Shown: positions 1-64,000 of the stretch, in pieces | Layout of the letters: every line of letters starts with the position of its first letter | Position numbering within the stretch: position 1 is the first letter of the stretch | Virus record (IMG/VR): IMGVR_UViG_3300031997_000006 | Span: 1-64,000 of that record | Origin: a virus | Strand: one strand, 5' to 3' | Length of the DNA stretch: 64,000 nucleotides | Position numbers and translations under genes: made by a program | Notes under the pieces: model-generated | Database searches by the model: none | The model's input: only the letters and a program-made list of their open reading frames with translations | What the model was told of the DNA's origin: nothing

Positions 1-245
1 GAGTTAATTATCTGAATAATAGATATTTAAAGAGGTTATTATAAATACATTATATTATAGAGTTAATTATCTGAATAATAGATATTTAAAGAGGTTATTA
101 TAAATACATTATATTATAGAGTTAATTATCTGAATAATAGATATTTAAAGAGGTTATTATAAATACATTATATTATAGAGTTAATTATCTGAATAATAGA
201 TATTTAAAGAGGTTATTATAAATACATTATATTATAGAGTTAATT
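1..245. repeat. Four perfect tandem 59-bp repeats plus a 9-bp partial copy
   Basis: Units begin at 1, 60, 119 and 178 and are identical; a partial fifth copy runs 237-245. Every unit carries one TATAAATA octamer, the T4 late-promoter core, so the array is a set of four tandem late promoters ahead of the adhesin gene at 329. There are no unique spacers, so it is not a CRISPR. The array starts at the window edge and may extend further left. Confidence 0.95.
40..224 (+). promoter_or_regulatory. Four tandem late promoters
   Basis: TATAAATA occurs at 40-47, 99-106, 158-165 and 217-224, once per 59-bp repeat. This is the T4 late promoter consensus recognised by gp55-type sigma. All point toward the gene at 329. 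Promoter function is inferred from the motif and its position. Confidence 0.65.
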
Positions 246-328
246 GTAAATCAACTAAATATATTTAAAATTTAACTATTAATAATATAAAGAGTCTAAT
301 TTTCAAACTCACAAATAAAGGTAAAACA

Positions 329-1189
329 ATGGCAGATACAATTTATAAATGGAGAATTTGGTGTAGTACTGACGGTAGATGGGTTGAAGGGTGGAGTAAA
401 GAATTACCTTCACAGTGTTTTGAAAATCATACTCACACTATAGATACATCAAAAACAACAAGTATTGATTCAATATCACAAAACTTACCATTAATAGATC
501 TTGGAAATCGATTATCAGTACACTCCACTCCAAGACCTATGAGTGGTAGTAATGCATTATTTTCATATTGGACAGGTGCGGGAGATGATTTAGTTAATCA
601 TGTTGTAGGAGGAGGTCCTCCTACAATATTTTCACTAACTACTGGTGTAGCATCTCAATCAATTGAAGTGGAATTTGATCCAATATTTGGACAAGTTTTT
701 ATACATGAAGGGTATTTTATGTGTCAAGGAGCTGAACTTGGTGATTATGTAGATGCTGAAATTGTTGCACACGCATCTCCATTATCTTCATTAGCACCAC
801 ATAAGGATTTAGTACTTGATAATGATGGTTTTGCATTATACTCAACTGGTGGTTCTGATACTGGAACAACTGGATTTGCAGGTACTCCTCGTTTAATACC
901 AAGATATTTTACAAAAGACGGTGATTGGGACTATAACGGTACATCATTAACCCCTAATTTTTTAAAAACTGGCATGTATAAAATTAAATCAACTGAATAT
1001 ATAGTTCATAGATTTATGAATCATGTTGGGTTACTTAGTACTTCTAGTTATATAAGAATGGTATCAGATGAGTCTACTGAATTACCAGCTGGTTATTTTA
1101 TTCGTATTACATGTTATAATGTATCAAACTCGGATTGGCAGGGAATGGCAATGATAACTGCATTTCGTGACTCGACAGCTCATCCATAA
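329..1189 (+). CDS. Virion adhesin/fibre-type protein
   Basis: A 286-residue protein. Its N-terminus reads as Lys-Trp-Arg plus a Cys-Ser/Thr-Thr-Asp pattern (about residues 7-16), followed by a Cys-x-x-Asn-x-x-His-Thr-Ile-Asp motif (about 30-39). I recall this small module from many marine phage structural proteins. The rest is Ser/Thr/Gly-rich and beta-strand-like, with no enzyme motif. It lies downstream of the four-promoter array, has an AAAGG ribosome-binding site before ATG 329, and is followed after 12 nt (stop to next ATG) by another structural gene with a GGAGG site. A role as a host-contacting or capsid/tail decoration protein is inferred. Confidence 0.6.
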   Translation: MADTIYKWRIWCSTDGRWVEGWSKELPSQCFENHTHTIDTSKTTSIDSISQNLPLIDLGNRLSVHSTPRPMSGSNALFSYWTGAGDDLVNHVVGGGPPTIFSLTTGVASQSIEVEFDPIFGQVFIHEGYFMCQGAELGDYVDAEIVAHASPLSSLAPHKDLVLDNDGFALYSTGGSDTGTTGFAGTPRLIPRYFTKDGDWDYNGTSLTPNFLKTGMYKIKSTEYIVHRFMNHVGLLSTSSYIRMVSDESTELPAGYFIRITCYNVSNSDWQGMAMITAFRDSTAHP

Positions 1190-1201
1190 GGAGGAAATCG
1201 A

Positions 1202-1759
1202 ATGATAGAGCATTTTAAAATAAGCAATAAAGGTATTGAATTATATAGTCAAGTAACTATTATTGCTGGATCAGATATACCTGGTGGAACGACAGATACA
1301 GATAATGTTCAGATTGGATCTATGTATTTGCGAACCAACGGAAAAGTATATACAAAAACAACAGCTGGTGCACCTGGGGTATGGGCTCAAGTACAGACTG
1401 TATCATTACCATATGATCTTGCATTTTATATTCCAACAAATCCATATTTAACGAGTTCAATTGTTACTGGTTTCTTATCACCTAGAACAATGACAATAAC
1501 ATCAGGTTCTTCAAATGTTGCTAAATGTAGTATAGCAGCAACTACTACAACTACTACATTTATTATAGGATTAAATGGGTCTCAAATTGCAACAGCAACA
1601 TTTACTGCGAGTAATACAATTGGATTAATTTCATTTACAGCTGGTTCCACAATTAATATCAGTGCCGGTGATGTATTAACAATTAGTACATCAGACACAG
1701 TAGATGCTACAATAGCAGGAATAGGTATTACACTTGTAGGTATAAGTTCAATTTCATAA
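1202..1759 (+). CDS. Predicted virion structural protein, fibre-like
   Basis: A 185-residue protein starting at ATG 1202, preceded by AGGAGG. Residues 40-60 contain the pattern IGSMYLRTNGKVYTKT, typical of phage fibre connectors that list a dataset, a label and a value (compare 'IGQLWF' in the 36-39 kb genes). From about residue 85 the sequence is almost all Thr/Ser/Ile/Ala, with regular beta-strand alternation. There are no catalytic motifs or membrane segments. It is probably co-transcribed with the gene at 329. Function is inferred from composition and neighbours only. Confidence 0.5.
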   Translation: MIEHFKISNKGIELYSQVTIIAGSDIPGGTTDTDNVQIGSMYLRTNGKVYTKTTAGAPGVWAQVQTVSLPYDLAFYIPTNPYLTSSIVTGFLSPRTMTITSGSSNVAKCSIAATTTTTTFIIGLNGSQIATATFTASNTIGLISFTAGSTINISAGDVLTISTSDTVDATIAGIGITLVGISSIS

Positions 1760-1790
1760 TAAAAGAAATTACGTTATTATAAAAACATTA

Positions 1791-1950
1791 AATATAAAGG
1801 AATATATATGTTAACAGATAAATATAATATGGTACCTGGTGTAAAAATTATAAACGCACACGTTGAAATAAATATAAAGGAATATATATGTTAACAGATA
1901 AATATAATATGGTACCTGGTGTAAAAATTATAAACGCACACGTTGAAATA
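1791..1950. repeat. 80-bp perfect direct duplication
   Basis: 1791-1870 and 1871-1950 are identical head-to-tail copies. Each carries a ribosome-binding site (AAAGGA) and the first codons of the same short reading frame, so the duplication gave two overlapping mini-ORFs. A weak late-promoter-like TATAAAAA lies at 1778-1785. Confidence 0.9.
1808..1894 (+). CDS. Mini-ORF, orphan fibre N-terminal module (copy 1)
   Basis: A 28-codon frame starting with MLTDKYNMVPGVKIINAHVE. This matches the first 20 residues of the large fibre proteins at 29177 and 32499 (pattern M-I/L-T/V-D ... P/T-D-A-x-I-x-N-A-H-V-E). It runs into the second duplicated copy and stops there (TAA 1892-1894). It is probably a decayed remnant rather than a functional gene. 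Confidence 0.4.
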   Translation: MLTDKYNMVPGVKIINAHVEINIKEYIC

Positions 1951-1983
1951 AATATAACATTTCTAACGCCTACAACTCAATAA
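1888..1983 (+). CDS. Mini-ORF, orphan fibre N-terminal module (copy 2)
   Basis: A 31-codon frame whose first 23 residues are identical to copy 1, then a unique tail ending at TAA 1981-1983, just before the structural gene at 1993. The same N-terminal module heads the fibres at 29177 and 32499, so this looks like a truncated fibre gene. It has its own AAAGGA site, so translation is possible, perhaps as a leader coupled to the downstream gene. Confidence 0.4.
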   Translation: MLTDKYNMVPGVKIINAHVEINITFLTPTTQ

Positions 1984-1992
1984 GTATATAAA

Positions 1993-2979
1993 ATGCCGTT
2001 TCAAGTATCATTATGTGCTACTACTAATATAACAACTGTAATAGCAATATCGCTAAGACCAGATGTGTTTTCTCCTTGTATTGTATCGTTAGATTTAATT
2101 GCAACTGTAACATCTGGTAGAATTGAAGGACATACATTGTTGTGGGAATTACATTCAGGATCACAAGTAGTATTTACCACTCCTGTTAATCAATTAATTG
2201 CAACTTGTACATTACTAGATAGCACAGATAAAGTATTTTATTTTTGGGTAGATAAAGGTACATCAAAAGAAAAATATTATGTATTTAATTATTATGGTAC
2301 TGCAATTGATTATATATATAATCAATTTGCTAATACATTAATATTATCTAATTCAATTATTACTAATGGTAGTCCAGATTGTAGTACTATAGCTGGAACA
2401 CCAGCTATTTTTAATGCAAACCCTGCAGGTCAAGGGGTACTAAATCCAACTAATCTTGTATTAACGTGGCAATTACCACTTAATACAATAAATTTATGGA
2501 GTATTTCTGTTGAACAAAATATAAGTGGAGTGTGGGCAAATATATTAAATTTATTACCAACAGATCCACAAATATTAACAAATGCAACTAATGATACATA
2601 TTATAGAATAAAAACTATTTATAAAATTGATAATGGGTATTATAGTCAATATAGCTGTATATATTATCTGTTAATTAATACAGCAGATAAGAATATTTAT
2701 ATTGATGATATTTTATATAATTCTTTTAATAATACAACTACGGCTACAGTTTTAACTAATTATACTTTATTGAGTACTGATTCTGCTACTGATGAAATAT
2801 TCGATATTACTACAAATTATTTTGGTAATACAATAACTCCTGTAACTTTAACTAATTATACGTTATTAAGTACTGATTCTGCTACTAATGAAATATTTGA
2901 TATTACTACAAATTATTTTGGTAATACAATAACTCCCATCGTTGTAGTATATTATGGTGGAACTATAATTGGTGGATAA
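1993..2979 (+). CDS. Virion protein, first gene of duplicated cassette (copy A)
   Basis: A 328-residue protein that is a clear paralogue of the one at 6502. Both begin MPFQVSLCA and share blocks such as SLDLIATVTSG, LLWELHSG/FLWELHSG and VFYFWVDKGTSK. The C-terminal third holds two near-identical 38-codon repeats built on TNYTLLSTDSAT, then the shared YYGGTIIGG ending. It is Ser/Thr/Asn-rich and beta-like, with no enzymatic motif. It is followed by the 1.1-kaa partner gene, and the same two-gene order recurs at 6502-11751. It is presumably a small subunit or chaperone of a host-recognition structure (inference). Confidence 0.6.
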   Translation: MPFQVSLCATTNITTVIAISLRPDVFSPCIVSLDLIATVTSGRIEGHTLLWELHSGSQVVFTTPVNQLIATCTLLDSTDKVFYFWVDKGTSKEKYYVFNYYGTAIDYIYNQFANTLILSNSIITNGSPDCSTIAGTPAIFNANPAGQGVLNPTNLVLTWQLPLNTINLWSISVEQNISGVWANILNLLPTDPQILTNATNDTYYRIKTIYKIDNGYYSQYSCIYYLLINTADKNIYIDDILYNSFNNTTTATVLTNYTLLSTDSATDEIFDITTNYFGNTITPVTLTNYTLLSTDSATNEIFDITTNYFGNTITPIVVVYYGGTIIGG

Positions 2980-3017
2980 ATCAATAAATACAAACAAACA
3001 ACAAATTGGAAAATAAC

Positions 3018-6000
3018 ATGATAGAATTATTAGGTACAGTAATCATAAACACACTGGACGCTAACACTTTAGAATTATTAGATACTAAAGAACAACATAA
3101 TGTAATAACAAAATACTTTTATTCTACATTAATAAATCGGTATCAAATAGCTTCTTCTTTATTTTTAGGGGATATTTATATTTCAACAGACACAGCTCCT
3201 AGTTACGAAGATTGGTGTAATGTAACAAATTGTAGTTCTGGAGGTTTTCTTCCATCAGGATTAACATCTCCACAATTTTATCCAGCTGTAGACGCAATTC
3301 CACCATATGTTCAATTAATGAGACGATTTAACGCACCTGGTTCTACAAGAAATATTAATAGTATATTATTACCTTACAACACTACTGTTTCTACTTTTTC
3401 AAGTTATAGTGCATTAGCATATGTTAAATTAACTGCTCCATGTGTTCAAACTAATACACAAATATTAGATGTATATTATAGAGTACAAGTAGTAAATATT
3501 TCATCATCTTATAATTTTAATAAGTTATCAATAACTCCAACAAGACTGTTAAACTCATTATTCGCTCTTTCAGATTATTCAATCCAATACAATATATTTC
3601 CACATATAACTTCTAATGGAGGGCATCTACCAATATATTCTCATGTTAATGCTTGTAATAATACAAATCCAACAGATATTGGGGCATTATATCCAAATTG
3701 TGCTGCAAATCGTAATATAACCAAACAAGCAACATTATCTGCTACGCCTTATCCTTTGTATAACCAAGTAACTTATAATTGGAGTTATACAACTACTCAA
3801 GATGTTGGTCATCTACTTGGAGCTTTAAGTATTTTTCCAGGTCGAACAACAACTAATCGTAATACTCCAGTAATGACAACTATAAATTTAGATGCTCCAA
3901 ATGGTAGTAAAATACAACCTATATTTAGTCACGCAGCTTCAACTTTAGCATTAACAACTGCTAATCCTTTTTTAGATACTATTCCTAGTTCAGGAACAGG
4001 TACATTAAATTATGAAGGTACATGGGCTACTGGTAACCTACCTGAATTATATAAAATTGAAATAATCGCTGGTGGAAGTATAGGGACAGCAACGTATACG
4101 TTTAGCAAACGAAATCATGTAGGTTTTGTTGGTGCTAATTATAATACTGATATTAGTTCATTACCAGGTATATATAATTATTCAGGTTATAATTTCACTA
4201 AACCACACACGTGTTGTACTGTAGCTGATATGAATACTGTTGGTGGATACGGTGAAAGAATGGAAGTATATGACAGTACACATTTTATAATGTATGATAC
4301 AACAGGTGTATCACGATATAATTGTGCAGATAATTCTATTGAACTGTGGGATAGTACTACTACTCCAGCATTGTCAGCCACAAACATAAGACAAGCTGCT
4401 GTTAATCCAGGAGATGGAACTATTTGGGTCGCTTGTGCTAATACAGGAATATATAAAATTAGTGCTGATGGATTATCAATTACTAATTATACAACTTCTA
4501 ACGGCTTACCTACAAATAATTGTTATGCAATTGATATTGGTAGAAATAATGCTGTATGGGCATTATGTAATGGTGGTATTGTAACATCAGATAATAATGG
4601 AGCAACTTGGACCACTTATAATGCTGGAACAACTCCAGCATTCAATAGTGCAGCAATCACAGGAGATTGGTCCTCAGTAAATTATATGCGAGTTGATCCT
4701 ACTCACGTAAATGATAGAATGTGTTTTGTACGGAAAGAAAATTGTAGTTTTAATAATACCAAAGGATTTGTGTGGTGGGATAGAGGAACTGGTGTTACTG
4801 TAGATACTACTATACCTAGTTTTGTAGGAGCTGTAAGTAGTGAGTCTAATCCTAGACGATGTCCATCAATGTTTAATGTATCAGATAATGATGGTTTGTG
4901 GATAGTATTACAGTCTAGTGTAACTTACACTGGTATAACCTACAATGCTATAAACAAATTAACATATGGATCTAGTACATATACATCGGTATGTCCTGCT
5001 TCTGGTTTTGTATATCCTAACGTAATGTTTGCTCGAAATACTACCAATACGCAAGATACTATATTACAAGTACAAGGAGACAACACCGGTGGATATAACA
5101 CTTGGTATTATATATCAACAGCAGTTTCAAGTTATATGGCAGGTATTCGCACGGTTGTATATGATAATACTCTTAGTTTATTATATAGTACATCAAGTAC
5201 TACTTACATAGGATCTCTTGTAAATGCTGCTATGATATATAGTGATATTCCAGTATTATTATATCTTGGAAATGGTATAATAGTAGGAAGTAAATATGAA
5301 GGATACGGGAGATTTGGTTTTATTCTTGCGTTAACAGGTGATAGTACTCCAACTAGTGGAACAATTGAATATTTAGCTTGGCAAAAATATGGATGGGATG
5401 GAACAAATTGGGTTTTAGGTAATACAACTCCTAAAACTACACATTCTGATGCACAACCTTTAATGCATGGTATTACTGCTAGATTTACAAACGGAGTTTC
5501 AGGAACATCATTTATCGGCGGTGATTATTATACAGGTAGTGTTAATGATGGTATATTAAAGAATAATGCTATGACTGTAGCAGGTTCTCATACAATGTAT
5601 GTACTTCCAACTCAAAACTTATTTGATTTTGATGGAGTAATTAGATTATATCCCTGGACAACTGGTGCTGTAACTTGGAGAAAAGTATCTGCATCCTTAA
5701 CCATTAACGGAGATAATTCATTAACAAATAATATTCCTTATAGGTCATATAACTTGAGTGCTGGATCTAAAAATAGAGTGTTTGGTGATTTTTCAATATC
5801 TGGTACTTTTTCCGTAAACGCTAATCAATATTATGCAGTAGGTATTACATATAATCATTTAACTGAAGCACCAAATATATTAACTTCTTATAATACTTGG
5901 TCTTTTAATTTAATAGGTAATGATGTTACTATTGTAAATAGTAGTAATACTACAGTTAATACTCCACCAGGTATTGGTAGTACTACTACTTGGAATATTA

Positions 6001-6443
6001 CACGAGTTGGTAATACACTTACCTTTTATACAGCTGGATTATTACGATACACAGTAACAGACGCCGCTTATTCGTTTTGTATAAGAGCAAGATATAGAGA
6101 TACCACTAATGGTACAAACGCTTTTACTGTTAACCCAATTACAGTAGATTCATCAGAATCTGGTTATTATGTTGGATTAGGAAATAGTGGAACTGGAACC
6201 GGAATTTATAATACTAAACAATTATTAGCTACAATCGTGAATATTTCTGATGTATCAATAAACGGAACACCATTGACTGTATTAGATCAGACACCAGTTA
6301 ATATTCCAGCCTCAGGTGGAGCAGCACTAGCGCCAGAAGAAGGATTATTATTTTTTAATTCAGCTGATGTAGGTAAAACTGTCACTGGATCATATATTAT
6401 GAATTATCAAGTTTCAACCCCTTGTAATATTATTCCCGTATAA
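3018..6443 (+). CDS. Large virion adhesin with BNR/Asp-box propeller-like region (copy A)
   Basis: The start is placed at ATG 3018 rather than the in-frame TTG 3006, because the paralogue at 7504 begins with the same Met-Ile and 'VLDAxTLExLD...NVIT' pattern. About 1141 residues. The middle (about 450-560) has 'NPGDGTIWVACANTGIYKIS' followed by an Asp-box-like SDNNGATWTTYN, typical of beta-propeller sialidase/BNR repeats. The C-terminus has a concanavalin-like strand-rich region and ends ADVGKTVTGSYIMNYQ...NIIPV, shared with the paralogue. There are no catalytic residues I can name. An AATAAATA late-promoter variant is at 2983-2990. Probable tail adhesin. Confidence 0.65.
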   Translation: MIELLGTVIINTLDANTLELLDTKEQHNVITKYFYSTLINRYQIASSLFLGDIYISTDTAPSYEDWCNVTNCSSGGFLPSGLTSPQFYPAVDAIPPYVQLMRRFNAPGSTRNINSILLPYNTTVSTFSSYSALAYVKLTAPCVQTNTQILDVYYRVQVVNISSSYNFNKLSITPTRLLNSLFALSDYSIQYNIFPHITSNGGHLPIYSHVNACNNTNPTDIGALYPNCAANRNITKQATLSATPYPLYNQVTYNWSYTTTQDVGHLLGALSIFPGRTTTNRNTPVMTTINLDAPNGSKIQPIFSHAASTLALTTANPFLDTIPSSGTGTLNYEGTWATGNLPELYKIEIIAGGSIGTATYTFSKRNHVGFVGANYNTDISSLPGIYNYSGYNFTKPHTCCTVADMNTVGGYGERMEVYDSTHFIMYDTTGVSRYNCADNSIELWDSTTTPALSATNIRQAAVNPGDGTIWVACANTGIYKISADGLSITNYTTSNGLPTNNCYAIDIGRNNAVWALCNGGIVTSDNNGATWTTYNAGTTPAFNSAAITGDWSSVNYMRVDPTHVNDRMCFVRKENCSFNNTKGFVWWDRGTGVTVDTTIPSFVGAVSSESNPRRCPSMFNVSDNDGLWIVLQSSVTYTGITYNAINKLTYGSSTYTSVCPASGFVYPNVMFARNTTNTQDTILQVQGDNTGGYNTWYYISTAVSSYMAGIRTVVYDNTLSLLYSTSSTTYIGSLVNAAMIYSDIPVLLYLGNGIIVGSKYEGYGRFGFILALTGDSTPTSGTIEYLAWQKYGWDGTNWVLGNTTPKTTHSDAQPLMHGITARFTNGVSGTSFIGGDYYTGSVNDGILKNNAMTVAGSHTMYVLPTQNLFDFDGVIRLYPWTTGAVTWRKVSASLTINGDNSLTNNIPYRSYNLSAGSKNRVFGDFSISGTFSVNANQYYAVGITYNHLTEAPNILTSYNTWSFNLIGNDVTIVNSSNTTVNTPPGIGSTTTWNITRVGNTLTFYTAGLLRYTVTDAAYSFCIRARYRDTTNGTNAFTVNPITVDSSESGYYVGLGNSGTGTGIYNTKQLLATIVNISDVSINGTPLTVLDQTPVNIPASGGAALAPEEGLLFFNSADVGKTVTGSYIMNYQVSTPCNIIPV

Positions 6444-6451
6444 AGTAAACA

Positions 6452-6477
6452 TATAAATATCTATCTTCTTATAAATA
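6452..6477 (+). promoter_or_regulatory. Two late promoters ahead of cassette copy B
   Basis: Exact TATAAATA octamers at 6452-6459 and 6470-6477, both upstream of ATG 6502 and after the stop of the preceding gene. A second TATAAATA plus hairpin arrangement recurs after copy B at 11760, suggesting the intergenic region was duplicated with the cassette. Confidence 0.65.
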
Positions 6478-6485
6478 CGTAAATA

Positions 6486-6501
6486 GTTGTAAGGATACAA
6501 C
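6486..6501 (+). promoter_or_regulatory. Tight hairpin with the ribosome-binding site in its loop
   Basis: GTTGTA (6486-6491) pairs with TACAAC (6496-6501) around the loop AGGA (6492-6495), which is the Shine-Dalgarno core. ATG 6502 follows immediately. This may modulate initiation of the gene at 6502. Confidence 0.5.
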
Positions 6502-7479
6502 ATGCCATTTCAAGTTTCTCTGTGCGCAGCCGTTAATCAGATTTTAGCAGTTGGAATATTACTGAGACCTGATGTAACATCACCATGTCTTGTATCTTTA
6601 GATTTGATTGCAACTGTAACATCTGGGCATTCACAAGGTCACACATTTTTATGGGAATTACACTCTGGTACTCAAGTTGTATTTACAACCCCTGTTGATC
6701 AATTAATCGCAACTTGTACATTAGTTGATAACTTAGACCGAGTATTTTATTTTTGGGTTGATAAGGGGACATCAAAACAACAATTTTATCCATTTACTTA
6801 TCGTGGTTCGATAAACGAACCGACTTATGTTTTTAATAATGCTAACACATTACCTGCAATAGTAAGTGGTATCCCAAACAGTACACCAAGTTGCTCATCG
6901 ATAACTGGATTAGTTGGTATATACAGTCCAGGTGGATCTGGAGCATATCATATTAATCCAACTAATATTACATTAACTTGGAGTTTACCTACTAATACAA
7001 CAGGATTACAAAACCTTTACATACAACAATTAATTAGGGGTGTGTGGACGACTGTTTCTATACTATCTCCAACTGATGCACAAATATTAACAGGTGCATA
7101 CAATAAAACATATTATAGAATACAAACGGTTTATGTATTAGATCACCAAACATATATACAAACGAGTTGTGTGTATTATTTATACGTAAATTTAGCAGAT
7201 TATAGTGTGTATATTGATGATAACGCAATTGCAGGTATTAGCAACACAGTATCTAAATTTATTATAACTAACTATACTTTATTAGTAAGTGATTCATTTA
7301 CTAGCAGTTTGTTAGAGTCTGTTCAAATATTTAATAATGCAAGTACGGTTTCAAACACAAACATTACAAATTACACATTAGCATTAACTTCAACAACAGA
7401 TAGTGCACTTATAAATAATAGTAACACAGTTGCAAAACTTTCAGTCACCTATCTAGGTGGGACTATAATCGGCTCATAG
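6502..7479 (+). CDS. Virion protein, first gene of duplicated cassette (copy B)
   Basis: A 325-residue paralogue of the protein at 1993, with the same MPFQVSLCA start, the WELHSGTQVVFTTPV block, FYFWVDKGTSK, and a similar repeated C-terminal TNYTL motif ending YLGGTIIGS. The two copies have diverged most between residues 95 and 150, as expected for host-contacting loops. The large adhesin follows 18 nt after the stop (ATG 7504). No known enzymatic domain was recognised. Confidence 0.6.
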   Translation: MPFQVSLCAAVNQILAVGILLRPDVTSPCLVSLDLIATVTSGHSQGHTFLWELHSGTQVVFTTPVDQLIATCTLVDNLDRVFYFWVDKGTSKQQFYPFTYRGSINEPTYVFNNANTLPAIVSGIPNSTPSCSSITGLVGIYSPGGSGAYHINPTNITLTWSLPTNTTGLQNLYIQQLIRGVWTTVSILSPTDAQILTGAYNKTYYRIQTVYVLDHQTYIQTSCVYYLYVNLADYSVYIDDNAIAGISNTVSKFIITNYTLLVSDSFTSSLLESVQIFNNASTVSNTNITNYTLALTSTTDSALINNSNTVAKLSVTYLGGTIIGS

Positions 7480-7503
7480 CCATAATAATTAGGAATATTG
7501 AAT

Positions 7504-10500
7504 ATGATTAACATAAAAGGGCAAGTGGAAATAAGAGTATTAGACGCTGTAACGTTAGAAGTTTTAGATGTTAAAATACAGGACAATGTAATAACTCGTA
7601 AGTTCTATAATGATTGGGCCAATACCACTTCTCCAATTACAACATATTTGTATATATCTACAATAAATGTACCGAATACAGAAGATTGGATTCATGTTAG
7701 AGGATGTGATACAACTGGGTTTTTACCATCTGGGGTAACATCTCCACGATTTTACGCAGCAGCTGGCGCCGACCCCGCGTATATACAAATAACAAGAAGA
7801 TTTGGCGCACCTGCAGCAACAAGACAAATCTACACCGTGTTACTCTCTACAGATACTAATACAGAGACTCCATTTACTTCATATCGTGCGTCTGCATATG
7901 TAACATTCTCTACACCTTGTACTCAAACATCGTCTCAAATATTAGATGTGTATTATAGAATGCAAGCCTCATCAGACACAACATATTCCTATAATAATTA
8001 TGCATATAGTGCGATACAGTCATTAAATGCATTATATAGTTTAAGCGGTACAACAGTAAACATACTACCATCTTGGGTTAGTCCAATATACTCTCATGTA
8101 TCCACAGCAAGTAATATATCTCCTACATTGAATGGTGCTATGATACCGAATTTTACATGGGGTAGATCTACTGGTATTGCTGGGACTGCGACAGCTTCTG
8201 TAAATGGAGTATATGGATATCGTACCATTAGCTGGACATATACAACAGCACAAGGAGTTGGAGATGTAATCGGAGCCTTATCAATAATACCAAATGAAAG
8301 TTATAGTAATGACACTATTAATAGACCAGCATTTACTACAACAAATATTACTGCACCTAGCGGTAGTGCAATACAACCGATTTTTAGTCATGCAAATTCT
8401 ACACTATCATTAACTACCGCAAATCCATTTCTTGATACTATTCCTAGCTCTGGAACTGGAACTTTAAGTTTTAGTGGTACCTGGACTACTGGAAATTTCC
8501 CAGAATTATACAAAATCGATATCGTAACTGGAGGTAATGTAGGAACTGCTACATATAGATTCAGTAAGCGTAATCATGTTGGTTTCTGCGGTGCGACATA
8601 TGTTAGTAATGTTAATGGGTTACCAGGTATGTACACTGTAACAAACAGTGGTGCGACTGGAATTTTTAAACCACATTGTGGAGTAAATTCCACAAATCAA
8701 GATGCAGCTCATGGTTTTGGACAAAGAATTGAAAAATATGATAGTGCTCGTATTATATCTTATGATCAAACCGGACTATGCAGATATAACTGTATAACTC
8801 ATGTTTTTGAATATTGGGATAGTACAACAACACCACAATTAAATGTTACTAATGTTAGACAAGTTGCTGTAAATCCAGGTGATGGTACTATTTGGGTCGC
8901 TTGTGCCAATACAGGAATATATCAAATCAGTGCTGACGGAACAACTGTAACTAATTTTACCACAACAAATGGACTACCATCAAATAATTGTTATGCAATT
9001 GATATTGGTAGAGCAAATGCAGTATGGGCTGTATGTAACGGTGGTATTGTTACATCTGCTAACAATGGGGTCTCATGGACTACATACAATTCAAGTACAT
9101 CTCCAGCATTTAACAGTAGTGTGTTAAATACCGATTGGTCATCTGTGCAATATATACGAGTAGATCCAACACATGTTGATGATCGTATGGCTATTGTACG
9201 ATACGAAGGTGCAACTCTTAATACCACAACGCATCTAATATGGTGGTCAAGAGCTACTGGAGCAGTAGTAAATACAACATATTCACTAGCTGTTATTACT
9301 CGTAGGTTCCCATCAACGTTCAATGTTTCTGACACGGATGGATTGTGGGTGATGATTAATGCTATTAACTCTATATCTATGTTGACGTATGGGACCTCTA
9401 CTTCTGCATTTATTAGTAGTGTAACAAATATGTTATATAGTGTGATGTTTGTAAGAAATAGTGCAAATACTGCAGATCAAATATTATTAATAAGTTCATC
9501 TAACCGGTACGATTGGGCCACTAATCTGATAGCACAAGGTGGATATACTACATATTTTTCAAAAGTAATAACTATACTTGATAGCTCACTAGCGGTTGTT
9601 GCATCCGTCACTCACCCGAACACAGCCCAGTATCCATCTGGGTGGTTAGATACTATTGTTGGATATGTGGTTTATCTTGGGAATGGGATGATTGCAGGAC
9701 TAAATGCTACTTGGAGTGGTACTTACGGAGCTATATATTCAATATCTGGAGATGGTACACCGACTGGAGGTAGTGCTCTTGAATATTTAATGTGGCAAAA
9801 ATATGGATGGAATGGATCAGCTTGGGTGTTAGGTAATGCTGGAGCAAAAACAACTCACTCAGATGCACAACTTATGTCTAGTGGAATAAATGCAATATTT
9901 ACTAACGGAGCAACCGGTACATCATTCATCACAGGTGATTATTATACAGGTGGAGTTAATGATGGTGTATTGAAAAATAATGCAATGACACTATCTGGTT
10001 CTGCTGACTTTTATGTTATACCAGCTCAAAACTTAACTGATTTTGATGGTGTTATTCGAACATATCCATGGACAACTGGGTCTGTTGTTTGGAGAAAAGC
10101 TCATTCAGCATTAACTGTAAATGAAGATAATTCATTAACAAATAATATTCCATACAGATCATATTCAATGAGTGCAGGGTCAAAAAATAGATTATTTGGT
10201 GATTTTTCAATATCGGGTACATTTACAGCAAATTCAAATCAGTATTATAGTATTGGTCTTAGATTAAATCATATTAGTGAAATACCTTACCTATGGAGTA
10301 CATTTAATAATGAATGGTCATTTGCGTTAGCAGGTACAGCAATCACTGTTACAAACAGCGTAGGTACAGTAGTAGCAACACCTCCAGCAATGACAAATCC
10401 AAATCCAATAGGAATAGGATATTGCTCATCGAATGATAGTATATATGCTGCTAACTATAACACTGCCAATGTGTCTGTTATTAATCCAAATACTAATGCA

Positions 10501-11751
10501 GTAGTATCAACAATTAATGTTGGCTCTAACCCAATTAGTGTTACATATTGTTCTAGCAATGATAGAATATATGTCACGAATCAAGTAAGTAACTCAGTAT
10601 CTGTTATTAATCCAAGCACTAATACAGTAGTAACTACCATTAGTGGTGTTAATACCAATCCGTATTATATTTATTATTGTTCAGTTAGTGATAAAATATA
10701 TACTGCTAACTATGGCTCAAATAACGTAATGGTTATTACTCCAAGTACTAATACTGTAACAGCTACAATTACCGTAGGCACCAACCCCGCAAAAATTACA
10801 TATGCAGCCAACTCTGGGTTTTTATATGTTACAAATTATAACGGTAATTCAATATCAGTAATAAACACAACTAATAATACAGTAGTAGCTACCGTATCTA
10901 GTATTACAACACCAATGGGTATTACATATTGTTCGAGTAACACTAGTTTATATGTTGTTGACGTTAGTGATAATACCGTAATAGTAATTAATACAATTAC
11001 ATATGCAGTAATAACAACAATTTCAGTAGGGGCAAATCCAAGAAACATTATTTATTGCCCTGCGAGTGATAGATTGTATGTAATAAATGCCGGAGGAAAT
11101 AGTGTAACAGTAATAAACCCAGGTACAAATACTGTAATTACCACAACTACAGTGGGTTATGCACCATATGACTTAGTGTATTGTTCTAGCAATAGTAGTG
11201 TGTATATAGCAAATTATAATGCAAACCCAATTGTGTCAGTGGTAAGCACTGGTACTAATTTGGTAACTGCATCAATAAATACAACTAACTCAACGTCTTG
11301 GAACATAACTCGATCAGGTACTACATTAACATTTTCAACAGCAGGTGTTGTGAGATACTCGACTACTGATACAAACTTCTCGTATGGTATTAGAGCAAGA
11401 TATACCGATACTACAAATGGAACATATACATTTAATGTAAATCCAATAACTGTTGATTCTTGTGGTACTGGATATTATGTAGGATTAGGAAATAGTATAA
11501 CTGGAACAGGTATTCACAATACAAAACAATTACGTTCAAGTTTAGTAAATTCAACAGATATTACAATTAACGGAACACCATTAGCATCATATGTTTCATA
11601 TCCACAAAATGCACCAGCTGCAGGTGGAGCGGTGATGTGTCCAGAAGAAGGATTAATGTTTTTTAACTCAGCTGATGTTGGTAAAACAGTTGCAGGTTCA
11701 TATATGATGATATATCAAGCGTCAACTCCGTGTAATATTATTCCTGTATAA
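7504..11751 (+). CDS. Large virion adhesin with inserted seven-bladed YVTN propeller (copy B)
   Basis: The start is ATG 7504 (AGGA at 7491-7494, 9 nt away) rather than TTG 7498. About 1415 residues, collinear with copy A (3018) over its whole length: N-terminal VLDAVTLEVLD...NVITR, BNR-like centre, common C-terminus. The main difference is an extra block of about 300 residues (roughly 962-1259) between TPPA and SWNITR, made of seven repeats of about 42 residues with the YVTN pattern (Y-V/A-x-N ... V-x-V-I-N-x-x-T-N-x-V). Seven blades make a complete beta-propeller. Surface adhesin role inferred. Confidence 0.7.
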   Translation: MINIKGQVEIRVLDAVTLEVLDVKIQDNVITRKFYNDWANTTSPITTYLYISTINVPNTEDWIHVRGCDTTGFLPSGVTSPRFYAAAGADPAYIQITRRFGAPAATRQIYTVLLSTDTNTETPFTSYRASAYVTFSTPCTQTSSQILDVYYRMQASSDTTYSYNNYAYSAIQSLNALYSLSGTTVNILPSWVSPIYSHVSTASNISPTLNGAMIPNFTWGRSTGIAGTATASVNGVYGYRTISWTYTTAQGVGDVIGALSIIPNESYSNDTINRPAFTTTNITAPSGSAIQPIFSHANSTLSLTTANPFLDTIPSSGTGTLSFSGTWTTGNFPELYKIDIVTGGNVGTATYRFSKRNHVGFCGATYVSNVNGLPGMYTVTNSGATGIFKPHCGVNSTNQDAAHGFGQRIEKYDSARIISYDQTGLCRYNCITHVFEYWDSTTTPQLNVTNVRQVAVNPGDGTIWVACANTGIYQISADGTTVTNFTTTNGLPSNNCYAIDIGRANAVWAVCNGGIVTSANNGVSWTTYNSSTSPAFNSSVLNTDWSSVQYIRVDPTHVDDRMAIVRYEGATLNTTTHLIWWSRATGAVVNTTYSLAVITRRFPSTFNVSDTDGLWVMINAINSISMLTYGTSTSAFISSVTNMLYSVMFVRNSANTADQILLISSSNRYDWATNLIAQGGYTTYFSKVITILDSSLAVVASVTHPNTAQYPSGWLDTIVGYVVYLGNGMIAGLNATWSGTYGAIYSISGDGTPTGGSALEYLMWQKYGWNGSAWVLGNAGAKTTHSDAQLMSSGINAIFTNGATGTSFITGDYYTGGVNDGVLKNNAMTLSGSADFYVIPAQNLTDFDGVIRTYPWTTGSVVWRKAHSALTVNEDNSLTNNIPYRSYSMSAGSKNRLFGDFSISGTFTANSNQYYSIGLRLNHISEIPYLWSTFNNEWSFALAGTAITVTNSVGTVVATPPAMTNPNPIGIGYCSSNDSIYAANYNTANVSVINPNTNAVVSTINVGSNPISVTYCSSNDRIYVTNQVSNSVSVINPSTNTVVTTISGVNTNPYYIYYCSVSDKIYTANYGSNNVMVITPSTNTVTATITVGTNPAKITYAANSGFLYVTNYNGNSISVINTTNNTVVATVSSITTPMGITYCSSNTSLYVVDVSDNTVIVINTITYAVITTISVGANPRNIIYCPASDRLYVINAGGNSVTVINPGTNTVITTTTVGYAPYDLVYCSSNSSVYIANYNANPIVSVVSTGTNLVTASINTTNSTSWNITRSGTTLTFSTAGVVRYSTTDTNFSYGIRARYTDTTNGTYTFNVNPITVDSCGTGYYVGLGNSITGTGIHNTKQLRSSLVNSTDITINGTPLASYVSYPQNAPAAGGAVMCPEEGLMFFNSADVGKTVAGSYMMIYQASTPCNIIPV

Positions 11752-11759
11752 AGGAAACA

Positions 11760-11812
11760 TATAAATAGCTACCTTCTCATAAATACAAGTATATTAAAAA
11801 TTATGAGAAGGT
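11760..11812 (+). promoter_or_regulatory. Late promoters plus hairpin covering the ribosome-binding site
   Basis: TATAAATA is at 11760-11767 and CATAAATA at 11778-11785. The arm ACCTTCTCAT (11771-11780) pairs perfectly over 10 bp with ATGAGAAGGT (11803-11812). The right arm contains the Shine-Dalgarno GAGAAGG for ATG 11819. The second promoter overlaps the left arm, so transcripts started there would lack that arm and expose the ribosome-binding site, while read-through transcripts would fold it. This is the logic known for T4 gene e. Confidence 0.6.
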
Positions 11813-11818
11813 ATTCCT

Positions 11819-14800
11819 ATGTATGTAACAATCCGTCAAGGTATAATTAAAGCCCCAACTAACTTCCTTGTATATCAAAGTGGTGTGGTTGCCATCAACA
11901 CCATGGACGCAGGGATTACAATAACTGCATCTCACGGTGATGCTGAGTATCTAATAACAGAAGATAGAAAAACATCAATAACCCCTGCGTGGATTCAAAT
12001 ATTTTCACCATTAGAGACATATTGGTTATTTTGGGATATAAACACCCGAACTGCACAAATAACATACACAAGTACAACTGTTGTTCCTGTGTATCAAAAA
12101 ACCACTCCAATAACTCCTATATTGAATACTCATTGGTTTAATACTAATGATAATACAATGCGTGTGTGGGATGGTTTTGCATGGATCGAAAAAATTCGAG
12201 TACTTGCCGGTATATTAGCAAATACTACAACTTTAACATTAGCTATAGCTGGTGTATCACAATCTGGAAATAATACTCCAAGAAATTCCGGTAGTATTTT
12301 ATTTGATTCTACAAGCACACCAATAAAAAGAAATTTAAAAACCTTTTTAACAACTGAAGATACTATTTTTTATGATAGTAATAATATTAGTGCAACTAAT
12401 ATTGAAGCTAAAACAGTTTGGGCTCAAGTTATAGAAAATATTAATGCTTTCTCTGTAGTTAGTACATTATCAGATGGTACATTAAAATTAGCTAGTGCTG
12501 AAGATATTGGAATATCAAATATTGCTATGGCGATGGATAGCGCTACATTAGGTGATCATGTTAGTGTTACACTGCAAGGTAAAATTACAAATCCAGATTG
12601 GAATTGGACACAAATTAATCAACTATTGTGGTTAGATATAAATGGACAATTAACTGTTACTGATCCAAATACACTTAATCCAATAAGACCAAGTAGATCT
12701 CCAATTGCAAGAGTAATATCTATAGATTCAATTATATTTATGCCTGGGTTAATTGCTTCATCTTCACAAGTAAATAATATTATAGGATTAGCGTCAACTA
12801 TTAGATTTGGTGCAACTAAATTATCAGTAGATGCAATATTACCAATTAATCCTATAGTTGTTGGTAATAATGATCCGAGAATGACTAATGCGAGAGTTGC
12901 ATTACCACATGTTCATACAGCATTAAGTATACCAACAACAGCTCATAATTCATTAATAGCCTCTGATGTACAAAGTGTATTAAATTCATTGTATGATACA
13001 AAAATAGATTCATCTGGAGGTACAATTTCAGGAATATTATCTATTTTACAAACACCAACTAGTCCATATCATGCTGTTAATAAACAATATGTTGATAATG
13101 CAAGTTCCGGTTTTATGTTCGTTGATCCTGTGGTAGCAGCATCAACAACACATATTCCAGTATTAGCAGGATTAACAACTATTGATGGTATAGAATTGTC
13201 TGCAAACGATAGAGTATTAATTAAAAATCAAAATAATAATATAAAAAATGGAATATATACTGCTTCTGTTAGTGCTTGGACTCGTACAACAGATACTGAT
13301 GAAGTTTTAGAAGTACATACGGGATTATACGTTTTTGTACAGAGTGGAAGTATTAATAGTCAAACAGGATGGGTATTAACAACTCCAAATCCAATTATAC
13401 CTGATGAGTCTAGTATGATATTTGTCCAATTTAATGGATTAGGTCAAATAACTGTAGGTAATGGTTTATTAAAAACTGGAAATAGTATATCAGCTATAAC
13501 TGTAACGAATTCAAGACTTGTGTCAACACTTAGTGGATTAGATTTAGTTACTACTGGAGTTGTACCAAGTACATATAATAATGTAGTGGTAGATTTATAC
13601 GGACGAGTTACAAGTGGAAATAATGTTAGTTACTTAACAGATAATAATATTGTTACATATACAGGAGATGTAACTGGAACTGGTAATGCTATAGTTGAGC
13701 TAACATTAAGTAGTGTTGGTACCCCTGGCACATACACATCAGTAACAACAGACATAAATGGTCGTGTAATAAGTGGATCGAATCCATCGTCAGGTGTGAC
13801 ACCTGGAACATATAATACAGTAACTGTAAATGATACAGGTTTAGTAATTCTTGCTGAAAATACAATATATTTAACAGATAATCAACAAATTACATTATCT
13901 GGAGATATAACAGGTAGTGGTACAGTAAACATAGAAACAACATTAAGTAATAATGGTGTCATGCCTGGTACTTATCGAATTGTTACAGTTGATGCAACTG
14001 GCCGTGTTACGAGTGGAGACACTGGAGCAACAGGTATTACTCCAGGTACATATAATAGCTTAACTATAAATGATTGGGGAAATGCAACTGCAGGTACACA
14101 AGAACCTTATATTACAGATGTAACTTTAAGTGGTGATGTGACCGGAGCTGGTGCTGGATCTGTTACAACAACATTAAGTAATACTGGAGTTACTGCTAAC
14201 ACATATGGTAGTTCAATGTCAGTTCCTGTAATTACAGTTGACGCTAAAGGTAGAATAACAGGGTTAACAACAACTGTAATTAGTGGTAATCCTGGTGGAA
14301 TATATACTAATATTATTGGAGATTCTAATTTTAGCAGTGTAACACTATTATTACACGGAGATGGAACTAATGGATCTACAACATTTACCGATAGTTCATT
14401 ATTAAATAAAACAATTACTCGATCTGGAAATGCACAAATAAGTACAACTAACTCCAAGTTTGGAGGAGCTAGTATATTATTTGATGGAGGTGGAGATTAT
14501 TTGAATATACCAACATCTGCTGATTTTGCGTTTGGTACTGGAGATTTTACTATTGAAAGTTGGTTATATCCTGTTTTTCCTCCTAATGGATATCCTATAT
14601 GCATATATACAAATCAACAACCTATGGATGTTGGACTATCTATAGCACAATACGGTAATAATAATATATATATTAATGTAGCTGGATCGTATATTAACTC
14701 AGGACCTAATACTCTTCCTGATAATACTTGGACTCATTTTGCATTAACCAGATCTGGAACAAATTTAAGATTATTTATAAATGGTACTCAAGTAGCAACT

Positions 14801-15712
14801 ACTGTTACTAATAGTACTAATGTCACATGTGCTCCCAATTATCCTACTATTGGTGGTAATAGTAGTGGATGGGATTATAAAGGATATATGGATGACTTTA
14901 GAGTAACTAAAGGTATCGCTCGTTATACTTCTAATTTTACTGCACCTACTGCAGCATTTTCTAATGTTGCAGTTATTGGTACACTCACATCTATTCAATT
15001 TAATAATAATGGTGTTTTAGGTGGGTCATCAAGCTTTATTTGGGATAATACTAATAATTATCTTGGAGTTAATAAATCAACACCTACTCAAGCACTTGAT
15101 GTTGTTGGTAATATAACAGCAACTGGCACTTTAGTTTTAGGAACTCCACTAGCGACAACACAAGGTGGTACTGGATTATCAACATTAGGAACAGGACTTC
15201 AAGTTTTAAGAACAAATACAGGTGCAACTGGACTTGAATGGGCTACTGTGTCTAGTGGTAGTATTTCCGTAACTAATGATACAACTACAAACAATACATG
15301 TTACCCAACATTTAGTACTACAACATCAGGAGTTGTAACAACTTTAGAAGTATCTGATACACAATTAACATTTAATCCAAGTACAGGAACATTATTTGCA
15401 ACTAACATGGCAACATCTTCTGATAAAACATTAAAAGAAAATATTGTGACCATAATAAATGGTTTAGATATTATCAATCAAATTGAACCAAGACAATTTA
15501 ACTGGAAGCGAACTGGTGAAGTAGGATATGGTGTTGTTGCTCAAGAAATTGAAAACTTATTACCAGAACTGGTATACGAAGGTAGTGAATATAAGTCAGT
15601 AAACTATAATTACATAGTTGGATTCTTGATTTCAGCGGTTAAGGATTTATCTCAACAAGTTGAAAATAGTTCAGCAAAAATTGAGTATTTATTGTCTCAA
15701 TTACCAAAATAA
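11819..15712 (+). CDS. Tail fibre with LamG domain and S74 self-cleaving chaperone
   Basis: A 1297-residue protein. N-terminal connector (about 1-125, with HWFNTNDNTMRVWDGFAW). A fibre module with NKQYVD and VLIKNQ patterns at about 420-540. Several T-x-D-x-x-G-R fibre repeats between about 580 and 820. A LamG/concanavalin-type domain at about 827-1047 (LLLHGDGTNGS ... FTIESWLYP ... GYMDDFRVTKG). A C-terminal peptidase S74 intramolecular chaperone from about 1199 (SSDKTLKENI ... GYGVVAQEIENLLPELV), which in this family trimerises the fibre and then cuts itself off at the Ser of Ser-x-Lys. The last 30 residues look coiled-coil. Probable receptor-binding fibre. Confidence 0.85.
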   Translation: MYVTIRQGIIKAPTNFLVYQSGVVAINTMDAGITITASHGDAEYLITEDRKTSITPAWIQIFSPLETYWLFWDINTRTAQITYTSTTVVPVYQKTTPITPILNTHWFNTNDNTMRVWDGFAWIEKIRVLAGILANTTTLTLAIAGVSQSGNNTPRNSGSILFDSTSTPIKRNLKTFLTTEDTIFYDSNNISATNIEAKTVWAQVIENINAFSVVSTLSDGTLKLASAEDIGISNIAMAMDSATLGDHVSVTLQGKITNPDWNWTQINQLLWLDINGQLTVTDPNTLNPIRPSRSPIARVISIDSIIFMPGLIASSSQVNNIIGLASTIRFGATKLSVDAILPINPIVVGNNDPRMTNARVALPHVHTALSIPTTAHNSLIASDVQSVLNSLYDTKIDSSGGTISGILSILQTPTSPYHAVNKQYVDNASSGFMFVDPVVAASTTHIPVLAGLTTIDGIELSANDRVLIKNQNNNIKNGIYTASVSAWTRTTDTDEVLEVHTGLYVFVQSGSINSQTGWVLTTPNPIIPDESSMIFVQFNGLGQITVGNGLLKTGNSISAITVTNSRLVSTLSGLDLVTTGVVPSTYNNVVVDLYGRVTSGNNVSYLTDNNIVTYTGDVTGTGNAIVELTLSSVGTPGTYTSVTTDINGRVISGSNPSSGVTPGTYNTVTVNDTGLVILAENTIYLTDNQQITLSGDITGSGTVNIETTLSNNGVMPGTYRIVTVDATGRVTSGDTGATGITPGTYNSLTINDWGNATAGTQEPYITDVTLSGDVTGAGAGSVTTTLSNTGVTANTYGSSMSVPVITVDAKGRITGLTTTVISGNPGGIYTNIIGDSNFSSVTLLLHGDGTNGSTTFTDSSLLNKTITRSGNAQISTTNSKFGGASILFDGGGDYLNIPTSADFAFGTGDFTIESWLYPVFPPNGYPICIYTNQQPMDVGLSIAQYGNNNIYINVAGSYINSGPNTLPDNTWTHFALTRSGTNLRLFINGTQVATTVTNSTNVTCAPNYPTIGGNSSGWDYKGYMDDFRVTKGIARYTSNFTAPTAAFSNVAVIGTLTSIQFNNNGVLGGSSSFIWDNTNNYLGVNKSTPTQALDVVGNITATGTLVLGTPLATTQGGTGLSTLGTGLQVLRTNTGATGLEWATVSSGSISVTNDTTTNNTCYPTFSTTTSGVVTTLEVSDTQLTFNPSTGTLFATNMATSSDKTLKENIVTIINGLDIINQIEPRQFNWKRTGEVGYGVVAQEIENLLPELVYEGSEYKSVNYNYIVGFLISAVKDLSQQVENSSAKIEYLLSQLPK

Positions 15713-15735
15713 TATCGACCCCGTTGTGTATTCAG

Positions 15736-15743
15736 GATAAATA
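15736..15743 (+). promoter_or_regulatory. Late-promoter-like GATAAATA before gp32 leader
   Basis: GATAAATA lies 24 nt after the fibre stop codon and immediately before a structured leader. The same variant precedes the genes at 24864, 32499, 36468 and 41798. Confidence 0.45.
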
Positions 15744-15745
15744 AT

Positions 15746-15920
15746 ATAAGCAACTAATAAAAAAGAGCGTAAATTAGTTGCTTATAGCTCTAAAAGCACA
15801 TATAATATTTTTCATGTGCTAAACAGCACCCGCAATGGACTTGTGGGATTATAAGTCAAGATATTTTGACAGTTCATTTTATGATTTTTTAATTTAATTT
15901 AATTTTTTGGAGTATCAATT
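15746..15920 (+). promoter_or_regulatory. Structured 5' leader of the gp32 gene
   Basis: This leader holds three stem-loops in a row. First, a 13-bp perfect stem, 15746-15758 with 15773-15785. Second, a 7-bp stem, 15795-15801 with 15814-15820. Third, CCCGCAA pairing with TTGTGGG (one G-U pair) around the loop TGGAC at about 15828-15846. A short GTCAA/TTGAC inverted repeat follows. T4 gp32 represses its own translation through a structured leader, so an autoregulatory role is plausible but unproven here. The first stem could also terminate the fibre transcript. Confidence 0.45.
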
Positions 15921-16820
15921 ATGAGTAAGTTTAATTTAGCAACACTTAAAGCAAATTTCACAGCTAAATCTAGCGGTGAATCATCAGGTAATAATAATTA
16001 TTATCCATTCTGGGAAATGGCAATAGGTAATGTTGCAAAAATCAGATTTTTACCTGATTTAAATGAAGACAATCCATTAGGGTTTTTAGTCAAAAAAATG
16101 TATCATGAATTAGTTATCAACGGCGAAAAGAAAAAAGTAGCTTGTTTGAAACAATATGATCCAACAAACGAATGTCCGATTTGTAAAGCAGCTGCTGCTT
16201 ATTACAAATCTGAAGGTAAAGACAGCCCAAATGGAAAAAAATATTATCGTAAATTGCAATATCTTGCACAAGTTTTAATTTTAGAAGATCCGATTACACC
16301 AAATACCGAAACAGGTGAAACATACAAAAATACAGTTAAATATGTACAATTAGGTACAAAGATTTATGATTGTATTAAAGATGCATTTGAGTCTGGTGAA
16401 TTTGATGAAATGCCCATTGAATATAATGGTGGTACAAACTTTATTATTAAAAAAACCCAATCTGGCGATTATGCTGATTATTCACGCAGTAAATTTGAAA
16501 ACAAACCATCTAATTTAGATAAAAACACTATTGAATTAGTTACATCATCTTTAGTTGACTTAACATCTTTATTACCTGCAAATCCAGGATATGAAAAAGT
16601 AGAAGCGATGTTTCATGCAGCATTAAATGGTGTTGATTATAGTCAAGGTGATGATGAGGAAGATGATGAGCCAATTACACCACCTACCACCAAAGTAAAA
16701 TCAACTAATAAATCTACTACGAATTCAACTCCTGTTGCAGAAGAAACTGATGATGCAGTTGATGAAGAAGCTGAACAAATTCTTGCGTCTTTACGTGCAC
16801 GTAGACCTGTTACTCAATAA
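15921..16820 (+). CDS. 32: Single-stranded DNA-binding protein gp32
   Basis: 299 residues against about 301 in T4. It coats ssDNA at the replication fork and during recombination. The core zinc site is His62-X12-Cys75-X9-Cys85-X2-Cys88, exactly the T4 gp32 spacing. The basic N-terminal segment (about 1-20) corresponds to the self-interaction B domain. The C-terminal 70 residues are acidic then basic/Thr-rich (DDEEDDE at about 240), matching the tail that binds partner proteins. It is followed by a hairpin terminator and uvsX. A structured leader precedes it. Confidence 0.95.
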   Translation: MSKFNLATLKANFTAKSSGESSGNNNYYPFWEMAIGNVAKIRFLPDLNEDNPLGFLVKKMYHELVINGEKKKVACLKQYDPTNECPICKAAAAYYKSEGKDSPNGKKYYRKLQYLAQVLILEDPITPNTETGETYKNTVKYVQLGTKIYDCIKDAFESGEFDEMPIEYNGGTNFIIKKTQSGDYADYSRSKFENKPSNLDKNTIELVTSSLVDLTSLLPANPGYEKVEAMFHAALNGVDYSQGDDEEDDEPITPPTTKVKSTNKSTTNSTPVAEETDDAVDEEAEQILASLRARRPVTQ

Positions 16821-16840
16821 GTTATTTTGATTCAATTTAA

Positions 16841-16872
16841 ATGTGTGCTATAGTTCAATCTATAGTACGCAT
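16841..16872 (+). terminator. Hairpin between gp32 and uvsX
   Basis: 16841-16853 pairs with 16860-16872 over 13 bp (two G-U pairs) around the loop TTCAAT, followed by TTTATAT. This is consistent with a terminator or mRNA 3'-end stabiliser for gp32. AAGGAG for uvsX begins 9 nt downstream. Confidence 0.6.
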
Positions 16873-16895
16873 TTTATATAAAGGAGTAAATAAAT

Positions 16896-17999
16896 ATGAC
16901 AATGGGATTTTTAAAAGACTACAGGCAAACTATAAAAAAAATGGAGGGTATATCAACTGATGCATCACCTCCAAGATATTGGTTCTCTACAGGTAATCAT
17001 GTACTTAATGGAATTATAGGTATAAGTTTTGATGATGGTATTCCACAAGGAAGAATTACCGCAATATGTGGATTTTCAGGAGCAGGTAAAAGTTTTATTT
17101 GTGGTAATATTTTAAAAGCAGCTCAAGCGGAAGGTGCGTTTGTGTTAGTTATTGATACAGAGAATGCATTAGATGAACCATATTTAACTGGAATTGGTGT
17201 TAATGTTGATGAAGATCAGTTTGCATACGCATCACCAACTACAATTCCACAAGCAGTAAAAGTGATTTCAGCATTTATGAAGGGATATAAAAAAGATTAT
17301 GGATTTAACGCTGATGCACCAAAAATAATTATATGTGTTGATAGTCTTGATATGTTGATGACACAATCTGAATATGAACATTATTTAAAAGGCGAAACAG
17401 CTGGAGACCAAGGTCAACAAATAAAACAAATTAAAGCATTTTTACGAGCAGTTGTTCAAGACATAAAAGGAACTAATGTTTCTGCTATTGTAACGAAACA
17501 AGTTTATAGAGGTCAGGGAATGTTTGCAGACCCTGCTATCGTTACAGAAGCAATGAAATATTCTTGTTCTCAAATTTTAATGGCTACAAAATTAAGATTA
17601 AAAGATGGTGATAATAAACAATTTGGTATAAGAATGAAAGTTGATGTACCTAAAACTCGATTTTGTAAACCATTTCAATCAGTTACAATTGATGTTCCAT
17701 ATGATACAGGAATGGATCCATATAGTGGATTATTTAATGCTGCTGTAAGTTTAGGAGTTGTTACAGGAAAGGGCTGGTATGAAGTAACCGGTACTGATAT
17801 TAGAGTACATGGTGAAGATAAATTAACTCCACATTTTCCAACAATACTTGAAAAATGCAAAGCAATTGAATCAAGATTTATTGAAGTAAAAGTCGATAAT
17901 GATGATATTGATATTGAAGAAATTGTAACTGCAAAAAGTAAACGTGTAAAAAAAGGTGAAGATCTCTTAAATACTCAGGATGATACGACAGAAGATTGA
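16896..17999 (+). CDS. uvsX: UvsX recombinase (RecA family)
   Basis: A 367-residue ATP-dependent strand-exchange protein; T4 UvsX has 391. Walker A GFSGAGKS is at 59-66, Walker B IIICVDSLD at 144-152, and the catalytic Glu region IDTENALDE at 86-94. Its start is set by AAGGAG at 16881-16886, 9 nt from ATG 16896. The C-terminal tail is acidic (DNDDIDIEE...), as in T4 UvsX. It lies between gp32 and uvsY/uvsW, the partners it needs to load on gp32-covered DNA. Unlike uvsW and gp44 it carries no intein. Confidence 0.95.
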   Translation: MTMGFLKDYRQTIKKMEGISTDASPPRYWFSTGNHVLNGIIGISFDDGIPQGRITAICGFSGAGKSFICGNILKAAQAEGAFVLVIDTENALDEPYLTGIGVNVDEDQFAYASPTTIPQAVKVISAFMKGYKKDYGFNADAPKIIICVDSLDMLMTQSEYEHYLKGETAGDQGQQIKQIKAFLRAVVQDIKGTNVSAIVTKQVYRGQGMFADPAIVTEAMKYSCSQILMATKLRLKDGDNKQFGIRMKVDVPKTRFCKPFQSVTIDVPYDTGMDPYSGLFNAAVSLGVVTGKGWYEVTGTDIRVHGEDKLTPHFPTILEKCKAIESRFIEVKVDNDDIDIEEIVTAKSKRVKKGEDLLNTQDDTTED

Positions 18000-18014
18000 T
18001 ATATAGGTAAGAAC

Positions 18015-18395
18015 ATGCAAAATATAACTATAAAAATACAAGCTCTCTTTAATCAACGAATGAAAGATTATGAAAATATAACTGCTGATATAATTGAGTG
18101 TTTACAATTTGCAGTTGACGGAATTAAAGAATATTTTTTAACTGTTGGTGTACTTGTTCGAATAGATGATGTCATGATTGTTTCAGGAATTTTTGTGTTT
18201 GCTACAGTGGTTGAAAATACATTAGTTGAAACACCACAAGCGTTTAATGTTGGTGTTCCAACTAATGTATTATTAACTCAATCAAATATAAAAGTCTGTG
18301 AATTTTTAACTGATGAAGCTGCGAAATCAACAGCTCAACAAGAACTTAACCGTACTTATACACATTCTCCAGTATTAAAAAAACGTTTACATTAA
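18015..18395 (+). CDS. Conserved-context hypothetical protein between uvsX and uvsY
   Basis: 126 residues, 15 nt after the uvsX stop and 1 nt before uvsY, so it belongs to the same operon. It is mixed alpha/beta with a hydrophobic central part (about 40-75) and no recognised motif. The C-terminus is basic (KKRLH). No family was recognised; a recombination or replication accessory role is suggested only by position. Confidence 0.55.
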   Translation: MQNITIKIQALFNQRMKDYENITADIIECLQFAVDGIKEYFLTVGVLVRIDDVMIVSGIFVFATVVENTLVETPQAFNVGVPTNVLLTQSNIKVCEFLTDEAAKSTAQQELNRTYTHSPVLKKRLH

Positions 18396-18396
18396 T

Positions 18397-18858
18397 ATGA
18401 ATATAACATTAGATTTAATTATTAAAGATATAGCTAATGTGGATAGTGTATTGCAATATTATAGGGACGAGTTAGTGGATTTTAATACTCATCTACAAAT
18501 ACAATATAAACGAATTGATACAGCTGTAATTGAACAAGCCGGTTGGTATAGTTTTTATGATACTAAACGAGCAGAATTAAAAATAATTTATGAATATATG
18601 GAACTAAAATTAGCCACAATACATAGTATAAAGTGGCAAAAATTTACAGAGAAACACGATCGAGCCTTAACTCAAAAAGATAAAGAAGTATATATTAAAC
18701 ATGATGTTGATTATATAAATATGTCAATTCTTGTGTTACATACGAAAGAAGTGTATGAACAATATATGAGTATAGTTGATAGTTTTAAAATGCGAGGATA
18801 TAGTTTAAATAACTTAACCAAATTAAAAACAACAAATCAAGAAGATTGGGTTATATAA
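18397..18858 (+). CDS. uvsY: UvsY-like recombination mediator
   Basis: 153 residues against 137 in T4. UvsY helps UvsX displace gp32 from ssDNA. The protein is almost wholly helical. It has the family-like pattern of an aromatic/Lys-rich middle (YxxxKxAEL ... KW), a conserved Asp-rich helix (VDYINMSILVLH) and a C-terminal RGYSLNNLTKLK resembling the T4 'KSRGFAIKHIQDMR' end. Position between uvsX and uvsW matches T4. Its stop overlaps the uvsW start in TAATG, implying coupled translation. Confidence 0.75.
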   Translation: MNITLDLIIKDIANVDSVLQYYRDELVDFNTHLQIQYKRIDTAVIEQAGWYSFYDTKRAELKIIYEYMELKLATIHSIKWQKFTEKHDRALTQKDKEVYIKHDVDYINMSILVLHTKEVYEQYMSIVDSFKMRGYSLNNLTKLKTTNQEDWVI

Positions 18859-20840
18859 TGAATGATGTCATAAGTATACCAAAATCTGTTAATATTACAT
18901 TATTAGATGAAGTACATTGTATAATTACAGGACTCTTTCCAATTGATAAAGATTATTTACACGACAAATATAATTTACTTACTAAAGATTATCTTTGGAA
19001 TGCATATTTTAAATTAGGTGTTTGGGATGGAAAAAAAGAGTTTTTTACTAAGAAAGGAAAAACATATATCTTTTTGTTGAATAATATTATCCCAATTGTT
19101 GTCAATTTTGGTTATAAAGTAAATTTAATTGATAAACGAACAGCAGTTACTCATACACCTGATGTTGTGGTTGATGCTAATTATTTTAATCATATTATTA
19201 ATCTAAAAACAAAAACACCTTACAAATTGGCAGATCATCAAATCGAAGCTGCAAATATGGCTATAAATTTAGGTAGTGGGATTTTATTAGCTGGGACAGG
19301 TTTTGGAAAATCTCAACCATTAACATCAAAAGTACTTACTCCTAATGGATGGGTACAAATGGGTGAGATTAAAATTGATGATTTAGTAATGACTCCTAAA
19401 AATACTATAACGAAAGTAATAGGAGTATATCCACAAGGTAATACAGATGTTTATAAAATAACTTGTAATGATGGAGCTACTGCTAGTTGTTGTGCAAATC
19501 ATTTGTGGATTGTTCATAATGATAAAACTGTTGCTAAAGGTAGTAAACCGTTTACAATATGTGATACTAAAGAATTATTTACACGTTCAAATATGAGTGT
19601 ACCTCATAGACCTCAAATTCCATTAATTCCAGTTGCAATTGATTTTAATAAAAAAGAATATACAGTATCTCCGTACGTTATGGGAGCTATAATACCGTTT
19701 TTATCTAAAGAATGTCAAGAATTAGTGATATTGGAGGGAATACCTAATAATATATTATCAAGATTACAATATAATCTTAGTTCTTATGGTATAGATGTTC
19801 ATTGGATGCGTGATAACTTATATCGTTTATGTTCTAATAATGAAAATGTTGAAGATATTAATAATATAATTGATTTACAACTTGATTATAATAATATTAA
19901 AATACCTGATGAATACATATACAGTACTTCAGCAGTACGTGCACTGTTTCTGAAAGGATTGTGTGATACATGTGGTAATATAACAAATATAGGTAGTATA
20001 AGTGTTATTAAGATTAAAGAATCATTAGCATTTCAAATTCAAGAAATGGTATGGTTACAAGGTGGAGCTTGTAAAGTTAGTTCATTTGCAATTACTATAC
20101 ATCATAAAGATCCCTGTGCGTTTTTTAGTAATATGAAATATGTTACAAATTATCTTAAGCATAGTAGTGATGCACACGGAAATAATTTGATGCATAGTAG
20201 GCGAGTTGATTATGTACAATTAGTTTCAAACGAACCAACACAATGTATATTAGTTGAAGACTCAGATCATTTATACATAACAGATAATTGTTTAATAACT
20301 CATAATACTATATTAAACGGTGTATTAATTGACATATATGGAAAACTTGGATGTAAAACAATTACAGTAGTCCCATCAAGTACATTAGTTACTCAAACTT
20401 TAAAACAGTTTGATATATTACAATTAGATGTTGGGCAATATGATGGTACAATAAAAGACCTTAACCATCAACATATTGTATCTACTTGGCAAACATTACA
20501 AAATAATCCAAATTTGATAAGATTGTTTCAAGTAATTATATCAGATGAGTGTGTACATCCTAGTACTAAAATTAAAACAGATATTGGTGAAGTATATATA
20601 AAAGATTTAAGTGTTGGTGATTTAGTATTAACATATAATGAATATACAAAATGTCAAGAATATAAACCAGTTAAAAAAATATACAAAAATTTACCAAAAA
20701 TACAAATTGAAAAAATATTTAAAATTACATTAGATAATAATAAAGAGTTAATTATTACAGGAAATCATAAAGTATTAACAGATAGTGGTTGGAAGCGGGT
20801 TGATGCATTAACATTAACAGATCAAGTACTATGTTTTTAG
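18858..20840 (+). CDS. uvsW: UvsW helicase N-terminal gene with one complete intein and a split-intein N-half
   Basis: The start is ATG 18858, overlapping the uvsY stop (TAATG); the upstream TTG 18846 is rejected. 660 codons. Residues 1-152: UvsW N-terminal domain (LGVWDGKKEFF, like T4 YGNWDGRIRLL) up to Walker A GTGFGKS. 153-483: intein a. 484-564: helicase motifs up to VIISDE. 565-660: an intein N-half starting CVHPSTKIKT and ending in a stop. The remainder of the helicase is a separate gene at 21924. UvsW is the branched-DNA and R-loop helicase that switches T4 from origin- to recombination-dependent replication. The full extein would be about 497 residues; T4 has 503. Confidence 0.9.
   Translation: MNDVISIPKSVNITLLDEVHCIITGLFPIDKDYLHDKYNLLTKDYLWNAYFKLGVWDGKKEFFTKKGKTYIFLLNNIIPIVVNFGYKVNLIDKRTAVTHTPDVVVDANYFNHIINLKTKTPYKLADHQIEAANMAINLGSGILLAGTGFGKSQPLTSKVLTPNGWVQMGEIKIDDLVMTPKNTITKVIGVYPQGNTDVYKITCNDGATASCCANHLWIVHNDKTVAKGSKPFTICDTKELFTRSNMSVPHRPQIPLIPVAIDFNKKEYTVSPYVMGAIIPFLSKECQELVILEGIPNNILSRLQYNLSSYGIDVHWMRDNLYRLCSNNENVEDINNIIDLQLDYNNIKIPDEYIYSTSAVRALFLKGLCDTCGNITNIGSISVIKIKESLAFQIQEMVWLQGGACKVSSFAITIHHKDPCAFFSNMKYVTNYLKHSSDAHGNNLMHSRRVDYVQLVSNEPTQCILVEDSDHLYITDNCLITHNTILNGVLIDIYGKLGCKTITVVPSSTLVTQTLKQFDILQLDVGQYDGTIKDLNHQHIVSTWQTLQNNPNLIRLFQVIISDECVHPSTKIKTDIGEVYIKDLSVGDLVLTYNEYTKCQEYKPVKKIYKNLPKIQIEKIFKITLDNNKELIITGNHKVLTDSGWKRVDALTLTDQVLCF
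19314..20306 (+). mobile_element. Intein a in UvsW Walker A (class 3 type, degenerate LAGLIDADG)
   Basis: A 331-residue intein between GFGKS and Thr. The first residue is Gln, not Cys/Ser. The W-C-T residues that define class 3 inteins are all visible: Trp in block B (NHLW), Cys at block F position 4 (TQCILVED), Thr before the terminal His-Asn (LITHN), with Thr as +1. The middle has two LAGLIDADG-like motifs (SPYVMGAIIPF and FLKGLCDTCG), but the first lacks its acidic residue, so the endonuclease is probably dead. Boundaries follow from conserved helicase motifs on both sides. Confidence 0.8.
20550..20840 (+). mobile_element. Split intein, N-half (UvsW motif II)
   Basis: Ninety-six residues fused after the DExH motif Asp-Glu. 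It starts with Cys1 (CVHPSTKIKTDIG) and includes block A/B features: IKDLSVGD and the ITGNHKVLTD histidine motif. It ends ALTLTDQVLCF at TAG 20838-20840. The complementary C-half begins the gene at 21924. The downstream endonuclease ATG (20831) overlaps the last codons. Confidence 0.85.
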
Positions 20841-21946
20841 AACATTTTAATAAAATCAAGATTAAATCCTATCATAATCTTAATAGATATATAAAGTTAA
20901 TTCAATCAAGAGATTCTAATAGAAAGCTAATATATTTTGAAAAACATCACATACTACCAAGGTCATTATTTAAGGAGTTTGAAAATTCTGATTTTAATAT
21001 AATTAAACTTACCCCTAGAGAACATTTTATCGCACATTTATTACTTGCGCGTACGATTGGTGGAAAAATGTGGTTAGCTGTAAGGTGTATGGCTAACGCT
21101 AAACCAGCACAACTACATAGAGGTGAATATAAAGTTAATAGTAAAATATATGAAAGATTGAGAATTGAGAGTTCAAAAATAATTGCAACACTTGCTAAAA
21201 CTCGTAGAGCAAATGAAACATTGGAACAAAAAGTTAACAGGATTAAAAAATGGCAGGAAAATTTTTATAATAAAACATTGGAAGAAAAAACATTAATATG
21301 GAAAAGAAATTTACAAACTAGAATAATAAACGAAACAGTAACATATTTTATATGTAGTTGCATTTCTTGTAGAAGCACAACAAAAAATATTAATAGACAC
21401 AAGTGCAAGATACCAAAAGTTAAAATACTTAAAATACCTAAAATAAAAATTATCCCAATAAAACAAATACTAAACTATACTTGCCCTATATGCGATAAAA
21501 CAAATTTTAGAAATGAAACATTTTATAATATTCATATTATAAAATGTCAAATACGATATAATAACAAAATAGAGAAAGAACAAGCTCGAAAAAATCGTTT
21601 ATGTACTATATGCTTTAAACAATTTAATTCAAAACTTTGGTTTGATAAACATATAGAAATTGGAACTTGTCATTTACCTATTGAAGAACAGAAAAGAATA
21701 TCAAGAAATAAAGCGAGACAAACTATGAATAGTAAATCTATTGAAGAAAAAGAAATTTATGGACAATTAATATCTCAAAAACGTAAAATATATTTACAAT
21801 CACTTTCAGAAGAAGAATTGATATTATATCACAACAAATTACGAAAATCAGCACTTGCGTACTATGATAGCACTGCTTATAATCCAGCGATTAGATCTCA
21901 ACAAATTAAAGAAGGTTTAAAAAATGACAAACATTCTAAAAATTGA
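20831..21946 (+). CDS. HNH homing endonuclease inside the fractured uvsW gene
   Basis: A 371-residue HNH endonuclease. The motif KHHILPRSLF ... NIIKLTPREHFIAHLLL (about 37-75) supplies the His-His, Asn and His of the HNH fold. The C-terminal half has two zinc-finger-like units (CPICDKTNF...HIIKC at about 217-240, and CTICFKQFN...TC at about 256-280), probably for DNA recognition. It overlaps the N-gene by 10 nt and the C-gene by 23 nt, in different frames, so all three are likely translationally coupled. It is very Lys/Ile/Asn-rich. The likely target is an uninterrupted uvsW allele at motif II. Confidence 0.85.
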   Translation: MFLEHFNKIKIKSYHNLNRYIKLIQSRDSNRKLIYFEKHHILPRSLFKEFENSDFNIIKLTPREHFIAHLLLARTIGGKMWLAVRCMANAKPAQLHRGEYKVNSKIYERLRIESSKIIATLAKTRRANETLEQKVNRIKKWQENFYNKTLEEKTLIWKRNLQTRIINETVTYFICSCISCRSTTKNINRHKCKIPKVKILKIPKIKIIPIKQILNYTCPICDKTNFRNETFYNIHIIKCQIRYNNKIEKEQARKNRLCTICFKQFNSKLWFDKHIEIGTCHLPIEEQKRISRNKARQTMNSKSIEEKEIYGQLISQKRKIYLQSLSEEELILYHNKLRKSALAYYDSTAYNPAIRSQQIKEGLKNDKHSKN

Positions 21947-22826
21947 AGAAATAGATTATATTGGTGATGTATATAATTTACATGTTGAAAATAATCATAA
22001 TTATATTGCAAATGGAGTAGTAGTATCAAATTGCCACGGAAGTCGTGCGAAAATACTCCAATCATTACTATCAGAGTACGGAAAGAATATTGCGCACAGA
22101 TTTGGGTTAACCGGTACATTACCAGATCACCCAGTTGATTTAATGTTAGTTAAAGTTGTATTAGGTGATGTAATATTTACATCATATGCAAAAGATTTAA
22201 TTGAAGCAGGTTGGTTAGCAACTCCTAATATTAGTATAGTGCAATTAAATGATGTAGCTTATTTACAAAAAAGTGGCGTAAATGAAATTGAACATTTATT
22301 ATATGAGGAAGAATTACATTTTTTAAAGAGTTGTATCACCCGACAACAATGGATTGCAAATTATATAATTGAAAAAAGTAAATCAAGTAAAATAGGTAAT
22401 ACATTGATATTAGTTAATAACATCGTGTACGGTAAACAATTAACAAAATTAATTCCAAATGCGGTATTTTTACATGGAAAAGATAAAGATGCTATAAGAC
22501 AAAAGGTATACGATTTATTTGAAGTTCAAGATGATTTAATTGTAATTTGTACAAAACAAATCGCAGGTGTAGGTTTATCGATAGACCGTATTTTTATTTT
22601 GATATATATAGATGGGGGGAAGTCATTTATAAATACAATTCAAACAATTGGTCGTGGTCTTAGAAAAGGTCGTGATAAAGATTCAGTAGACATTATCGAC
22701 ATATGTGGTAATATGGTTATATCAAATAACCATTTAAAACAAAGGATAAAGTATTATAAAGGTGCGAATTATTTTTATAAAAAACATACAATTGAATATT
22801 ATAATGGAGATATAAATTTGTGTTAA
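21924..22826 (+). CDS. uvsW: UvsW helicase C-terminal gene with split-intein C-half
   Basis: 300 codons. The first 36 residues (21924-22031) are an intein C-half with block F (DVYNLHVENNHNYIANG) and block G ending VVSN, followed by +1 Cys. The extein continues CHGSRAK (completing motif II as DE-CHG), motif III-like RFGLTGTLPDH, and motifs V/VI (IAGVGLSIDR; QTIGRGLRKGRDK) of an SF2 helicase. Trans-splicing with the gene at 18858 would restore UvsW. The penultimate residue is Ser instead of the usual His, a known variation. Its stop overlaps the next gene. Confidence 0.9.
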   Translation: MTNILKIEEIDYIGDVYNLHVENNHNYIANGVVVSNCHGSRAKILQSLLSEYGKNIAHRFGLTGTLPDHPVDLMLVKVVLGDVIFTSYAKDLIEAGWLATPNISIVQLNDVAYLQKSGVNEIEHLLYEEELHFLKSCITRQQWIANYIIEKSKSSKIGNTLILVNNIVYGKQLTKLIPNAVFLHGKDKDAIRQKVYDLFEVQDDLIVICTKQIAGVGLSIDRIFILIYIDGGKSFINTIQTIGRGLRKGRDKDSVDIIDICGNMVISNNHLKQRIKYYKGANYFYKKHTIEYYNGDINLC

Positions 22827-23308
22827 TACAAGACGAACAAAATAAAACAATTATAATTGATTCGTTATATGTACCGATTGTATCAGATTACATGTGGGTT
22901 TTGGACCTCAATATGATGGATTATACATTAACACCAATTAAAATGTTAGAAGAAGTTGTATGTCCAACAATAACTCTTGATATTCGTGGTTATCATTGTA
23001 AAATACCAGCTAATTGGTATATGTTAGTGTATGATATTCATACAACACAACTTGATTCTATTGTGATATCAGATTTATCAAATAAACAATACAGTGCACT
23101 TGTATACGGATCTAGTATGTTAAGACCTGAACCGGCAATTATAACAGTAATCGATTATGAACTGAAAGCAGTAAACACTTATCCATCTTTTAATAGACAT
23201 TTAATGTTATGTCATTCAATTGATACAGAAAAATGGGTTACGATATCATTTTCAGACACATATAATAGATTTTTACGAAATAAAGATCTTAGTGATATTA
23301 TAAATTAA
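22820..23308 (+). CDS. Hypothetical protein downstream of uvsW
   Basis: 162 residues from a GTG start at 22820 that overlaps the uvsW stop; GGAGA at 22806-22810 is 9 nt upstream and supports it. The predicted protein is beta-rich, with regularly spaced Pro/Asp turns (IPANWYMLVYD, GYHCKIP) and no catalytic or zinc motif. Its tight coupling to uvsW suggests a replication or recombination accessory role, but no family was recognised. Confidence 0.6.
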   Translation: MLIQDEQNKTIIIDSLYVPIVSDYMWVLDLNMMDYTLTPIKMLEEVVCPTITLDIRGYHCKIPANWYMLVYDIHTTQLDSIVISDLSNKQYSALVYGSSMLRPEPAIITVIDYELKAVNTYPSFNRHLMLCHSIDTEKWVTISFSDTYNRFLRNKDLSDIIN

Positions 23309-23324
23309 TAACTAAGGAGAATAT

Positions 23325-23693
23325 ATGTCATTAGTAAAAAAACAAAAGAAAGTAATAACAGAAAAAACATCGATATCGGTAAATGAATTTAAATCATGGA
23401 TTTTAGGGGTGCAAGATATGCAAGGAGCTGATTGGTGCCCAAGTTCAGATCAATGGAAAAAAGTTCTTATGAAGATTGCTATATTGCAAGAAGTAGTTTA
23501 TTCGAATAATACACCAATTCAACATAATTATCAACCACAGTATCAGTCGACATTTGATCAATATGATCAGCAACATTCAACTAATACAACAGGTACTGCA
23601 ATAAACAATACACCTGTTCCTTTATATAAGGCAATCGATCTAAATAAAACACCTGATATTATAGTAGGTGAATACAAATCAGCATTTATGTAG
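23325..23693 (+). CDS. Hypothetical protein with short W-rich N-terminal domain
   Basis: 122 residues with AAGGAG upstream of ATG 23325. Residues 18-55 (FKSWILGVQDMQGADWCPSSDQWKKV) form a compact domain that I recall from many T4-like marine phages in replication regions. The second half is Gln/Thr/Pro-rich and probably disordered. The stop TAG overlaps the GTG start of the DnaE-like gene at 23693, so the two are coupled. Function unknown. Confidence 0.6.
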   Translation: MSLVKKQKKVITEKTSISVNEFKSWILGVQDMQGADWCPSSDQWKKVLMKIAILQEVVYSNNTPIQHNYQPQYQSTFDQYDQQHSTNTTGTAINNTPVPLYKAIDLNKTPDIIVGEYKSAFM

Positions 23694-24238
23694 TGAATAC
23701 AAAACTACTAGATAGAACGTTGTGGTATGATGGATCTGTAACGGTAAATCCGTCAGAGTTAATATCATTAGTATTGAAAAATAAGTTTAAAGGTAATTTG
23801 TATACAACAGAAATAACAAAAGAGATTAATGATTACAATAGATTAGTAAACAGTGATAATCAAATATCAATAAAAACGGCTAATAAAGAGCTTAACACAA
23901 ATTGGAATATTCCCAATGAATACAAACAGATAAATATCAAAAATTATATATTAGACAAATTAGGAAATGAAGTTATAGAATGTCATTTAAGTGATAAAGA
24001 TGTTATATTAAGAGTAAGCCGAATCATAAAAGAATTAAAAATATATAACAAATTAAATCTAAATGATTTATTAAGAGCATTAATATACATTATAGATACG
24101 TTTAACAAAGAAAACGTAGTATGGGGAGTAGGAAGGGGTAGTTCAGTATCAAGCTATGTATTATATTTAATAGGAGTGCATGATATTGATAGTGTATTAT
24201 ACGATTTAAATTTTAGTGAATTTCTCACAGGAGAATAG
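23693..24238 (+). CDS. DnaE-like (C-family DNA polymerase) fragment, Gly-loop half
   Basis: 181 residues from GTG 23693 (TAGTG overlap with the upstream gene). The C-terminal 40 residues, WGVGRGSS...YLIGVHDIDSVLYDLNFSEFL, match the bacterial Pol III alpha block GPGRGSGAGSLVAYAL-x-ITDLDPLEFDLLFERFL just before the catalytic PDFDVDF. The protein stops exactly where the catalytic motif would start. That motif heads the protein at 40332. The N-terminal 100 residues are unlike DnaE. It could be a repurposed domain or half of a two-chain protein. The polymerase relationship is firm by motif; activity is unknown. Confidence 0.7.
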   Translation: MNTKLLDRTLWYDGSVTVNPSELISLVLKNKFKGNLYTTEITKEINDYNRLVNSDNQISIKTANKELNTNWNIPNEYKQINIKNYILDKLGNEVIECHLSDKDVILRVSRIIKELKIYNKLNLNDLLRALIYIIDTFNKENVVWGVGRGSSVSSYVLYLIGVHDIDSVLYDLNFSEFLTGE

Positions 24239-24241
24239 AGT

Positions 24242-24487
24242 ATGTCAAAAGTAATAAGTACGTTAGGACAAGTTGTTGATTTCGGTAAATTAAAAATACA
24301 ACATGAATTAGAAGAATCAAAAAACAATCCACCAGTTGTTGTAAAAGCTGAAGGTAGAGTAAGTACATTAGATCCAAATAAATTGGGTATGGGTATAAAG
24401 CCTAATTTAAAAGAGGGGTTGGTTTCATTAGCGTCTGATGCTACAGATCCAACTGATATTATTACAAGTAAATCAAAAAAGGTGTAG
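24242..24487 (+). CDS. Small hypothetical protein
   Basis: 81 residues, ATG 24242 preceded by AGGAGAATAGAGT, directly after the DnaE-like fragment. It is hydrophilic and Lys/Ser-rich, with no predicted membrane segment or motif. It is followed after 1 nt by the GroES-like gene, so it is part of the same operon. Not recognised. Confidence 0.5.
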   Translation: MSKVISTLGQVVDFGKLKIQHELEESKNNPPVVVKAEGRVSTLDPNKLGMGIKPNLKEGLVSLASDATDPTDIITSKSKKV

Positions 24488-24488
24488 T

Positions 24489-24782
24489 ATGGCAATAACA
24501 CCGTTACATGATTCCATTATATTTGTTTTTGATGACATGGTTATTGGGAATGAATTTAATAATAAAACTGAATCTGGTATTGTATATAAAAGTTATTCAA
24601 TGGATGCGTCAACAGCAAGGTGGGCAACTGTATTGGCAATTGGACCTGAAGTTAAAGAAATTGTTATTGGTGATAATATTTTAATTGAAACCCTTAAATG
24701 GACTGAAGGATGTACAATGTCCGATGGAAATAAAGTTTGGCGTACTACAGAAGAATGGGTTATGTGTGTTAGAAAAAAATAG
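24489..24782 (+). CDS. GroES/gp31-like co-chaperonin (probable)
   Basis: 97 residues. ATG 24489 was chosen over an upstream in-frame ATG because it follows the previous stop and opens the domain: ITPLHDSIIFVFDD, a flexible loop with ESGIVYKS, then RWATVLAIGPEVKEIVIGDNILIE. This order (P-L-x-D, mobile loop with SGI, then V-x-A-I-G-P-x-V ... GD-x-I-L) is that of GroES-fold co-chaperonins such as T4 gp31, which lets GroEL fold the major capsid protein. The length fits. The assignment rests on pattern only. Confidence 0.6.
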   Translation: MAITPLHDSIIFVFDDMVIGNEFNNKTESGIVYKSYSMDASTARWATVLAIGPEVKEIVIGDNILIETLKWTEGCTMSDGNKVWRTTEEWVMCVRKK

Positions 24783-24817
24783 TTTAGTAATGAAGTGCAG
24801 AAGTGATTAATTGTACA

Positions 24818-24856
24818 CCAGATAAATATTGATACTAATGAAATATTTATCTGGAG
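24818..24856 (+). promoter_or_regulatory. Late promoter inside the left arm of a hairpin covering the ribosome-binding site
   Basis: 24818-24830 pairs perfectly over 13 bp with 24842-24854, loop 11 nt. The octamer GATAAATA (24821-24828) is inside the left arm. CTGGAG (24851-24856), the Shine-Dalgarno for ATG 24864, starts in the right arm. Transcripts from the internal promoter would start in the loop and leave the site open. Confidence 0.6.
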
Positions 24857-24863
24857 TTTCACT

Positions 24864-25769
24864 ATGTTTTTTATTATAATACAAACCTTTATAACATTGT
24901 GCATCGCACTTACCGCCGCAGGTTTCTCAATCTATGGGTTAGCTTATACTTTTTCGAGTGAATTCATGCCTGTTATTTTTATGGGAGTTGCATTAGAAGC
25001 AGGAAAACTAATGACAGCATCATTTTTATACAGATATTGGTATAAAATTGGTTGGATATTAAAGCTATACTTATCGTTTGCTGTAATTATATTAGTTGTA
25101 ATTACATCAGTAGGGATATTTTCATTTTTATCTAAAGGGTATCAAGAAGATACGCTCGTACTTAATAATAATAAAGTTAAAATTGAACAACTTGTTTCTG
25201 AAAAACAAGTTTTAATTGAACAAAAAAATGAAATTAATAAGTATCGAGCTGAAGCAGCTAAAGCAGTAGTTGGTGCTGAAAAAGGCACAAAACGTTGGAT
25301 GTTTACTGGAAAAGATGAAACAGCAAAACAAGCTCGTAATGATATATCGGTTGTTGATAATAGAATAACTGAAATTGGAAAAGAATTATCGTTATTACAG
25401 CAAGCACAAATTAATACTCAACTACATGTTGGACCTATAATTTATGTTGCAAAAGCGTTACATAAAGATGTTGATATAGCAACAACATATTTAATTATTT
25501 TATTAATTATAGTTTTTGATCCATTAGCTGTAGCACTTACCATATCTGTAAATATATCATTAAAACTTTTTTATGATGAAAAAATGCAGAATGAGTTGAA
25601 TTCAAATAAAATGCTCCATATAATAGAGCCAAATCACATCGATTCAGATCAAGTAGAATCTGCTATTAAAGATACACCACTTACTGAAGAACAAATCCAA
25701 CATACTCAATTGTTGGATGATGTTAATAAACGAAAACAACTAATTGACGATATTAGATATAATAATTAA
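24864..25769 (+). CDS. Membrane protein with coiled-coil domain
   Basis: 301 residues. Four likely membrane segments: about 1-25, 32-55, 62-92 (TM3, ending SVGIFSFLSKGY) and 210-235. Between them, residues about 95-190 form a long Lys/Glu-rich helical coiled coil (VKIEQLVSEKQVLIEQKNE). The C-terminal 60 residues are soluble and acidic. The layout is that of a conserved T4-like phage inner-membrane protein of unknown function that I recall from marine phages. It might act in lysis timing or membrane anchoring; no direct evidence. Regulated by the promoter-hairpin just upstream. Confidence 0.65.
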   Translation: MFFIIIQTFITLCIALTAAGFSIYGLAYTFSSEFMPVIFMGVALEAGKLMTASFLYRYWYKIGWILKLYLSFAVIILVVITSVGIFSFLSKGYQEDTLVLNNNKVKIEQLVSEKQVLIEQKNEINKYRAEAAKAVVGAEKGTKRWMFTGKDETAKQARNDISVVDNRITEIGKELSLLQQAQINTQLHVGPIIYVAKALHKDVDIATTYLIILLIIVFDPLAVALTISVNISLKLFYDEKMQNELNSNKMLHIIEPNHIDSDQVESAIKDTPLTEEQIQHTQLLDDVNKRKQLIDDIRYNN

Positions 25770-25771
25770 TC

Positions 25772-28309
25772 ATGACATTTATAAAAAACGTACCATGGGA
25801 TAAAAAATATCAGCCAACAAAGATAGCTGATTTTATATTTGAAACAGGAATGCATGAACAGTATTTTAATCAAGTAATTGATAAAGGCAGTATTCCAAAC
25901 TTATTATTTTATGGTCCACGAGGAACTGGGAAAACTACATTAGCTCATATATTAATAAATGAATGTGGAATCGATCCTTTAGATGTAAAGATAATAAATG
26001 CATCTGATGATAATAATGTTGAAACAATACGTGATGTGGTTAAAAGTTTTATAACTACAACAGCGATGGGTGAATATAAAGTTGTATTACTAGATGAGGC
26101 AGATTATCTTTCACAGAGTGCTCAATCAGTATTAAGAGCAATGATGCTGGATTATGTAGATGTTGCAAGTTTTATTTTAACTTGTGTAACCGGAGATACA
26201 AAAGTATATACTCCATATGGGTATCAAAATATTGATAATGTTACTCCAGGAGTTCAAATAATTTCTAATAAATTAACGCTATTACAAAATCAAAGTACAA
26301 AAATCTCATATACTGATTGTTTGGTACGATTAAAAACTCAACACGGACAAGATATATCAGTTACTCCTAATCACGTATTATTAACATTAAATGGTGAAAT
26401 TACTGCTAAAGAATTATTAATTGGTGATAATGTATTAATTAATATTAGGGCAATGTACGGCAATTCTTATAAGTATGAAACTTTATTAAACTTTTTTGAT
26501 TTAAATGATTTTAAGGATTGGTTACACTATAATAAATCAATACCGTATAATAGTGAGTTTAATTATTTAGCAGAAAATTCTGTAGTTGTATTTATATCTG
26601 CGCACCATCAAATATATAAATGGATTGTTAATAACAATATACAAGAAATAAGTATAAGTATTATTGCCGCAGCTGTTAATAACATTAGTATTAATCAAGC
26701 GAGAAATTTTATTAAAAAGATTAAACAATTTTTAATACCACATACCCGTACACAAAATGCATATATAAAGTACACTATAACAGAATCATTAATTAATGAA
26801 TATAATAGAGTTGTATATGAATATGAGACTTTATTTCATAAAAAGTATAATGACCATATTAACTTTCATGTACAGAGACAAAAAGCAGCAATGTTATCTG
26901 TTGAATCTATTATACAATCATTAAATCTCGATTTTACAGATGATCTTATATTATCAATGGGAAGATTAATAGGTATGTTGCATGGTGACGGTCATTTATC
27001 AACTAATATTCACTTTGCCGCTGATAATCCAAATACATTAATCAAAATACTAAAAGATATTTCTAAAATCAAACAAACTAACATTAAGATTAGTAATAAT
27101 GGAAAAAATTCTAATGGATTGTGTATATGTTGGGGAGATAAAGCATTAAGTTTATTATTTGAATATTTTGGTGCCGCTACTGGTAATAAAACTATTCAAT
27201 ATAGAACAATACCAAAACATTGTTATAGTTCTAACTTATTTAAAAAAGGATTTATACAAGGTTTATTTGACGCAGATGCAACTTGGTGTGTAATCAATAA
27301 AAAAAACGGAAAAACTGTTAATCCGATAATGTTTGGTCAACATTTTCATAAAGATCAATTAGATGAAAAATTTATGGAAGGTATTGTTGATTTACTTAAA
27401 TCATTCAATATTATAAGTCATATACACACATTTAATGTATCAGGAGGGTTTGGAATACAACAAGATAATAGGGTAGGTAAATCTATACAAATATTAACGC
27501 AAAATTCTATTAAACAGTATTTATTATGTATTGGTAGTTATTATGATAAGTCAATGTCTGATGACATTCTTGGTTATTTGATGTATAAAGAACAACAATT
27601 AGGATATAATTTTGATACATTTACAGAGTGGAAACAAAATTACTATATTGATGGACATATTAATGACACTATAATAGAAGTTGTTAATGATACTGTAATT
27701 AATACTCCAGTATATGATTGCTGTTTTAACGATTATCATTGGTATATTACAAACGGGTTAATATCTCACAATTGTAACTACATCCAAAAGATTTTGCCCG
27801 AATTAAGATCTAGATGTGAAGAATTTAAAATGATTGCCGGTAACAAAAATGATATCACAGAAATGGTTGTAAAAATTCTTATTAAAGAAAATGTAAAAAT
27901 AACAGATGGAACATTTGATATAATAGATAAGTTAGTTGATAAGGGATACCCTGATATACGGAAAATAATTAAGCTCACGCAGCAACATACCATAAATGGT
28001 GCTCTGGTGTCATCTTCTATAGAAACATTGGGAGCGTTAAGTTCTGATGTATTATCTTACATCTCTAAAGATAAGTGGGGGAAAGTTCGTGAATTAGTTA
28101 CGACAAGTATTTCAAATGCAACTGAATATGAAGAAATATATAGATTATTATATGATAACCTCCATATATCTAAAAAGTTCACAAACCCAGATAATTATGA
28201 TTCTGGTATAGTAACAATCGCAGAGTTTTTATATAGGCATTACACTTATAGTGATCCTGAAATTAATTTTGCAGCGTGTATAATATCATTAGGTATAATA
28301 GGTAAGTAG
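25772..28309 (+). CDS. 44: Clamp-loader ATPase gp44 with intein
   Basis: 845 codons, of which 315 are gp44 (T4: 319). The AAA+ ATPase loads the sliding clamp. Walker A GPRGTGKT is at 48-55 and Walker B VVLLDEAD at 104-111. An intein occupies 138-667, immediately before the sensor-1 residues Cys-Asn. The arginine-finger motif LRSRC follows the intein, with lid and collar helices to the end. Precise splicing restores FILT-CNYIQKILPELRSRC. It starts 2 nt after the membrane-protein stop, and the next gene starts 2 nt after its stop. Confidence 0.95.
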   Translation: MTFIKNVPWDKKYQPTKIADFIFETGMHEQYFNQVIDKGSIPNLLFYGPRGTGKTTLAHILINECGIDPLDVKIINASDDNNVETIRDVVKSFITTTAMGEYKVVLLDEADYLSQSAQSVLRAMMLDYVDVASFILTCVTGDTKVYTPYGYQNIDNVTPGVQIISNKLTLLQNQSTKISYTDCLVRLKTQHGQDISVTPNHVLLTLNGEITAKELLIGDNVLINIRAMYGNSYKYETLLNFFDLNDFKDWLHYNKSIPYNSEFNYLAENSVVVFISAHHQIYKWIVNNNIQEISISIIAAAVNNISINQARNFIKKIKQFLIPHTRTQNAYIKYTITESLINEYNRVVYEYETLFHKKYNDHINFHVQRQKAAMLSVESIIQSLNLDFTDDLILSMGRLIGMLHGDGHLSTNIHFAADNPNTLIKILKDISKIKQTNIKISNNGKNSNGLCICWGDKALSLLFEYFGAATGNKTIQYRTIPKHCYSSNLFKKGFIQGLFDADATWCVINKKNGKTVNPIMFGQHFHKDQLDEKFMEGIVDLLKSFNIISHIHTFNVSGGFGIQQDNRVGKSIQILTQNSIKQYLLCIGSYYDKSMSDDILGYLMYKEQQLGYNFDTFTEWKQNYYIDGHINDTIIEVVNDTVINTPVYDCCFNDYHWYITNGLISHNCNYIQKILPELRSRCEEFKMIAGNKNDITEMVVKILIKENVKITDGTFDIIDKLVDKGYPDIRKIIKLTQQHTINGALVSSSIETLGALSSDVLSYISKDKWGKVRELVTTSISNATEYEEIYRLLYDNLHISKKFTNPDNYDSGIVTIAEFLYRHYTYSDPEINFAACIISLGIIGK
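26183..27772 (+). mobile_element. LAGLIDADG intein in gp44
   Basis: A 530-residue class 1 intein: Cys1 (CVTGDTKVYTPYG), block B VTPNHVLL, block F VYDCCFNDYHWYITNG, block G ISHN and +1 Cys. The centre holds two LAGLIDADG helices (MGRLIGMLHGDG and FIQGLFDADA), both keeping their acidic residue, so the homing endonuclease looks intact. The insertion sits at the sensor-1 motif, an active-site location that cannot tolerate imprecise loss. Confidence 0.93.
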
Positions 28310-28311
28310 CA

Positions 28312-28647
28312 ATGGCAAGACCAAAGAAAAAATCAATTGAAGATATGAATGTTGATGAAAAAGAGCAATATGATTTGAATTTTGTTGCAAATCATGCAAC
28401 ATTAAGCGACAGAATTTCTTGGACTCGAAAACATGATAATATGCAAAAACTCATTGCACAAATTCATCCAGTTGAAGAACAAATTATTGAACTGCGGGCA
28501 TCTATATTACCAATATACGATGAAATTAATCAATTGAGACAAATTATGGTTGAAGAATGTGTACATCCAATAGATATGTTAGTATTACATAATAATTATA
28601 TTGAATGTAAATTTTGTAATAAAAAGTTTAATCCAACATCTGTTTAA
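28312..28647 (+). CDS. Small coiled-coil protein with C-terminal zinc ribbon
   Basis: 111 residues. The N-terminus is basic (MARPKKK), then there is a long helix (about 45-80). The C-terminus carries Cys-x-His-Pro (about 84-87), a further His, and Cys-x-x-Cys (CKFCNKKF), likely one zinc site. It begins 2 nt after the gp44 stop and is the last plus-strand gene before a convergent pair. A DNA- or RNA-binding role is possible but not shown. Confidence 0.6.
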   Translation: MARPKKKSIEDMNVDEKEQYDLNFVANHATLSDRISWTRKHDNMQKLIAQIHPVEEQIIELRASILPIYDEINQLRQIMVEECVHPIDMLVLHNNYIECKFCNKKFNPTSV

Positions 28648-28955
28648 TATCCAAAAAATTTAGTATTTGCAGTGGTTTGTTTCCACGATTCATCACGTAT
28701 TCCCTTATTAGATGCATCTTGTAATTGAGTTACTGCAAAACTAATATTATCCTCATATTGGTCCCACGAGTCTTTTAAAGCTGGGGTCGGTCTTTCAACG
28801 TTTTCCTCTTTATACGCTCTGTGTACTAATTCAAGAGCGCTAAACCACACCGATTCTGTATCGTGTGCACCAGCTTTAATATATTTGCGAATAGCCATAT
28901 TTTTTTCATATGGGATTGCATCTGATATGTCTTCTAACACTTGTGCTAATTTCAT
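28644..28955 (-). CDS. Hypothetical protein
   Basis: 103 residues, all-helical in appearance, acidic, with Trp-rich spots (ESVWFSALELVH, DSWDQYED). It overlaps the end of the convergent plus-strand gene by 4 nt. Its ATG overlaps the stop of the small gene at 29107 (ATGA), so the two minus-strand genes form a mini-operon between phage transcription blocks. No family recognised. Confidence 0.55.
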   Translation of the reverse strand: MKLAQVLEDISDAIPYEKNMAIRKYIKAGAHDTESVWFSALELVHRAYKEENVERPTPALKDSWDQYEDNISFAVTQLQDASNKGIRDESWKQTTANTKFFGY

Positions 28956-29107
28956 GTTTGTTCTCTTTTCATCTTATTAATTGTACGTATTAAATCTGCA
29001 TTTTTACGTTGCTCCCGACGCATTTTTACCTCTAAATCTTGTATAGTTTTTTGATACATTAATATTTGTAATTGCAGTCGTTTGATTTTAGGATCTATTG
29101 TATTCAT
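28952..29107 (-). CDS. Short coiled-coil protein (51 residues)
   Basis: It reads MNTIDPKIKRLQLQILMYQK and continues as one basic, heptad-like helix to ...INKMKREQT. The stop overlaps the next gene's start in ATGA. TATAAATA on the minus strand (29113-29120) ends 6 nt before the ATG and there is no Shine-Dalgarno, so a late transcript would be nearly leaderless. Supported by coupling and helix pattern rather than family. Confidence 0.5.
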   Translation of the reverse strand: MNTIDPKIKRLQLQILMYQKTIQDLEVKMRREQRKNADLIRTINKMKREQT

Positions 29108-29112
29108 GTATA

Positions 29113-29120
29113 TATTTATA
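29113..29120 (-). promoter_or_regulatory. Late promoter, minus strand
   Basis: TATAAATA in minus orientation, just upstream of the 51-residue gene ending at 29107. It is divergent from the plus-strand TATAAATA at 29140. Confidence 0.45.
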
Positions 29121-29139
29121 ATAGTTTTTATTAAACAGA

Positions 29140-29147
29140 TATAAATA
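29140..29147 (+). promoter_or_regulatory. Late promoter for fibre gene 29177
   Basis: An exact TATAAATA. The preceding arm 29124-29134 can pair with 29160-29170, which contains the AGGAG site, but several pairs are G-U, so this hairpin is weaker than those at 11771 and 32452. Confidence 0.6.
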
Positions 29148-29176
29148 TAATTATATACATTAATAGGAGTAATAAC

Positions 29177-31879
29177 ATGATTACAGATGATTTAACACTT
29201 GTACCAGATGCAGCAATATATAATGCACACGTAGAACCCGGTACTGCATTTCCGAGCTCTCCAACCATCGGTAGAATGTATTATTTAACAACAAATATTA
29301 CAAACTATGATAAAGGCTTGTATATTTATGATGGAGCAACTTGGCAAACAGGTGATATAACCAGTGTTACTGCTGGTTTAGGATTGTCGGGTGGGGGAAC
29401 AAGTGGTGCATTAACATTAGATATTGATGTATCTGAATCAACATCTGGTCATGTATTAACATCAACAGGTTCTTCATCTGCACCTACATGGCAAGCATCC
29501 TCTGGTGGTGGTAATAGTGCTATAGTAACCATACCAGGTGATACAAGTTATTCAAATGTTGGTTTGTTATTGCACTTTATTGGAACTAATGGATCTACTA
29601 ACATTATAGATAGTTCACCAACTCCTAAGACTGTGACAGTTGGTGGACAAGCAGTAATCTCAACCACTCAATCAAAATTTGATGGTTCAGCTTTATATAT
29701 AGATGGAGCATCTGTATCTAAATTGACAGTTCCAGCGTCATCTAACATTGTTTTCGGAACATCTGATTTTACTCTTGAAATGTGGGTGTACCCACTTAGC
29801 TCATACGGATACCGTGGAACGTTTTATCATGATGGTAATACATTCGCTGTAGTGTATGATAATACAGGAGAACGTAAAGTAGATTTTTGGGTTTCTAGTG
29901 AAGCAAAGATCACAGGAACAACAAGTTTATCACTTGGTAATTGGTATCATTTTGCACTTTGTAGATCAGGCTCATCTACAAGAATGTTTATCAATGGTAT
30001 ACAAGAAGGAGCTACGTATACAGACACTAACAATTATACTACATCAGGACCAATATGTATTGCTGAATGGCCATCTTGGTATAGTTTTACAGGTTATCTT
30101 GATGAGCTTCGTATTACTAAGGGTGTTGCAAGATATACATCAAACTTTACACCAGTTGCGTATGCATATCCTAACGGAGTTACAGATGTAACTAATGTTA
30201 CCGCGAATGGTACTATATCTGGATCTAATTTATCTGGCGTAAATACTGGAAATCAAACAATAACACTCACCGGGGATGTGACTGGAACCGGCACTGGTTC
30301 ATTTGCAGCAACATTAGCGAACACCGCAGTAACAGCAGGCTCTTATGGAAGTTCAAGTTTAATACCCGTTATTACTGTTGATTCAAAAGGACGTATTACA
30401 TCTGCATCAGCTACATCAGCCACTGGTGGTGCTCCAGGTGGTACATATAATGTTGTATCATACGAAGATGCAAATTTCGCAAGTGTAGCTTTGTTATTAC
30501 ATTGCGACGGTACAAATGGATCAACAATATTTCTTGACAATAGTACCACCCCAAAAACAGCGAGTGTTCACGGAGCTACTCATATAAGTACCGATCAATA
30601 TGTTTTTGGTGGATCAAGTGCGTATTTTAATGGAACAGAAGATTACTTAAGTTATATAGATAATGTAGATTATCATTTTGGTTCTGGTGATTTTACTATT
30701 GAATTATGGGTTCGAATTACTTCTTTTTCAAATCAAAATGGAATATTAAGTAAGTCTAACATAAATGCTTGGTCTCCTTATAGAATTATTACTAAGAGTG
30801 CAGGTTCAAGCCAAATAGTGTTTCAAGCTGCAAATACCGTAGCTGATGCTTGGGCAGTTACAGGTAATACAGGATTACTGATAGGAACACTATTGGTAGA
30901 TACTTGGGCACACGTAGCTATTTCTAGGTCAGGTAATAGCATAAAAACGTTTTTAAATGGAATTGCTGGAGAGTCTACGACATCAACGTTAAGTCTTTGG
31001 GATAATACAGAGGATTTAACTATAGGCGCCACGGGAGTTAACGGGGGAGGATTTACTTATCTTACAGGTTATATAGATGATGTTCGTTTAACTAAAGGGG
31101 TTGCTCGATATACTACTGATTTTACACCACCTAATGTTGCTAGTGTTAATACTGGTGGAATATCTACCTACACATCATTACAAACTAACAATAATGGAGA
31201 TTTTGGTGGTCCAACTACTTTAATATGGGATAATACAAATAAGTATCTTGGTGTTAATAAAGCAACACCAGCTCAAGCACTTGATGTTGTTGGTAATATA
31301 ACAGCAACTGGTACATTAACATTAGGTACTCCATTAGCGACAACACAAGGTGGTACTGGATTAACTACTTTAGGCACTAGTCTTCAAGTATTAAGAACTA
31401 ATACAGGTGCAACTGGGCTTGAATGGGGAACTGTTTCAAGTGGAGGTGGTAGTTCAGTAACACTTACCGATGATACAACAACTAACGCAACATATTATCC
31501 AACATTTGCAACTGTAAATTCAGGTACATTATCAGCTATTGATGTTGCATCAACAAAGCTTACTTTTAATCCAAGTACCGGTACATTATTTGCAACTAAC
31601 ATGGCAACATCTTCTGATAAAACATTAAAACATAATATATTACCACTTACAAACGGTTTAGATATTATTAATCAATTAAAACCATCTCAATTCAACTGGA
31701 ATGTTAACAATACTCAAGGTTATGGTGTAATTGCTCAAGATTTAGAGAAAGTTATTCCAAGTCTTGTTGAGTATACAGGTGAATATAAATCTGTGAAATA
31801 TATAGAGTTAATTGGATTCTTAATTGCTGCTGTTCAAGATTTATCACAACAAGTAACTGAGTTACAAAATGGATGCTAA
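29177..31879 (+). CDS. Tail fibre with two LamG domains and S74 chaperone
   Basis: 900 residues. N-terminal attachment module MITDDLTLVPDAAIYNAHVE, also found at 32499 and as orphan pieces at 1808 and 1888. Two LamG/concanavalin-like domains (about 123-324 and 433-654), each with LLLH-x-x-GTNGS ... FTLEMWVYP/FTIELWV ... DELRITKG/DDVRLTKG. T-x-D-x-x-G-R repeat between them. S74 chaperone from about 811 (SSDKTLKHNI ... GYGVIAQDLEKVIPSLV), with the cleavage Ser and Lys. The last 250 codons are nearly identical in stretches to the fibre at 11819, suggesting exchange. Putative glycan-binding fibre. Confidence 0.85.
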   Translation: MITDDLTLVPDAAIYNAHVEPGTAFPSSPTIGRMYYLTTNITNYDKGLYIYDGATWQTGDITSVTAGLGLSGGGTSGALTLDIDVSESTSGHVLTSTGSSSAPTWQASSGGGNSAIVTIPGDTSYSNVGLLLHFIGTNGSTNIIDSSPTPKTVTVGGQAVISTTQSKFDGSALYIDGASVSKLTVPASSNIVFGTSDFTLEMWVYPLSSYGYRGTFYHDGNTFAVVYDNTGERKVDFWVSSEAKITGTTSLSLGNWYHFALCRSGSSTRMFINGIQEGATYTDTNNYTTSGPICIAEWPSWYSFTGYLDELRITKGVARYTSNFTPVAYAYPNGVTDVTNVTANGTISGSNLSGVNTGNQTITLTGDVTGTGTGSFAATLANTAVTAGSYGSSSLIPVITVDSKGRITSASATSATGGAPGGTYNVVSYEDANFASVALLLHCDGTNGSTIFLDNSTTPKTASVHGATHISTDQYVFGGSSAYFNGTEDYLSYIDNVDYHFGSGDFTIELWVRITSFSNQNGILSKSNINAWSPYRIITKSAGSSQIVFQAANTVADAWAVTGNTGLLIGTLLVDTWAHVAISRSGNSIKTFLNGIAGESTTSTLSLWDNTEDLTIGATGVNGGGFTYLTGYIDDVRLTKGVARYTTDFTPPNVASVNTGGISTYTSLQTNNNGDFGGPTTLIWDNTNKYLGVNKATPAQALDVVGNITATGTLTLGTPLATTQGGTGLTTLGTSLQVLRTNTGATGLEWGTVSSGGGSSVTLTDDTTTNATYYPTFATVNSGTLSAIDVASTKLTFNPSTGTLFATNMATSSDKTLKHNILPLTNGLDIINQLKPSQFNWNVNNTQGYGVIAQDLEKVIPSLVEYTGEYKSVKYIELIGFLIAAVQDLSQQVTELQNGC

Positions 31880-31887
31880 TCCTAACA

Positions 31888-31895
31888 TATAAATA
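31888..31895 (+). promoter_or_regulatory. Late promoter
   Basis: TATAAATA 35 nt upstream of the short gene at 31931. Confidence 0.55.
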
Positions 31896-31930
31896 AACAA
31901 ATAAACAATTAAATATTCACGGAGAATAAT

Positions 31931-32098
31931 ATGTACGTATTAGTTAAAGACAATAAAGTATTCGCAGGACCAAACGATTGGAATATTAGTTTATTTCAAG
32001 CATATATTGAACAAGATTTTGGATTAACAGTAACATTGCCAACTACCGCTCCAGCTTCTGGTACAGATTTAGGTAATGGTATTATAGCATACATGTAG
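31931..32098 (+). pseudogene. Truncated fibre-associated gene (55 codons)
   Basis: It starts at ATG 31931 after GGAG (31921-31924), inside a small TATTC/GAATA hairpin. The product MYVLVKDNKVFAGPNDWN... resembles the N-terminus of a phage structural protein, and its beginning is like the MYVTIRQG start at 11819. It ends abruptly in TAG at 32096-32098. The frame shifts there into the glycosyltransferase fragment, so it looks like the 5' stub of a gene whose remainder was replaced. It could still make a short peptide. Confidence 0.5.
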
Positions 32099-32442
32099 AA
32101 GCTGAATTATTTTCATTACAAAAAGATAATGGATTAGAAGAACTGAATGATGTTATAAATGTTACTGATTTATCATACCGGCTAAATAATTTAACAGATT
32201 TATTCGCTTGTATTAATCAACTTGATATAATAATCACATCGTGTACATCAATAGCACATATTGCAGCAGCTATGGGAAAAGAAGTATGTGTTATTGTTCC
32301 CATATCGTGTTATTATGTTTGGTGTAACCCAACAGATAAAACTCCATGGTATGGAGATAATGTTCATATATTTTATCAAAAACAACCAAGAAGCTGGATT
32401 GAACCATTAAATCAATTAAAACAATATCTAGGTGAAAAATAA
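32092..32442 (+). pseudogene. C-terminal remnant of a GT9-type glycosyltransferase
   Basis: An open frame of 117 codons without a usable start. It carries the nucleotide-sugar site of heptosyltransferase/SPINDLY-like (GT9/GT41-type) transferases: LDIIITSCTSIAHIAAAMG, then KEVCVIVPIS, then TPWYGDNVHIFYQ, as in TPR-linked phage/bacterial glycosyltransferases. The N-terminal domain is missing. The sequence is well preserved, so the deletion is recent or the domain survives as part of a frameshifted product. It sits between two fibre genes. Confidence 0.65.
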
Positions 32443-32451
32443 TGTAGTGTA

Positions 32452-32498
32452 ATTATTACTTCTGATAAATATAATTATACAATAACAGGAGTAATAAT
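32452..32498 (+). promoter_or_regulatory. Late promoter with hairpin covering the ribosome-binding site
   Basis: 32452-32464 pairs with 32486-32498 over 13 positions (one G-U). The right arm contains AGGAG (32487-32491) and ends right at ATG 32499. GATAAATA (32464-32471) starts at the last base of the left arm, so late transcripts would lack that arm. Confidence 0.65.
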
Positions 32499-35177
32499 AT
32501 GCTAGTAGATAATTTAACCCTTATTACGGATGCAACCATTCATAATGCACATGTTGAAATAGGCACTACATTCCCTAATTCACCTACAATAGGTAGAATG
32601 TTTTATTTATCTGCAGATATAGAAGATCCATCATTTGATAAAGGTTTATACATTTATGATGGTACTGAGTGGCAATCAGGTGATATAACTGGTATTATCG
32701 CAGGTACAGGTTTAACTGGTGGAGGACTTAGTGGAACTGTAACGTTAAATATTGATCCAGATGCAATTTTACCATCACAATCAAATAATACAGGCAAATA
32801 TTTAACAACTAACGGAACTAGTCCTAGTTGGGGAGTAGTAACAGAGACATCACCAGGTGGTACATACACCAGTACTGGTGATGCAAATTATGCAAATGTG
32901 TCTTTATTACTTCACGGTGATGGAGAAAATAATGCCTTTGTTTTTACAGATAATGCCTTTACTCCAAAAACAATACTATCTTCTGGTGGAACGTGTATTA
33001 GCACTACTCAAAGCAAATTTGGAGGATCAAGTTTATACAATAATGCAAATGCTGGATATTTATATTCTAATGGAGCTAGTGATTTCGCATTCGGTACTGG
33101 TAATTTTACAGTTGAATTCTGGTTTAAACTCGATAGTCTCACTGGTTACAATACACATTTATTTCATACAGGAGGAGTTGGGGATTTTTCAATAGTAGTA
33201 GATACAACCGGTGAAAGAAAAATATCTATACTGTTTAATGGATGGCAGACTGGGACTACTGCTATTGGATATAGTGGTGCTTGGTATCATCTTGCTGTTT
33301 GTAGAGTTGGAACAACTGTTACGATGTATTTAAATGGAACTCAAGACCTTCAATATACTGGAGACAACACTAATTATACAGTGGCTAATGCAGGTCCTTA
33401 TATTATGGGTTATCCAGCTTCATATGGTTTTATAGGGTATTTAGATGATATAAGAATAACAAAGGGTGTTGCAAGATATACCGCAAACTTTACTCCACCT
33501 ATTAATGCATTTCCTAATAATAGTATTATAGCTTATGAATCTATTCAACTTAATAATAATGGAAGTTTTGGTGGGTTATCAACTTTTATTTTTGATACTA
33601 CCAATAATTATCTTGGTGTTAATAAAGCAACACCAACTCAAGCACTTGATGTAGTTGGTAATATAGCAGCAACCGGTACTATAACAGCAACTGGTGTTAT
33701 AACTGGATCTAATATATCTGGTACTAACACTGGAAATCAAACTATAACACTTACTGGTGATGTAACTGGATCAGGTACTGGTTCATTTTCAACTACGCTT
33801 GCAAATTCAGGTGTTTCTGCTAATACATATAAATCAGTAACTGTTGATATAAAAGGTCGAGTTACTGCAGGTACCAATCCAACAACATTAGATGGTTATG
33901 GTATTACTGATGCGGCTCCATCGAGTCATTTAACAGATTACACTTTACATTTAACTTCAGGGCAAAATACTTGGATTGATGCTATTACAGCAACATCTGC
34001 AGAAGTTAATTATTCAGTAGGTGTAACATCACTAATACAAACACAATTTGGTGGTAAATTAAACTTAACCGGTGGATCAATGACTGGTAGTATTGTTATT
34101 CCAACTGGAGCACATATTACCGTAACTGATGCTCCATCTAGCGGTACTGATGCAGTAAATAGAAATTATGTAGACTCTAATATAGCTGGATTAAGTTGGA
34201 AAAACGCTGTTAAAGCTGCATCAATTGAAGATATTGATTTAACAACTGGTGGTTTGTTAACAATTGATACTGTTGTACTACTATCTGGTAATCGAGTTTT
34301 AGTTAAAAATCAAGCATTACCGGAACAAAACGGTATTTACGTAGCCGCTGCAGGTGCTTGGTCAAGATCTACTGATATGGATCAGACAACACCTATAAAT
34401 GAAATAAATTCTGCTGCAGTATTTGTTGAAAAAGGTTATGTTAATGCAGATTATGGTTGGACTCAAGTTAATAATATAACAACATTAGGTGATGATCCTA
34501 TTTTATTTACTCAGTTCAATGGAGCTGCAAATATAACGGCCGGTATTGGTTTATTAAAAACTGGTAATGTACTAGATATAAATTTAGGAGCCGGTATTGT
34601 TCAATTACCAACTGATGAGGTAGGTGTTGATCTTTATTCAACTGGTGGATTAATGACTACAGTTGACGGTACTGCTAGTTCTACTTCAACAAATTCACAG
34701 TTATCATTAACAAAAGTTGGAACAGCAGGTACATATAAATCAGTTACCACAGATGCATATGGAAGAATAACAGCAGGTACTAATCCAACATCTTTATCCG
34801 GATATGGAATTACTGATGCAGCACCAATAGCAAGTCCAACATTTACTGGAACACCTACATTACCTACAGGTACAATTGCAACTACACAAACTGCTGGAAA
34901 TAATACAACAGCGGTTGCAACTACTGCGTTTGTAACAACAGCAGTAACAACTGTTGGATATCAATTTTTTACTGCAACTGCTAGTCAAACAGCATTTACT
35001 TTCACTAATTTTACAAATGTAACTGGAACTCATAGATTACAAGTATTTGTCGATGGTGTTAAACAAATAGAGCCGGGTAATGGGGCAGCTTCGTCATATG
35101 CAGAAACAAGTTCTACTATTATAACGTTTGTTGCTGGATTAGACGTCGGTCAATATGTAGAGTGTTATTTTAGATAA
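32499..35177 (+). CDS. Tail fibre with LamG domain
   Basis: 892 residues. N-terminal attachment module MLVDNLTLITDATIHNAHVE. LamG-like domain at about 130-334 (LLLHGDGENN ... FTVEFWFKL ... LDDIRITKG). T-x-D-x-K/Y-G-R fibre repeats. An NRNYVDSN...VLVKNQALPEQNGIY module at about 550-640, also found at 11819. The C-terminal 70 residues form an 'LQVFVDGVKQ ... YAETSSTIITF' beta module. It shares that ending with proteins at 36468 and 38016 and lacks the S74 chaperone, so it may use another folding aid. Host-binding fibre by analogy. Confidence 0.8.
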   Translation: MLVDNLTLITDATIHNAHVEIGTTFPNSPTIGRMFYLSADIEDPSFDKGLYIYDGTEWQSGDITGIIAGTGLTGGGLSGTVTLNIDPDAILPSQSNNTGKYLTTNGTSPSWGVVTETSPGGTYTSTGDANYANVSLLLHGDGENNAFVFTDNAFTPKTILSSGGTCISTTQSKFGGSSLYNNANAGYLYSNGASDFAFGTGNFTVEFWFKLDSLTGYNTHLFHTGGVGDFSIVVDTTGERKISILFNGWQTGTTAIGYSGAWYHLAVCRVGTTVTMYLNGTQDLQYTGDNTNYTVANAGPYIMGYPASYGFIGYLDDIRITKGVARYTANFTPPINAFPNNSIIAYESIQLNNNGSFGGLSTFIFDTTNNYLGVNKATPTQALDVVGNIAATGTITATGVITGSNISGTNTGNQTITLTGDVTGSGTGSFSTTLANSGVSANTYKSVTVDIKGRVTAGTNPTTLDGYGITDAAPSSHLTDYTLHLTSGQNTWIDAITATSAEVNYSVGVTSLIQTQFGGKLNLTGGSMTGSIVIPTGAHITVTDAPSSGTDAVNRNYVDSNIAGLSWKNAVKAASIEDIDLTTGGLLTIDTVVLLSGNRVLVKNQALPEQNGIYVAAAGAWSRSTDMDQTTPINEINSAAVFVEKGYVNADYGWTQVNNITTLGDDPILFTQFNGAANITAGIGLLKTGNVLDINLGAGIVQLPTDEVGVDLYSTGGLMTTVDGTASSTSTNSQLSLTKVGTAGTYKSVTTDAYGRITAGTNPTSLSGYGITDAAPIASPTFTGTPTLPTGTIATTQTAGNNTTAVATTAFVTTAVTTVGYQFFTATASQTAFTFTNFTNVTGTHRLQVFVDGVKQIEPGNGAASSYAETSSTIITFVAGLDVGQYVECYFR

Positions 35178-35186
35178 CACATAAAA

Positions 35187-35222
35187 ATCAACGCATAGCT
35201 CATTATTGCAGTATGCGTTGAT
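35187..35222 (+). terminator. Hairpin after fibre gene
   Basis: ATCAACGCATA (35187-35197) pairs perfectly with 35212-35222 (11 bp, loop 14), 9 nt after the fibre stop and followed by CATTTATT. Likely terminator or mRNA-end stabiliser. Confidence 0.6.
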
Positions 35223-35273
35223 CATTTATTATAAATCATATATAATATGATATCAAACGGATGATATTATATT

Positions 35274-35741
35274 ATGAAAATACAAGAATACAAATTAGAT
35301 ATTTTTAATTGTCTATCACAAATTAATAAAAAAAATATTCATTTTTACGATAATCTACCAGAAGAAAATAAAAAAGGTTTTTTACCACTTATCGTTATGC
35401 GATGGTTATATAGATCTCCTCATGAGCTCCAAGTAATATTATTAAATCAAATTGTTAATCCGTATATTTTTTCGTTAGGTAAACATCCTAGATTAATATA
35501 TAAATTAATGACAACAACTGCTGTTCAAGCAAATACAAATTATATTTGGAAATCAAAAAAACAAGAAATTAATTTACCAATGACATTGAGAATTATCGCT
35601 AAATTCTATAATATTTCAAAACGAGAAGCAAAATTACATTTAGATAGTTTTACATCAGAAGATATTTTTAGTATGGGAGAAGATATAGGAATGCAAATCG
35701 AGGATCTTAAAAAATTAAAACAAGAATTAAAAAAAATATAA
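35274..35741 (+). CDS. 62: Probable clamp-loader small subunit gp62
   Basis: 155 residues, helical. Matches the T4 gp62 pattern in order: an RWL-type helix (LIVMRWLYRS), a segment giving HPRLIYKLMTTT (T4 FNYLMAAVPR), a Trp-Lys step (YIWKSKKQE; T4 YGKWAK), then LRIIAKFYNISKREAKLHLDSF (T4 IIKLLAKRYQVNTNDAINYKSI). gp62 is the non-ATPase part of the gp44/62 clamp loader. Here it is 7 kb from gp44 instead of adjacent. Pattern-based; a regA-region protein is the alternative. Confidence 0.55.
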   Translation: MKIQEYKLDIFNCLSQINKKNIHFYDNLPEENKKGFLPLIVMRWLYRSPHELQVILLNQIVNPYIFSLGKHPRLIYKLMTTTAVQANTNYIWKSKKQEINLPMTLRIIAKFYNISKREAKLHLDSFTSEDIFSMGEDIGMQIEDLKKLKQELKKI

Positions 35742-35742
35742 T

Positions 35743-36414
35743 ATGTTTTATCAATGCTCATATTGTGACGCAATATTTAAATCTAGTGTTAGGTTTTTAA
35801 AACATAATTGTAAAGAAAAACAACGAACTGAAGAAGTAAAAACTACAACTGGACAAATTGCATATGGATTTTATAATAAATGGGTAAAAATACAATACGG
35901 TAAAATAAGTAATATTGAGACGTTTATGTTGTCTCGATACTATAACGCATTTATTAACTTTGCAACATTTATTAAAAAAATTAAAGGGTTAGCCGATCCT
36001 GATTTGTTTATAAAATTAATGATTCATAACAACTTTCCACCAATTATGTGGTGTAATCCAAAAGTGTATATTAAATATATTACTTATATGGAAAGTACGA
36101 CTACTACAATTGAAAAAATAACAATAACATTAAAGACGTTAGAAAATATTGCAGAAAAAAATGACTGTGAATTATCGGATGTATTTAAGTATATTTGTAT
36201 GTTTGATTTAATACAACTTATTTACACGCAAAAGTTATCACCATGGGTATTATTACCAAGTAAAAAATTTATAACTTATGTTATGTTGTTAACAGAAGAA
36301 GAACAAATTATATTAGATGATACAATAAATGCAAAAATATGGAAACAAATTTTTGACGCTGATCCTAAGTCAGTAAAGATTATTAGAAAATGTCTTAAAC
36401 AATTATTACTATAA
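35743..36414 (+). CDS. C2H2-like zinc-finger protein
   Basis: 223 residues, starting 1 nt after the preceding stop. The N-terminus is a single zinc finger: Cys-x-x-Cys ... F-x-x-H-x-Cys (CSYCDAIFKSSVRFLKHNC, 5-23), then a helical protein with LSRYYNAFINFATF and PPIMWCNPKVYIKY. I recall this arrangement from T4-like marine phages beside clamp-loader/regA genes. Role in DNA binding or late gene regulation is unproven. Confidence 0.6.
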   Translation: MFYQCSYCDAIFKSSVRFLKHNCKEKQRTEEVKTTTGQIAYGFYNKWVKIQYGKISNIETFMLSRYYNAFINFATFIKKIKGLADPDLFIKLMIHNNFPPIMWCNPKVYIKYITYMESTTTTIEKITITLKTLENIAEKNDCELSDVFKYICMFDLIQLIYTQKLSPWVLLPSKKFITYVMLLTEEEQIILDDTINAKIWKQIFDADPKSVKIIRKCLKQLLL

Positions 36415-36425
36415 TAATCTAACTT

Positions 36426-36469
36426 GATAAATAATAACATATACTATATAAAGAGGTTTTTGTTATTAT
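36426..36469 (+). promoter_or_regulatory. Late promoter with hairpin around ribosome-binding site and start codon
   Basis: GATAAATA at 36426-36433. ATAATAACA (36431-36439) pairs with TGTTATTAT (36461-36469), which includes the A and U of the start codon; AAGAGG lies in the loop. The promoter overlaps the left arm, so late transcripts begin inside or after it. Confidence 0.55.
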
Positions 36470-37340
36470 GTCATCAGATTATACTTTTAATTTTACTGAT
36501 CCTACTGTAGATTCAATATTGGTCCCAACATATCATGTTGATGGGCCAGTTACTCCTATAACTAATACAGCTGTCGATCATATATCAAATCTTATACATT
36601 ACCCAATAACAACAACTTCACCGACTACTACATTAGTATTAGTTGGTAAAGGTGTTGCAGATTATGGTGAAACAATTCAACAAAATTTATTATATATGTT
36701 AGAACATTTTGCTAATGGTGTTGCTCCAATTAACCCATTAATTGGACAATTATGGTTTAACAAAAATCTAAATGTATTAAATGTGTATACTTCAAATAAT
36801 ACCTGGGTATCGTTATTCAATAGTACTGGTGGGGTAGTTTCTGGACCGATTGCATTAACTGGACTAATTACTGATAATAATCATGCTACAACTAAATTAT
36901 ATGTTGATACTATGTTTAACTCAATAGATACTAATTTACAATTAAGTAGTAGTTATAATGAAGTGAATGGAAATTTAGAAATACAAGTAGGTAATGTTAA
37001 TTCAGCAAATAATACAACAGTATATATACCACCAGTATCAGAGTTAGCAATATTAGCTCAATATAACGAATTTAACGAAGAGTTAACAGTATCATTATCA
37101 AACGGGCAACACTCGATAGTAAAAATCACAAAACCTACTATTGCTCGAACAAAAATTATATCCGCAGGTGAATCGATATTTTTTATACCTGAATATATAG
37201 TTAATAGTAATAGATTATGGATATTTGTTAATGGAGTTAAACAAATTTTAGATGATGATTATATTGAAACAGATAGTACAACTGTAACGTTTACACTACC
37301 ACAAGCTGTTGGTGTGAAGTTAGAATTTTTGTATATATAA
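36468..37340 (+). CDS. Structural protein, YGE-LQ-GQLW family (1)
   Basis: 290 residues. Shares with 37354 and 38016 a domain of about 90 residues: a GKG-x(3-4)-YGE/D-x-I/L-Q-x-x-LL-x-x-LE-x-F block, then P-x-x-GQLWF/Y and a strand repeat ending NTWVSLF. The C-terminal module LWIFVNGVKQI...YIETDSTTVTFTLP is shared with the fibre at 32499 and protein 38016. I recall the YGE-GQLW family from T4-like phage tail or baseplate fibres. Likely fibre or connector subunit. Confidence 0.6.
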   Translation: MSSDYTFNFTDPTVDSILVPTYHVDGPVTPITNTAVDHISNLIHYPITTTSPTTTLVLVGKGVADYGETIQQNLLYMLEHFANGVAPINPLIGQLWFNKNLNVLNVYTSNNTWVSLFNSTGGVVSGPIALTGLITDNNHATTKLYVDTMFNSIDTNLQLSSSYNEVNGNLEIQVGNVNSANNTTVYIPPVSELAILAQYNEFNEELTVSLSNGQHSIVKITKPTIARTKIISAGESIFFIPEYIVNSNRLWIFVNGVKQILDDDYIETDSTTVTFTLPQAVGVKLEFLYI

Positions 37341-37353
37341 AAAGGAGATTTAA

Positions 37354-37800
37354 ATGGCGAATGAATATATTTTACATTATACAAAAGATGCGTTAAAAGC
37401 ACCATTACATATACATCCTAGAACAATTGATCGTGCGTCATCTTCGATTATATTAGTTGGAAAAGGAGTACAGAATTATGGTGACGAGATACAAGAAAGT
37501 TTATTACATATACTTGAACATTTCTGTAGTGATATTTCACCTACAGCTCCAACGGAAGGTCAATTATGGTATGATTCTCATAATAAAATCATAAAAGTAT
37601 GCACTGGATTTTTATATAATTCATCAATACCACCGAATAATATAGCTGACCCTAATGATCCACATTATTTAAGGGACATTAATGGAATTCGAGTACCTAA
37701 ATGGAGTAATTTAGTCGGTTCAAATGGATTAGGAAATAAAACAATATCAACTAATCCTCCTTCAGGTGGAGTTGATGGTGATATATGGTATCAGGTATAA
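37354..37800 (+). CDS. Structural protein, YGE-LQ-GQLW family (2, short)
   Basis: 148 residues with AAAAGGAG before ATG 37354. It holds only the family domain (GKGVQNYGDEIQESLLHILEHFCSD ... GQLWYDS), then a Gly/Asn/Pro tail ending GGVDGDIWYQV. It lacks the long C-terminal part of its neighbours, so it is either a truncated paralogue or a small adaptor. Confidence 0.6.
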   Translation: MANEYILHYTKDALKAPLHIHPRTIDRASSSIILVGKGVQNYGDEIQESLLHILEHFCSDISPTAPTEGQLWYDSHNKIIKVCTGFLYNSSIPPNNIADPNDPHYLRDINGIRVPKWSNLVGSNGLGNKTISTNPPSGGVDGDIWYQV

Positions 37801-37803
37801 ACT

Positions 37804-37944
37804 ATGAAACATATATATGTAAGAAATAATAATAGTAATAATCCAGTTCAACACACATACGTACATACAGCTGGATATTGGGTATCGGTTGTTTCAGTAT
37901 GGGTAAAACAAAATGGAACATGGATACAAGTTTTCATAAATTAA
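37804..37944 (+). CDS. Small hypothetical protein (46 residues)
   Basis: Starts 3 nt after the previous stop; reads MKHIYVRNNNSNNPVQHTYV then a beta-like segment ending VKQNGTWIQVFIN. The strand pattern (GYWVSVVSVWVKQNGTW) resembles a fibre-attachment beta hairpin. Coupling to the gene before supports expression. No family recognised. Confidence 0.5.
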   Translation: MKHIYVRNNNSNNPVQHTYVHTAGYWVSVVSVWVKQNGTWIQVFIN

Positions 37945-38015
37945 ATAAGTTTTAATAAATATAAAATAATACCGTAAAAATTACGTGAAGCGGCACGATT
38001 AAGGAGAATATCAAC

Positions 38016-39542
38016 ATGGCTAGTGAATATATAATTAATTACTCAAGTGATGTATTAAAAGATGCATTCACAATTTTACCAAGAACAGTCAACAATACTA
38101 CATCATTAGTATTATATGGAAAAGGTGCACCTAGCTACGGTGAAGGATTACAAGAAGATTTAATACATTTATTAGAAAATTTTTGTAGTGATACTGCACC
38201 AGCTCGTCCTACTATTGGACAATTATGGTATCATAATAGTGCTTCAGTCTTAAGTATTTGTACAAGTATTACTCCGGACACATGGAAAGTTATTGGTATT
38301 CAAACAAGTGATATTGCACCTGTCGGTATTGAAGTTGGAGCTCTGTGGTTTGATATAGGTGAAGGTATATTAAATTATTGGGATGGAACAAAATGGGTAC
38401 CTTTAGGTAGTTCTAGCGCAACCGGTGGAATTCCACCTTCGGGTCCTAAAATTGGACAATTGTGGGTAGATACCAGTATAGGTGTATTAAAATATTGGAG
38501 TGGAATACAATGGATATCGGTAGGTACTAATGATGAACAGACTGATTATGTTGCAGCAATTATGTTACTTTTATCTCCAGTTAGAGCAGGTTATTTAAGT
38601 ACAGTAACATCAAATGTACAAGATCAGCTTGATGCACTATTTGGTGATATAACTAATATACAAGATCAACTTGAACTATTAGATACATGTGCTACTGCAG
38701 TAGCTGGTAAAGTAAGTAAAATCGGTGATACTATGACAGGATATTTATTCTTACATGCTGATCCGCTTTTAAATATGCAAGCCACTACTAAAAGATATGT
38801 TGATCTAGCAATATTTAATGCACTTAAACAGATTGGTGGATCAAATAGTAGTAATCAACAACATCAAATCGTAGTGCTCGCTACTATTAATGCACAAACA
38901 ATTTTTACACTCCCTACCGCTCCTACTGCAGCGCATGTTGTATATGTTTCTGGGGTTGAACAATCATTAACTAATTATACTTTAGTTGGAAAGATATTAA
39001 CATTATCTGTTGGTGTTATGAGTGGGACTGAAATTATGATTGACTATTACGATTTAAATGGTTCTCCTAACGGTGTATCTGCTATGCATATACAAACACA
39101 AGATACAATTGCTAATCAAACTGTATTAAATATAACTATCCCATATATAATGGGAAATAATAGTTTAATGGTATTTTGTCATGGTATTAAACAACAAATA
39201 ACAAATGCATACACAGAAACATCAACAACATCAATTACGTTTACTGTTCCATTAGATGTTGATACAGAAATTACTACTATTTCATATGCACTTATAGGTG
39301 ATGCTGCAATACAAAAGAATTCATTTATAGCAACAGCTGGTCAAACTGTTTTACCAATTGTCCCTATATATCATCATACAAACAATCCATCAGATCCGTT
39401 AAATGTTGATGTTATGGTGCATGTTGCAGGTGTAACACAAGGATTAACTGAATATACTGAAACAAATGGTTCATCGATAATTTTATCGAGTGGTGTAGCA
39501 GCTGGTACACCTATTGAAGTTTACGTATTTAATATAAACTAA
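38016..39542 (+). CDS. Structural protein, YGE-LQ-GQLW family (3, long)
   Basis: 508 residues. Begins MASEYIINYSSDVLKDAF, similar to the start at 37354, then the YGEGLQEDLIHLLENFCSD and GQLWYHN block. Then two further GQLW/GALW strand repeats (VGALWFDIGEG, IGQLWVDTSIG), TKRYVDLAIF, and three copies of a 'VFVxGxxQ ... YTExxxxxITF' beta module in the C-terminal half. Modular layout typical of baseplate or fibre proteins. AAGGAG precedes ATG 38016; AATAAATA at 37954-37961 is a weak late-promoter candidate. Confidence 0.6.
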   Translation: MASEYIINYSSDVLKDAFTILPRTVNNTTSLVLYGKGAPSYGEGLQEDLIHLLENFCSDTAPARPTIGQLWYHNSASVLSICTSITPDTWKVIGIQTSDIAPVGIEVGALWFDIGEGILNYWDGTKWVPLGSSSATGGIPPSGPKIGQLWVDTSIGVLKYWSGIQWISVGTNDEQTDYVAAIMLLLSPVRAGYLSTVTSNVQDQLDALFGDITNIQDQLELLDTCATAVAGKVSKIGDTMTGYLFLHADPLLNMQATTKRYVDLAIFNALKQIGGSNSSNQQHQIVVLATINAQTIFTLPTAPTAAHVVYVSGVEQSLTNYTLVGKILTLSVGVMSGTEIMIDYYDLNGSPNGVSAMHIQTQDTIANQTVLNITIPYIMGNNSLMVFCHGIKQQITNAYTETSTTSITFTVPLDVDTEITTISYALIGDAAIQKNSFIATAGQTVLPIVPIYHHTNNPSDPLNVDVMVHVAGVTQGLTEYTETNGSSIILSSGVAAGTPIEVYVFNIN

Positions 39543-39588
39543 TGTAACGAGATAAAAGGATACAAATATATAAATTAATTAAATATAT

Positions 39589-40323
39589 ATGAGTATTATA
39601 CAAGCTCATCAATTAGATATTGGTGTACATCCAGGTCAAGTTCCAGTATTTTCTAATATTGGAACTTTACCTTTAGGTGCTGATCCTGTTAATGAATTAG
39701 ACGCGGTTACATTACGGTTTTTAAATCAATATGTAGCACAAATAAAAGCAAGTTCAACAAATCTCGATTTAAGTAATATACATCACGAACTCACGAATTT
39801 ACAAAGTCAAATAAGCGATATTAATATTGTAACTAATATTGATTTTATTAAACAAGTTGATACACTTCAAGAGAAATTAACAGAACTTGAAAGTATTATC
39901 TTTAATATTCGATTAGAGTTAACTGGACCTCCAATGCCTGGGGATTTACCTACGTATAAGACATACATTAAAACGACAATTAATAAGTTGGTATCAAATG
40001 TAAGAGCAAAATACATATCTGATACGTTAGGTCAAAGTGAGGTTTATAGAGAAAAAGTTGATCAAGCTATTGATTATGTGTTACAGCGAGAAACAGTTGA
40101 TATTGCGTTATATCCATTAGTTCGAATTGATGCTGAAGTATTTGATATAACATATTACGAAGCAGCTGAAAATATTATACAACAAAAGAAAGTATGGATG
40201 CAGCATACTTGTCGTATTGAAAAATTAAGATTGATTGTGAAAAGAGAAGTTGATTTAGCTCCATCTATAGATTATATTAATAAATTAATTGAGCAATTTA
40301 TTATAGATTTAGAATTAATATAA
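39589..40323 (+). CDS. Probable fibre-associated structural protein with coiled coil
   Basis: 244 residues. The N-terminal 45 residues (VHPGQVPVFSNIGTLPLGADPVNELDAVTLRFL) look like a structural connector. Residues about 55-105 are a coiled coil (LTNLQSQISD ... LQEKLTELES). The C-terminal 100 residues are helical with YVLQRETVDIALYP and EAAENIIQQKKVWMQ, a pattern I recall from phage tail-region proteins. No enzyme motif. Follows the YGE-family genes. Confidence 0.55.
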   Translation: MSIIQAHQLDIGVHPGQVPVFSNIGTLPLGADPVNELDAVTLRFLNQYVAQIKASSTNLDLSNIHHELTNLQSQISDINIVTNIDFIKQVDTLQEKLTELESIIFNIRLELTGPPMPGDLPTYKTYIKTTINKLVSNVRAKYISDTLGQSEVYREKVDQAIDYVLQRETVDIALYPLVRIDAEVFDITYYEAAENIIQQKKVWMQHTCRIEKLRLIVKREVDLAPSIDYINKLIEQFIIDLELI

Positions 40324-40331
40324 AAAAAATT

Positions 40332-40916
40332 ATGGCAAAATTACCTGATGTAGATATCGATTTGTGTTCTTCGTTTAATCCAAAAAACTATTTTCCAGAA
40401 ATAGTATTAGCTTCTCGAATAGAAAAACATGAACTTAAAAAGCACCAAGTTGGGGTTTATTTTCAAAATATAGCTATAGATCCAATAACTAAATTTGCTG
40501 CTATTCCGTATGATAAAGCAGCTGAAATGAATTATTTTAAAATCGATATATTACATTTAACAATTTTAGATTATTTTGAAAATAAACAACAAATTAAAGT
40601 ATTAATAAGAAAAGCTCCAAATTGGGAGATGTTAGAAGATCCAAATATTGTACAAAAATTATTTCAAATTGCAAAACATTATGATATTATTAATGAAGTT
40701 AAACCAACTTCAATTCTTGAATTAGCAGACTGTGTTGCTTTAATACGACCTGGTAAAAGATATTTACTTAAAAAATATAATACTGATAAATATAATATTA
40801 GAACAATACTTTATAATAAAACACATGCATCTGATTATAAAAAATCGCACGCTATTGCATATTCAACTATTATAGTATTACAAATGCATCTTATAGCAGC
40901 AAACATAATTAAATAG
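40332..40916 (+). CDS. DnaE-like (C-family DNA polymerase) palm fragment
   Basis: 194 residues. Opens with PDVDIDLC (5-12), matching the E. coli Pol III alpha motif PDFDVDFC with catalytic Asp401/403 (here Asp6 and Asp8). Asp72 in FKIDILHLTIL matches KFDFLGLRTLTI (Asp555). It then follows DnaE order with LFQIA (FQLES region), KPTSILELADCVALIRPG, and KKSHAIAYSTI (SHAVSYS/SHAVAYA). The linkers are much shortened. It begins precisely where the protein at 23693 ends in a DnaE alignment. Together they give about 375 residues without PHP, fingers or beta-binding domains. Confidence 0.7.
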   Translation: MAKLPDVDIDLCSSFNPKNYFPEIVLASRIEKHELKKHQVGVYFQNIAIDPITKFAAIPYDKAAEMNYFKIDILHLTILDYFENKQQIKVLIRKAPNWEMLEDPNIVQKLFQIAKHYDIINEVKPTSILELADCVALIRPGKRYLLKKYNTDKYNIRTILYNKTHASDYKKSHAIAYSTIIVLQMHLIAANIIK

Positions 40917-40926
40917 GAAATAAACT

Positions 40927-41292
40927 ATGTTATTTGAAGATTACACCCAACATTTATCTAGTATAAATTTAACAGATCATCAAAAAATGGTACTTGCAAA
41001 AGCGGTTGAAGCTGGTGCTATTGATGAACCTGCTAGAGTTTTATTAGCTGATGCTAAATTTATAGCTGCAAGAGATATATTAGATGAATTAGATATAATT
41101 GAATATACTCATGAAACTGATTTAATTTCTATAACTCAAACAGGTATAAATATAATGCAACAAAATAACATTATAGATGAATCAAATCAATTAACAGAAG
41201 ATGGTAAAGCTTACGCAGAGGATAAAGTACCTGACGAAAAAACACCAACTGTTGAACAGCATACATTTAAAGAATTTTTAAATTTAAGTTAG
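40927..41292 (+). CDS. Winged-helix-like hypothetical protein
   Basis: 121 residues, ATG 10 nt after the DnaE-like stop. Helices plus a short turn (NLTDHQKMVLAKAVEAG ... AARDILDELDIIEYT ... ISITQTGINIM) give the spacing of a winged helix-turn-helix with a recognition helix near 60. The C-terminal 25 residues are disordered, ending in FKEFLNLS. DNA binding is an inference. The stop overlaps the convergent gene below. Confidence 0.5.
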   Translation: MLFEDYTQHLSSINLTDHQKMVLAKAVEAGAIDEPARVLLADAKFIAARDILDELDIIEYTHETDLISITQTGINIMQQNNIIDESNQLTEDGKAYAEDKVPDEKTPTVEQHTFKEFLNLS

Positions 41293-41733
41293 TTCAGCAG
41301 TATGTAATAAAGAAAGTGCTAATGATATAGTACGTTTTTTTCTTTTTTTAATAAAAAATATATTAGTCGTTGGATAATGTTGAACCGGTCCAATAATTCG
41401 AGTCACACTATCGATATGATATATTTTAAGTATTTTTGCCGCTGATGCACTCAACCCGTTTATCGACAAATCAACTGATAACGGTCTATTATAATAATTA
41501 TTACTATACCAATCAATAGCAACTTCAATTATTTTACTTTCATCAACCCCTTCTGTTTTACATAAATCAAGTACATATAGTTTTATTGATTTATTATCTG
41601 AATTATCTATAATAGAAATTATGTTATGTAAATGTTTATATTGTAATAATGTCACAAATGGATACCCTATGTAATCATCTGGGTGCTGCTCAATTATAAC
41701 ATCTTTTTTAAATCTTGGTAATCCGTTAATCAT
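41284..41733 (-). CDS. Conserved phage-type hypothetical protein
   Basis: 149 residues from ATG 41733 (plus-strand CAT 41731-41733), which has AAGGA just upstream; the longer in-frame start at 41799 is rejected. It begins MINGLPRFKKDV, a start I recall from structural-region proteins of T4-like marine phages, and continues with mixed alpha/beta sequence (YVLDLCKTEGVDESKIIEVAIDWY). Lone minus-strand gene between two plus-strand groups. Function unknown. Confidence 0.6.
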   Translation of the reverse strand: MINGLPRFKKDVIIEQHPDDYIGYPFVTLLQYKHLHNIISIIDNSDNKSIKLYVLDLCKTEGVDESKIIEVAIDWYSNNYYNRPLSVDLSINGLSASAAKILKIYHIDSVTRIIGPVQHYPTTNIFFIKKRKKRTISLALSLLHTAELT

Positions 41734-41756
41734 TTTATACTTTCCTTGTCTGTTAT

Positions 41757-41764
41757 GATAAATA
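41757..41764 (+). promoter_or_regulatory. Late-promoter-like GATAAATA
   Basis: It precedes ATG 41798 and lies in the upstream region of the divergent gene, giving each direction its own start. Confidence 0.5.
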
Positions 41765-41797
41765 TTTAAAACATAAGAGTATTTAGTGGAGAGAAAC

Positions 41798-42547
41798 ATG
41801 AGTTGTACATTTAAACAATACTTAGCAGAAAATTATAAACTAAAAAAAATAAAAAGCTTAAAATCGTTGGTATCAAAAGCAGGTACGCATGGTGTTAATC
41901 AACATGATACATCCACTGGGGATATAGGAGAAAGCTATAAATTAATTAAGCTTCAAGATATGCATACAACTGAACCAAAATATGAAGAAGGTCATAAATT
42001 ATTTAAAAAGTCACGTGGTCGAAATATATTCTATGATAATCCTCAAAATGGACCATACCCAACTGGAGCAAAAGATTGGGATGATGGCACAGATTATGAA
42101 GAAGATGAAGAAAACGTTGATTATGATAAGCGCTCCGATTATAATGATTCATCAGCTCATAAAAATCGACACCCATTAGCTGATTATTTAAATGATGATT
42201 CTGATGACAAAGGTAAATCACATAATAAAGATCATGATAAAAAGGATCACAAGCCTGATAAAGACAAAGATACTAAAAACAAAGACCCAGATAAACAGGG
42301 TTTAATTAGAAAAATCGATGGAGCTCATTTAATATATAAACGTGTTAATGAAGATGGTACATATAATGAGTTGTGGATGTATAATGTTAGTCGGGGAAAT
42401 AAAAATGAATATGATATTAGGTCTGAAATATTAGCTAGTACTGACATTGAACAAAAAAGTGGTGTGTCTGCTAGTGGAAATCAGAAATATATATTATGGA
42501 CCAATAATAATGTGCAAATGATGCAAGTAACTGGTCTTCCAAATTAA
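41798..42547 (+). CDS. Virion-type protein with long charged linker
   Basis: About 249 residues; ATG 41798 (GGAGA upstream) preferred to GTG 41786. Begins FKQYLAENYKL, a form I recall for T4-like proteins carried in the head. The middle (about 100-170) is a disordered Asp/Lys/His-rich linker. The last 85 residues form a compact domain (LIRKIDGAHLIYKRVNEDGTYNELW). Role in the capsid or as an injected protein is a guess from the start motif. Confidence 0.5.
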   Translation: MSCTFKQYLAENYKLKKIKSLKSLVSKAGTHGVNQHDTSTGDIGESYKLIKLQDMHTTEPKYEEGHKLFKKSRGRNIFYDNPQNGPYPTGAKDWDDGTDYEEDEENVDYDKRSDYNDSSAHKNRHPLADYLNDDSDDKGKSHNKDHDKKDHKPDKDKDTKNKDPDKQGLIRKIDGAHLIYKRVNEDGTYNELWMYNVSRGNKNEYDIRSEILASTDIEQKSGVSASGNQKYILWTNNNVQMMQVTGLPN

Positions 42548-42566
42548 TTTTTATTAAGAAGGTTTT

Positions 42567-42992
42567 ATGCAAGAACAAAATGACATACTAGAATCACCAG
42601 TATTTGAGTGTGTGTTTATACAAGGAAGTTTAAATACTCACCCAAGTAGAGTATACGAGTTACCAGTTATAGAAGAAGTTGCTACTTTTTCGAAAGATAT
42701 TTTTAATAATTTATCAACAGAATGTATAGAAACTGATATAAACCCAGGCACTGGGGATGTAGAATTAAAACTACCATTAACATTACAAGTAGCTATGGAT
42801 GAATTACGTAAGTGTTTTCAAATAGCACAAAACTATAAAAGAGAAATAGCAGAAGCAAAAACTACTGTAAAAAAGAATTACCTCAAAAAGAAGAACAGAA
42901 AAAATAGTGAATATGCCGAAAAAATAATCATATTCATTAACAAATATCAGAGCAGCAGAGCTAATGTTGAAACACAACAAGTTATTATTTAA
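42567..42992 (+). CDS. Hypothetical protein
   Basis: 141 residues; ATG 42567 with AAGAAGG upstream. The first half is acidic; the second half is a Lys-rich helix (RKCFQIAQNYKREIAEAKTTVKKNYLKKKNRK) that may bind nucleic acid or pack in a capsid core. No family recognised. It is followed by the structured folE leader. Confidence 0.5.
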   Translation: MQEQNDILESPVFECVFIQGSLNTHPSRVYELPVIEEVATFSKDIFNNLSTECIETDINPGTGDVELKLPLTLQVAMDELRKCFQIAQNYKREIAEAKTTVKKNYLKKKNRKNSEYAEKIIIFINKYQSSRANVETQQVII

Positions 42993-43118
42993 TTGTGTAA
43001 CACTTTATACAACGTGTAAACCACAAATTGTCTAAAAGTTCTCCTTTTAGTTTGTAGTGGCCGAGAAAAACGGAACTCGCAACCTTAACCGTTATTAACC
43101 CATTTCCAAGGAAGAAAA
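42993..43118 (+). promoter_or_regulatory. Structured leader before folE, riboswitch-like
   Basis: A non-coding stretch of 126 nt, richer in GC than the flanks. CTAAAA/TTTTAG forms a 6-bp stem, enclosed by CCAC/GTGG. CCG-AGAAAAA-CGG (about 43062-43074) shares its CGG with an alternative AACGG/CCGTT stem, so two folds are mutually exclusive. It fits no riboswitch consensus I know (not THF-I, not preQ1-I). A control element of folE is only suggested. Confidence 0.4.
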
Positions 43119-43787
43119 ATGAAAACAGATAAAGAATTAGGAAAGCGTGTATTTGAACATTTAAAAATTTTAGGACTTGAAACTCCTGTAACAAATTTAG
43201 TATATGTTAATGATGATACAAAAATTGAACAAATTGTGCCATTATTCAAGCAAATAATGGAAGTATTAGGACTAGATTTAAGTGATGATAGTTTAGCAGA
43301 AACTCCTCAACGTATAGCTAAAATGTACGTTAAGGAAATATTTTCTGGTTTAAATTACGATAATTTTCCTAAACTCACTGTAATTGAAAATAAGATGTCA
43401 TGTAGGGATGAATATATCCTTGAAAAAAATATAAAATTTAATTCAACGTGCGAACATCACTTTTTGCCAATTTTAGGTATAAACGGTGGTTGCCATGTGG
43501 CTTATATTCCAGATAAGTTCGTTGTAGGTTTATCAAAAATTAATCGTGTTGTTAAATTTTTTGCAAAAAATCCAGCTGTTCAAGAAAGAACTACTCATCA
43601 AATATTAGTGACATTACAATTTTTACTTGAAACTACAGATGTAGCTGTAGTTATTGATGCAGTGCATACTTGTGTTGCAACAAGGGGGGTTGAAGATGGA
43701 ACAAGTTCAACCAGTACTGCTGCAATTGGTGGAGTATTTAAAACTGATAAGCAAATTCGTGCAGAATTCTTTAACAATTGTAAGTAG
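43119..43787 (+). CDS. folE: GTP cyclohydrolase I FolE
   Basis: 222 residues, standard length. FolE converts GTP to 7,8-dihydroneopterin triphosphate, first step of preQ0/queuosine and folate synthesis. Signature regions are present: ETPQRIAKMYVKEIFSGL (42-type helix), the zinc/catalytic Cys-Glu-His-His in FNSTCEHHFLPI (about 105-116), GLSKINRVVKFFAKNPAVQERTTHQI, and the second zinc Cys with HTCVATRGVE. AAGGA precedes the ATG. With QueE (58359) and a QueD-like protein (61573), this suggests 7-deazaguanine synthesis. Confidence 0.93.
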   Translation: MKTDKELGKRVFEHLKILGLETPVTNLVYVNDDTKIEQIVPLFKQIMEVLGLDLSDDSLAETPQRIAKMYVKEIFSGLNYDNFPKLTVIENKMSCRDEYILEKNIKFNSTCEHHFLPILGINGGCHVAYIPDKFVVGLSKINRVVKFFAKNPAVQERTTHQILVTLQFLLETTDVAVVIDAVHTCVATRGVEDGTSSTSTAAIGGVFKTDKQIRAEFFNNCK

Positions 43788-43991
43788 ATGAATATAAAAA
43801 ATAAGATTGAATTAGATAAATGGATGTTTACTCAATATCAAAATGGTCATGATATTCATTCTATAAAAGGTGCTCCTAAATCGTGGATGAAATACGAGGA
43901 TGATACACCAATAGAACATCCAGTTAATTATATGTGGGTAAATTCTTCTACAGGCGAAAAATTTAACATCATTTACGATAAACCACAATAA
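43788..43991 (+). CDS. Small hypothetical protein downstream of folE
   Basis: 67 residues; ATG immediately follows the folE stop (TAG ATG), so it is co-translated. Hydrophilic, with several Trp (KWMF, PKSWMKY, NYMWVN), and no recognisable motif. Confidence 0.5.
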   Translation: MNIKNKIELDKWMFTQYQNGHDIHSIKGAPKSWMKYEDDTPIEHPVNYMWVNSSTGEKFNIIYDKPQ

Positions 43992-44077
43992 AAATATTCA
44001 TATATTTGTGTAACATTTTGGTAATTTAATAAATATTAGTACACTTAAGTAATATAAAATTTTATTACCAAAAATAC

Positions 44078-44266
44078 ATGAATTTACCATTAACTGTGCA
44101 CTTTTATTATGATACTTATGATCCAGTCAATACATACCCGGATCCACAAAAATCGCATGGTTCTTTTAATTATAAAAAAATAATAGCTATGTCAAATGGT
44201 CGAACAATACATCAAACTACCTTATTTAATTTTCGTGGATATTTAATGAGTGATGAGTTTTTTTAA
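44078..44266 (+). CDS. Small hypothetical protein
   Basis: 62 residues, beta-like and rich in aromatic residues (VHFYYDTYDPVNTYPDP). A 9-bp inverted repeat (44017-44025 with 44064-44072) flanks its start region; no Shine-Dalgarno is obvious. AATAAATA at 44028-44035 is a weak promoter candidate. Not recognised. Confidence 0.4.
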   Translation: MNLPLTVHFYYDTYDPVNTYPDPQKSHGSFNYKKIIAMSNGRTIHQTTLFNFRGYLMSDEFF

Positions 44267-44373
44267 AACTGTAACTATGTAAATCATCAATTAATACAAC
44301 TATAAAAATATTAGTTGATTTCTACATAAAAACTACATATAATACTAACATATTAACAATTAAATGTATTTTT

Positions 44374-44595
44374 ATGAAACTAATATTATTAATCTTATGT
44401 TGCACATTATTATCAGGATGTCTTTGGGGTGCAAAGGGAATTTTAACTAAACCAGGTGGGTATTATGGTTGTGATCGGTTTGAATACAATGAAACTGCAA
44501 ATTATCGATATCCTGGTTGGAGTAAATATAATAATTACGACATAATGAGACCTCAGTATAAAACTCAACAATATGATCATTATGGATTTAAATAA
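44374..44595 (+). CDS. Small lipoprotein
   Basis: 73 residues. Signal peptide MKLILLILCCTLLSGC with lipobox LLSG-Cys16, so the mature protein would be lipid-anchored in a Gram-negative envelope. The mature part is Tyr/Asn-rich (GGYYGC...NYRYPGWSKYNNY). Phage lipoproteins of this size act as outer-membrane spanins (Rz1) or exclude superinfection; no adjacent Rz-like gene is seen, so the choice is open. Confidence 0.65.
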   Translation: MKLILLILCCTLLSGCLWGAKGILTKPGGYYGCDRFEYNETANYRYPGWSKYNNYDIMRPQYKTQQYDHYGFK

Positions 44596-44611
44596 TTAAT
44601 TGTTTGAAAAT

Positions 44612-44650
44612 TATAAATATACTTATATAACATAATTATGAGTATATTTA
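44612..44650 (+). promoter_or_regulatory. Late promoter overlapping hairpin arm before gene 44651
   Basis: TATAAATA is at 44612-44619. 44614-44623 pairs perfectly with 44641-44650 (10 bp, loop 17), and the right arm reaches ATG 44651. The promoter lies on the left arm, so a late transcript would lack part of it. Confidence 0.55.
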
Positions 44651-44857
44651 ATGAAACTAGAAGAGTTATTTAAATCAAAAATAAAATCTAAAAAATTACC
44701 AAACAACATTACCTCAACTAATTTTATAAATGATAATAGAACTGATGCTGAATTAGAACGTGATTCATATAGAGCTAAAATGTTAAAATATCAAGAACCT
44801 TCAGGTGTTAATAGAGGTGAAGAACGTAATAATAAACAAGATTGGGTGTTTGGATAA
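44651..44857 (+). CDS. Small hypothetical protein
   Basis: 68 residues, highly charged (KLEELFKSKIKSKKLP ... AELERDSYRAKMLKYQEPSGVNRGEE). No Shine-Dalgarno stands out, but a late promoter and a hairpin arm lie directly upstream, supporting a regulated gene. No family recognised. Confidence 0.5.
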   Translation: MKLEELFKSKIKSKKLPNNITSTNFINDNRTDAELERDSYRAKMLKYQEPSGVNRGEERNNKQDWVFG

Positions 44858-44884
44858 AAAGATCAAATAATAGTTGATAGTTTA

Positions 44885-44954
44885 ATTAATCCCTTTTATA
44901 CTCATCAGAGTTATAAAAGGGATTAATATTGTTTAGTGCTAATGAATAGCACTA
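44885..44954. terminator. Strong hairpin pair between genes
   Basis: 44885-44900 pairs perfectly over 16 bp with 44912-44927, loop of 11. A second stem TAGTGCT (44934-44940) with AGCACTA (44948-44954) follows. The first has no U-tract and could act in either direction; the second lies in the leader of the RNA ligase gene. Confidence 0.55.
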
Positions 44955-44974
44955 TTTAACAGCAAGGATGCTAT

Positions 44975-46168
44975 ATGATTGAATTAACGGAATACCACAA
45001 AACATTATACGCAGATTTGTTACATTTAACAGACACCAATGAAGCGTTCTATTTCCGTGATAATATTAAAGACGATGTAACCTATCGTATTTTTACGTAT
45101 AGATTAGCATCATATTCTGATTTTTTATTGCCAGGTGCACTAGAATGTCGCGGAATTATGTTTGAATTGGCGAACGATCACCCTGTTCGATTAGCTTCAT
45201 TACCAATGGCCAAATTTTGGAATTGGAAAGAGAATCCCGCTACAACGAATCTCGACTTTCATAATTTTAAACAAATTATGCATAAATTGGACGGGAGCTT
45301 AATTTCGACTTTCCAACATAAAGGTATAGTTTATTTTAAATCTAAAACTGCATTATATTCTGATCATGCTAAAGCAGCTACTGATTATGCAATTAGTGTT
45401 GTACCTGATTATAGCAACAATATACAAACATCATTATATGATGAATTTAAAGTAATTGAAACTGCTGGACATACTGTTAATTGTGAGTTTACATCTCCAC
45501 ATTACCCATTTAGAATTGTTGTTGGTTATCAAGAACCAAAATTAACAATTCTAAATGTTCGTCATCGTGGAACAGGTGTTTATGTTACACTAGATGAAGT
45601 ACAAAATGTTTTAAATTTATTTTATAAAAATAAAAACGATCGAATGATTACTGCTCATTGGATCGAAACTGTTAATGTTGCTAATGATGAAATTGATGAT
45701 TTTATTAATTCTATTGATGCACAAACTGGAATTGAAGGTTATGTTATTCAATTACACGATGGAATGTTAGTTAAAATCAAAACTGATTGGTATCGTGCAT
45801 TACATCATGTTAAAGATAGTATTAATTGTATGCGTAGATTATTTGAAGCTGTTCTTGAAGAAACAACTGATGATTTAAGATCAATGTTATATGATGATCC
45901 AGTTTCATTAGAACGCATTAATGATATGGAAATTAAAGTTGTTCATATTTATAATAGCACTATTAAAAATGTTGAATCTTTCTATGAAGATAATGTTAAC
46001 CTAGATCGAAAAGATTATGCTATAAAGGGACAGCAAATACTTTCACATCTTGAGTTTGGTTTAGCAATGAATAAATATAGTGGAAAAATAATTGATTATA
46101 AAGGTATAATTAAAAAGAATTATAAATCATTTGGTATTATAGAAGATGAACCTGAACTAACTGAATAA
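44975..46168 (+). CDS. rnlA: RNA ligase 1 (T4 RnlA family)
   Basis: 397 residues (T4 Rnl1 374). ATP-dependent RNA ligase that repairs host-nuclease-cut tRNA. Motif I is KLDGS with adenylated Lys104. The upstream signature ECRGIMFEL and FWNWKENPATT match T4 Rnl1, and IEGYVIQLHDGMLVKIKTDWY fits motifs IV and V (EGYV ... K-x-K). C-terminal tRNA-specificity domain follows. No polynucleotide kinase was recognised in the window. AAGGA precedes the ATG. Confidence 0.9.
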   Translation: MIELTEYHKTLYADLLHLTDTNEAFYFRDNIKDDVTYRIFTYRLASYSDFLLPGALECRGIMFELANDHPVRLASLPMAKFWNWKENPATTNLDFHNFKQIMHKLDGSLISTFQHKGIVYFKSKTALYSDHAKAATDYAISVVPDYSNNIQTSLYDEFKVIETAGHTVNCEFTSPHYPFRIVVGYQEPKLTILNVRHRGTGVYVTLDEVQNVLNLFYKNKNDRMITAHWIETVNVANDEIDDFINSIDAQTGIEGYVIQLHDGMLVKIKTDWYRALHHVKDSINCMRRLFEAVLEETTDDLRSMLYDDPVSLERINDMEIKVVHIYNSTIKNVESFYEDNVNLDRKDYAIKGQQILSHLEFGLAMNKYSGKIIDYKGIIKKNYKSFGIIEDEPELTE

Positions 46169-46271
46169 TATAATTAAATCCTTTGAGATTTAATGGCTCT
46201 CAAGAGATACTTAAATATATACTATCTCTTGTTAGTGTTATTTAATAATACGTGATATTGGACATTTTAAA

Positions 46272-46922
46272 ATGACTGAAGTAGATGCTTTAAAAACAGA
46301 ATTTGGTTTTGATCCAACTAGTATAGCTAATATAGGGAAATGGGGTATTGTACGGTGTCTAGAGATAGAGGAAAACGCTGTTGGTGCACAATTAGGTGAT
46401 TTGTATATAATGACAAGCATATATACAGACAATCATCAAGATTTTGCAAAACTAGGTAGGTACATTGGAATGTCTACTGGAGCAATAATACCTACTGCAA
46501 GGTTTCATTATTATCGATCAAAAACCAACGCTATGAAAATAGCAAGCGATCGAAAAAAACAGCATCCAATTCAACCATTAGAATTCGATACTAATAATGT
46601 ATTGCGGTTTAAACCCAATATGATTGTTACTAAGTTGTTAAAAGAAGGTCCATTTACTATGAATGATTTTTGTGTTGGTTTCTCTGATGAAGACAAAATA
46701 CAATTTGCACAATTAATTGGATATAGTTTATCTGGTTTTAGTGAGCTATCATATGTTGATGACGCAACTTATGATGCAGTTCACCAAATGTATACAATGG
46801 GCATATCTGAAAGTGATGCACGAATATACACCCTTGAAGATAAATTAAAAATTGTTCAAGATAATCTTAAACCTATAATTATATCATTATTTAATATCCC
46901 TGAAGAAGATTTAACATTTTGA
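46272..46922 (+). CDS. Conserved phage-type protein
   Basis: 216 residues. The middle (RFKPNMIVTKLLKEGPFTMNDF, then FAQLIGYSLSGFSELSYV, about 117-165) is a block I recall from proteins widespread in phages and of unknown function. The N-terminal 100 residues are alpha/beta; C-terminal 40 helical. An AAGAGATA/TATCTCTT 8-bp stem lies in the gap before it (about 46202-46230). Its stop (TGA 46920-46922) overlaps the TTG start of the next gene. Confidence 0.6.
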   Translation: MTEVDALKTEFGFDPTSIANIGKWGIVRCLEIEENAVGAQLGDLYIMTSIYTDNHQDFAKLGRYIGMSTGAIIPTARFHYYRSKTNAMKIASDRKKQHPIQPLEFDTNNVLRFKPNMIVTKLLKEGPFTMNDFCVGFSDEDKIQFAQLIGYSLSGFSELSYVDDATYDAVHQMYTMGISESDARIYTLEDKLKIVQDNLKPIIISLFNIPEEDLTF

Positions 46923-47356
46923 AAACAATCATCGCAGGTAGTCGTGGTGCAACTCAATATAAGTTTATTGAATTGGCTACACAATTGTGTTATTTTGAAG
47001 TGACCTCCGTTGTTAGTGGAACTTGTAGAGGTGGTGATAAATTAGGTGAGCGGTATGCAACAGCTAATAATCTACCACTTGAATTATATCCCGCTGATTG
47101 GAAAAAATATGGAAAAAGTGCTGGATTCATTCGTAATGCAGAAATGGTTGAAAATGCAGATGCGTTGATTGCAATATGGGACGGATTTAGTAATGGTACA
47201 AAAAATATGATTGAAATTGCAAGAAGAAAAAAATTTCCAATTTTAGTTTATAATTATGTGGCTAACACAGTTTGGGTACATACAAAAAAAGGATGGATAC
47301 ATATAAATGTACCAATATCTGAAATAGATAAGCTTTTAGTTGATTACTATCTATAA
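46919..47356 (+). CDS. SLOG/DUF2493-like nucleotide-binding protein
   Basis: 145 residues from TTG 46919, overlapping the previous stop; GAAGAAG upstream supports it. Rossmann-like start KTIIAGSRGATQY, then VVSGTCRGGDKLGERYATANNLPLELYPADW and AGFIRNAEMVENADALIAIWDGFSNGTKNMI. This is the YspA-like SLOG family, thought to bind nucleotides or nucleotide-linked signals. Common in phages as a possible anti-defence or nucleotide sensor. Confidence 0.8.
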   Translation: MKTIIAGSRGATQYKFIELATQLCYFEVTSVVSGTCRGGDKLGERYATANNLPLELYPADWKKYGKSAGFIRNAEMVENADALIAIWDGFSNGTKNMIEIARRKKFPILVYNYVANTVWVHTKKGWIHINVPISEIDKLLVDYYL

Positions 47357-47422
47357 TATTATTATAATGTGTATATGTTGTATGTTGCAGCAATATACAT
47401 ATCATACAAATAAGGAATAAAA

Positions 47423-47758
47423 ATGACAGAATATACAGATAAAAACAGAATAGTTGTTAAAATTGGTGATATTATAAAATACGATGAACCAAATAGTAAT
47501 AAATGGGGCAAAGCTATTTATGAAATAGTTTATCATCGAGGTGAATTAGCTGGAGTACTTAGAGTAGGTTATCCATATTGGACTTTTGATGAACAACATA
47601 CACCTCTACGACTTATATTTTTTTGTATTAAGCCAGATACTGTTATGATTGATTCAGAAATTATTGGTAATATTCAGAAAAATGCTGATATGTTAACTAT
47701 AGCATATGCTGAAATATTATTCCCAAATATTATTCCAATAGTTAAAACTATTAAATAA
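47423..47758 (+). CDS. Hypothetical protein
   Basis: 111 residues; AAGGAA before ATG 47423. Beta-rich (VKIGDIIKYDEPNSNKWGKAIYEIV), resembling a small SH3-like barrel, with a helical C-terminal third. Not recognised. Ends just before the TnpB element's right-end hairpin. Confidence 0.5.
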   Translation: MTEYTDKNRIVVKIGDIIKYDEPNSNKWGKAIYEIVYHRGELAGVLRVGYPYWTFDEQHTPLRLIFFCIKPDTVMIDSEIIGNIQKNADMLTIAYAEILFPNIIPIVKTIK

Positions 47759-47795
47759 CTTGCACAATATAAATTAATACCGGCATTCATTGCGC

Positions 47796-47833
47796 ACTGT
47801 TGTTCCTGATTCGCCGTGCTCATGCACAACAGT
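47796..47833 (-). ncRNA. Candidate omegaRNA/right-end hairpin of TnpB element
   Basis: ACTGTTGT (47796-47803) pairs perfectly with ACAACAGT (47826-47833), with a GTGC/GCAC inner stem at the tnpB stop. GC content is well above the flanks. In IS200/IS605 elements the tnpB 3' end overlaps the right-end hairpin and the guide RNA scaffold, which matches this location. The exact end and guide cannot be set without relatives. Confidence 0.45.
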
Positions 47834-48926
47834 CAAGTTCTTCGACAGTTCGACTTATGTGATTTCTTTTCTCAGAGGCAATGCCTTTGCCCAACAATAG
47901 AGTATTAATCGCAGCATTTATGTCACGATCATGCGTAGCTCCACAACTACAACTCCACTGTCTTACTGCAAGCCCATCAAAACCACTCGGACCAGTCAGG
48001 TCTCCGCAATTTGAACAGGTCTTGGTGGAATTTCTATTACTTACCAGAACTAATTCTCCAAATCCATCAATTCTTGACGCTAATTTGTTTTTTAGTAGTT
48101 CTCGTATTTTGCCAAGTGCTAAATTGGCGTACTGCTTTCCATATTTTTGAATTAATCCCTTAAAATTATCATCTGACCAGAATATTTTTACATATATCGC
48201 AGCCAAATAAGTAGTTAATTTATGGTGGTGATCAGTTCTTTGATTTGTGATCTTTCTTTGTAGATATTTTAATTTTTTCGAGTTCTTTGATTTCCTCTGC
48301 AAATTACCAATTTTCTTTTCTGCATCTTGGTAGAATTTTGGAAAATCAATTTGTACTCCATCACTCAATGTCAAACTTGTTTTTAAACCAGGATCAATTC
48401 CTGCTTCTTTTCCATCTGTTATTTCTATTTTTTCTCTTGTTTGGTCATAACAACAACTCACATACCAACAATCGAATTTCTTAATCAATGTACATTTTTT
48501 TAATTTGCCCGTGAATTTACCTGATTCACTGATTTTTAAAGTTGTCTTTAATCCAGGGATTTTTAATCTGCCTGATTTGTCAAACTTGATATCACCTGCA
48601 AAATAAAAACTTTTCTTTTGTCTACAATTTTTATAATGTAGTCTGTGAATTCCGTGTTTCTTAAAACTTGTTAACACCGCTTGAATACAACAATTAATCA
48701 ATGCACTTGGAATTCCACATTTCTTGCTATGTCCAATTATCTTTTTTGATAATATACTTCTGAGTTGTATATCAGACATGAACATATACGCAAACCAGTT
48801 CTCGTCAAGTTCGTACTTGATTTGATTAATTACCCAATTTTCAATTCCAATAGCACTCCACAAGAAGTCATTGAGGACTTGTTCTTGTTTCTTAGTTGGA
48901 TAAATTTTGTGTGAAATATTAATCAT
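47820..48926 (-). CDS. tnpB: TnpB-like RNA-guided nuclease, IS200/IS605 family
   Basis: The start MINISHKIYP (48926) is preferred to 49001; length 368 residues. RuvC-I GIDPGLKT (Asp178); RuvC-II region IFWSDDNFKGL at 248-258; zinc finger Cys304-x-x-Cys307 ... Cys326-x-Cys328; RuvC-III THDRDINAA (Asp333/335). The canonical RuvC-II Glu is not at its usual place (Ser251-Asp252), so catalysis is either lost or uses a relocated acid, as reported for some TnpB groups. No tnpA partner nearby. Higher GC than neighbours indicates transfer. Confidence 0.85.
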   Translation of the reverse strand: MINISHKIYPTKKQEQVLNDFLWSAIGIENWVINQIKYELDENWFAYMFMSDIQLRSILSKKIIGHSKKCGIPSALINCCIQAVLTSFKKHGIHRLHYKNCRQKKSFYFAGDIKFDKSGRLKIPGLKTTLKISESGKFTGKLKKCTLIKKFDCWYVSCCYDQTREKIEITDGKEAGIDPGLKTSLTLSDGVQIDFPKFYQDAEKKIGNLQRKSKNSKKLKYLQRKITNQRTDHHHKLTTYLAAIYVKIFWSDDNFKGLIQKYGKQYANLALGKIRELLKNKLASRIDGFGELVLVSNRNSTKTCSNCGDLTGPSGFDGLAVRQWSCSCGATHDRDINAAINTLLLGKGIASEKRNHISRTVEELDCCA

Positions 48927-49052
48927 AAATATATTATGGCTGCTCCTATAATACGTATCCACTGCTTTTTCAACTGATGAAAATGAGATGTGTAGAACCA
49001 ATTACAGCTATATAAAGTTGATTTATATTATATAATATGGTATAATATACCT

Positions 49053-49259
49053 ATGAAAATAAAAGATATTATACCTGGTATGCGTTGTACAGTTAATAGA
49101 CATGGAGATATCTATTTTGACACAGCTATAAGACTATTTTTGGGAGCTGATTGTATTGTAATTAAAATAACTAAATCAGGGTTAGTTCAAGTGGCATTAA
49201 CAGAATTTCCTAAACAAGTATACAGTGTACCAGCTCATAATATATCTTTATTACTTTAA
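49053..49259 (+). CDS. Small hypothetical protein, SH3-like
   Basis: 68 residues, beta-rich: MKIKDIIPGMRCTVNRHGDIY ... CIVIKITKSGLVQVAL. A sigma70-like TTGATT (49018-49023), 17 nt, TATAAT (49041-49046) lies upstream but is very close to the ATG. Not recognised. Confidence 0.5.
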   Translation: MKIKDIIPGMRCTVNRHGDIYFDTAIRLFLGADCIVIKITKSGLVQVALTEFPKQVYSVPAHNISLLL

Positions 49260-49303
49260 TATAAGATAAACTAATTAATGGTATATAGTATATAGGAGAG
49301 AAT

Positions 49304-49891
49304 ATGAATAGGTCTAACAAATTAATAGTGCGAGATATTGATGATATGATATCAACAAATTTAATAGTTCGACATAAAGGAGGGTCTCATGCTTACGGTA
49401 CAAATATTGAAACATCAGATATTGATATTCGTGGTATATTCTGTGCAGATGCAGTAAATATTTTAACTCCTTTTTATAAAGTTGAACATAAAGTTGAACA
49501 GAAAGTGGTATTAGATAAAGATATTGATATTACAATGTATGAGTTGTGTAGATTTGTAGAATTATACACTGCAGGAAATCCGAATATACTCGAGACACTC
49601 TGGATTGATCAAGTTGATATATTAGAAAGTACTACAGAGTACGGTATTTTAAGGGCTGTACGCCAAAATTTATTAAGTTCCAAAGTAGCTTTTACATTTA
49701 CAGGCTATGCCTCTGCCCAAGCATCAAAATTAAAATCTCGTAGTAAAAATGTAAGTTATGAAGAAGATTTACAGATGTTGATTAATATATTACAACAAGG
49801 ACTTCAAGATAAATTAATTGATTTAGAATTTATAGAACGTGAATGTGGAGATATAGTATTACAATATTTATTAAATAAAAAATTAATATAA
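49304..49891 (+). CDS. Nucleotidyltransferase, N-terminal half of a fractured gene
   Basis: 195 residues with the polymerase-beta type motif GGSHAYGT...SDIDIRGIF (26-46), giving Gly-Ser and Asp-x-Asp metal ligands. Then ILTPFYKVEHK, LDKDIDITMYELCRFVELYTAGNPNILETLW, and FTGYASAQ, as in the phage/bacterial YcgL-type predicted nucleotidyltransferase. Family members continue to an HLVRLLRMG...RPDA-x-ELL half, which here is a separate gene (50908). AGGAG precedes ATG 49304. The last 40 residues, after SRSKNV, may be sequence gained at the break. Confidence 0.8.
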   Translation: MNRSNKLIVRDIDDMISTNLIVRHKGGSHAYGTNIETSDIDIRGIFCADAVNILTPFYKVEHKVEQKVVLDKDIDITMYELCRFVELYTAGNPNILETLWIDQVDILESTTEYGILRAVRQNLLSSKVAFTFTGYASAQASKLKSRSKNVSYEEDLQMLINILQQGLQDKLIDLEFIERECGDIVLQYLLNKKLI

Positions 49892-49910
49892 GAATATTAA
49901 AGGTATTTGC

Positions 49911-50942
49911 TTGGATGAATTAATTATAAAAATTAAACAACATTTAACACGAAAAGATGGTAGATTAAATAATCATAGAATAACAGGAAATATAAGTACT
50001 GAAAATGCACAATTAATATCAGAGTTGGTAGAATTGACAAATTTTTTAGACGATTCTGCATCTATACCACAAAGATGGTGGCATATTAAAAGTAATATAT
50101 TATATATACCTAGTTGTGAAAAGTGTGGAGCAAATACTAAATTTAAAGATAATAGGTATGACAGATATTGTTCCCATAATTGTGCAGTTACATCAATTGA
50201 AAATTCTATAAGAACAAGTAATGCATTTAAAGGTAAACTTGTTCCGCCTGAACGAGTATTGCGATCAAAAGAAACAAGAATAAAAAATGGATATTATAAA
50301 GATCGTGAATCAACAATTAAAAAATTTAGTCAATCAAAACAAGGTGCGAATAATCCATGTTATGGTAAACATCCTTGGAATTGGGGATTAAGAGGAGCAG
50401 AATGTCCTAATTATGGAACTAAAAAAGCAGAACATACTAAACGCTATGGAATAGATAATAACTTATTTGGAAAACCTGCACCGAAAAATGCAGGGCGAGG
50501 AGTGCATGGTAGATTTAATAATATACATTTTAGAAGTAGTTTAGAATTATGTTATTTAATATACTGGTATCGTAATAATATTGAAGTAGTATCTGCTGAA
50601 ACTAAAACATTTCGTGTACAATATTATGATCAATTTAATAATATTAGATCATATGTACCTGATTATTATATTCCTATTACAAATGAATTATATGAAATAA
50701 AACCAAAGTTTTTTCAAACTAATACACAAGTACAAGAAAAATTTAAAACACTTATTAAATACCATACAGATAAAATATGTAAGTTTGGAAGTGGATATGA
50801 ATTAATAGATACTATACAAGATATTATGTATAATATTTCACAATACATTGAAAATAATATATTAATAATATCAGAATCTCAACTTGAAAAACTAGAGAAA
50901 AATCGTAATGAAATCATTAGAACAATTATACATTCATTATAA
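49911..50942 (+). CDS. Homing endonuclease (NUMOD3 plus PD-(D/E)XK/Vsr-like) splitting the nucleotidyltransferase gene
   Basis: 343 residues from TTG 49911, with AAAGG 7 nt upstream. A zinc knuckle CEKCGAN...YCSHNC (67-88), NUMOD3 repeats (QGANNPCYGKHPWNWG; GAECPNYGTKK; NNLFGKPAPK), then a nuclease core: FRSSLE...VQYYDQFNNIRSYVPDYYIP...YEIKPK, with Glu, Asp and Glu-x-Lys of a PD-(D/E)XK/Vsr-like fold. It lies 20 nt after the N-half and overlaps the C-half by 35 nt. No intron fits in these gaps. Confidence 0.82.
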   Translation: MDELIIKIKQHLTRKDGRLNNHRITGNISTENAQLISELVELTNFLDDSASIPQRWWHIKSNILYIPSCEKCGANTKFKDNRYDRYCSHNCAVTSIENSIRTSNAFKGKLVPPERVLRSKETRIKNGYYKDRESTIKKFSQSKQGANNPCYGKHPWNWGLRGAECPNYGTKKAEHTKRYGIDNNLFGKPAPKNAGRGVHGRFNNIHFRSSLELCYLIYWYRNNIEVVSAETKTFRVQYYDQFNNIRSYVPDYYIPITNELYEIKPKFFQTNTQVQEKFKTLIKYHTDKICKFGSGYELIDTIQDIMYNISQYIENNILIISESQLEKLEKNRNEIIRTIIHSL

Positions 50943-51612
50943 CAAACGAAAAAATTACCGTAGTACTACAAAATTATGCAAACCAAAAGAGATAGATTAT
51001 GTATCTCTAGTTCATAATTTTACAGATGCTAAAATTTTTAGTATTGATATTAAAGACTATCAACATGGATACAGATTAATACCGTATGGTGATGCTTTAT
51101 TTGGTTTGTATAAAGTTGATGGTTATGATACATTTGATGATCGTGGCTCATTAAATACAACTTTTGATCCTGAAACTGGATTTTTTACTGAAGATGATCA
51201 ACGTAGATTACCAATGTTTATTCTTAAGTTTGCTAAACAAGAATATAATCGTGTTCACACTGATTGGAAAAATTATTGGGAGTGGAAAATTAACAGAAAT
51301 GTAATTCGTGGTGCAATGGAAGAAACATTTGGTTATGACGGAAAGAACGCACTCCATTTAGTTCGCCTTATGAAAATGGGAGCTGAGATCTTAGAAACTG
51401 GTATTGTTAATGTTAAACGACCAGATGCTGCTGAATTATTAGCAATTCGGAATGGTTCGTGGTCTTATGAAGAGTTATTAGAATATTCTGAATATATGGA
51501 TAATAAAATTCGTAATGAATTGTATCATACAACATCGTTGCCTAAAGTTCCAAATATCAAATTGGCTGCAAAAACGATTTTAGAAGTTCAAGAATCAATG
51601 TGGCATAAATGA
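50908..51612 (+). CDS. Nucleotidyltransferase, C-terminal half of a fractured gene
   Basis: 234 residues, ATG 50908 inside the end of the endonuclease. Carries the family's second half: YWEWKINRNVIRGAMEETFGYDGKNALHLVRLMKMGAEILETGIVNVKRPDAAELLAIRNGSWSYEELLE (about 117-190). It has no nucleotidyltransferase motif of its own. The two halves presumably associate noncovalently, as no intein is visible. The substrate of this family is not established. Confidence 0.75.
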   Translation: MKSLEQLYIHYNKRKNYRSTTKLCKPKEIDYVSLVHNFTDAKIFSIDIKDYQHGYRLIPYGDALFGLYKVDGYDTFDDRGSLNTTFDPETGFFTEDDQRRLPMFILKFAKQEYNRVHTDWKNYWEWKINRNVIRGAMEETFGYDGKNALHLVRLMKMGAEILETGIVNVKRPDAAELLAIRNGSWSYEELLEYSEYMDNKIRNELYHTTSLPKVPNIKLAAKTILEVQESMWHK

Positions 51613-51613
51613 T

Positions 51614-52222
51614 ATGAAATTGAACACTATATTAATAGAAAATCCACAAATAATTCCAGGTTTAGATAAACTTGAAGATTTAGATATTTATAATGTCAAT
51701 AAAGCGTTATTTCAAACTCTTATACATCGAGCTCAGTTTATATATCATAAATTTAATGATACACATATAGTATATGTAGCAAACAATGAGTATTTTTGTT
51801 TGGATTATGATTTGAAAAAAATTTCATATTATATGAAATATGAAGTTGGTCAAACACCTATATTGGGAACATACTTATGGCAATCATTAATATGGCGTGC
51901 TAAACAAACTCCTTATATTAAGACACTACCCCACGATATATTTTTTAATACTTTATTACCAAAATATGGTACTATATGTACAGATGGACAACAAATTAAT
52001 GATGGTAGAGATTTCTGGGAATATCAAATAATATATGCTCTTAACAACAATATAAATGTATATTATCATAATATGCAAAATAAAGATTTAATTAAAATTA
52101 AAAATAATATGCATTTTCATAAATTAATAAGTCAGTATGACATATGGGGTGATACTTTACAATATCAAAAAAAACGTATGGTAATAACAAATCATATATT
52201 ACCACAAAGTAATATGAAGTAA
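51614..52222 (+). CDS. Hypothetical protein
   Basis: 202 residues beginning 1 nt after the nucleotidyltransferase stop. It has alternating charged and aromatic sequence (FIYHKFNDTHIVYVANNEYF, YLWQSLIWRAKQTPYIKTLP), helical in the second half; no motif recognised. The context suggests part of the same operon. Confidence 0.5.
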   Translation: MKLNTILIENPQIIPGLDKLEDLDIYNVNKALFQTLIHRAQFIYHKFNDTHIVYVANNEYFCLDYDLKKISYYMKYEVGQTPILGTYLWQSLIWRAKQTPYIKTLPHDIFFNTLLPKYGTICTDGQQINDGRDFWEYQIIYALNNNINVYYHNMQNKDLIKIKNNMHFHKLISQYDIWGDTLQYQKKRMVITNHILPQSNMK

Positions 52223-52280
52223 TAAATGATTTGAAGAGCGATTGAAAATAATGCAATTCAAATAATACTAGACTATTAAT

Positions 52281-52946
52281 ATGAACCTTAATAATGCAAG
52301 AAAACATTTTCCGTTAATAATTGAACAAGCTCACCGAAACTTTGATAATATCATTACAGAACACCCTGGTATGATTGAAGTAGTTGAAAACGCGGCTGTA
52401 GAGTTAGTTGATATTAAAATGGCTAGAGTATCTAAATTAATAATTTTGCGAAAAATTATAGATAAATTTAACGATATTATATATTCTTATACAGCTTGTA
52501 GTAAAGGATGCTCATCTTGTTGTTACATGGCAACATTAACATTTTCAATAGAAGTTGAAGAAATAGGAATACGTGTTGGGAAAAAACCAAAACCTTTTAA
52601 AGGTATATTTAAAAATATTGATGATGCAACATTAACTAAAGTACAAGATGAAATTCAAGGTATTCCATGTACATTTTTAAAAGATAATCAATGTTCTATT
52701 TATGATATAAGACCATTAGCTTGTAGATTACACCATAACTTATCTGAAGTATCATTTATGTGTGATACTTCACTTAAATCTGAAGATACCTGTATTCCAA
52801 AAATCGATTTCCCACAATTCACTTTTGCTATGGTAGTAATGCTCAGTGGTGATGGAAATAAAATGGGAGATATTAGAGAAGCATTTCCCACTTCTGCAAA
52901 ATCTATTTATCAAATAGGTGATAATCATGTTAATAACAAAATGTAG
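52281..52946 (+). CDS. YkgJ-type cysteine-cluster protein
   Basis: 221 residues. Cysteine-cluster pattern: C-S-K-G-C-S-S-C-C-Y (about 74-83) and later IPCTFLKDNQCSIYDIRPLACRLHHN, typical of YkgJ-family proteins (metal or FeS binding). N-terminal 60 residues helical. The stop overlaps the next gene. Function of the family is unknown; phage copies are common. Confidence 0.75.
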   Translation: MNLNNARKHFPLIIEQAHRNFDNIITEHPGMIEVVENAAVELVDIKMARVSKLIILRKIIDKFNDIIYSYTACSKGCSSCCYMATLTFSIEVEEIGIRVGKKPKPFKGIFKNIDDATLTKVQDEIQGIPCTFLKDNQCSIYDIRPLACRLHHNLSEVSFMCDTSLKSEDTCIPKIDFPQFTFAMVVMLSGDGNKMGDIREAFPTSAKSIYQIGDNHVNNKM

Positions 52947-53124
52947 TACATTGACAGGTAAAATACATCAGTGTGAAATTAATGTAACTGAAGAACAATT
53001 AACGGCTTGGCAAAGCGGTATGCTAATACAAGTTGCTATGCCTCAAGTTTCATCTGATGATAGAGAGTTTATTATAACTGGATCCACCTCCGAAGAATGG
53101 GATGAGATATTTGGTGGTAGTTAA
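52927..53124 (+). CDS. Small hypothetical protein
   Basis: 65 residues; ATG 52927 (AGGTG 7 nt upstream) chosen over GTG 52918. It overlaps the YkgJ gene by 20 nt. The pattern ITEEQLTAWQSGMLIQVAMPQVSSDDREFIITGSTSEEWDEIF is one I recall as a small helical phage protein of unknown role. Confidence 0.6.
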   Translation: MLITKCSTLTGKIHQCEINVTEEQLTAWQSGMLIQVAMPQVSSDDREFIITGSTSEEWDEIFGGS

Positions 53125-53138
53125 TAGTTGGTATTAAA

Positions 53139-53477
53139 ATGATAGATTTTAATCAATTTACACTAGATAAAAATATTAAAAATGATAATTGTTCTGGATT
53201 AATATTTAAAGCAGAAGTACAATCATTTATGGATAAAAGACATACATATGTTAATACCTATAAAATAGTATTATTGAGACGGAAATCTTGTAAATGTATT
53301 AATTGTCAAATACTATATGATTGTTATTTAGAATCATGTTCTAATGAATGTTGGCCTATATTACCTGATAATATAACTAATGGATTATTGTATACTTTGA
53401 ACATAATCAATGAACATAAAGATTGGGAAACAGGTAATGTAGATGATTATGATTTTACTTTTGTTGAATTACATTAA
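53139..53477 (+). CDS. Cysteine-rich hypothetical protein
   Basis: 112 residues with about eight Cys, several in a CKCINCQILYDCYLESCSNEC cluster at about 51-70 that could bind zinc. No family recognised. It ends 27 nt before the convergent minus-strand gene, which begins a structural-type block on the other strand. Confidence 0.5.
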   Translation: MIDFNQFTLDKNIKNDNCSGLIFKAEVQSFMDKRHTYVNTYKIVLLRRKSCKCINCQILYDCYLESCSNECWPILPDNITNGLLYTLNIINEHKDWETGNVDDYDFTFVELH

Positions 53478-53503
53478 TAATATTTTTGATATAGATTATT
53501 AAC

Positions 53504-53953
53504 TCATAACATCGCTAATAATTGTTGTTTTATTTTCGGATCTGTATGTCTATGTAATAATTGAGAAGCAATATTCATAGCGCGAATTTTATAATTAACT
53601 TTACTATCTACTTGTTGTGATAATTTTGCAATATATTTTTGCATTTTAACTATATTTTTAGGATTACCATATACTTGCCCTGCAAGAGCCATCATGCTGT
53701 TTGCTAAGGTTGTGTGATTACCAATATTATTTAACACTCGTTGTACTATTGTACACACCATATCATAAGTTAGTGCTGCATTTAAAGTTGCAGCATCTTG
53801 TTTAATAATACTCCACATTACCATAACTTTTGCAACAGTATGTGCTCTATCTTCCGATATTGTTGCATTATTATTAATAATTGAACGTAAATCCGCTACA
53901 AGATTAGCACCAGATTCTGTTATTAAATTATTAACTTGTTGAATTAATTTCAT
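53504..53953 (-). CDS. Helical hypothetical protein
   Basis: 149 residues, almost wholly helical, with repeated Ala/Asn/Gln pattern (ADLRSIINNNATISEDRAHTVAKVMVM). Its ATG overlaps the stop of the paralogous-pair gene (TAATG). It is the last gene of a four-gene minus-strand operon. Structural role suspected from context, not shown. Confidence 0.5.
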   Translation of the reverse strand: MKLIQQVNNLITESGANLVADLRSIINNNATISEDRAHTVAKVMVMWSIIKQDAATLNAALTYDMVCTIVQRVLNNIGNHTTLANSMMALAGQVYGNPKNIVKMQKYIAKLSQQVDSKVNYKIRAMNIASQLLHRHTDPKIKQQLLAML

Positions 53954-54519
53954 TATATAACATTCTCCACATCAGTTGATGGGTGTGTCGAATATGTAGT
54001 CGATGAATGATGTATTTTATCAATTATATGAGTATATTGTTTTTTTAATTTATCAATAATATTTATTAATGCTTTAGGATTAGTTTTTACTAATTTTAAA
54101 TAGTGTGATTGTAACTCAATTCCTGATACTCCTTCATCATTTATCATTAAAGGTAATTTACGTAACAACTTAAGCTCAATTGGTTGTAACGGATCAACAC
54201 CTTCAACATCAAGCATCACACTTAAAAAATCACGAATAGAATTACTATCTATGGTTTTACGAGATTGTGGATATCTCAATAAATCAAGAGCTGCTAATAT
54301 GCCAAATCGATTACGAATATCATTATCGGTTATATCATTTTTAAACTTATGTTTGAGTACTGCACCTAACGTATATAAAAAACTAACAACAGTTTCACAT
54401 ACAAGTACATCGTTCTCCACTAACATATACATGCTATTACTATAAATAATATTAGCAACTTCTTGTAACTCACGTTGCTGATTATTTATAGTGTTGTGTA
54501 TCTCTTTAATCATAATCAC
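53953..54519 (-). CDS. Helical protein, tandem paralogue 2
   Basis: 188 residues. GTG 54519 is chosen because AAGGA lies 7 nt upstream and the paralogue also begins M-x-M-I-K-E-I. It shares LAALDLLRYPQSRKTIDSNSIR and SNP-type KALINIIDKL with the protein ending at 54534. The C-terminus lacks the Pro repeats of the paralogue. Perhaps a capsid or scaffold component; no family recognised. Confidence 0.6.
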   Translation of the reverse strand: MIMIKEIHNTINNQQRELQEVANIIYSNSMYMLVENDVLVCETVVSFLYTLGAVLKHKFKNDITDNDIRNRFGILAALDLLRYPQSRKTIDSNSIRDFLSVMLDVEGVDPLQPIELKLLRKLPLMINDEGVSGIELQSHYLKLVKTNPKALINIIDKLKKQYTHIIDKIHHSSTTYSTHPSTDVENVI

Positions 54520-54533
54520 AAACTGATCCTTAG

Positions 54534-55163
54534 TTAAGCAGGTTGCGGAGCTGGTATCGTATTCGGTGCAGTTGTTGGTTTATTTTGAGTAACCGGTTGT
54601 GGTGTAGCTACCGGTTTATTTTGGGTAGCTGGTTGTGGTGTAGTATTTACCGCTGTTTTTAATTTTCCAGTTATTTGACCATACTGAGATCTCAATTTAT
54701 TAATACTTGCTAATAGCATTTTAGGATTTGATTTAGCTAATTCTAAATACCCAGCTCGTATATCCATACCAGATTTACCTTCATCATTTTTCATATTTTC
54801 CAGGCTATTACATAATTTAACTTCAATTTGATTTAATGGAGTAGCAGTTTCAACTCCATTGATTATATTCAAATATGCACGGACTGAATTACTATCTATT
54901 ATTTTACGAGCTTGAGGGTATCTCATTAAATCAAGTGCAGCTAACACACTAAACATATTTCTAGTAGCATTATCATTAGGATCAAGTTCTTTACCTGCGT
55001 TTAATTTTGCAACCAAAGTACCTAAAAACCCTTCAGCGGATTCACATAACATAAGACTATTTTCTTCTAATATAATGCTATTGTGTTCTATAATATCAAT
55101 AACTTCTTGCAAAGTTTGTAAACTTTCATTAAGAGTTTTATTTATTTCTTTAATCATACTCAC
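54534..55163 (-). CDS. Helical protein, tandem paralogue 1, with Pro-rich tail
   Basis: 209 residues from GTG 55163 (AAGGAG 8 nt upstream). The body (1-165) is paralogous to the next gene: LAALDLMRYPQARKIIDSNSVRAYL. The tail holds two imprecise repeats of TPQPATQNKP/ATPQPVTQNKP, then PAPQPA: a disordered Pro/Thr/Gln region that may bind a surface. Arose with its neighbour by tandem duplication. Confidence 0.6.
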   Translation of the reverse strand: MSMIKEINKTLNESLQTLQEVIDIIEHNSIILEENSLMLCESAEGFLGTLVAKLNAGKELDPNDNATRNMFSVLAALDLMRYPQARKIIDSNSVRAYLNIINGVETATPLNQIEVKLCNSLENMKNDEGKSGMDIRAGYLELAKSNPKMLLASINKLRSQYGQITGKLKTAVNTTPQPATQNKPVATPQPVTQNKPTTAPNTIPAPQPA

Positions 55164-55169
55164 GTGAGT
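55158..55169. promoter_or_regulatory. 12-bp perfect palindrome at the start codon
   Basis: ACTCACGTGAGT spans the GTG start of the gene ending at 55163. It could be an operator or a fold-back in the mRNA. Function unknown. Confidence 0.35.
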
Positions 55170-55193
55170 ATCTCCTTTAATTTTATATATTAA

Positions 55194-55201
55194 TATTTAT
55201 G
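55194..55201 (-). promoter_or_regulatory. Late-promoter-like CATAAATA (minus strand)
   Basis: Minus-strand CATAAATA, 31 nt upstream of the GTG at 55163. The same variant lies upstream of the gene at 56357, on the minus strand at 56394-56401. Confidence 0.5.
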
Positions 55202-55214
55202 TAATGCTATAGTA

Positions 55215-56357
55215 CTATAGTTTATTTTTTGCCTTAACAGCTTTAAACCTATTCATTAAATTACCACCAGGTGATGGATATAGATTAATAGATAAAAATT
55301 CCCACACCGATACTGGAATTTGGACTCGTGTAGCTGAATCAACTGTTTGAATTAATGTCATAGCCATTTTCATAGAATACTCACATCCAGTTTTTAAGTA
55401 CTCAAGTAATTCATTTAATATCAATAATGTGTGAACATCATTTGTTAGTTGATTGCTTACATTAGGTAAATGAGCAATGTATTTTACTTCATCTTCAATA
55501 TCTTTTATTTTAGCTTTAATATCTGATATAACAGCGGTAGGTACTTTAGTTGTTTCTTCTTTTACTTTATCCTCTTTTTTTGTCTCAGCTGCTTGTTTTT
55601 TAAGAAAATCTTCCATATATTCAACTTCAACTTCTTCATTTAATGTATTTTCAACTGATTCACCCATACTTTTTTGTAATATAGCTTCATCACCTTCTTC
55701 TTTTTCACGTTCATAATCAGATTTATAATCATCCAAATCATCATCAGGTATAAAATGATCACTAACTTCATCTTTATGTTGAGCTTTTTTTAAGTCTGTT
55801 AATATTTTTTCTAATTTTAATATTATTTTAGCCACTTCAACATCATTATGATCATGTTTATCTTTTCCCATATCAGCTGACTGGTGGTGAGCTAATTTAT
55901 GAGCTAATAACTCTAATGAATGTATATCTTTGCTTACTGCTCGATCATGAGGATCTTTTGCATATTCTAATAATGTATAACTTTCATTCACATCTGTATC
56001 GGGTTCAAAATATGACACAACAGTATACTGTTCATCGTTATTTGTAATTTTATGTACAATATTATTTTTAACTTGTTTATCAAGTGAAGCCCATTGAGTT
56101 TTAGCTTCTTTATAAGCTCCACCTTTAATATGACCTAAAATACTATCTAATTTATCAGTGATAGTTTTATATTCATGTTTAAGATTAATGGATTCAGCTT
56201 GATTATGTTCTTTATTATAATGCTTAATGGCAGCAATTAATACATGCTTAACAGTACCAATAGACTCTGAGTCTTTATGTATAGGTGTATTTTCCATTAT
56301 AATGGCAGGTGGAAGTGTTTTAACTCCAGCTAACTTTAATATTTCATTTGTGATCAT
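55215..56357 (-). CDS. Charged structural-type protein
   Basis: 380 residues, starts MITNEILKLAGVKTLPP, a form I recall in head-related T4-like proteins. Residues about 150-260 are very acidic/basic (DDDLDDYKSDYEREKEEGDEAIL), predicted disordered/coiled coil. C-terminal 100 residues form a helical domain (SVWEFLSINLYPSPGGNLMNRF). May be prohead core or an injected protein; no proof. Confidence 0.5.
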   Translation of the reverse strand: MITNEILKLAGVKTLPPAIIMENTPIHKDSESIGTVKHVLIAAIKHYNKEHNQAESINLKHEYKTITDKLDSILGHIKGGAYKEAKTQWASLDKQVKNNIVHKITNNDEQYTVVSYFEPDTDVNESYTLLEYAKDPHDRAVSKDIHSLELLAHKLAHHQSADMGKDKHDHNDVEVAKIILKLEKILTDLKKAQHKDEVSDHFIPDDDLDDYKSDYEREKEEGDEAILQKSMGESVENTLNEEVEVEYMEDFLKKQAAETKKEDKVKEETTKVPTAVISDIKAKIKDIEDEVKYIAHLPNVSNQLTNDVHTLLILNELLEYLKTGCEYSMKMAMTLIQTVDSATRVQIPVSVWEFLSINLYPSPGGNLMNRFKAVKAKNKL

Positions 56358-56393
56358 ATTATGGTACCTTTTTATTAATATGTGATATTAATA

Positions 56394-56401
56394 TATTTAT
56401 G
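56394..56401 (-). promoter_or_regulatory. Late-promoter-like CATAAATA (minus strand)
   Basis: Upstream of the ATG at 56357, minus orientation, and followed by an ATTAATAT/ATATTAAT stem-loop (loop 3 nt). Confidence 0.5.
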
Positions 56402-56447
56402 TATATTCAACATAAACAGCTATTATCATGGTTAATTTGTAAATAAA

Positions 56448-56455
56448 TATAAATA
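56448..56455 (+). promoter_or_regulatory. Late promoter
   Basis: TATAAATA 33 nt upstream of ATG 56488, divergent from the minus-strand operon promoter. Confidence 0.6.
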
Positions 56456-56487
56456 TATTTACGAACATACCAATTTGGAGTGTACAT

Positions 56488-56652
56488 ATGCCGAGCCATA
56501 GTTCAAAACAAAAAAAATTTATGACTGCAGTATGCAAAAATAAAAAATTTGCTAAAAAGGTGGGTGTACCACAATCTGTTGGTTGTGAATTTCACAACGC
56601 TGATAAATTAAAAGAATCAGTGTTAACATTCAAACAATTTTTAATCATCTAA
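56488..56652 (+). CDS. Small conserved T4-like phage protein
   Basis: 54 residues beginning MPSHSSKQKKFMTAVCKNKKF then AKKVGVPQSVGCEFHNADK. It fits the well-known small phage protein pattern MPSKSKAQ-x-x-MAAVAH...FAKKVGVPQSVGK-x-F. TTGGAG 56475-56480 precedes it. Conserved but of unknown role, possibly in the virion. Confidence 0.75.
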   Translation: MPSHSSKQKKFMTAVCKNKKFAKKVGVPQSVGCEFHNADKLKESVLTFKQFLII

Positions 56653-56665
56653 CGGAGCTAGATAA

Positions 56666-56803
56666 ATGAGTCTATTAAAAGAACTAAATGATATGATCAC
56701 AGAAACATCTGACGGTACAGTATCTTCCAGAACTAGAGCAGTTGTGTATCATGCTGATTATGAAAAACGTAAGAAAAAAAGAAAAGCTAAAAAGCAAAAT
56801 TAA
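56666..56803 (+). CDS. Small basic protein
   Basis: 45 residues: MSLLKELNDMITETSDGTVS then a short helix and an extremely Lys/Arg-rich end (EKRKKKRKAKKQN). Gap of 13 nt from the previous stop, with CGGAG upstream. DNA-binding or capsid-packed role suspected. Confidence 0.55.
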   Translation: MSLLKELNDMITETSDGTVSSRTRAVVYHADYEKRKKKRKAKKQN

Positions 56804-56805
56804 AA

Positions 56806-57426
56806 ATGCTATTGCATGAATTATTAACAAAGCAAATAAAATCCTTACTTATAGCTCGAACTCCAGCGCATGAAAAAAATACAACGGAGTTTGAGTGGCT
56901 TGAAGGAGGAGGATATACTTTACCTAAAAAATGGGAAAAATTAGGACATGGTTCACAAGCATCTACTTTTTTACATACTAGAAGTAATACTGCAGTAAAA
57001 GTTCTATATGTTGAAGGTACTCAAGATCCCGCATACCAATTCTTAAGGTTATGTGTTCAACATCAAAATAATATACATTTCCCACAAATTTACGCATTTA
57101 AACAATATAAAACAAATGATCCTGATATTTCAAAAATAATACTCAATATGGAACGGTTGTATAAAATTACTGGTAGCAATATTAAAATTGTAGAAAAGTT
57201 ATTAAATACAAAAATAAATACACCAACATCTCTTAAAATTAACATGCAAGATGTTCAATTTAGAAAATCATTAATAGATCGTGCAAAGACTTTAGAACTT
57301 AAACAAGCATTGCGGTTAATTGAAATATTATTTAAACATTATAATCAAGATATGCATATGGGGAATGTTATGCTAAGATACACTGGTTCTGATTATGAAG
57401 TAGTGTTTATTGATCCAGTGAGCTAA
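56806..57426 (+). CDS. Protein-kinase-like protein
   Basis: 206 residues. Kinase-like elements in order: Gly-rich loop GHGSQASTFLH (about 47-57), Lys in TAVKVLY (VAIK-like), a catalytic-loop pattern NQDMHMGNVMLR (Asp ... His-x-Gly-Asn, as in aminoglycoside-type and phage kinases), and a metal Asp in VFIDPVS. Shortened N-lobe. Phage kinases of this kind may modify host proteins. Starts 2 nt after the preceding stop. No substrate can be inferred. Confidence 0.65.
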   Translation: MLLHELLTKQIKSLLIARTPAHEKNTTEFEWLEGGGYTLPKKWEKLGHGSQASTFLHTRSNTAVKVLYVEGTQDPAYQFLRLCVQHQNNIHFPQIYAFKQYKTNDPDISKIILNMERLYKITGSNIKIVEKLLNTKINTPTSLKINMQDVQFRKSLIDRAKTLELKQALRLIEILFKHYNQDMHMGNVMLRYTGSDYEVVFIDPVS

Positions 57427-57501
57427 TTTTATTATACAAAAAAATAGTAGCCATTTTGACTACTACTCTAAGTAAAAACCTGTGCGGGTTGTTAAATATA
57501 T
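57427..57501. terminator. Convergent-gene spacer with two short stem-loops
   Basis: AGTAG/CTACT (about 57447-57465) and AACC/GGTT (around 57479-57490) can form small stems between the kinase-like gene and rlpA. A shared transcription-end zone is likely. Confidence 0.4.
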
Positions 57502-57987
57502 TTAAATAGTTTCTATTCGTACCATACCAATGCCAGCAAGTTGTATTGCTTTTGCGGCACCTCGTGATAAATCAATAAGTCTACCTTTAATGTACGGTCC
57601 TCGATCATTTACAGTTACAATCACTGATTTATGATTTTTTAAATTTGTAACTCTTACTCGAGTTGGTAATGATAGTGTTCGATGAGCTGCTGTTAATCCA
57701 TTTGGATTAAAATGAGCGCCAGTGCTGGTTTGATTACCTGATTCACTACCATACCACGAAGCTAGTCCTATTGCGCGATACGACCCCGTAATTCCTTGTA
57801 CTATGTGTGTTTTCCATCCTTTGTGTTTTGTAGTTTTTTGTTTATGTGTTACTGTAACATTACCTACATGGTGTGTTGTTTTCAATTTATAAGTTTTTGC
57901 GTGTATTGTACTGTTCCACATTATTAATATTGATAATAATAACATGCGAACAAAGCCACGGCTTAAATGATTAAATATCATTTTCAT
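57502..57987 (-). CDS. RlpA-like exported double-psi beta-barrel protein
   Basis: 161 residues. Signal peptide (about 1-30: MKMIF...RMLLLSILIMWNSTIHA). The RlpA/DPBB domain is at about 75-161: GLASWYGSE...TSTGAHFNPNGLTAAHRTL-x-LPTRVRVTNL, then SVIVTVNDRGPY, GRLIDLSRGAAKAI. His and Asp that form the lytic-transglycosylase site in RlpA are present. RlpA cuts denuded peptidoglycan glycan strands. In a phage it may be a wall-degrading lysis or egress enzyme. GGAGGT lies 7 nt upstream of the ATG. Unusually long leader. Confidence 0.88.
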   Translation of the reverse strand: MKMIFNHLSRGFVRMLLLSILIMWNSTIHAKTYKLKTTHHVGNVTVTHKQKTTKHKGWKTHIVQGITGSYRAIGLASWYGSESGNQTSTGAHFNPNGLTAAHRTLSLPTRVRVTNLKNHKSVIVTVNDRGPYIKGRLIDLSRGAAKAIQLAGIGMVRIETI

Positions 57988-58358
57988 TAGCTATACCTCC
58001 TTTGTGAGTGTTAGCGCTAATATGAGGTCAAAATTTGAACCTCATTGGTTGCGAGTGCACAGGACATAGTGTGGAGATTAACATCTCGGTCGTTCAATTA
58101 AGATCGTAACACTATTAAGTTGAACTAGAATATTATACAAACTATATTCACTTCAGGCGATGATTGAGTTGTTAATCACTCTTCTCACTTATATGCGCCC
58201 TGGTTCGTTCTGACCAATAATTTCTTTTCTAAATTAACCCTACAAGATGTTTTGCAGAACTAATCATTTTTATTTATCATTTTATAACCCCAAATTTCAC
58301 TGTTTAAGTGTATCTTAAGATTTAATTATCTTGACCATCATCTTCAAATAATAATAAA
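57988..58358 (-). ncRNA. Long structured leader or small RNA upstream of rlpA
   Basis: 371 nt without an ORF and GC-richer than its surroundings. Features include the perfect palindrome TTAGCGCTAA (58011-58020), an ATGAGGT/ACCTCAT stem at about 58022-58045, GAGAT-TAAC-ATCTC (58074-58087), and a GTTCAA/TTGAAC repeat. A late-promoter-like GATAAATA in minus orientation (58271-58278) would give a leader of about 280 nt on rlpA mRNA. Not a tRNA: no cloverleaf or anticodon arm. Confidence 0.45.
58271..58278 (-). promoter_or_regulatory. Late-promoter-like GATAAATA (minus strand)
   Basis: Points toward rlpA across the structured leader. Located after the queE stop. Confidence 0.45.
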
Positions 58359-59240
58359 TCATGTACCTACAGTGTTACCAAATACACTTGCATGAACACG
58401 ATGACAATAGATATATCCTCGCTTAATACATTTTAAAGCAACACCTTTTGCAATGTCTTGTTGCTGCTCCATAGTACACGCCATTGGCATAATATATACT
58501 TTTTGGTTTGCAGAGCTATCATTAGCAGAATATAGTTTCATAACATCAGCAACTTCATCAAAATCTGTATCATTGTCTCCACATACAAACTTAAAATATT
58601 GTATATGTCCCGACACATAACGTTGCATATTAGCAATATTAGGATTAATAGCTACTTCTCGCTTTTCACCACTAACAGACAATTTTGGACTATTACTCCA
58701 AACAATCTTACGGTGTCTACCTCTCATGCTACCATTGTATTCCCATTCATTTAAACTGTCAATGAATGTTTGTTTTAATGGGACAGAACAGTTTGTTTCA
58801 ATAATAACTGTTTCAACTGATACCAATATAGGTTCATTCAATAATTCAATAATTTGCTTTTGTTTAAGAGTTGGTTCTCCTCCTGTTAATGATAATATAA
58901 TGGGAAGTCCTGATCTGGATTTCCAAGAATAATTTGGTAATAAACTTGTTACAACCTCTGCTAACTCTTTAATATCATATCTTTTCCAAAGATGTTTAAA
59001 TCTTTTATCCCAAGAATAAATCGAATCACACCCACGAGTTATAAGAGGAATATCTTCTAATTTTGTATAATCTGCTGGGTCAAAACCAAGTACTTCATTC
59101 GTAATTTCAACCATTTCAGGGTTATTAAACCCCGCACATGTAAAATTGCAACCTGCAAATCTAATGTAAGCTGTTGGATATCCGGCAAACATCGCTTCGC
59201 CTTCTATACTTAAAAAAATTTCACTCACTGGTGCTGTCAT
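58359..59240 (-). CDS. queE: QueE, 7-carboxy-7-deazaguanine synthase (radical SAM)
   Basis: 293 residues. Radical SAM enzyme turning CPH4 into CDG in preQ0 synthesis. N-terminal SEIFLSIEGEAMFAGYPTAYIRFAGC, then the FeS Cys31-x3-Cys35 followed by a 35-residue insertion before Cys71 (GCDS), i.e. an expanded CX3CX35C instead of CX3CX2C. The SAM-binding LSLTGGEPTL is at about 118-127; VETNC-like VIIETNCS follows. ATG 59240 has AAGGAAAT upstream. Neighbour upstream is an 82-residue gene 1 nt away. Works with FolE (43119) and the QueD-like protein (61573). Confidence 0.85.
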   Translation of the reverse strand: MTAPVSEIFLSIEGEAMFAGYPTAYIRFAGCNFTCAGFNNPEMVEITNEVLGFDPADYTKLEDIPLITRGCDSIYSWDKRFKHLWKRYDIKELAEVVTSLLPNYSWKSRSGLPIILSLTGGEPTLKQKQIIELLNEPILVSVETVIIETNCSVPLKQTFIDSLNEWEYNGSMRGRHRKIVWSNSPKLSVSGEKREVAINPNIANMQRYVSGHIQYFKFVCGDNDTDFDEVADVMKLYSANDSSANQKVYIMPMACTMEQQQDIAKGVALKCIKRGYIYCHRVHASVFGNTVGT

Positions 59241-59241
59241 A

Positions 59242-59490
59242 TTATTTCCTTATATTTGATACTATTGTGCTTATTCTGTCTGCAAGCTTTGGATTTAATT
59301 CATCTCCATCACAATCTCTACGAACACACATATTAAACGCTGACTCTAAAACTTGACAAGCTTCATCAAGAAGTTTATTTTTTTCATAAGTTGCTTCATT
59401 TTCAACTTGCTTTAATACTTGTAATAACGATAAACTGTTAGGTATACCAACTTGTTCCATCAATTGTTTATAACGATTATCAGAAATCAT
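59242..59490 (-). CDS. Small helical hypothetical protein before queE
   Basis: 82 residues, ATG 59490 with AGGAGAAT upstream; helical (MEQVGIPNSLSLLQVLKQVENEATYEKNKLLDEACQVL). It ends 1 nt before the queE ATG and so is translated with it. Not recognised. Confidence 0.5.
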   Translation of the reverse strand: MISDNRYKQLMEQVGIPNSLSLLQVLKQVENEATYEKNKLLDEACQVLESAFNMCVRRDCDGDELNPKLADRISTIVSNIRK

Positions 59491-59564
59491 ATATTCTCCT
59501 TTTTATGTTGATATAAATTATACTATAAACCACCAAGTTAATCCACTAATATGTTAAATATATT

Positions 59565-59588
59565 ACTCGGATGTAAAAGCATCTGAGT
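59565..59588. terminator. Hairpin upstream of gene 59644
   Basis: ACTCGGATG (59565-59573) pairs with CATCTGAGT (59580-59588), 9 bp with one G-U, loop TAAAAG. In the divergent spacer. Confidence 0.5.
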
Positions 59589-59599
59589 GAGTTGATTGA

Positions 59600-59643
59600 G
59601 AAATTATAAATATAAATACGTAATATTTATTAAAGGTAATTTC
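59600..59643 (+). promoter_or_regulatory. Two overlapping late promoters inside a hairpin before gene 59644
   Basis: TATAAATA at 59605-59612 and again at 59611-59618. Outer stem GAAATTA (59600-59606) with TAATTTC (59637-59643); inner stem ATAAATAT (59606-59613) with ATATTTAT (59623-59630). AAAGG (59632-59636) sits between the two right arms. Confidence 0.55.
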
Positions 59644-60201
59644 ATGTTATTAATAGAACTTGTAGGAATAATAGACGGACAGTCAGCTGTTGCAGCTGCA
59701 AATAGTATTAAACGAGATTGTCAGCGTTTTATTAAAGAATGGGGTAGTATACCCATGCCTGATTGTGCTATATATAGAGGTATGATTAATAGTTGGCCTA
59801 ATATATTATATTATACTAAACCTAATCGAACTCCAGTAGGTATGGATGTAGCTACCCAAAATAAACTCGATGATTTTTTTCAAGAAGAATTTGGTCACAG
59901 GTATAGAAGTGAACATTCATTATTTTGTACTGGTAATCCTGAACATACGAAATTATTTGGAGATGTACATGTAATTTTTCCAATAGGGAAGTATTCATAT
60001 ATATGGTCACCTGAAGTAAATGATATTAATTATACATTATTAAGTCAGTCTACTGATGAAATAATAGCTAATACTCATTTTATTCATAATAAATTACTAA
60101 ATAAAGTGCTAGATCATGAAGTAATGATCAATGTTGAATCATATTACGCAATACCAATAAAAATTTATAAGAGATCTGTATATCCATTGCTCATTAAATA
60201 G
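59644..60201 (+). CDS. Conserved phage-type protein, possible ADP-ribosyltransferase fold
   Basis: 185 residues. ATG 59644 (AAAGG upstream) is preferred to the earlier 59596. Core: CAIYRGM (Arg at about 46), RTPVGMDVATQNKLDDFFQEEFGHRYRSEHSLFCTGN, HVIFPIGKYSYIWSPEVND. The Y-R-G start and later Glu/Ser-rich strands resemble the ART fold used by phage to modify host proteins, but the catalytic Glu is not certain. I recall related conserved T4-like phage proteins of unknown role. Low-confidence functional guess. Confidence 0.5.
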   Translation: MLLIELVGIIDGQSAVAAANSIKRDCQRFIKEWGSIPMPDCAIYRGMINSWPNILYYTKPNRTPVGMDVATQNKLDDFFQEEFGHRYRSEHSLFCTGNPEHTKLFGDVHVIFPIGKYSYIWSPEVNDINYTLLSQSTDEIIANTHFIHNKLLNKVLDHEVMINVESYYAIPIKIYKRSVYPLLIK

Positions 60202-60210
60202 GAATATATA

Positions 60211-60300
60211 ATGAAAGTGCAAGCATTATTTGAAATGATGATAAATTTGCGAACACCACAAACTGATGATAAAGTTTTACCGTATGTTGATTTATATTAA
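60211..60300 (+). CDS. Short ORF (29 residues)
   Basis: MKVQALFEMMINLRTPQTDD and eight more residues, 9 nt after the preceding stop and with GGAA upstream. It overlaps the end of the convergent endonuclease by 9 nt. May be the start of a gene truncated by that insertion, or a real peptide. Confidence 0.3.
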   Translation: MKVQALFEMMINLRTPQTDDKVLPYVDLY

Positions 60301-61383
60301 TTTATTATAATCAGATTCCCACATAACAACAAGATTATAACCTAAATTTTTAATTTTTTGTTCACGATCAATAGTTTTTTGATATAATTCACCCATTGTC
60401 TTGTATATTAATGTATTATAAAAATCTGAAGTATATATATTGGTATTTCCATGATAATAATCACCATAAAACTCATATATAGTATTTGTTGACTCACAAT
60501 AACCATCAGCTTTATATCTTGTAGTTTTTATTTTGTGTTCTCCTATATTACCCGCATGTTGAATAAATATATTTTCACTTTGCATAATTGATTCAATCCA
60601 ATTAATACTCTTTTGACTGTGTCCCATAGAATTACATTTACTACACCCACTACCATTTAAATGTGAGTTTGGTATTTGTGGAAAATCACCATGTTTATTA
60701 CAATGTAATATAATTTTACTATCACTTTTTACATATACTACTTTTGAATAATCGTATTTGTTATTATGAATTAAATTTGCTTGAACAATAAACTCTTCAG
60801 TCGAACTAACACGACCAGTACATTTAATACATCCAGTACCGCACAAATGATAATGAGGTTTTTGTGGAAATTCACCATGTATTTTACAAAAAATAATTAC
60901 TTCTGTAAGAGCATTGATAAAATCAACTTTTGAGTAATTATATTTATTTCCGTGAACTAATTTAGCTTTTTTAATAAAATCTGAAGTTGATTTAACTTTA
61001 CCTCCACATAATGGACACCCACTACCACTCAAATGTGAATCAGGCTTTTGTGGAAATTCACCGTGTAGTTTACAAATTATTATCACTTCAGTGTTATTTT
61101 TTATATAGTCAACATTTGAATAATCGTATCTTTCACTATGAATTAATTTTGCACTTTTAATAAATTTAACAGTAGTAGATCTACGATTAACTATTCTACA
61201 AAAAGGACACCCATGACCAGTTAAATGATCTTCTGGTTTTTGTGGAAACTCTCCATGCTTATTACAAATAATAATAACTTTAATATTACTTTTTATATAA
61301 TCAACTTTTGAGTAATCATATAAATCACCATGTTTTAACCTTGCTTTTGTTATAAATTCTGGTAATGTAGTTTTTCTTGTCAT
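60292..61383 (-). CDS. Endonuclease with four zinc-binding repeats (Vsr-like)
   Basis: 363 residues. Four tandem units of about 53 residues follow the pattern F-I-x-x-A-x-L-x-H-x-x-x-Y-x-Y-S-x-V-x-Y...I-x-C-x-x-H-G-E-F-P-Q-x-P-x-x-H-L-x-G-x-G-C-x-x-C, each with two Cys and His of a zinc site. Then a C-terminal nuclease (YKADGYCESTNTIYEFYGDYYHG ... GELYQKTIDREQKIKNLGYNLVVMWESDY), with Asp, Glu and a Trp-Glu-x-Asp end as in Vsr-type phage homing endonucleases. Stand-alone mobile gene. Confidence 0.8.
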   Translation of the reverse strand: MTRKTTLPEFITKARLKHGDLYDYSKVDYIKSNIKVIIICNKHGEFPQKPEDHLTGHGCPFCRIVNRRSTTVKFIKSAKLIHSERYDYSNVDYIKNNTEVIIICKLHGEFPQKPDSHLSGSGCPLCGGKVKSTSDFIKKAKLVHGNKYNYSKVDFINALTEVIIFCKIHGEFPQKPHYHLCGTGCIKCTGRVSSTEEFIVQANLIHNNKYDYSKVVYVKSDSKIILHCNKHGDFPQIPNSHLNGSGCSKCNSMGHSQKSINWIESIMQSENIFIQHAGNIGEHKIKTTRYKADGYCESTNTIYEFYGDYYHGNTNIYTSDFYNTLIYKTMGELYQKTIDREQKIKNLGYNLVVMWESDYNKLI

Positions 61384-61431
61384 TAAAACGTTCCACCTTT
61401 ATGGTTGTATTATATCATTATAAACTTTTAT

Positions 61432-61500
61432 CAACTCATATATTATATAAATACACGAGTTGATTTAATATATTATAAGAGCTATAATATATTAAATCAA
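61432..61500. promoter_or_regulatory. 18-bp perfect hairpin with promoter
   Basis: TATAAATA at 61446-61453 lies between CAACTC (61432-61437) and GAGTTG (61457-61462). A perfect 18-bp stem follows: 61460-61477 with 61483-61500, loop AGAGC. Could serve as a terminator for read-through and as a 5' stabiliser of RNAs starting near 61460. Confidence 0.5.
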
Positions 61501-61522
61501 GAGAGGTCCATGCTCATCCCTC

Positions 61523-61530
61523 TATAAATA
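61523..61530 (+). promoter_or_regulatory. Late promoter for QueD-like gene
   Basis: TATAAATA 43 nt upstream of ATG 61573; AAGGAA lies before the ATG. Confidence 0.6.
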
Positions 61531-61572
61531 TTCTGTGTTATTAGTTAACATTAATTATAAGGAAATTTAAAA

Positions 61573-62481
61573 ATGAAAAATAACACAAATAAAACACATT
61601 TACGTGCCTCCATCTTCTTAAGTGATTTAACCGTTGTAGACCACGCTTACATTGATAATAAAGGACGAGTAGTAGGAGGATCATATAATCCTGGATTTAT
61701 AGTAACAGGTGAAGTTTCAGATGATGAAAGTGTTGTTGTAGATTTTTCTACAGTAAAAAAAGATTTAAAAACCCACATGGATAAGCATATATTTGATATT
61801 GACTATAATGGATTTGATCATAAATTATGGATAATTCAAGGTTATTCAAATTGTAAATTTCATGATGATACAATTAATGATGAATGTCGTGTTGAAATTA
61901 TAACTCCAGCATTTATAGGTATATTTCCAAGTGATGCAATCAGGTATATTAAAAACCCATTAGATGCTAAATTTAGTGATGCATTTATGGGCTCACAATT
62001 TGCTATACATTTAACAGATTGTTTAGCAAAATTATATCCTGATGTTAAGATTCAAGTTGAATGCACAAATACAACAAATGTACATTTAATGGACCCGTTT
62101 ATGCCTATTGAAATGTTCAGATATAGCCATGGTTTAAAAGATAGCACTAGTTGGGGATGTCAAAATCTTGCTCATGGACATTTTTCTTATATACAATACT
62201 TTGATAACGAAGAGTGTAAAAAAATAGCACAAGATTTACACAATGCAGTTTTTATTAATGCTGAAAATATTATACATGAAGACAATGATGAAATAACAAT
62301 TGAATATACTACTTCACAGCGTGGATATTTTAGAGGTACATATAATAAACTATTACATAAAATAATAGTATTATCCACTGAAACTACAATTGAATATATT
62401 GGAAATTTTATAAAAGATACATATAATATTTCTAATTTTTATGTAAGTGAAGGACTAAGTAAAGGTACATATATGGGATAA
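61573..62481 (+). CDS. QueD-like 6-carboxytetrahydropterin synthase-family protein
   Basis: 302 residues, about twice the usual QueD. The first half has ASIFLSDLTVVDHAYID, VVVDFSTVKKDLKTHMD and GFDHKLWI, the T-fold motifs that follow the HGH motif in normal QueD. The HGH pattern (RYSHGLKDSTSWGCQNLAHGHFSYIQ, His201/203) appears in the second half, so the order is reversed or two T-folds are fused. I recall bacterial PTPS-related proteins with this layout. Likely acts on the FolE product. Catalysis untested. Confidence 0.6.
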   Translation: MKNNTNKTHLRASIFLSDLTVVDHAYIDNKGRVVGGSYNPGFIVTGEVSDDESVVVDFSTVKKDLKTHMDKHIFDIDYNGFDHKLWIIQGYSNCKFHDDTINDECRVEIITPAFIGIFPSDAIRYIKNPLDAKFSDAFMGSQFAIHLTDCLAKLYPDVKIQVECTNTTNVHLMDPFMPIEMFRYSHGLKDSTSWGCQNLAHGHFSYIQYFDNEECKKIAQDLHNAVFINAENIIHEDNDEITIEYTTSQRGYFRGTYNKLLHKIIVLSTETTIEYIGNFIKDTYNISNFYVSEGLSKGTYMG

Positions 62482-62484
62482 TTT

Positions 62485-63123
62485 ATGAGATATAAACAAT
62501 TATTAGAAAATCCATTATTCGCTCCAATTTCGTCTCGAGATTATTGGGATAGTGATGATTATATTGATATTAGTGATATTAAACATAATTTTACATATTT
62601 ATGTTCTGTAATAGTTAATAATATTGAAGTTAAATTTTTTGAATTAAATAATAAACAACAAATTATTGGTTGTATAAAATCAATTATGCCATATGAAAAT
62701 AATAAACCTGGATATCATATGATATTTATTTTACATGTTAAAAAAACAAATATAAAATTACCAGTGGAATTTAATAATGATAATATTATTCAAACTATAG
62801 ATGTATCTACAGATCGTAAATTTGCCTTCAGAGGATTAACTACGTTTGTATATTTTAATGTCCTTGTTGATAAATTAGGGTACACGGTAGTTTGTGGTGA
62901 TGAACATTTATTTGGAGGTGTTAAACTTTGGCGCAAAATGTCAAGAGTTGCAATGCAGTATAATAAAGTAATATATCTTATAAAAGACGGACAATATGTT
63001 TTAGATAAAAATAATCAACCATTAGTATTTGATGATACTAATTTCCCTAAATCAAAAATTTGGAGCACTCTACCAAATGAAAGTGGTAAAAATGTATTAT
63101 TCGTAATTAAAAATAAAGAATAA
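62485..63123 (+). CDS. Conserved phage-type protein, GNAT-like
   Basis: 212 residues. Late block AFRGLTTFVYFNVLVDKLGYTVVCGDEHLFGGVKLWRKMS resembles the end of phage acetyltransferase-like proteins (the 'G-x-x-LWR-x-L' ending). The rest is beta-rich. Begins 3 nt after the QueD-like stop. No catalytic residue assigned; the family call is tentative. Confidence 0.5.
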   Translation: MRYKQLLENPLFAPISSRDYWDSDDYIDISDIKHNFTYLCSVIVNNIEVKFFELNNKQQIIGCIKSIMPYENNKPGYHMIFILHVKKTNIKLPVEFNNDNIIQTIDVSTDRKFAFRGLTTFVYFNVLVDKLGYTVVCGDEHLFGGVKLWRKMSRVAMQYNKVIYLIKDGQYVLDKNNQPLVFDDTNFPKSKIWSTLPNESGKNVLFVIKNKE

Positions 63124-63126
63124 TTC

Positions 63127-63780
63127 ATGTTTAACCATTTTAATATTAACGAAACAGGACGAGATTTTGTAGTAGGAGATATACATGGATGTTTTGACCA
63201 ACTACGAACAGCTTTATTATCAGTTGATTTTTTGTATGATACTGATAGGTTGTTTTGTGTTGGAGATTTAGTCGATCGGGGTCCTAATTCAGAAGAATGT
63301 ATCGAGTGGTTGCAAAAACCTTGGTTTTATTCTATTCGCGGGAACCACGAGCAAATGGCAATCGATTATCTAGCTGGTTCGTATGCTACTAATATCTATC
63401 TCGCTAACGGAGGTGCGTGGTTTATCGGATTAACACACATAGAACAAATTGATATTGTAAATGAGTTTATAGCACTACCAATTGCACTTGATATTCAAAC
63501 TAAAAATGGATTAATAGGGCTTGTACACGCTGAGTGTCCAGTAAATGATTGGACACAATTAGAAATTGAATTTGCTGGAATTAGTTCTAGAATATATATT
63601 GAAATATGCATATGGTATCGAACACGATTTAATTGTAACATTACCAGTCTTGTTGATAATGTTGCTCAAATTTATGTTGGACATACTCCAACACTTGAAC
63701 CTAAGCAACTAGGTAATGTAAATTATATTGACACAGGTGCTGTATTTGGTAATAAATTAACAATTATACAAATTAATTAA
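63127..63780 (+). CDS. Lambda-type serine/threonine protein phosphatase
   Basis: 217 residues. Calcineurin-like metallophosphatase motifs: GDIHG (17-21), GDLVDRG (46-52), RGNHE (71-75), later VHAE and VGHTPT. Matches phage lambda PP length (221) and motif order. Removes phosphate from Ser/Thr/Tyr; may counter host kinases or pair with the kinase-like protein at 56806. Starts 3 nt after the previous stop. Confidence 0.9.
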   Translation: MFNHFNINETGRDFVVGDIHGCFDQLRTALLSVDFLYDTDRLFCVGDLVDRGPNSEECIEWLQKPWFYSIRGNHEQMAIDYLAGSYATNIYLANGGAWFIGLTHIEQIDIVNEFIALPIALDIQTKNGLIGLVHAECPVNDWTQLEIEFAGISSRIYIEICIWYRTRFNCNITSLVDNVAQIYVGHTPTLEPKQLGNVNYIDTGAVFGNKLTIIQIN

Positions 63781-63792
63781 ACGGTGATTTAT

Positions 63793-63960
63793 ATGTCATA
63801 TTATAAATTTTGGTATAAATTTTCTAAAAAATATGGATTTCGTTGGGTATTATCTCATTTTATTCGAAATTTATATTTTAAATACTATCGTATGCGTGCA
63901 TGGTGTGCATATAAACGATATTGTTATAATCGTAGAATTATCAGATTTTTAAAATTATGA
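63793..63960 (+). CDS. Small aromatic/Arg-rich protein
   Basis: 55 residues, MSYYKFWYKFSKKYGFRW onward, very rich in Tyr/Arg/Lys with a possible amphipathic or membrane-associated helix. Stop overlaps the next ATG (ATGA). Not recognised. Confidence 0.5.
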   Translation: MSYYKFWYKFSKKYGFRWVLSHFIRNLYFKYYRMRAWCAYKRYCYNRRIIRFLKL

Positions 63961-64000
63961 ATCAGCAAATTGAACAATATATTAACGAAATAGTTGTTGA
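63957..64000 (+). CDS. Partial gene at window edge
   Basis: ATG 63957 overlaps the preceding stop; 14 codons visible (MNQQIEQYINEIVV), continuing past the window. Confidence 0.5.
   Translation, partial: MNQQIEQYINEIVV

What the first reader, a model, noticed from the sequence alone, without database searches (positions are those of the whole stretch)
49304..51612. Nucleotidyltransferase gene split by a NUMOD3/PD-(D/E)XK homing endonuclease, no intein or intron visible
Seen: the GGSHAYGT...SDID half and the HLVRLMKMG...RPDAAELL half of one family are separate genes, with the endonuclease 20 nt after the first and overlapping the second by 35 nt. There is no room for a group I intron and no intein blocks. 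The layout mirrors uvsW, suggesting these endonucleases break genes and leave two-chain proteins. This may be a step before or after intein loss.
Basis: partly seen in the sequence, partly recalled or inferred. Interest (0 to 1): 0.72.

Follow-up and report, generated by a model that had tools for sequence, protein, structure and literature searches.

The report
Phage enzyme gene split by endonuclease
A DNA-cutting mobile gene has broken a phage RNA-repair enzyme gene into two separately translated halves; the same kind of break recurs in at least six other phages, each time with a similar extra tail on the first half, and one of them stays broken after the cutter gene has decayed.

Summary
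A is 49304-49891 (N half of an RlaP/nrdC.11-type nucleotidyltransferase), E is 49911-50942 (NUMOD3 + PD-(D/E)XK, TnsA-like), B is 50908-51612 (C half). About 90 distinct homologues are single ORFs. I found six further genes split at the same place. Four carry relatives of E with the same A-E-B layout. One has a GIY-YIG endonuclease instead. One keeps only a ~100-nt GIY-YIG remnant yet is still split. No intein, and no Rfam intron, was found at any break. The break lies just after a long helix, at a near-invariant KGHNKWINNPQ motif. Every A half ends in an extra ~40-aa tail that intact homologues lack, and the tails of the two endonuclease classes are related. Split genes do not form one clade, so the cassette has moved between lineages or been lost repeatedly. 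Best reading: a mobile endonuclease cassette that splits its host gene and supplies new protein ends, leaving a probable two-chain enzyme (assembly inferred). The layout is known from Aeh1 nrdA/mobE. The recurrence, the tail shared by two endonuclease classes, and persistence after endonuclease decay are new as far as the searches reached.

The parts
49304..49750 (+). A half, core: Pol-beta-type nucleotidyltransferase domain of the RlaP/phrog_388 family plus the long helix that ends at the break
   Evidence: PF10127 E=1.1e-15, phrog_388 7e-35; covers the start of the intact-family profile
49751..49891 (+). A-tail: ~46-aa extension absent from intact homologues, present in all seven split genes
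   Evidence: Tail model hits only split genes in 43 records; PD-type and GIY-type tails are mutual best non-self hits among 28,039 ORF segments; profile comparison E=9e-8
49911..50942 (+). E: putative homing endonuclease, C4-type zinc-finger-like motif, NUMOD3, PD-(D/E)XK (PDYYI...EIKP) catalytic domain
   Evidence: NUMOD3 PF07460; TnsA-like N domain in relative L163, E=0.0015; TnsA among the top Foldseek hits, prob 0.80-0.85 but E 0.14-0.38; full-length close relatives only at the same gene
50908..50991 (+). B-head: ~28-aa extension of the C half; its first 35 nt overlap the 3' end of E in another frame
   Evidence: SLEQLL..Y..(K)xCxPxQ-like head shared by four PD-type loci; overlap with the endonuclease gene in all five
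50992..51612 (+). B half, core: C-terminal part of the nucleotidyltransferase (NYWxWK.NRN, GYD.KxAxHLVRL, RPDAAELL)
   Evidence: phrog_388 positions 178-335, 1.4e-24; profile positions 145-349 of 350, E=3.5e-84

Best explanation
This is a genes-in-pieces locus made by a free-standing homing endonuclease. The endonuclease gene lies in a cassette that interrupts an RlaP-type (RNA-repair) nucleotidyltransferase gene at its conserved KGHNKWINNPQ-coding stretch. The cassette supplies its own ends: an A-tail with a stop codon for the first half, and inside the 3' end of the endonuclease gene a start codon and short head for the second half. The host gene is therefore read as two proteins. Shown: the split, the new ends, recurrence at one site, no recognisable splicing element, the scatter of carriers on the gene tree, and one locus with a decayed endonuclease where both halves remain open. 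Inferred: that E cuts intact alleles, that the cassette spreads by homing, that the two chains assemble into a working enzyme, and that the tails help them do so.
For: A and B match complementary parts of one family profile with little but the linker motif missing, and about 90 distinct homologues are intact. Same A-E-B anatomy in L161, L162/L164, L163, L216; GIY-YIG version in L068. L135 keeps A, B and tail but only a GIY-YIG remnant (12/23 identity to L068's endonuclease start); the second half there follows AAGGA before ATG 4650, and a second assembly is 99.9% identical. One clade of the five PD-type carriers is rejected on the whole core (p-AU 0.0086) and on A alone. L161 A is 77% identical to intact L071, and L135 A is 75% identical to an intact gene up to the break and unrelated after it. 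No Rfam intron in any split locus. In the intact fold (pLDDT 94.7) the break falls between helix 121-144 and the next element, in the loop 145-153. Known precedent with reported function: Aeh1 nrdA/mobE (PMC2988022), whose layout I checked.
Against: No cleavage, homing, expression or assembly data. H139 and W142 of the linker motif (H139 invariant in 46 intact homologues) are lost in all five PD-type carriers, so their assembled enzyme may be altered or inactive. Four of the five PD-type carriers sit on long branches, so constraint may be relaxed. On B alone one clade is not rejected (p-AU 0.055), so part of the scatter could be placement error or co-conversion. The codon-position test for constraint on the A-tail was inconclusive.
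Confidence: 0.75

Rival explanations
1. The break is spliced at the RNA level: E lies in an unrecognised group I or group II intron, and A-tail and B-head are read-through of intron sequence.
For: Homing endonucleases often sit in phage introns; exons commonly read into introns until a stop (general knowledge). No tool result here favours it.
Against: No Rfam intron in the window stretch at E<=5 or in eight other loci at E<=0.5. Little room 3' of E. Joining the flanks would not restore KGHNKWINNPQ, which is altered in PD-type carriers and truncated in GIY-type ones. A-tails are related at protein level between two endonuclease classes.
Confidence: 0.06
2. A (degenerate) split intein or an intein-loss intermediate: the halves were or are joined by protein trans-splicing.
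For: The same contig's uvsW has a split intein around an endonuclease, and relatives of E occur with split inteins in uvsW (L166) and uvsX (L222). Inteins do occur in this gene family.
Against: No Hint/intein match in A, E or B; the A-tail is ~46 aa and looks helical, the B-head ~28 aa without a terminal HN motif. None of seven split genes shows intein residue at this site. Inteins of this family lie at GYD/KHAMH instead.
Confidence: 0.05
3. The split gene is a dying pseudogene: the selfish cassette destroyed the enzyme, and the fragments persist only because the insertion is recent or repeatedly re-invaded.
For: Loss of near-invariant H139/W142 in PD-type carriers; long branches.
Against: A and B are open in all seven divergent carriers, with most other invariant residues kept; E relatives are only 40-47% identical, so the arrangement is old; the split persists in L135 after endonuclease decay with a good ribosome-binding site for B; no second intact copy in the seven records, some of which are fragments.
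Confidence: 0.14
4. The tail was ancestral in the family, and endonucleases merely inserted repeatedly into alleles that already had it.
For: Jumbo-phage homologues (CBB, 121Q, RaK2) have an in-frame ~60-aa insert at the same linker.
Against: That insert is not detectably related to the tails (profile scores within the shuffled range); the tail model finds no intact gene; the nearest intact relatives of the carriers have the short linker.
Confidence: 0.1

Closest known systems
Aeromonas phage Aeh1 nrdA-A / mobE / nrdA-B (genes-in-pieces ribonucleotide reductase; Friedrich et al. 2007, as described in PMC2988022 and PMC3653736)
   Same: Host gene split into two ORFs by a free-standing endonuclease with no intron or intein; short gap, endonuclease, then a second half overlapping the endonuclease (14 nt). 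The halves also appear to carry extra ends (that they are extra rests on my recollection of normal NrdA).
   Different: HNH endonuclease, different host gene, reported activity; tails unrelated. Recurrence with two endonuclease classes and persistence after endonuclease decay are seen here.
T4 gene 60/39 with mobA, and gene 43A/43B with seg43 in Aeromonas phage 25 (PMC2988022)
   Same: Endonuclease-associated splitting of a functionally critical gene into two chains that must assemble.
   Different: Other genes and endonucleases; no shared tail mentioned in the review passages I read.
Fractured genes with split inteins and Vsr-like endonucleases (Dassa et al. 2009; recalled, paper not held)
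   Same: Gene halves flanking a free-standing endonuclease in phages; relatives of E here do occur in such loci (L166, L222).
   Different: No split intein at this locus, so no protein trans-splicing; the endonuclease is NUMOD3 + TnsA-like PD-(D/E)XK. The window's uvsW is the true example of this class.
T4 mobD beside nrdC.11 (PMC3468402)
   Same: A homing endonuclease associated with this nucleotidyltransferase family.
   Different: In T4 the endonuclease neighbours the gene rather than splitting it. That nrdC.11 belongs to this family rests on naming (KLEP7 annotation).

Membership tests
Genes-in-pieces created by a free-standing homing endonuclease | One conserved gene encoded as two ORFs flanking an endonuclease gene, intact in relatives | tested here: met
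Genes-in-pieces created by a free-standing homing endonuclease | No intron or intein at the break | tested here: met
   Rfam; Pfam
Genes-in-pieces created by a free-standing homing endonuclease | Endonuclease cleaves the uninterrupted allele and is mobile | not testable with these tools
   Only indirect: scattered carriers on the gene tree
Genes-in-pieces created by a free-standing homing endonuclease | The two chains assemble into an active enzyme | not testable with these tools
   Indirect: both halves open in seven carriers, including one with decayed endonuclease
RlaP / nrdC.11-type nucleotidyltransferase | Family profile and G-S-x-x-Y-G / D-x-D catalytic motif | tested here: met
   PF10127 and phrog_388; invariant G25, S26, D37, D39 of the intact family kept in A
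RlaP / nrdC.11-type nucleotidyltransferase | Near-invariant linker motif KGHNKWINNPQ | tested here: not met
   KSRSKNVSYEED in the window; H139/W142 lost in all five PD-type carriers. Membership by profile stands; this feature is the one the cassette has altered.
Fractured gene with split intein | Intein N and C fragments at the break | tested here: not met
   No Hint match in A, E or B, in contrast to uvsW
NUMOD3 + PD-(D/E)XK homing endonuclease | NUMOD3 repeat and PD...ExK motif | tested here: met
   NUMOD3 at 20.5 bits against cut-off 20.4, stronger in relatives; P250/D251 and E262/K264 invariant in four

The most novel reading that the evidence does not exclude
The A-tail (with the B-head) is a portable, non-splicing counterpart of a split intein: a small protein module carried by the mobile cassette that docks the two halves of the broken host enzyme, making the insertion tolerable. 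Unrelated endonucleases (PD-(D/E)XK and GIY-YIG) have been exchanged within it, and it stays behind as part of a permanent two-chain enzyme when the endonuclease dies.
Probability: 0.3. Interest if true: 0.85.

Novelty: new variant of a known kind. Interest (0 to 1): 0.6.

Why it matters
How endonuclease-split enzymes reassemble has been named an open question (PMC2988022). Here is one gene broken at one place in at least seven phages by two endonuclease classes, with a conserved tail and a natural endonuclease-dead descendant. That is a comparative series in which the role of the tail, the homing of the cassette and the fixation of a two-chain enzyme can each be tested.

Tried and rejected
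Group I or II intron: no Rfam match. Intein or split intein at this site: none. Homology of the tails with the jumbo-phage in-frame insert: looked plausible by eye, but profile comparison stayed within the shuffled range. Homology with Aeh1 NrdA tails: none. Tail in Pfam or PHROGs: no match above noise; in isolate phages: nothing significant. Codon-position conservation of the A-tail: no better than codon-shuffled controls, so not used. RNA hairpin over the endonuclease start, as reported for Aeh1 mobE: none (z=0.7). Scan of 84,980 prokaryote genomes for the endonuclease: nothing. An early hhalign run used a wrongly cut L068 tail and was replaced.

Full report
1. The locus. The window is part of a 73.6-kb uncultivated viral record. 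A matches RlaP (PF10127) and the first half of phrog_388; B matches the remainder of phrog_388; E carries NUMOD3. RlaP enzymes are predicted to restore nucleotides on RNA ends together with RNA ligases (PMC7824862), and a T4 Rnl1-type RNA ligase lies at 44975-46168.

2. Intact relatives. Phage homologues such as Vibrio phage 2.275.O, KLEP7, CBB and 121Q encode A+B as one ORF. Scans of viral contigs gave about 90 distinct intact sequences. Nearly all share a short linker KRIKGHNKWINNPQPxxPPxQxDFVSLV; a jumbo-phage clade has an in-frame ~60-aa insert at the same point.

3. Other split genes. Searching with E gave L161 (also L089), L162/L164 (identical sequence in two metagenomes) and L163; a search with the split A halves added L216. 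All have A with a C-terminal tail, a homologous endonuclease, and B whose start overlaps the 3' end of the endonuclease gene. L068 has the same arrangement with a GIY-YIG/NUMOD3 endonuclease. L135 has A and B but between them only ~100 nt that begin MFYVYGLIDSFTNKVFYVGKG, 12/23 identical to the start of the L068 endonuclease, followed by a frame break. The same structure occurs in a second assembly at 99.9% identity. The endonuclease there is dead, the gene is still split, and its second half has AAGGA before ATG.

4. The break. Against a profile of 46 intact sequences, the A halves end at about positions 138-146 and the B halves begin at about 136-159; the window A match at that step ran on through stop codons into E and was not used for the boundary. 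In the model of intact L009 (mean pLDDT 94.7) this is the end of helix 121-144 and the loop 145-153. In the GIY-type genes KGHNKWIT is kept and NPQ is lost; in the five PD-type genes the motif itself has changed (for example SSKKHVNY), including H139, invariant in 46 intact sequences.

5. The new ends. Every split A half continues for ~40 residues that no intact homologue has. A model of the five PD-type tails and one of the two GIY-type tails find each other as best non-self matches, in register, among 28,039 ORF segments (individual E-values are weak, 0.02-0.13), and profile comparison gives E 9e-8, score 34 against at most 11.6 in 40 column shuffles. The jumbo insert does not pass this test. 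In 43 whole viral records the tail model gives strong matches only in the split genes. The B-heads share SLEQLL-like residues in four PD-type loci but are not detectably related between classes.

6. Movement. On trees built without the linker, carriers are scattered among intact genes. One clade of the five PD-type carriers is rejected for the whole core (p-AU 0.0086) and for A alone, not for B alone (p 0.055). L161 A is 77% identical to intact L071, whereas its B is at most 49% identical to any intact gene. Either horizontal movement or repeated loss could give this; both make the element unstable at a fixed site. Four of the five PD-type carriers sit on long branches, so relaxed or altered selection is likely.

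7. What it is not. No Rfam intron was found in the window stretch (E<=5) or in the other split loci (E<=0.5). No intein motifs lie at this site. The comparison with uvsW fails: uvsW at 18846-22826 has one complete intein and a second intein split around an HNH endonuclease. Inteins do enter this nucleotidyltransferase family, at GYD/KHAMH (L105, L135, L195), and in L138 an endonuclease splits the gene at that second site.

8. Known context. The layout is that of Aeh1 nrdA-A/mobE/nrdA-B, where the split enzyme is reported to be fully active (PMC2988022). Relatives of E occur in three settings: with split inteins (L166 uvsW, L222 uvsX), free-standing beside other genes (L223, L225, L232), and splitting this gene without an intein. 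I therefore class the finding as a new variant of a known kind. The new elements, as far as the searches reached, are the recurrence at one site, the tail shared across two endonuclease classes, and persistence of the split after endonuclease decay. Assembly, activity and homing remain inferred.

Noticed in passing
window 18846-22826: uvsW carries one complete intein at its Walker A motif and a second intein split around an HNH endonuclease gene (20831-21946).
   Followed up: partly
window 47820-49001 (-): TnpB-like OrfB_IS605 gene directly upstream of the split nucleotidyltransferase, on the other strand.
   Followed up: no
window 16896-22826 and 49304-51612: In relatives (L105, L163) the nucleotidyltransferase sits beside uvsX or uvsW; in the window it lies about 26 kb away from the uvsX-uvsW cluster.
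   Followed up: no
L105 3995-6103, L135 4626-6449, L195, L138 2136-4184: Second invasion site in the same gene family at GYD/KHAMH: inteins in three loci and, in L138, a PD-(D/E)XK-like endonuclease splitting the gene without an intein.
   Followed up: partly
L222 3650-5773, L166 3593-6375: uvsX and uvsW genes broken by split inteins around endonucleases of the same NUMOD3/TnsA-like family as E (in L222 a truncated one).
   Followed up: partly
L004 1380-2630, L005 1389-2621 and other jumbo-phage loci: In-frame ~60-aa insert at the same linker in intact jumbo-phage homologues, not detectably related to the split-gene tails.
   Followed up: yes
L120 3977-4699: A 240-aa homologue that lacks the middle ~120 residues but keeps both ends in one frame.
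   Followed up: no
L232 3010-3924 (Vibrio phage pv27): A distant relative of E sits after tRNA nucleotidyltransferase and hydrolase genes, where Vibrio phage 496E54-1 has the RlaP gene; no RlaP match was found in the fetched stretch.
   Followed up: partly
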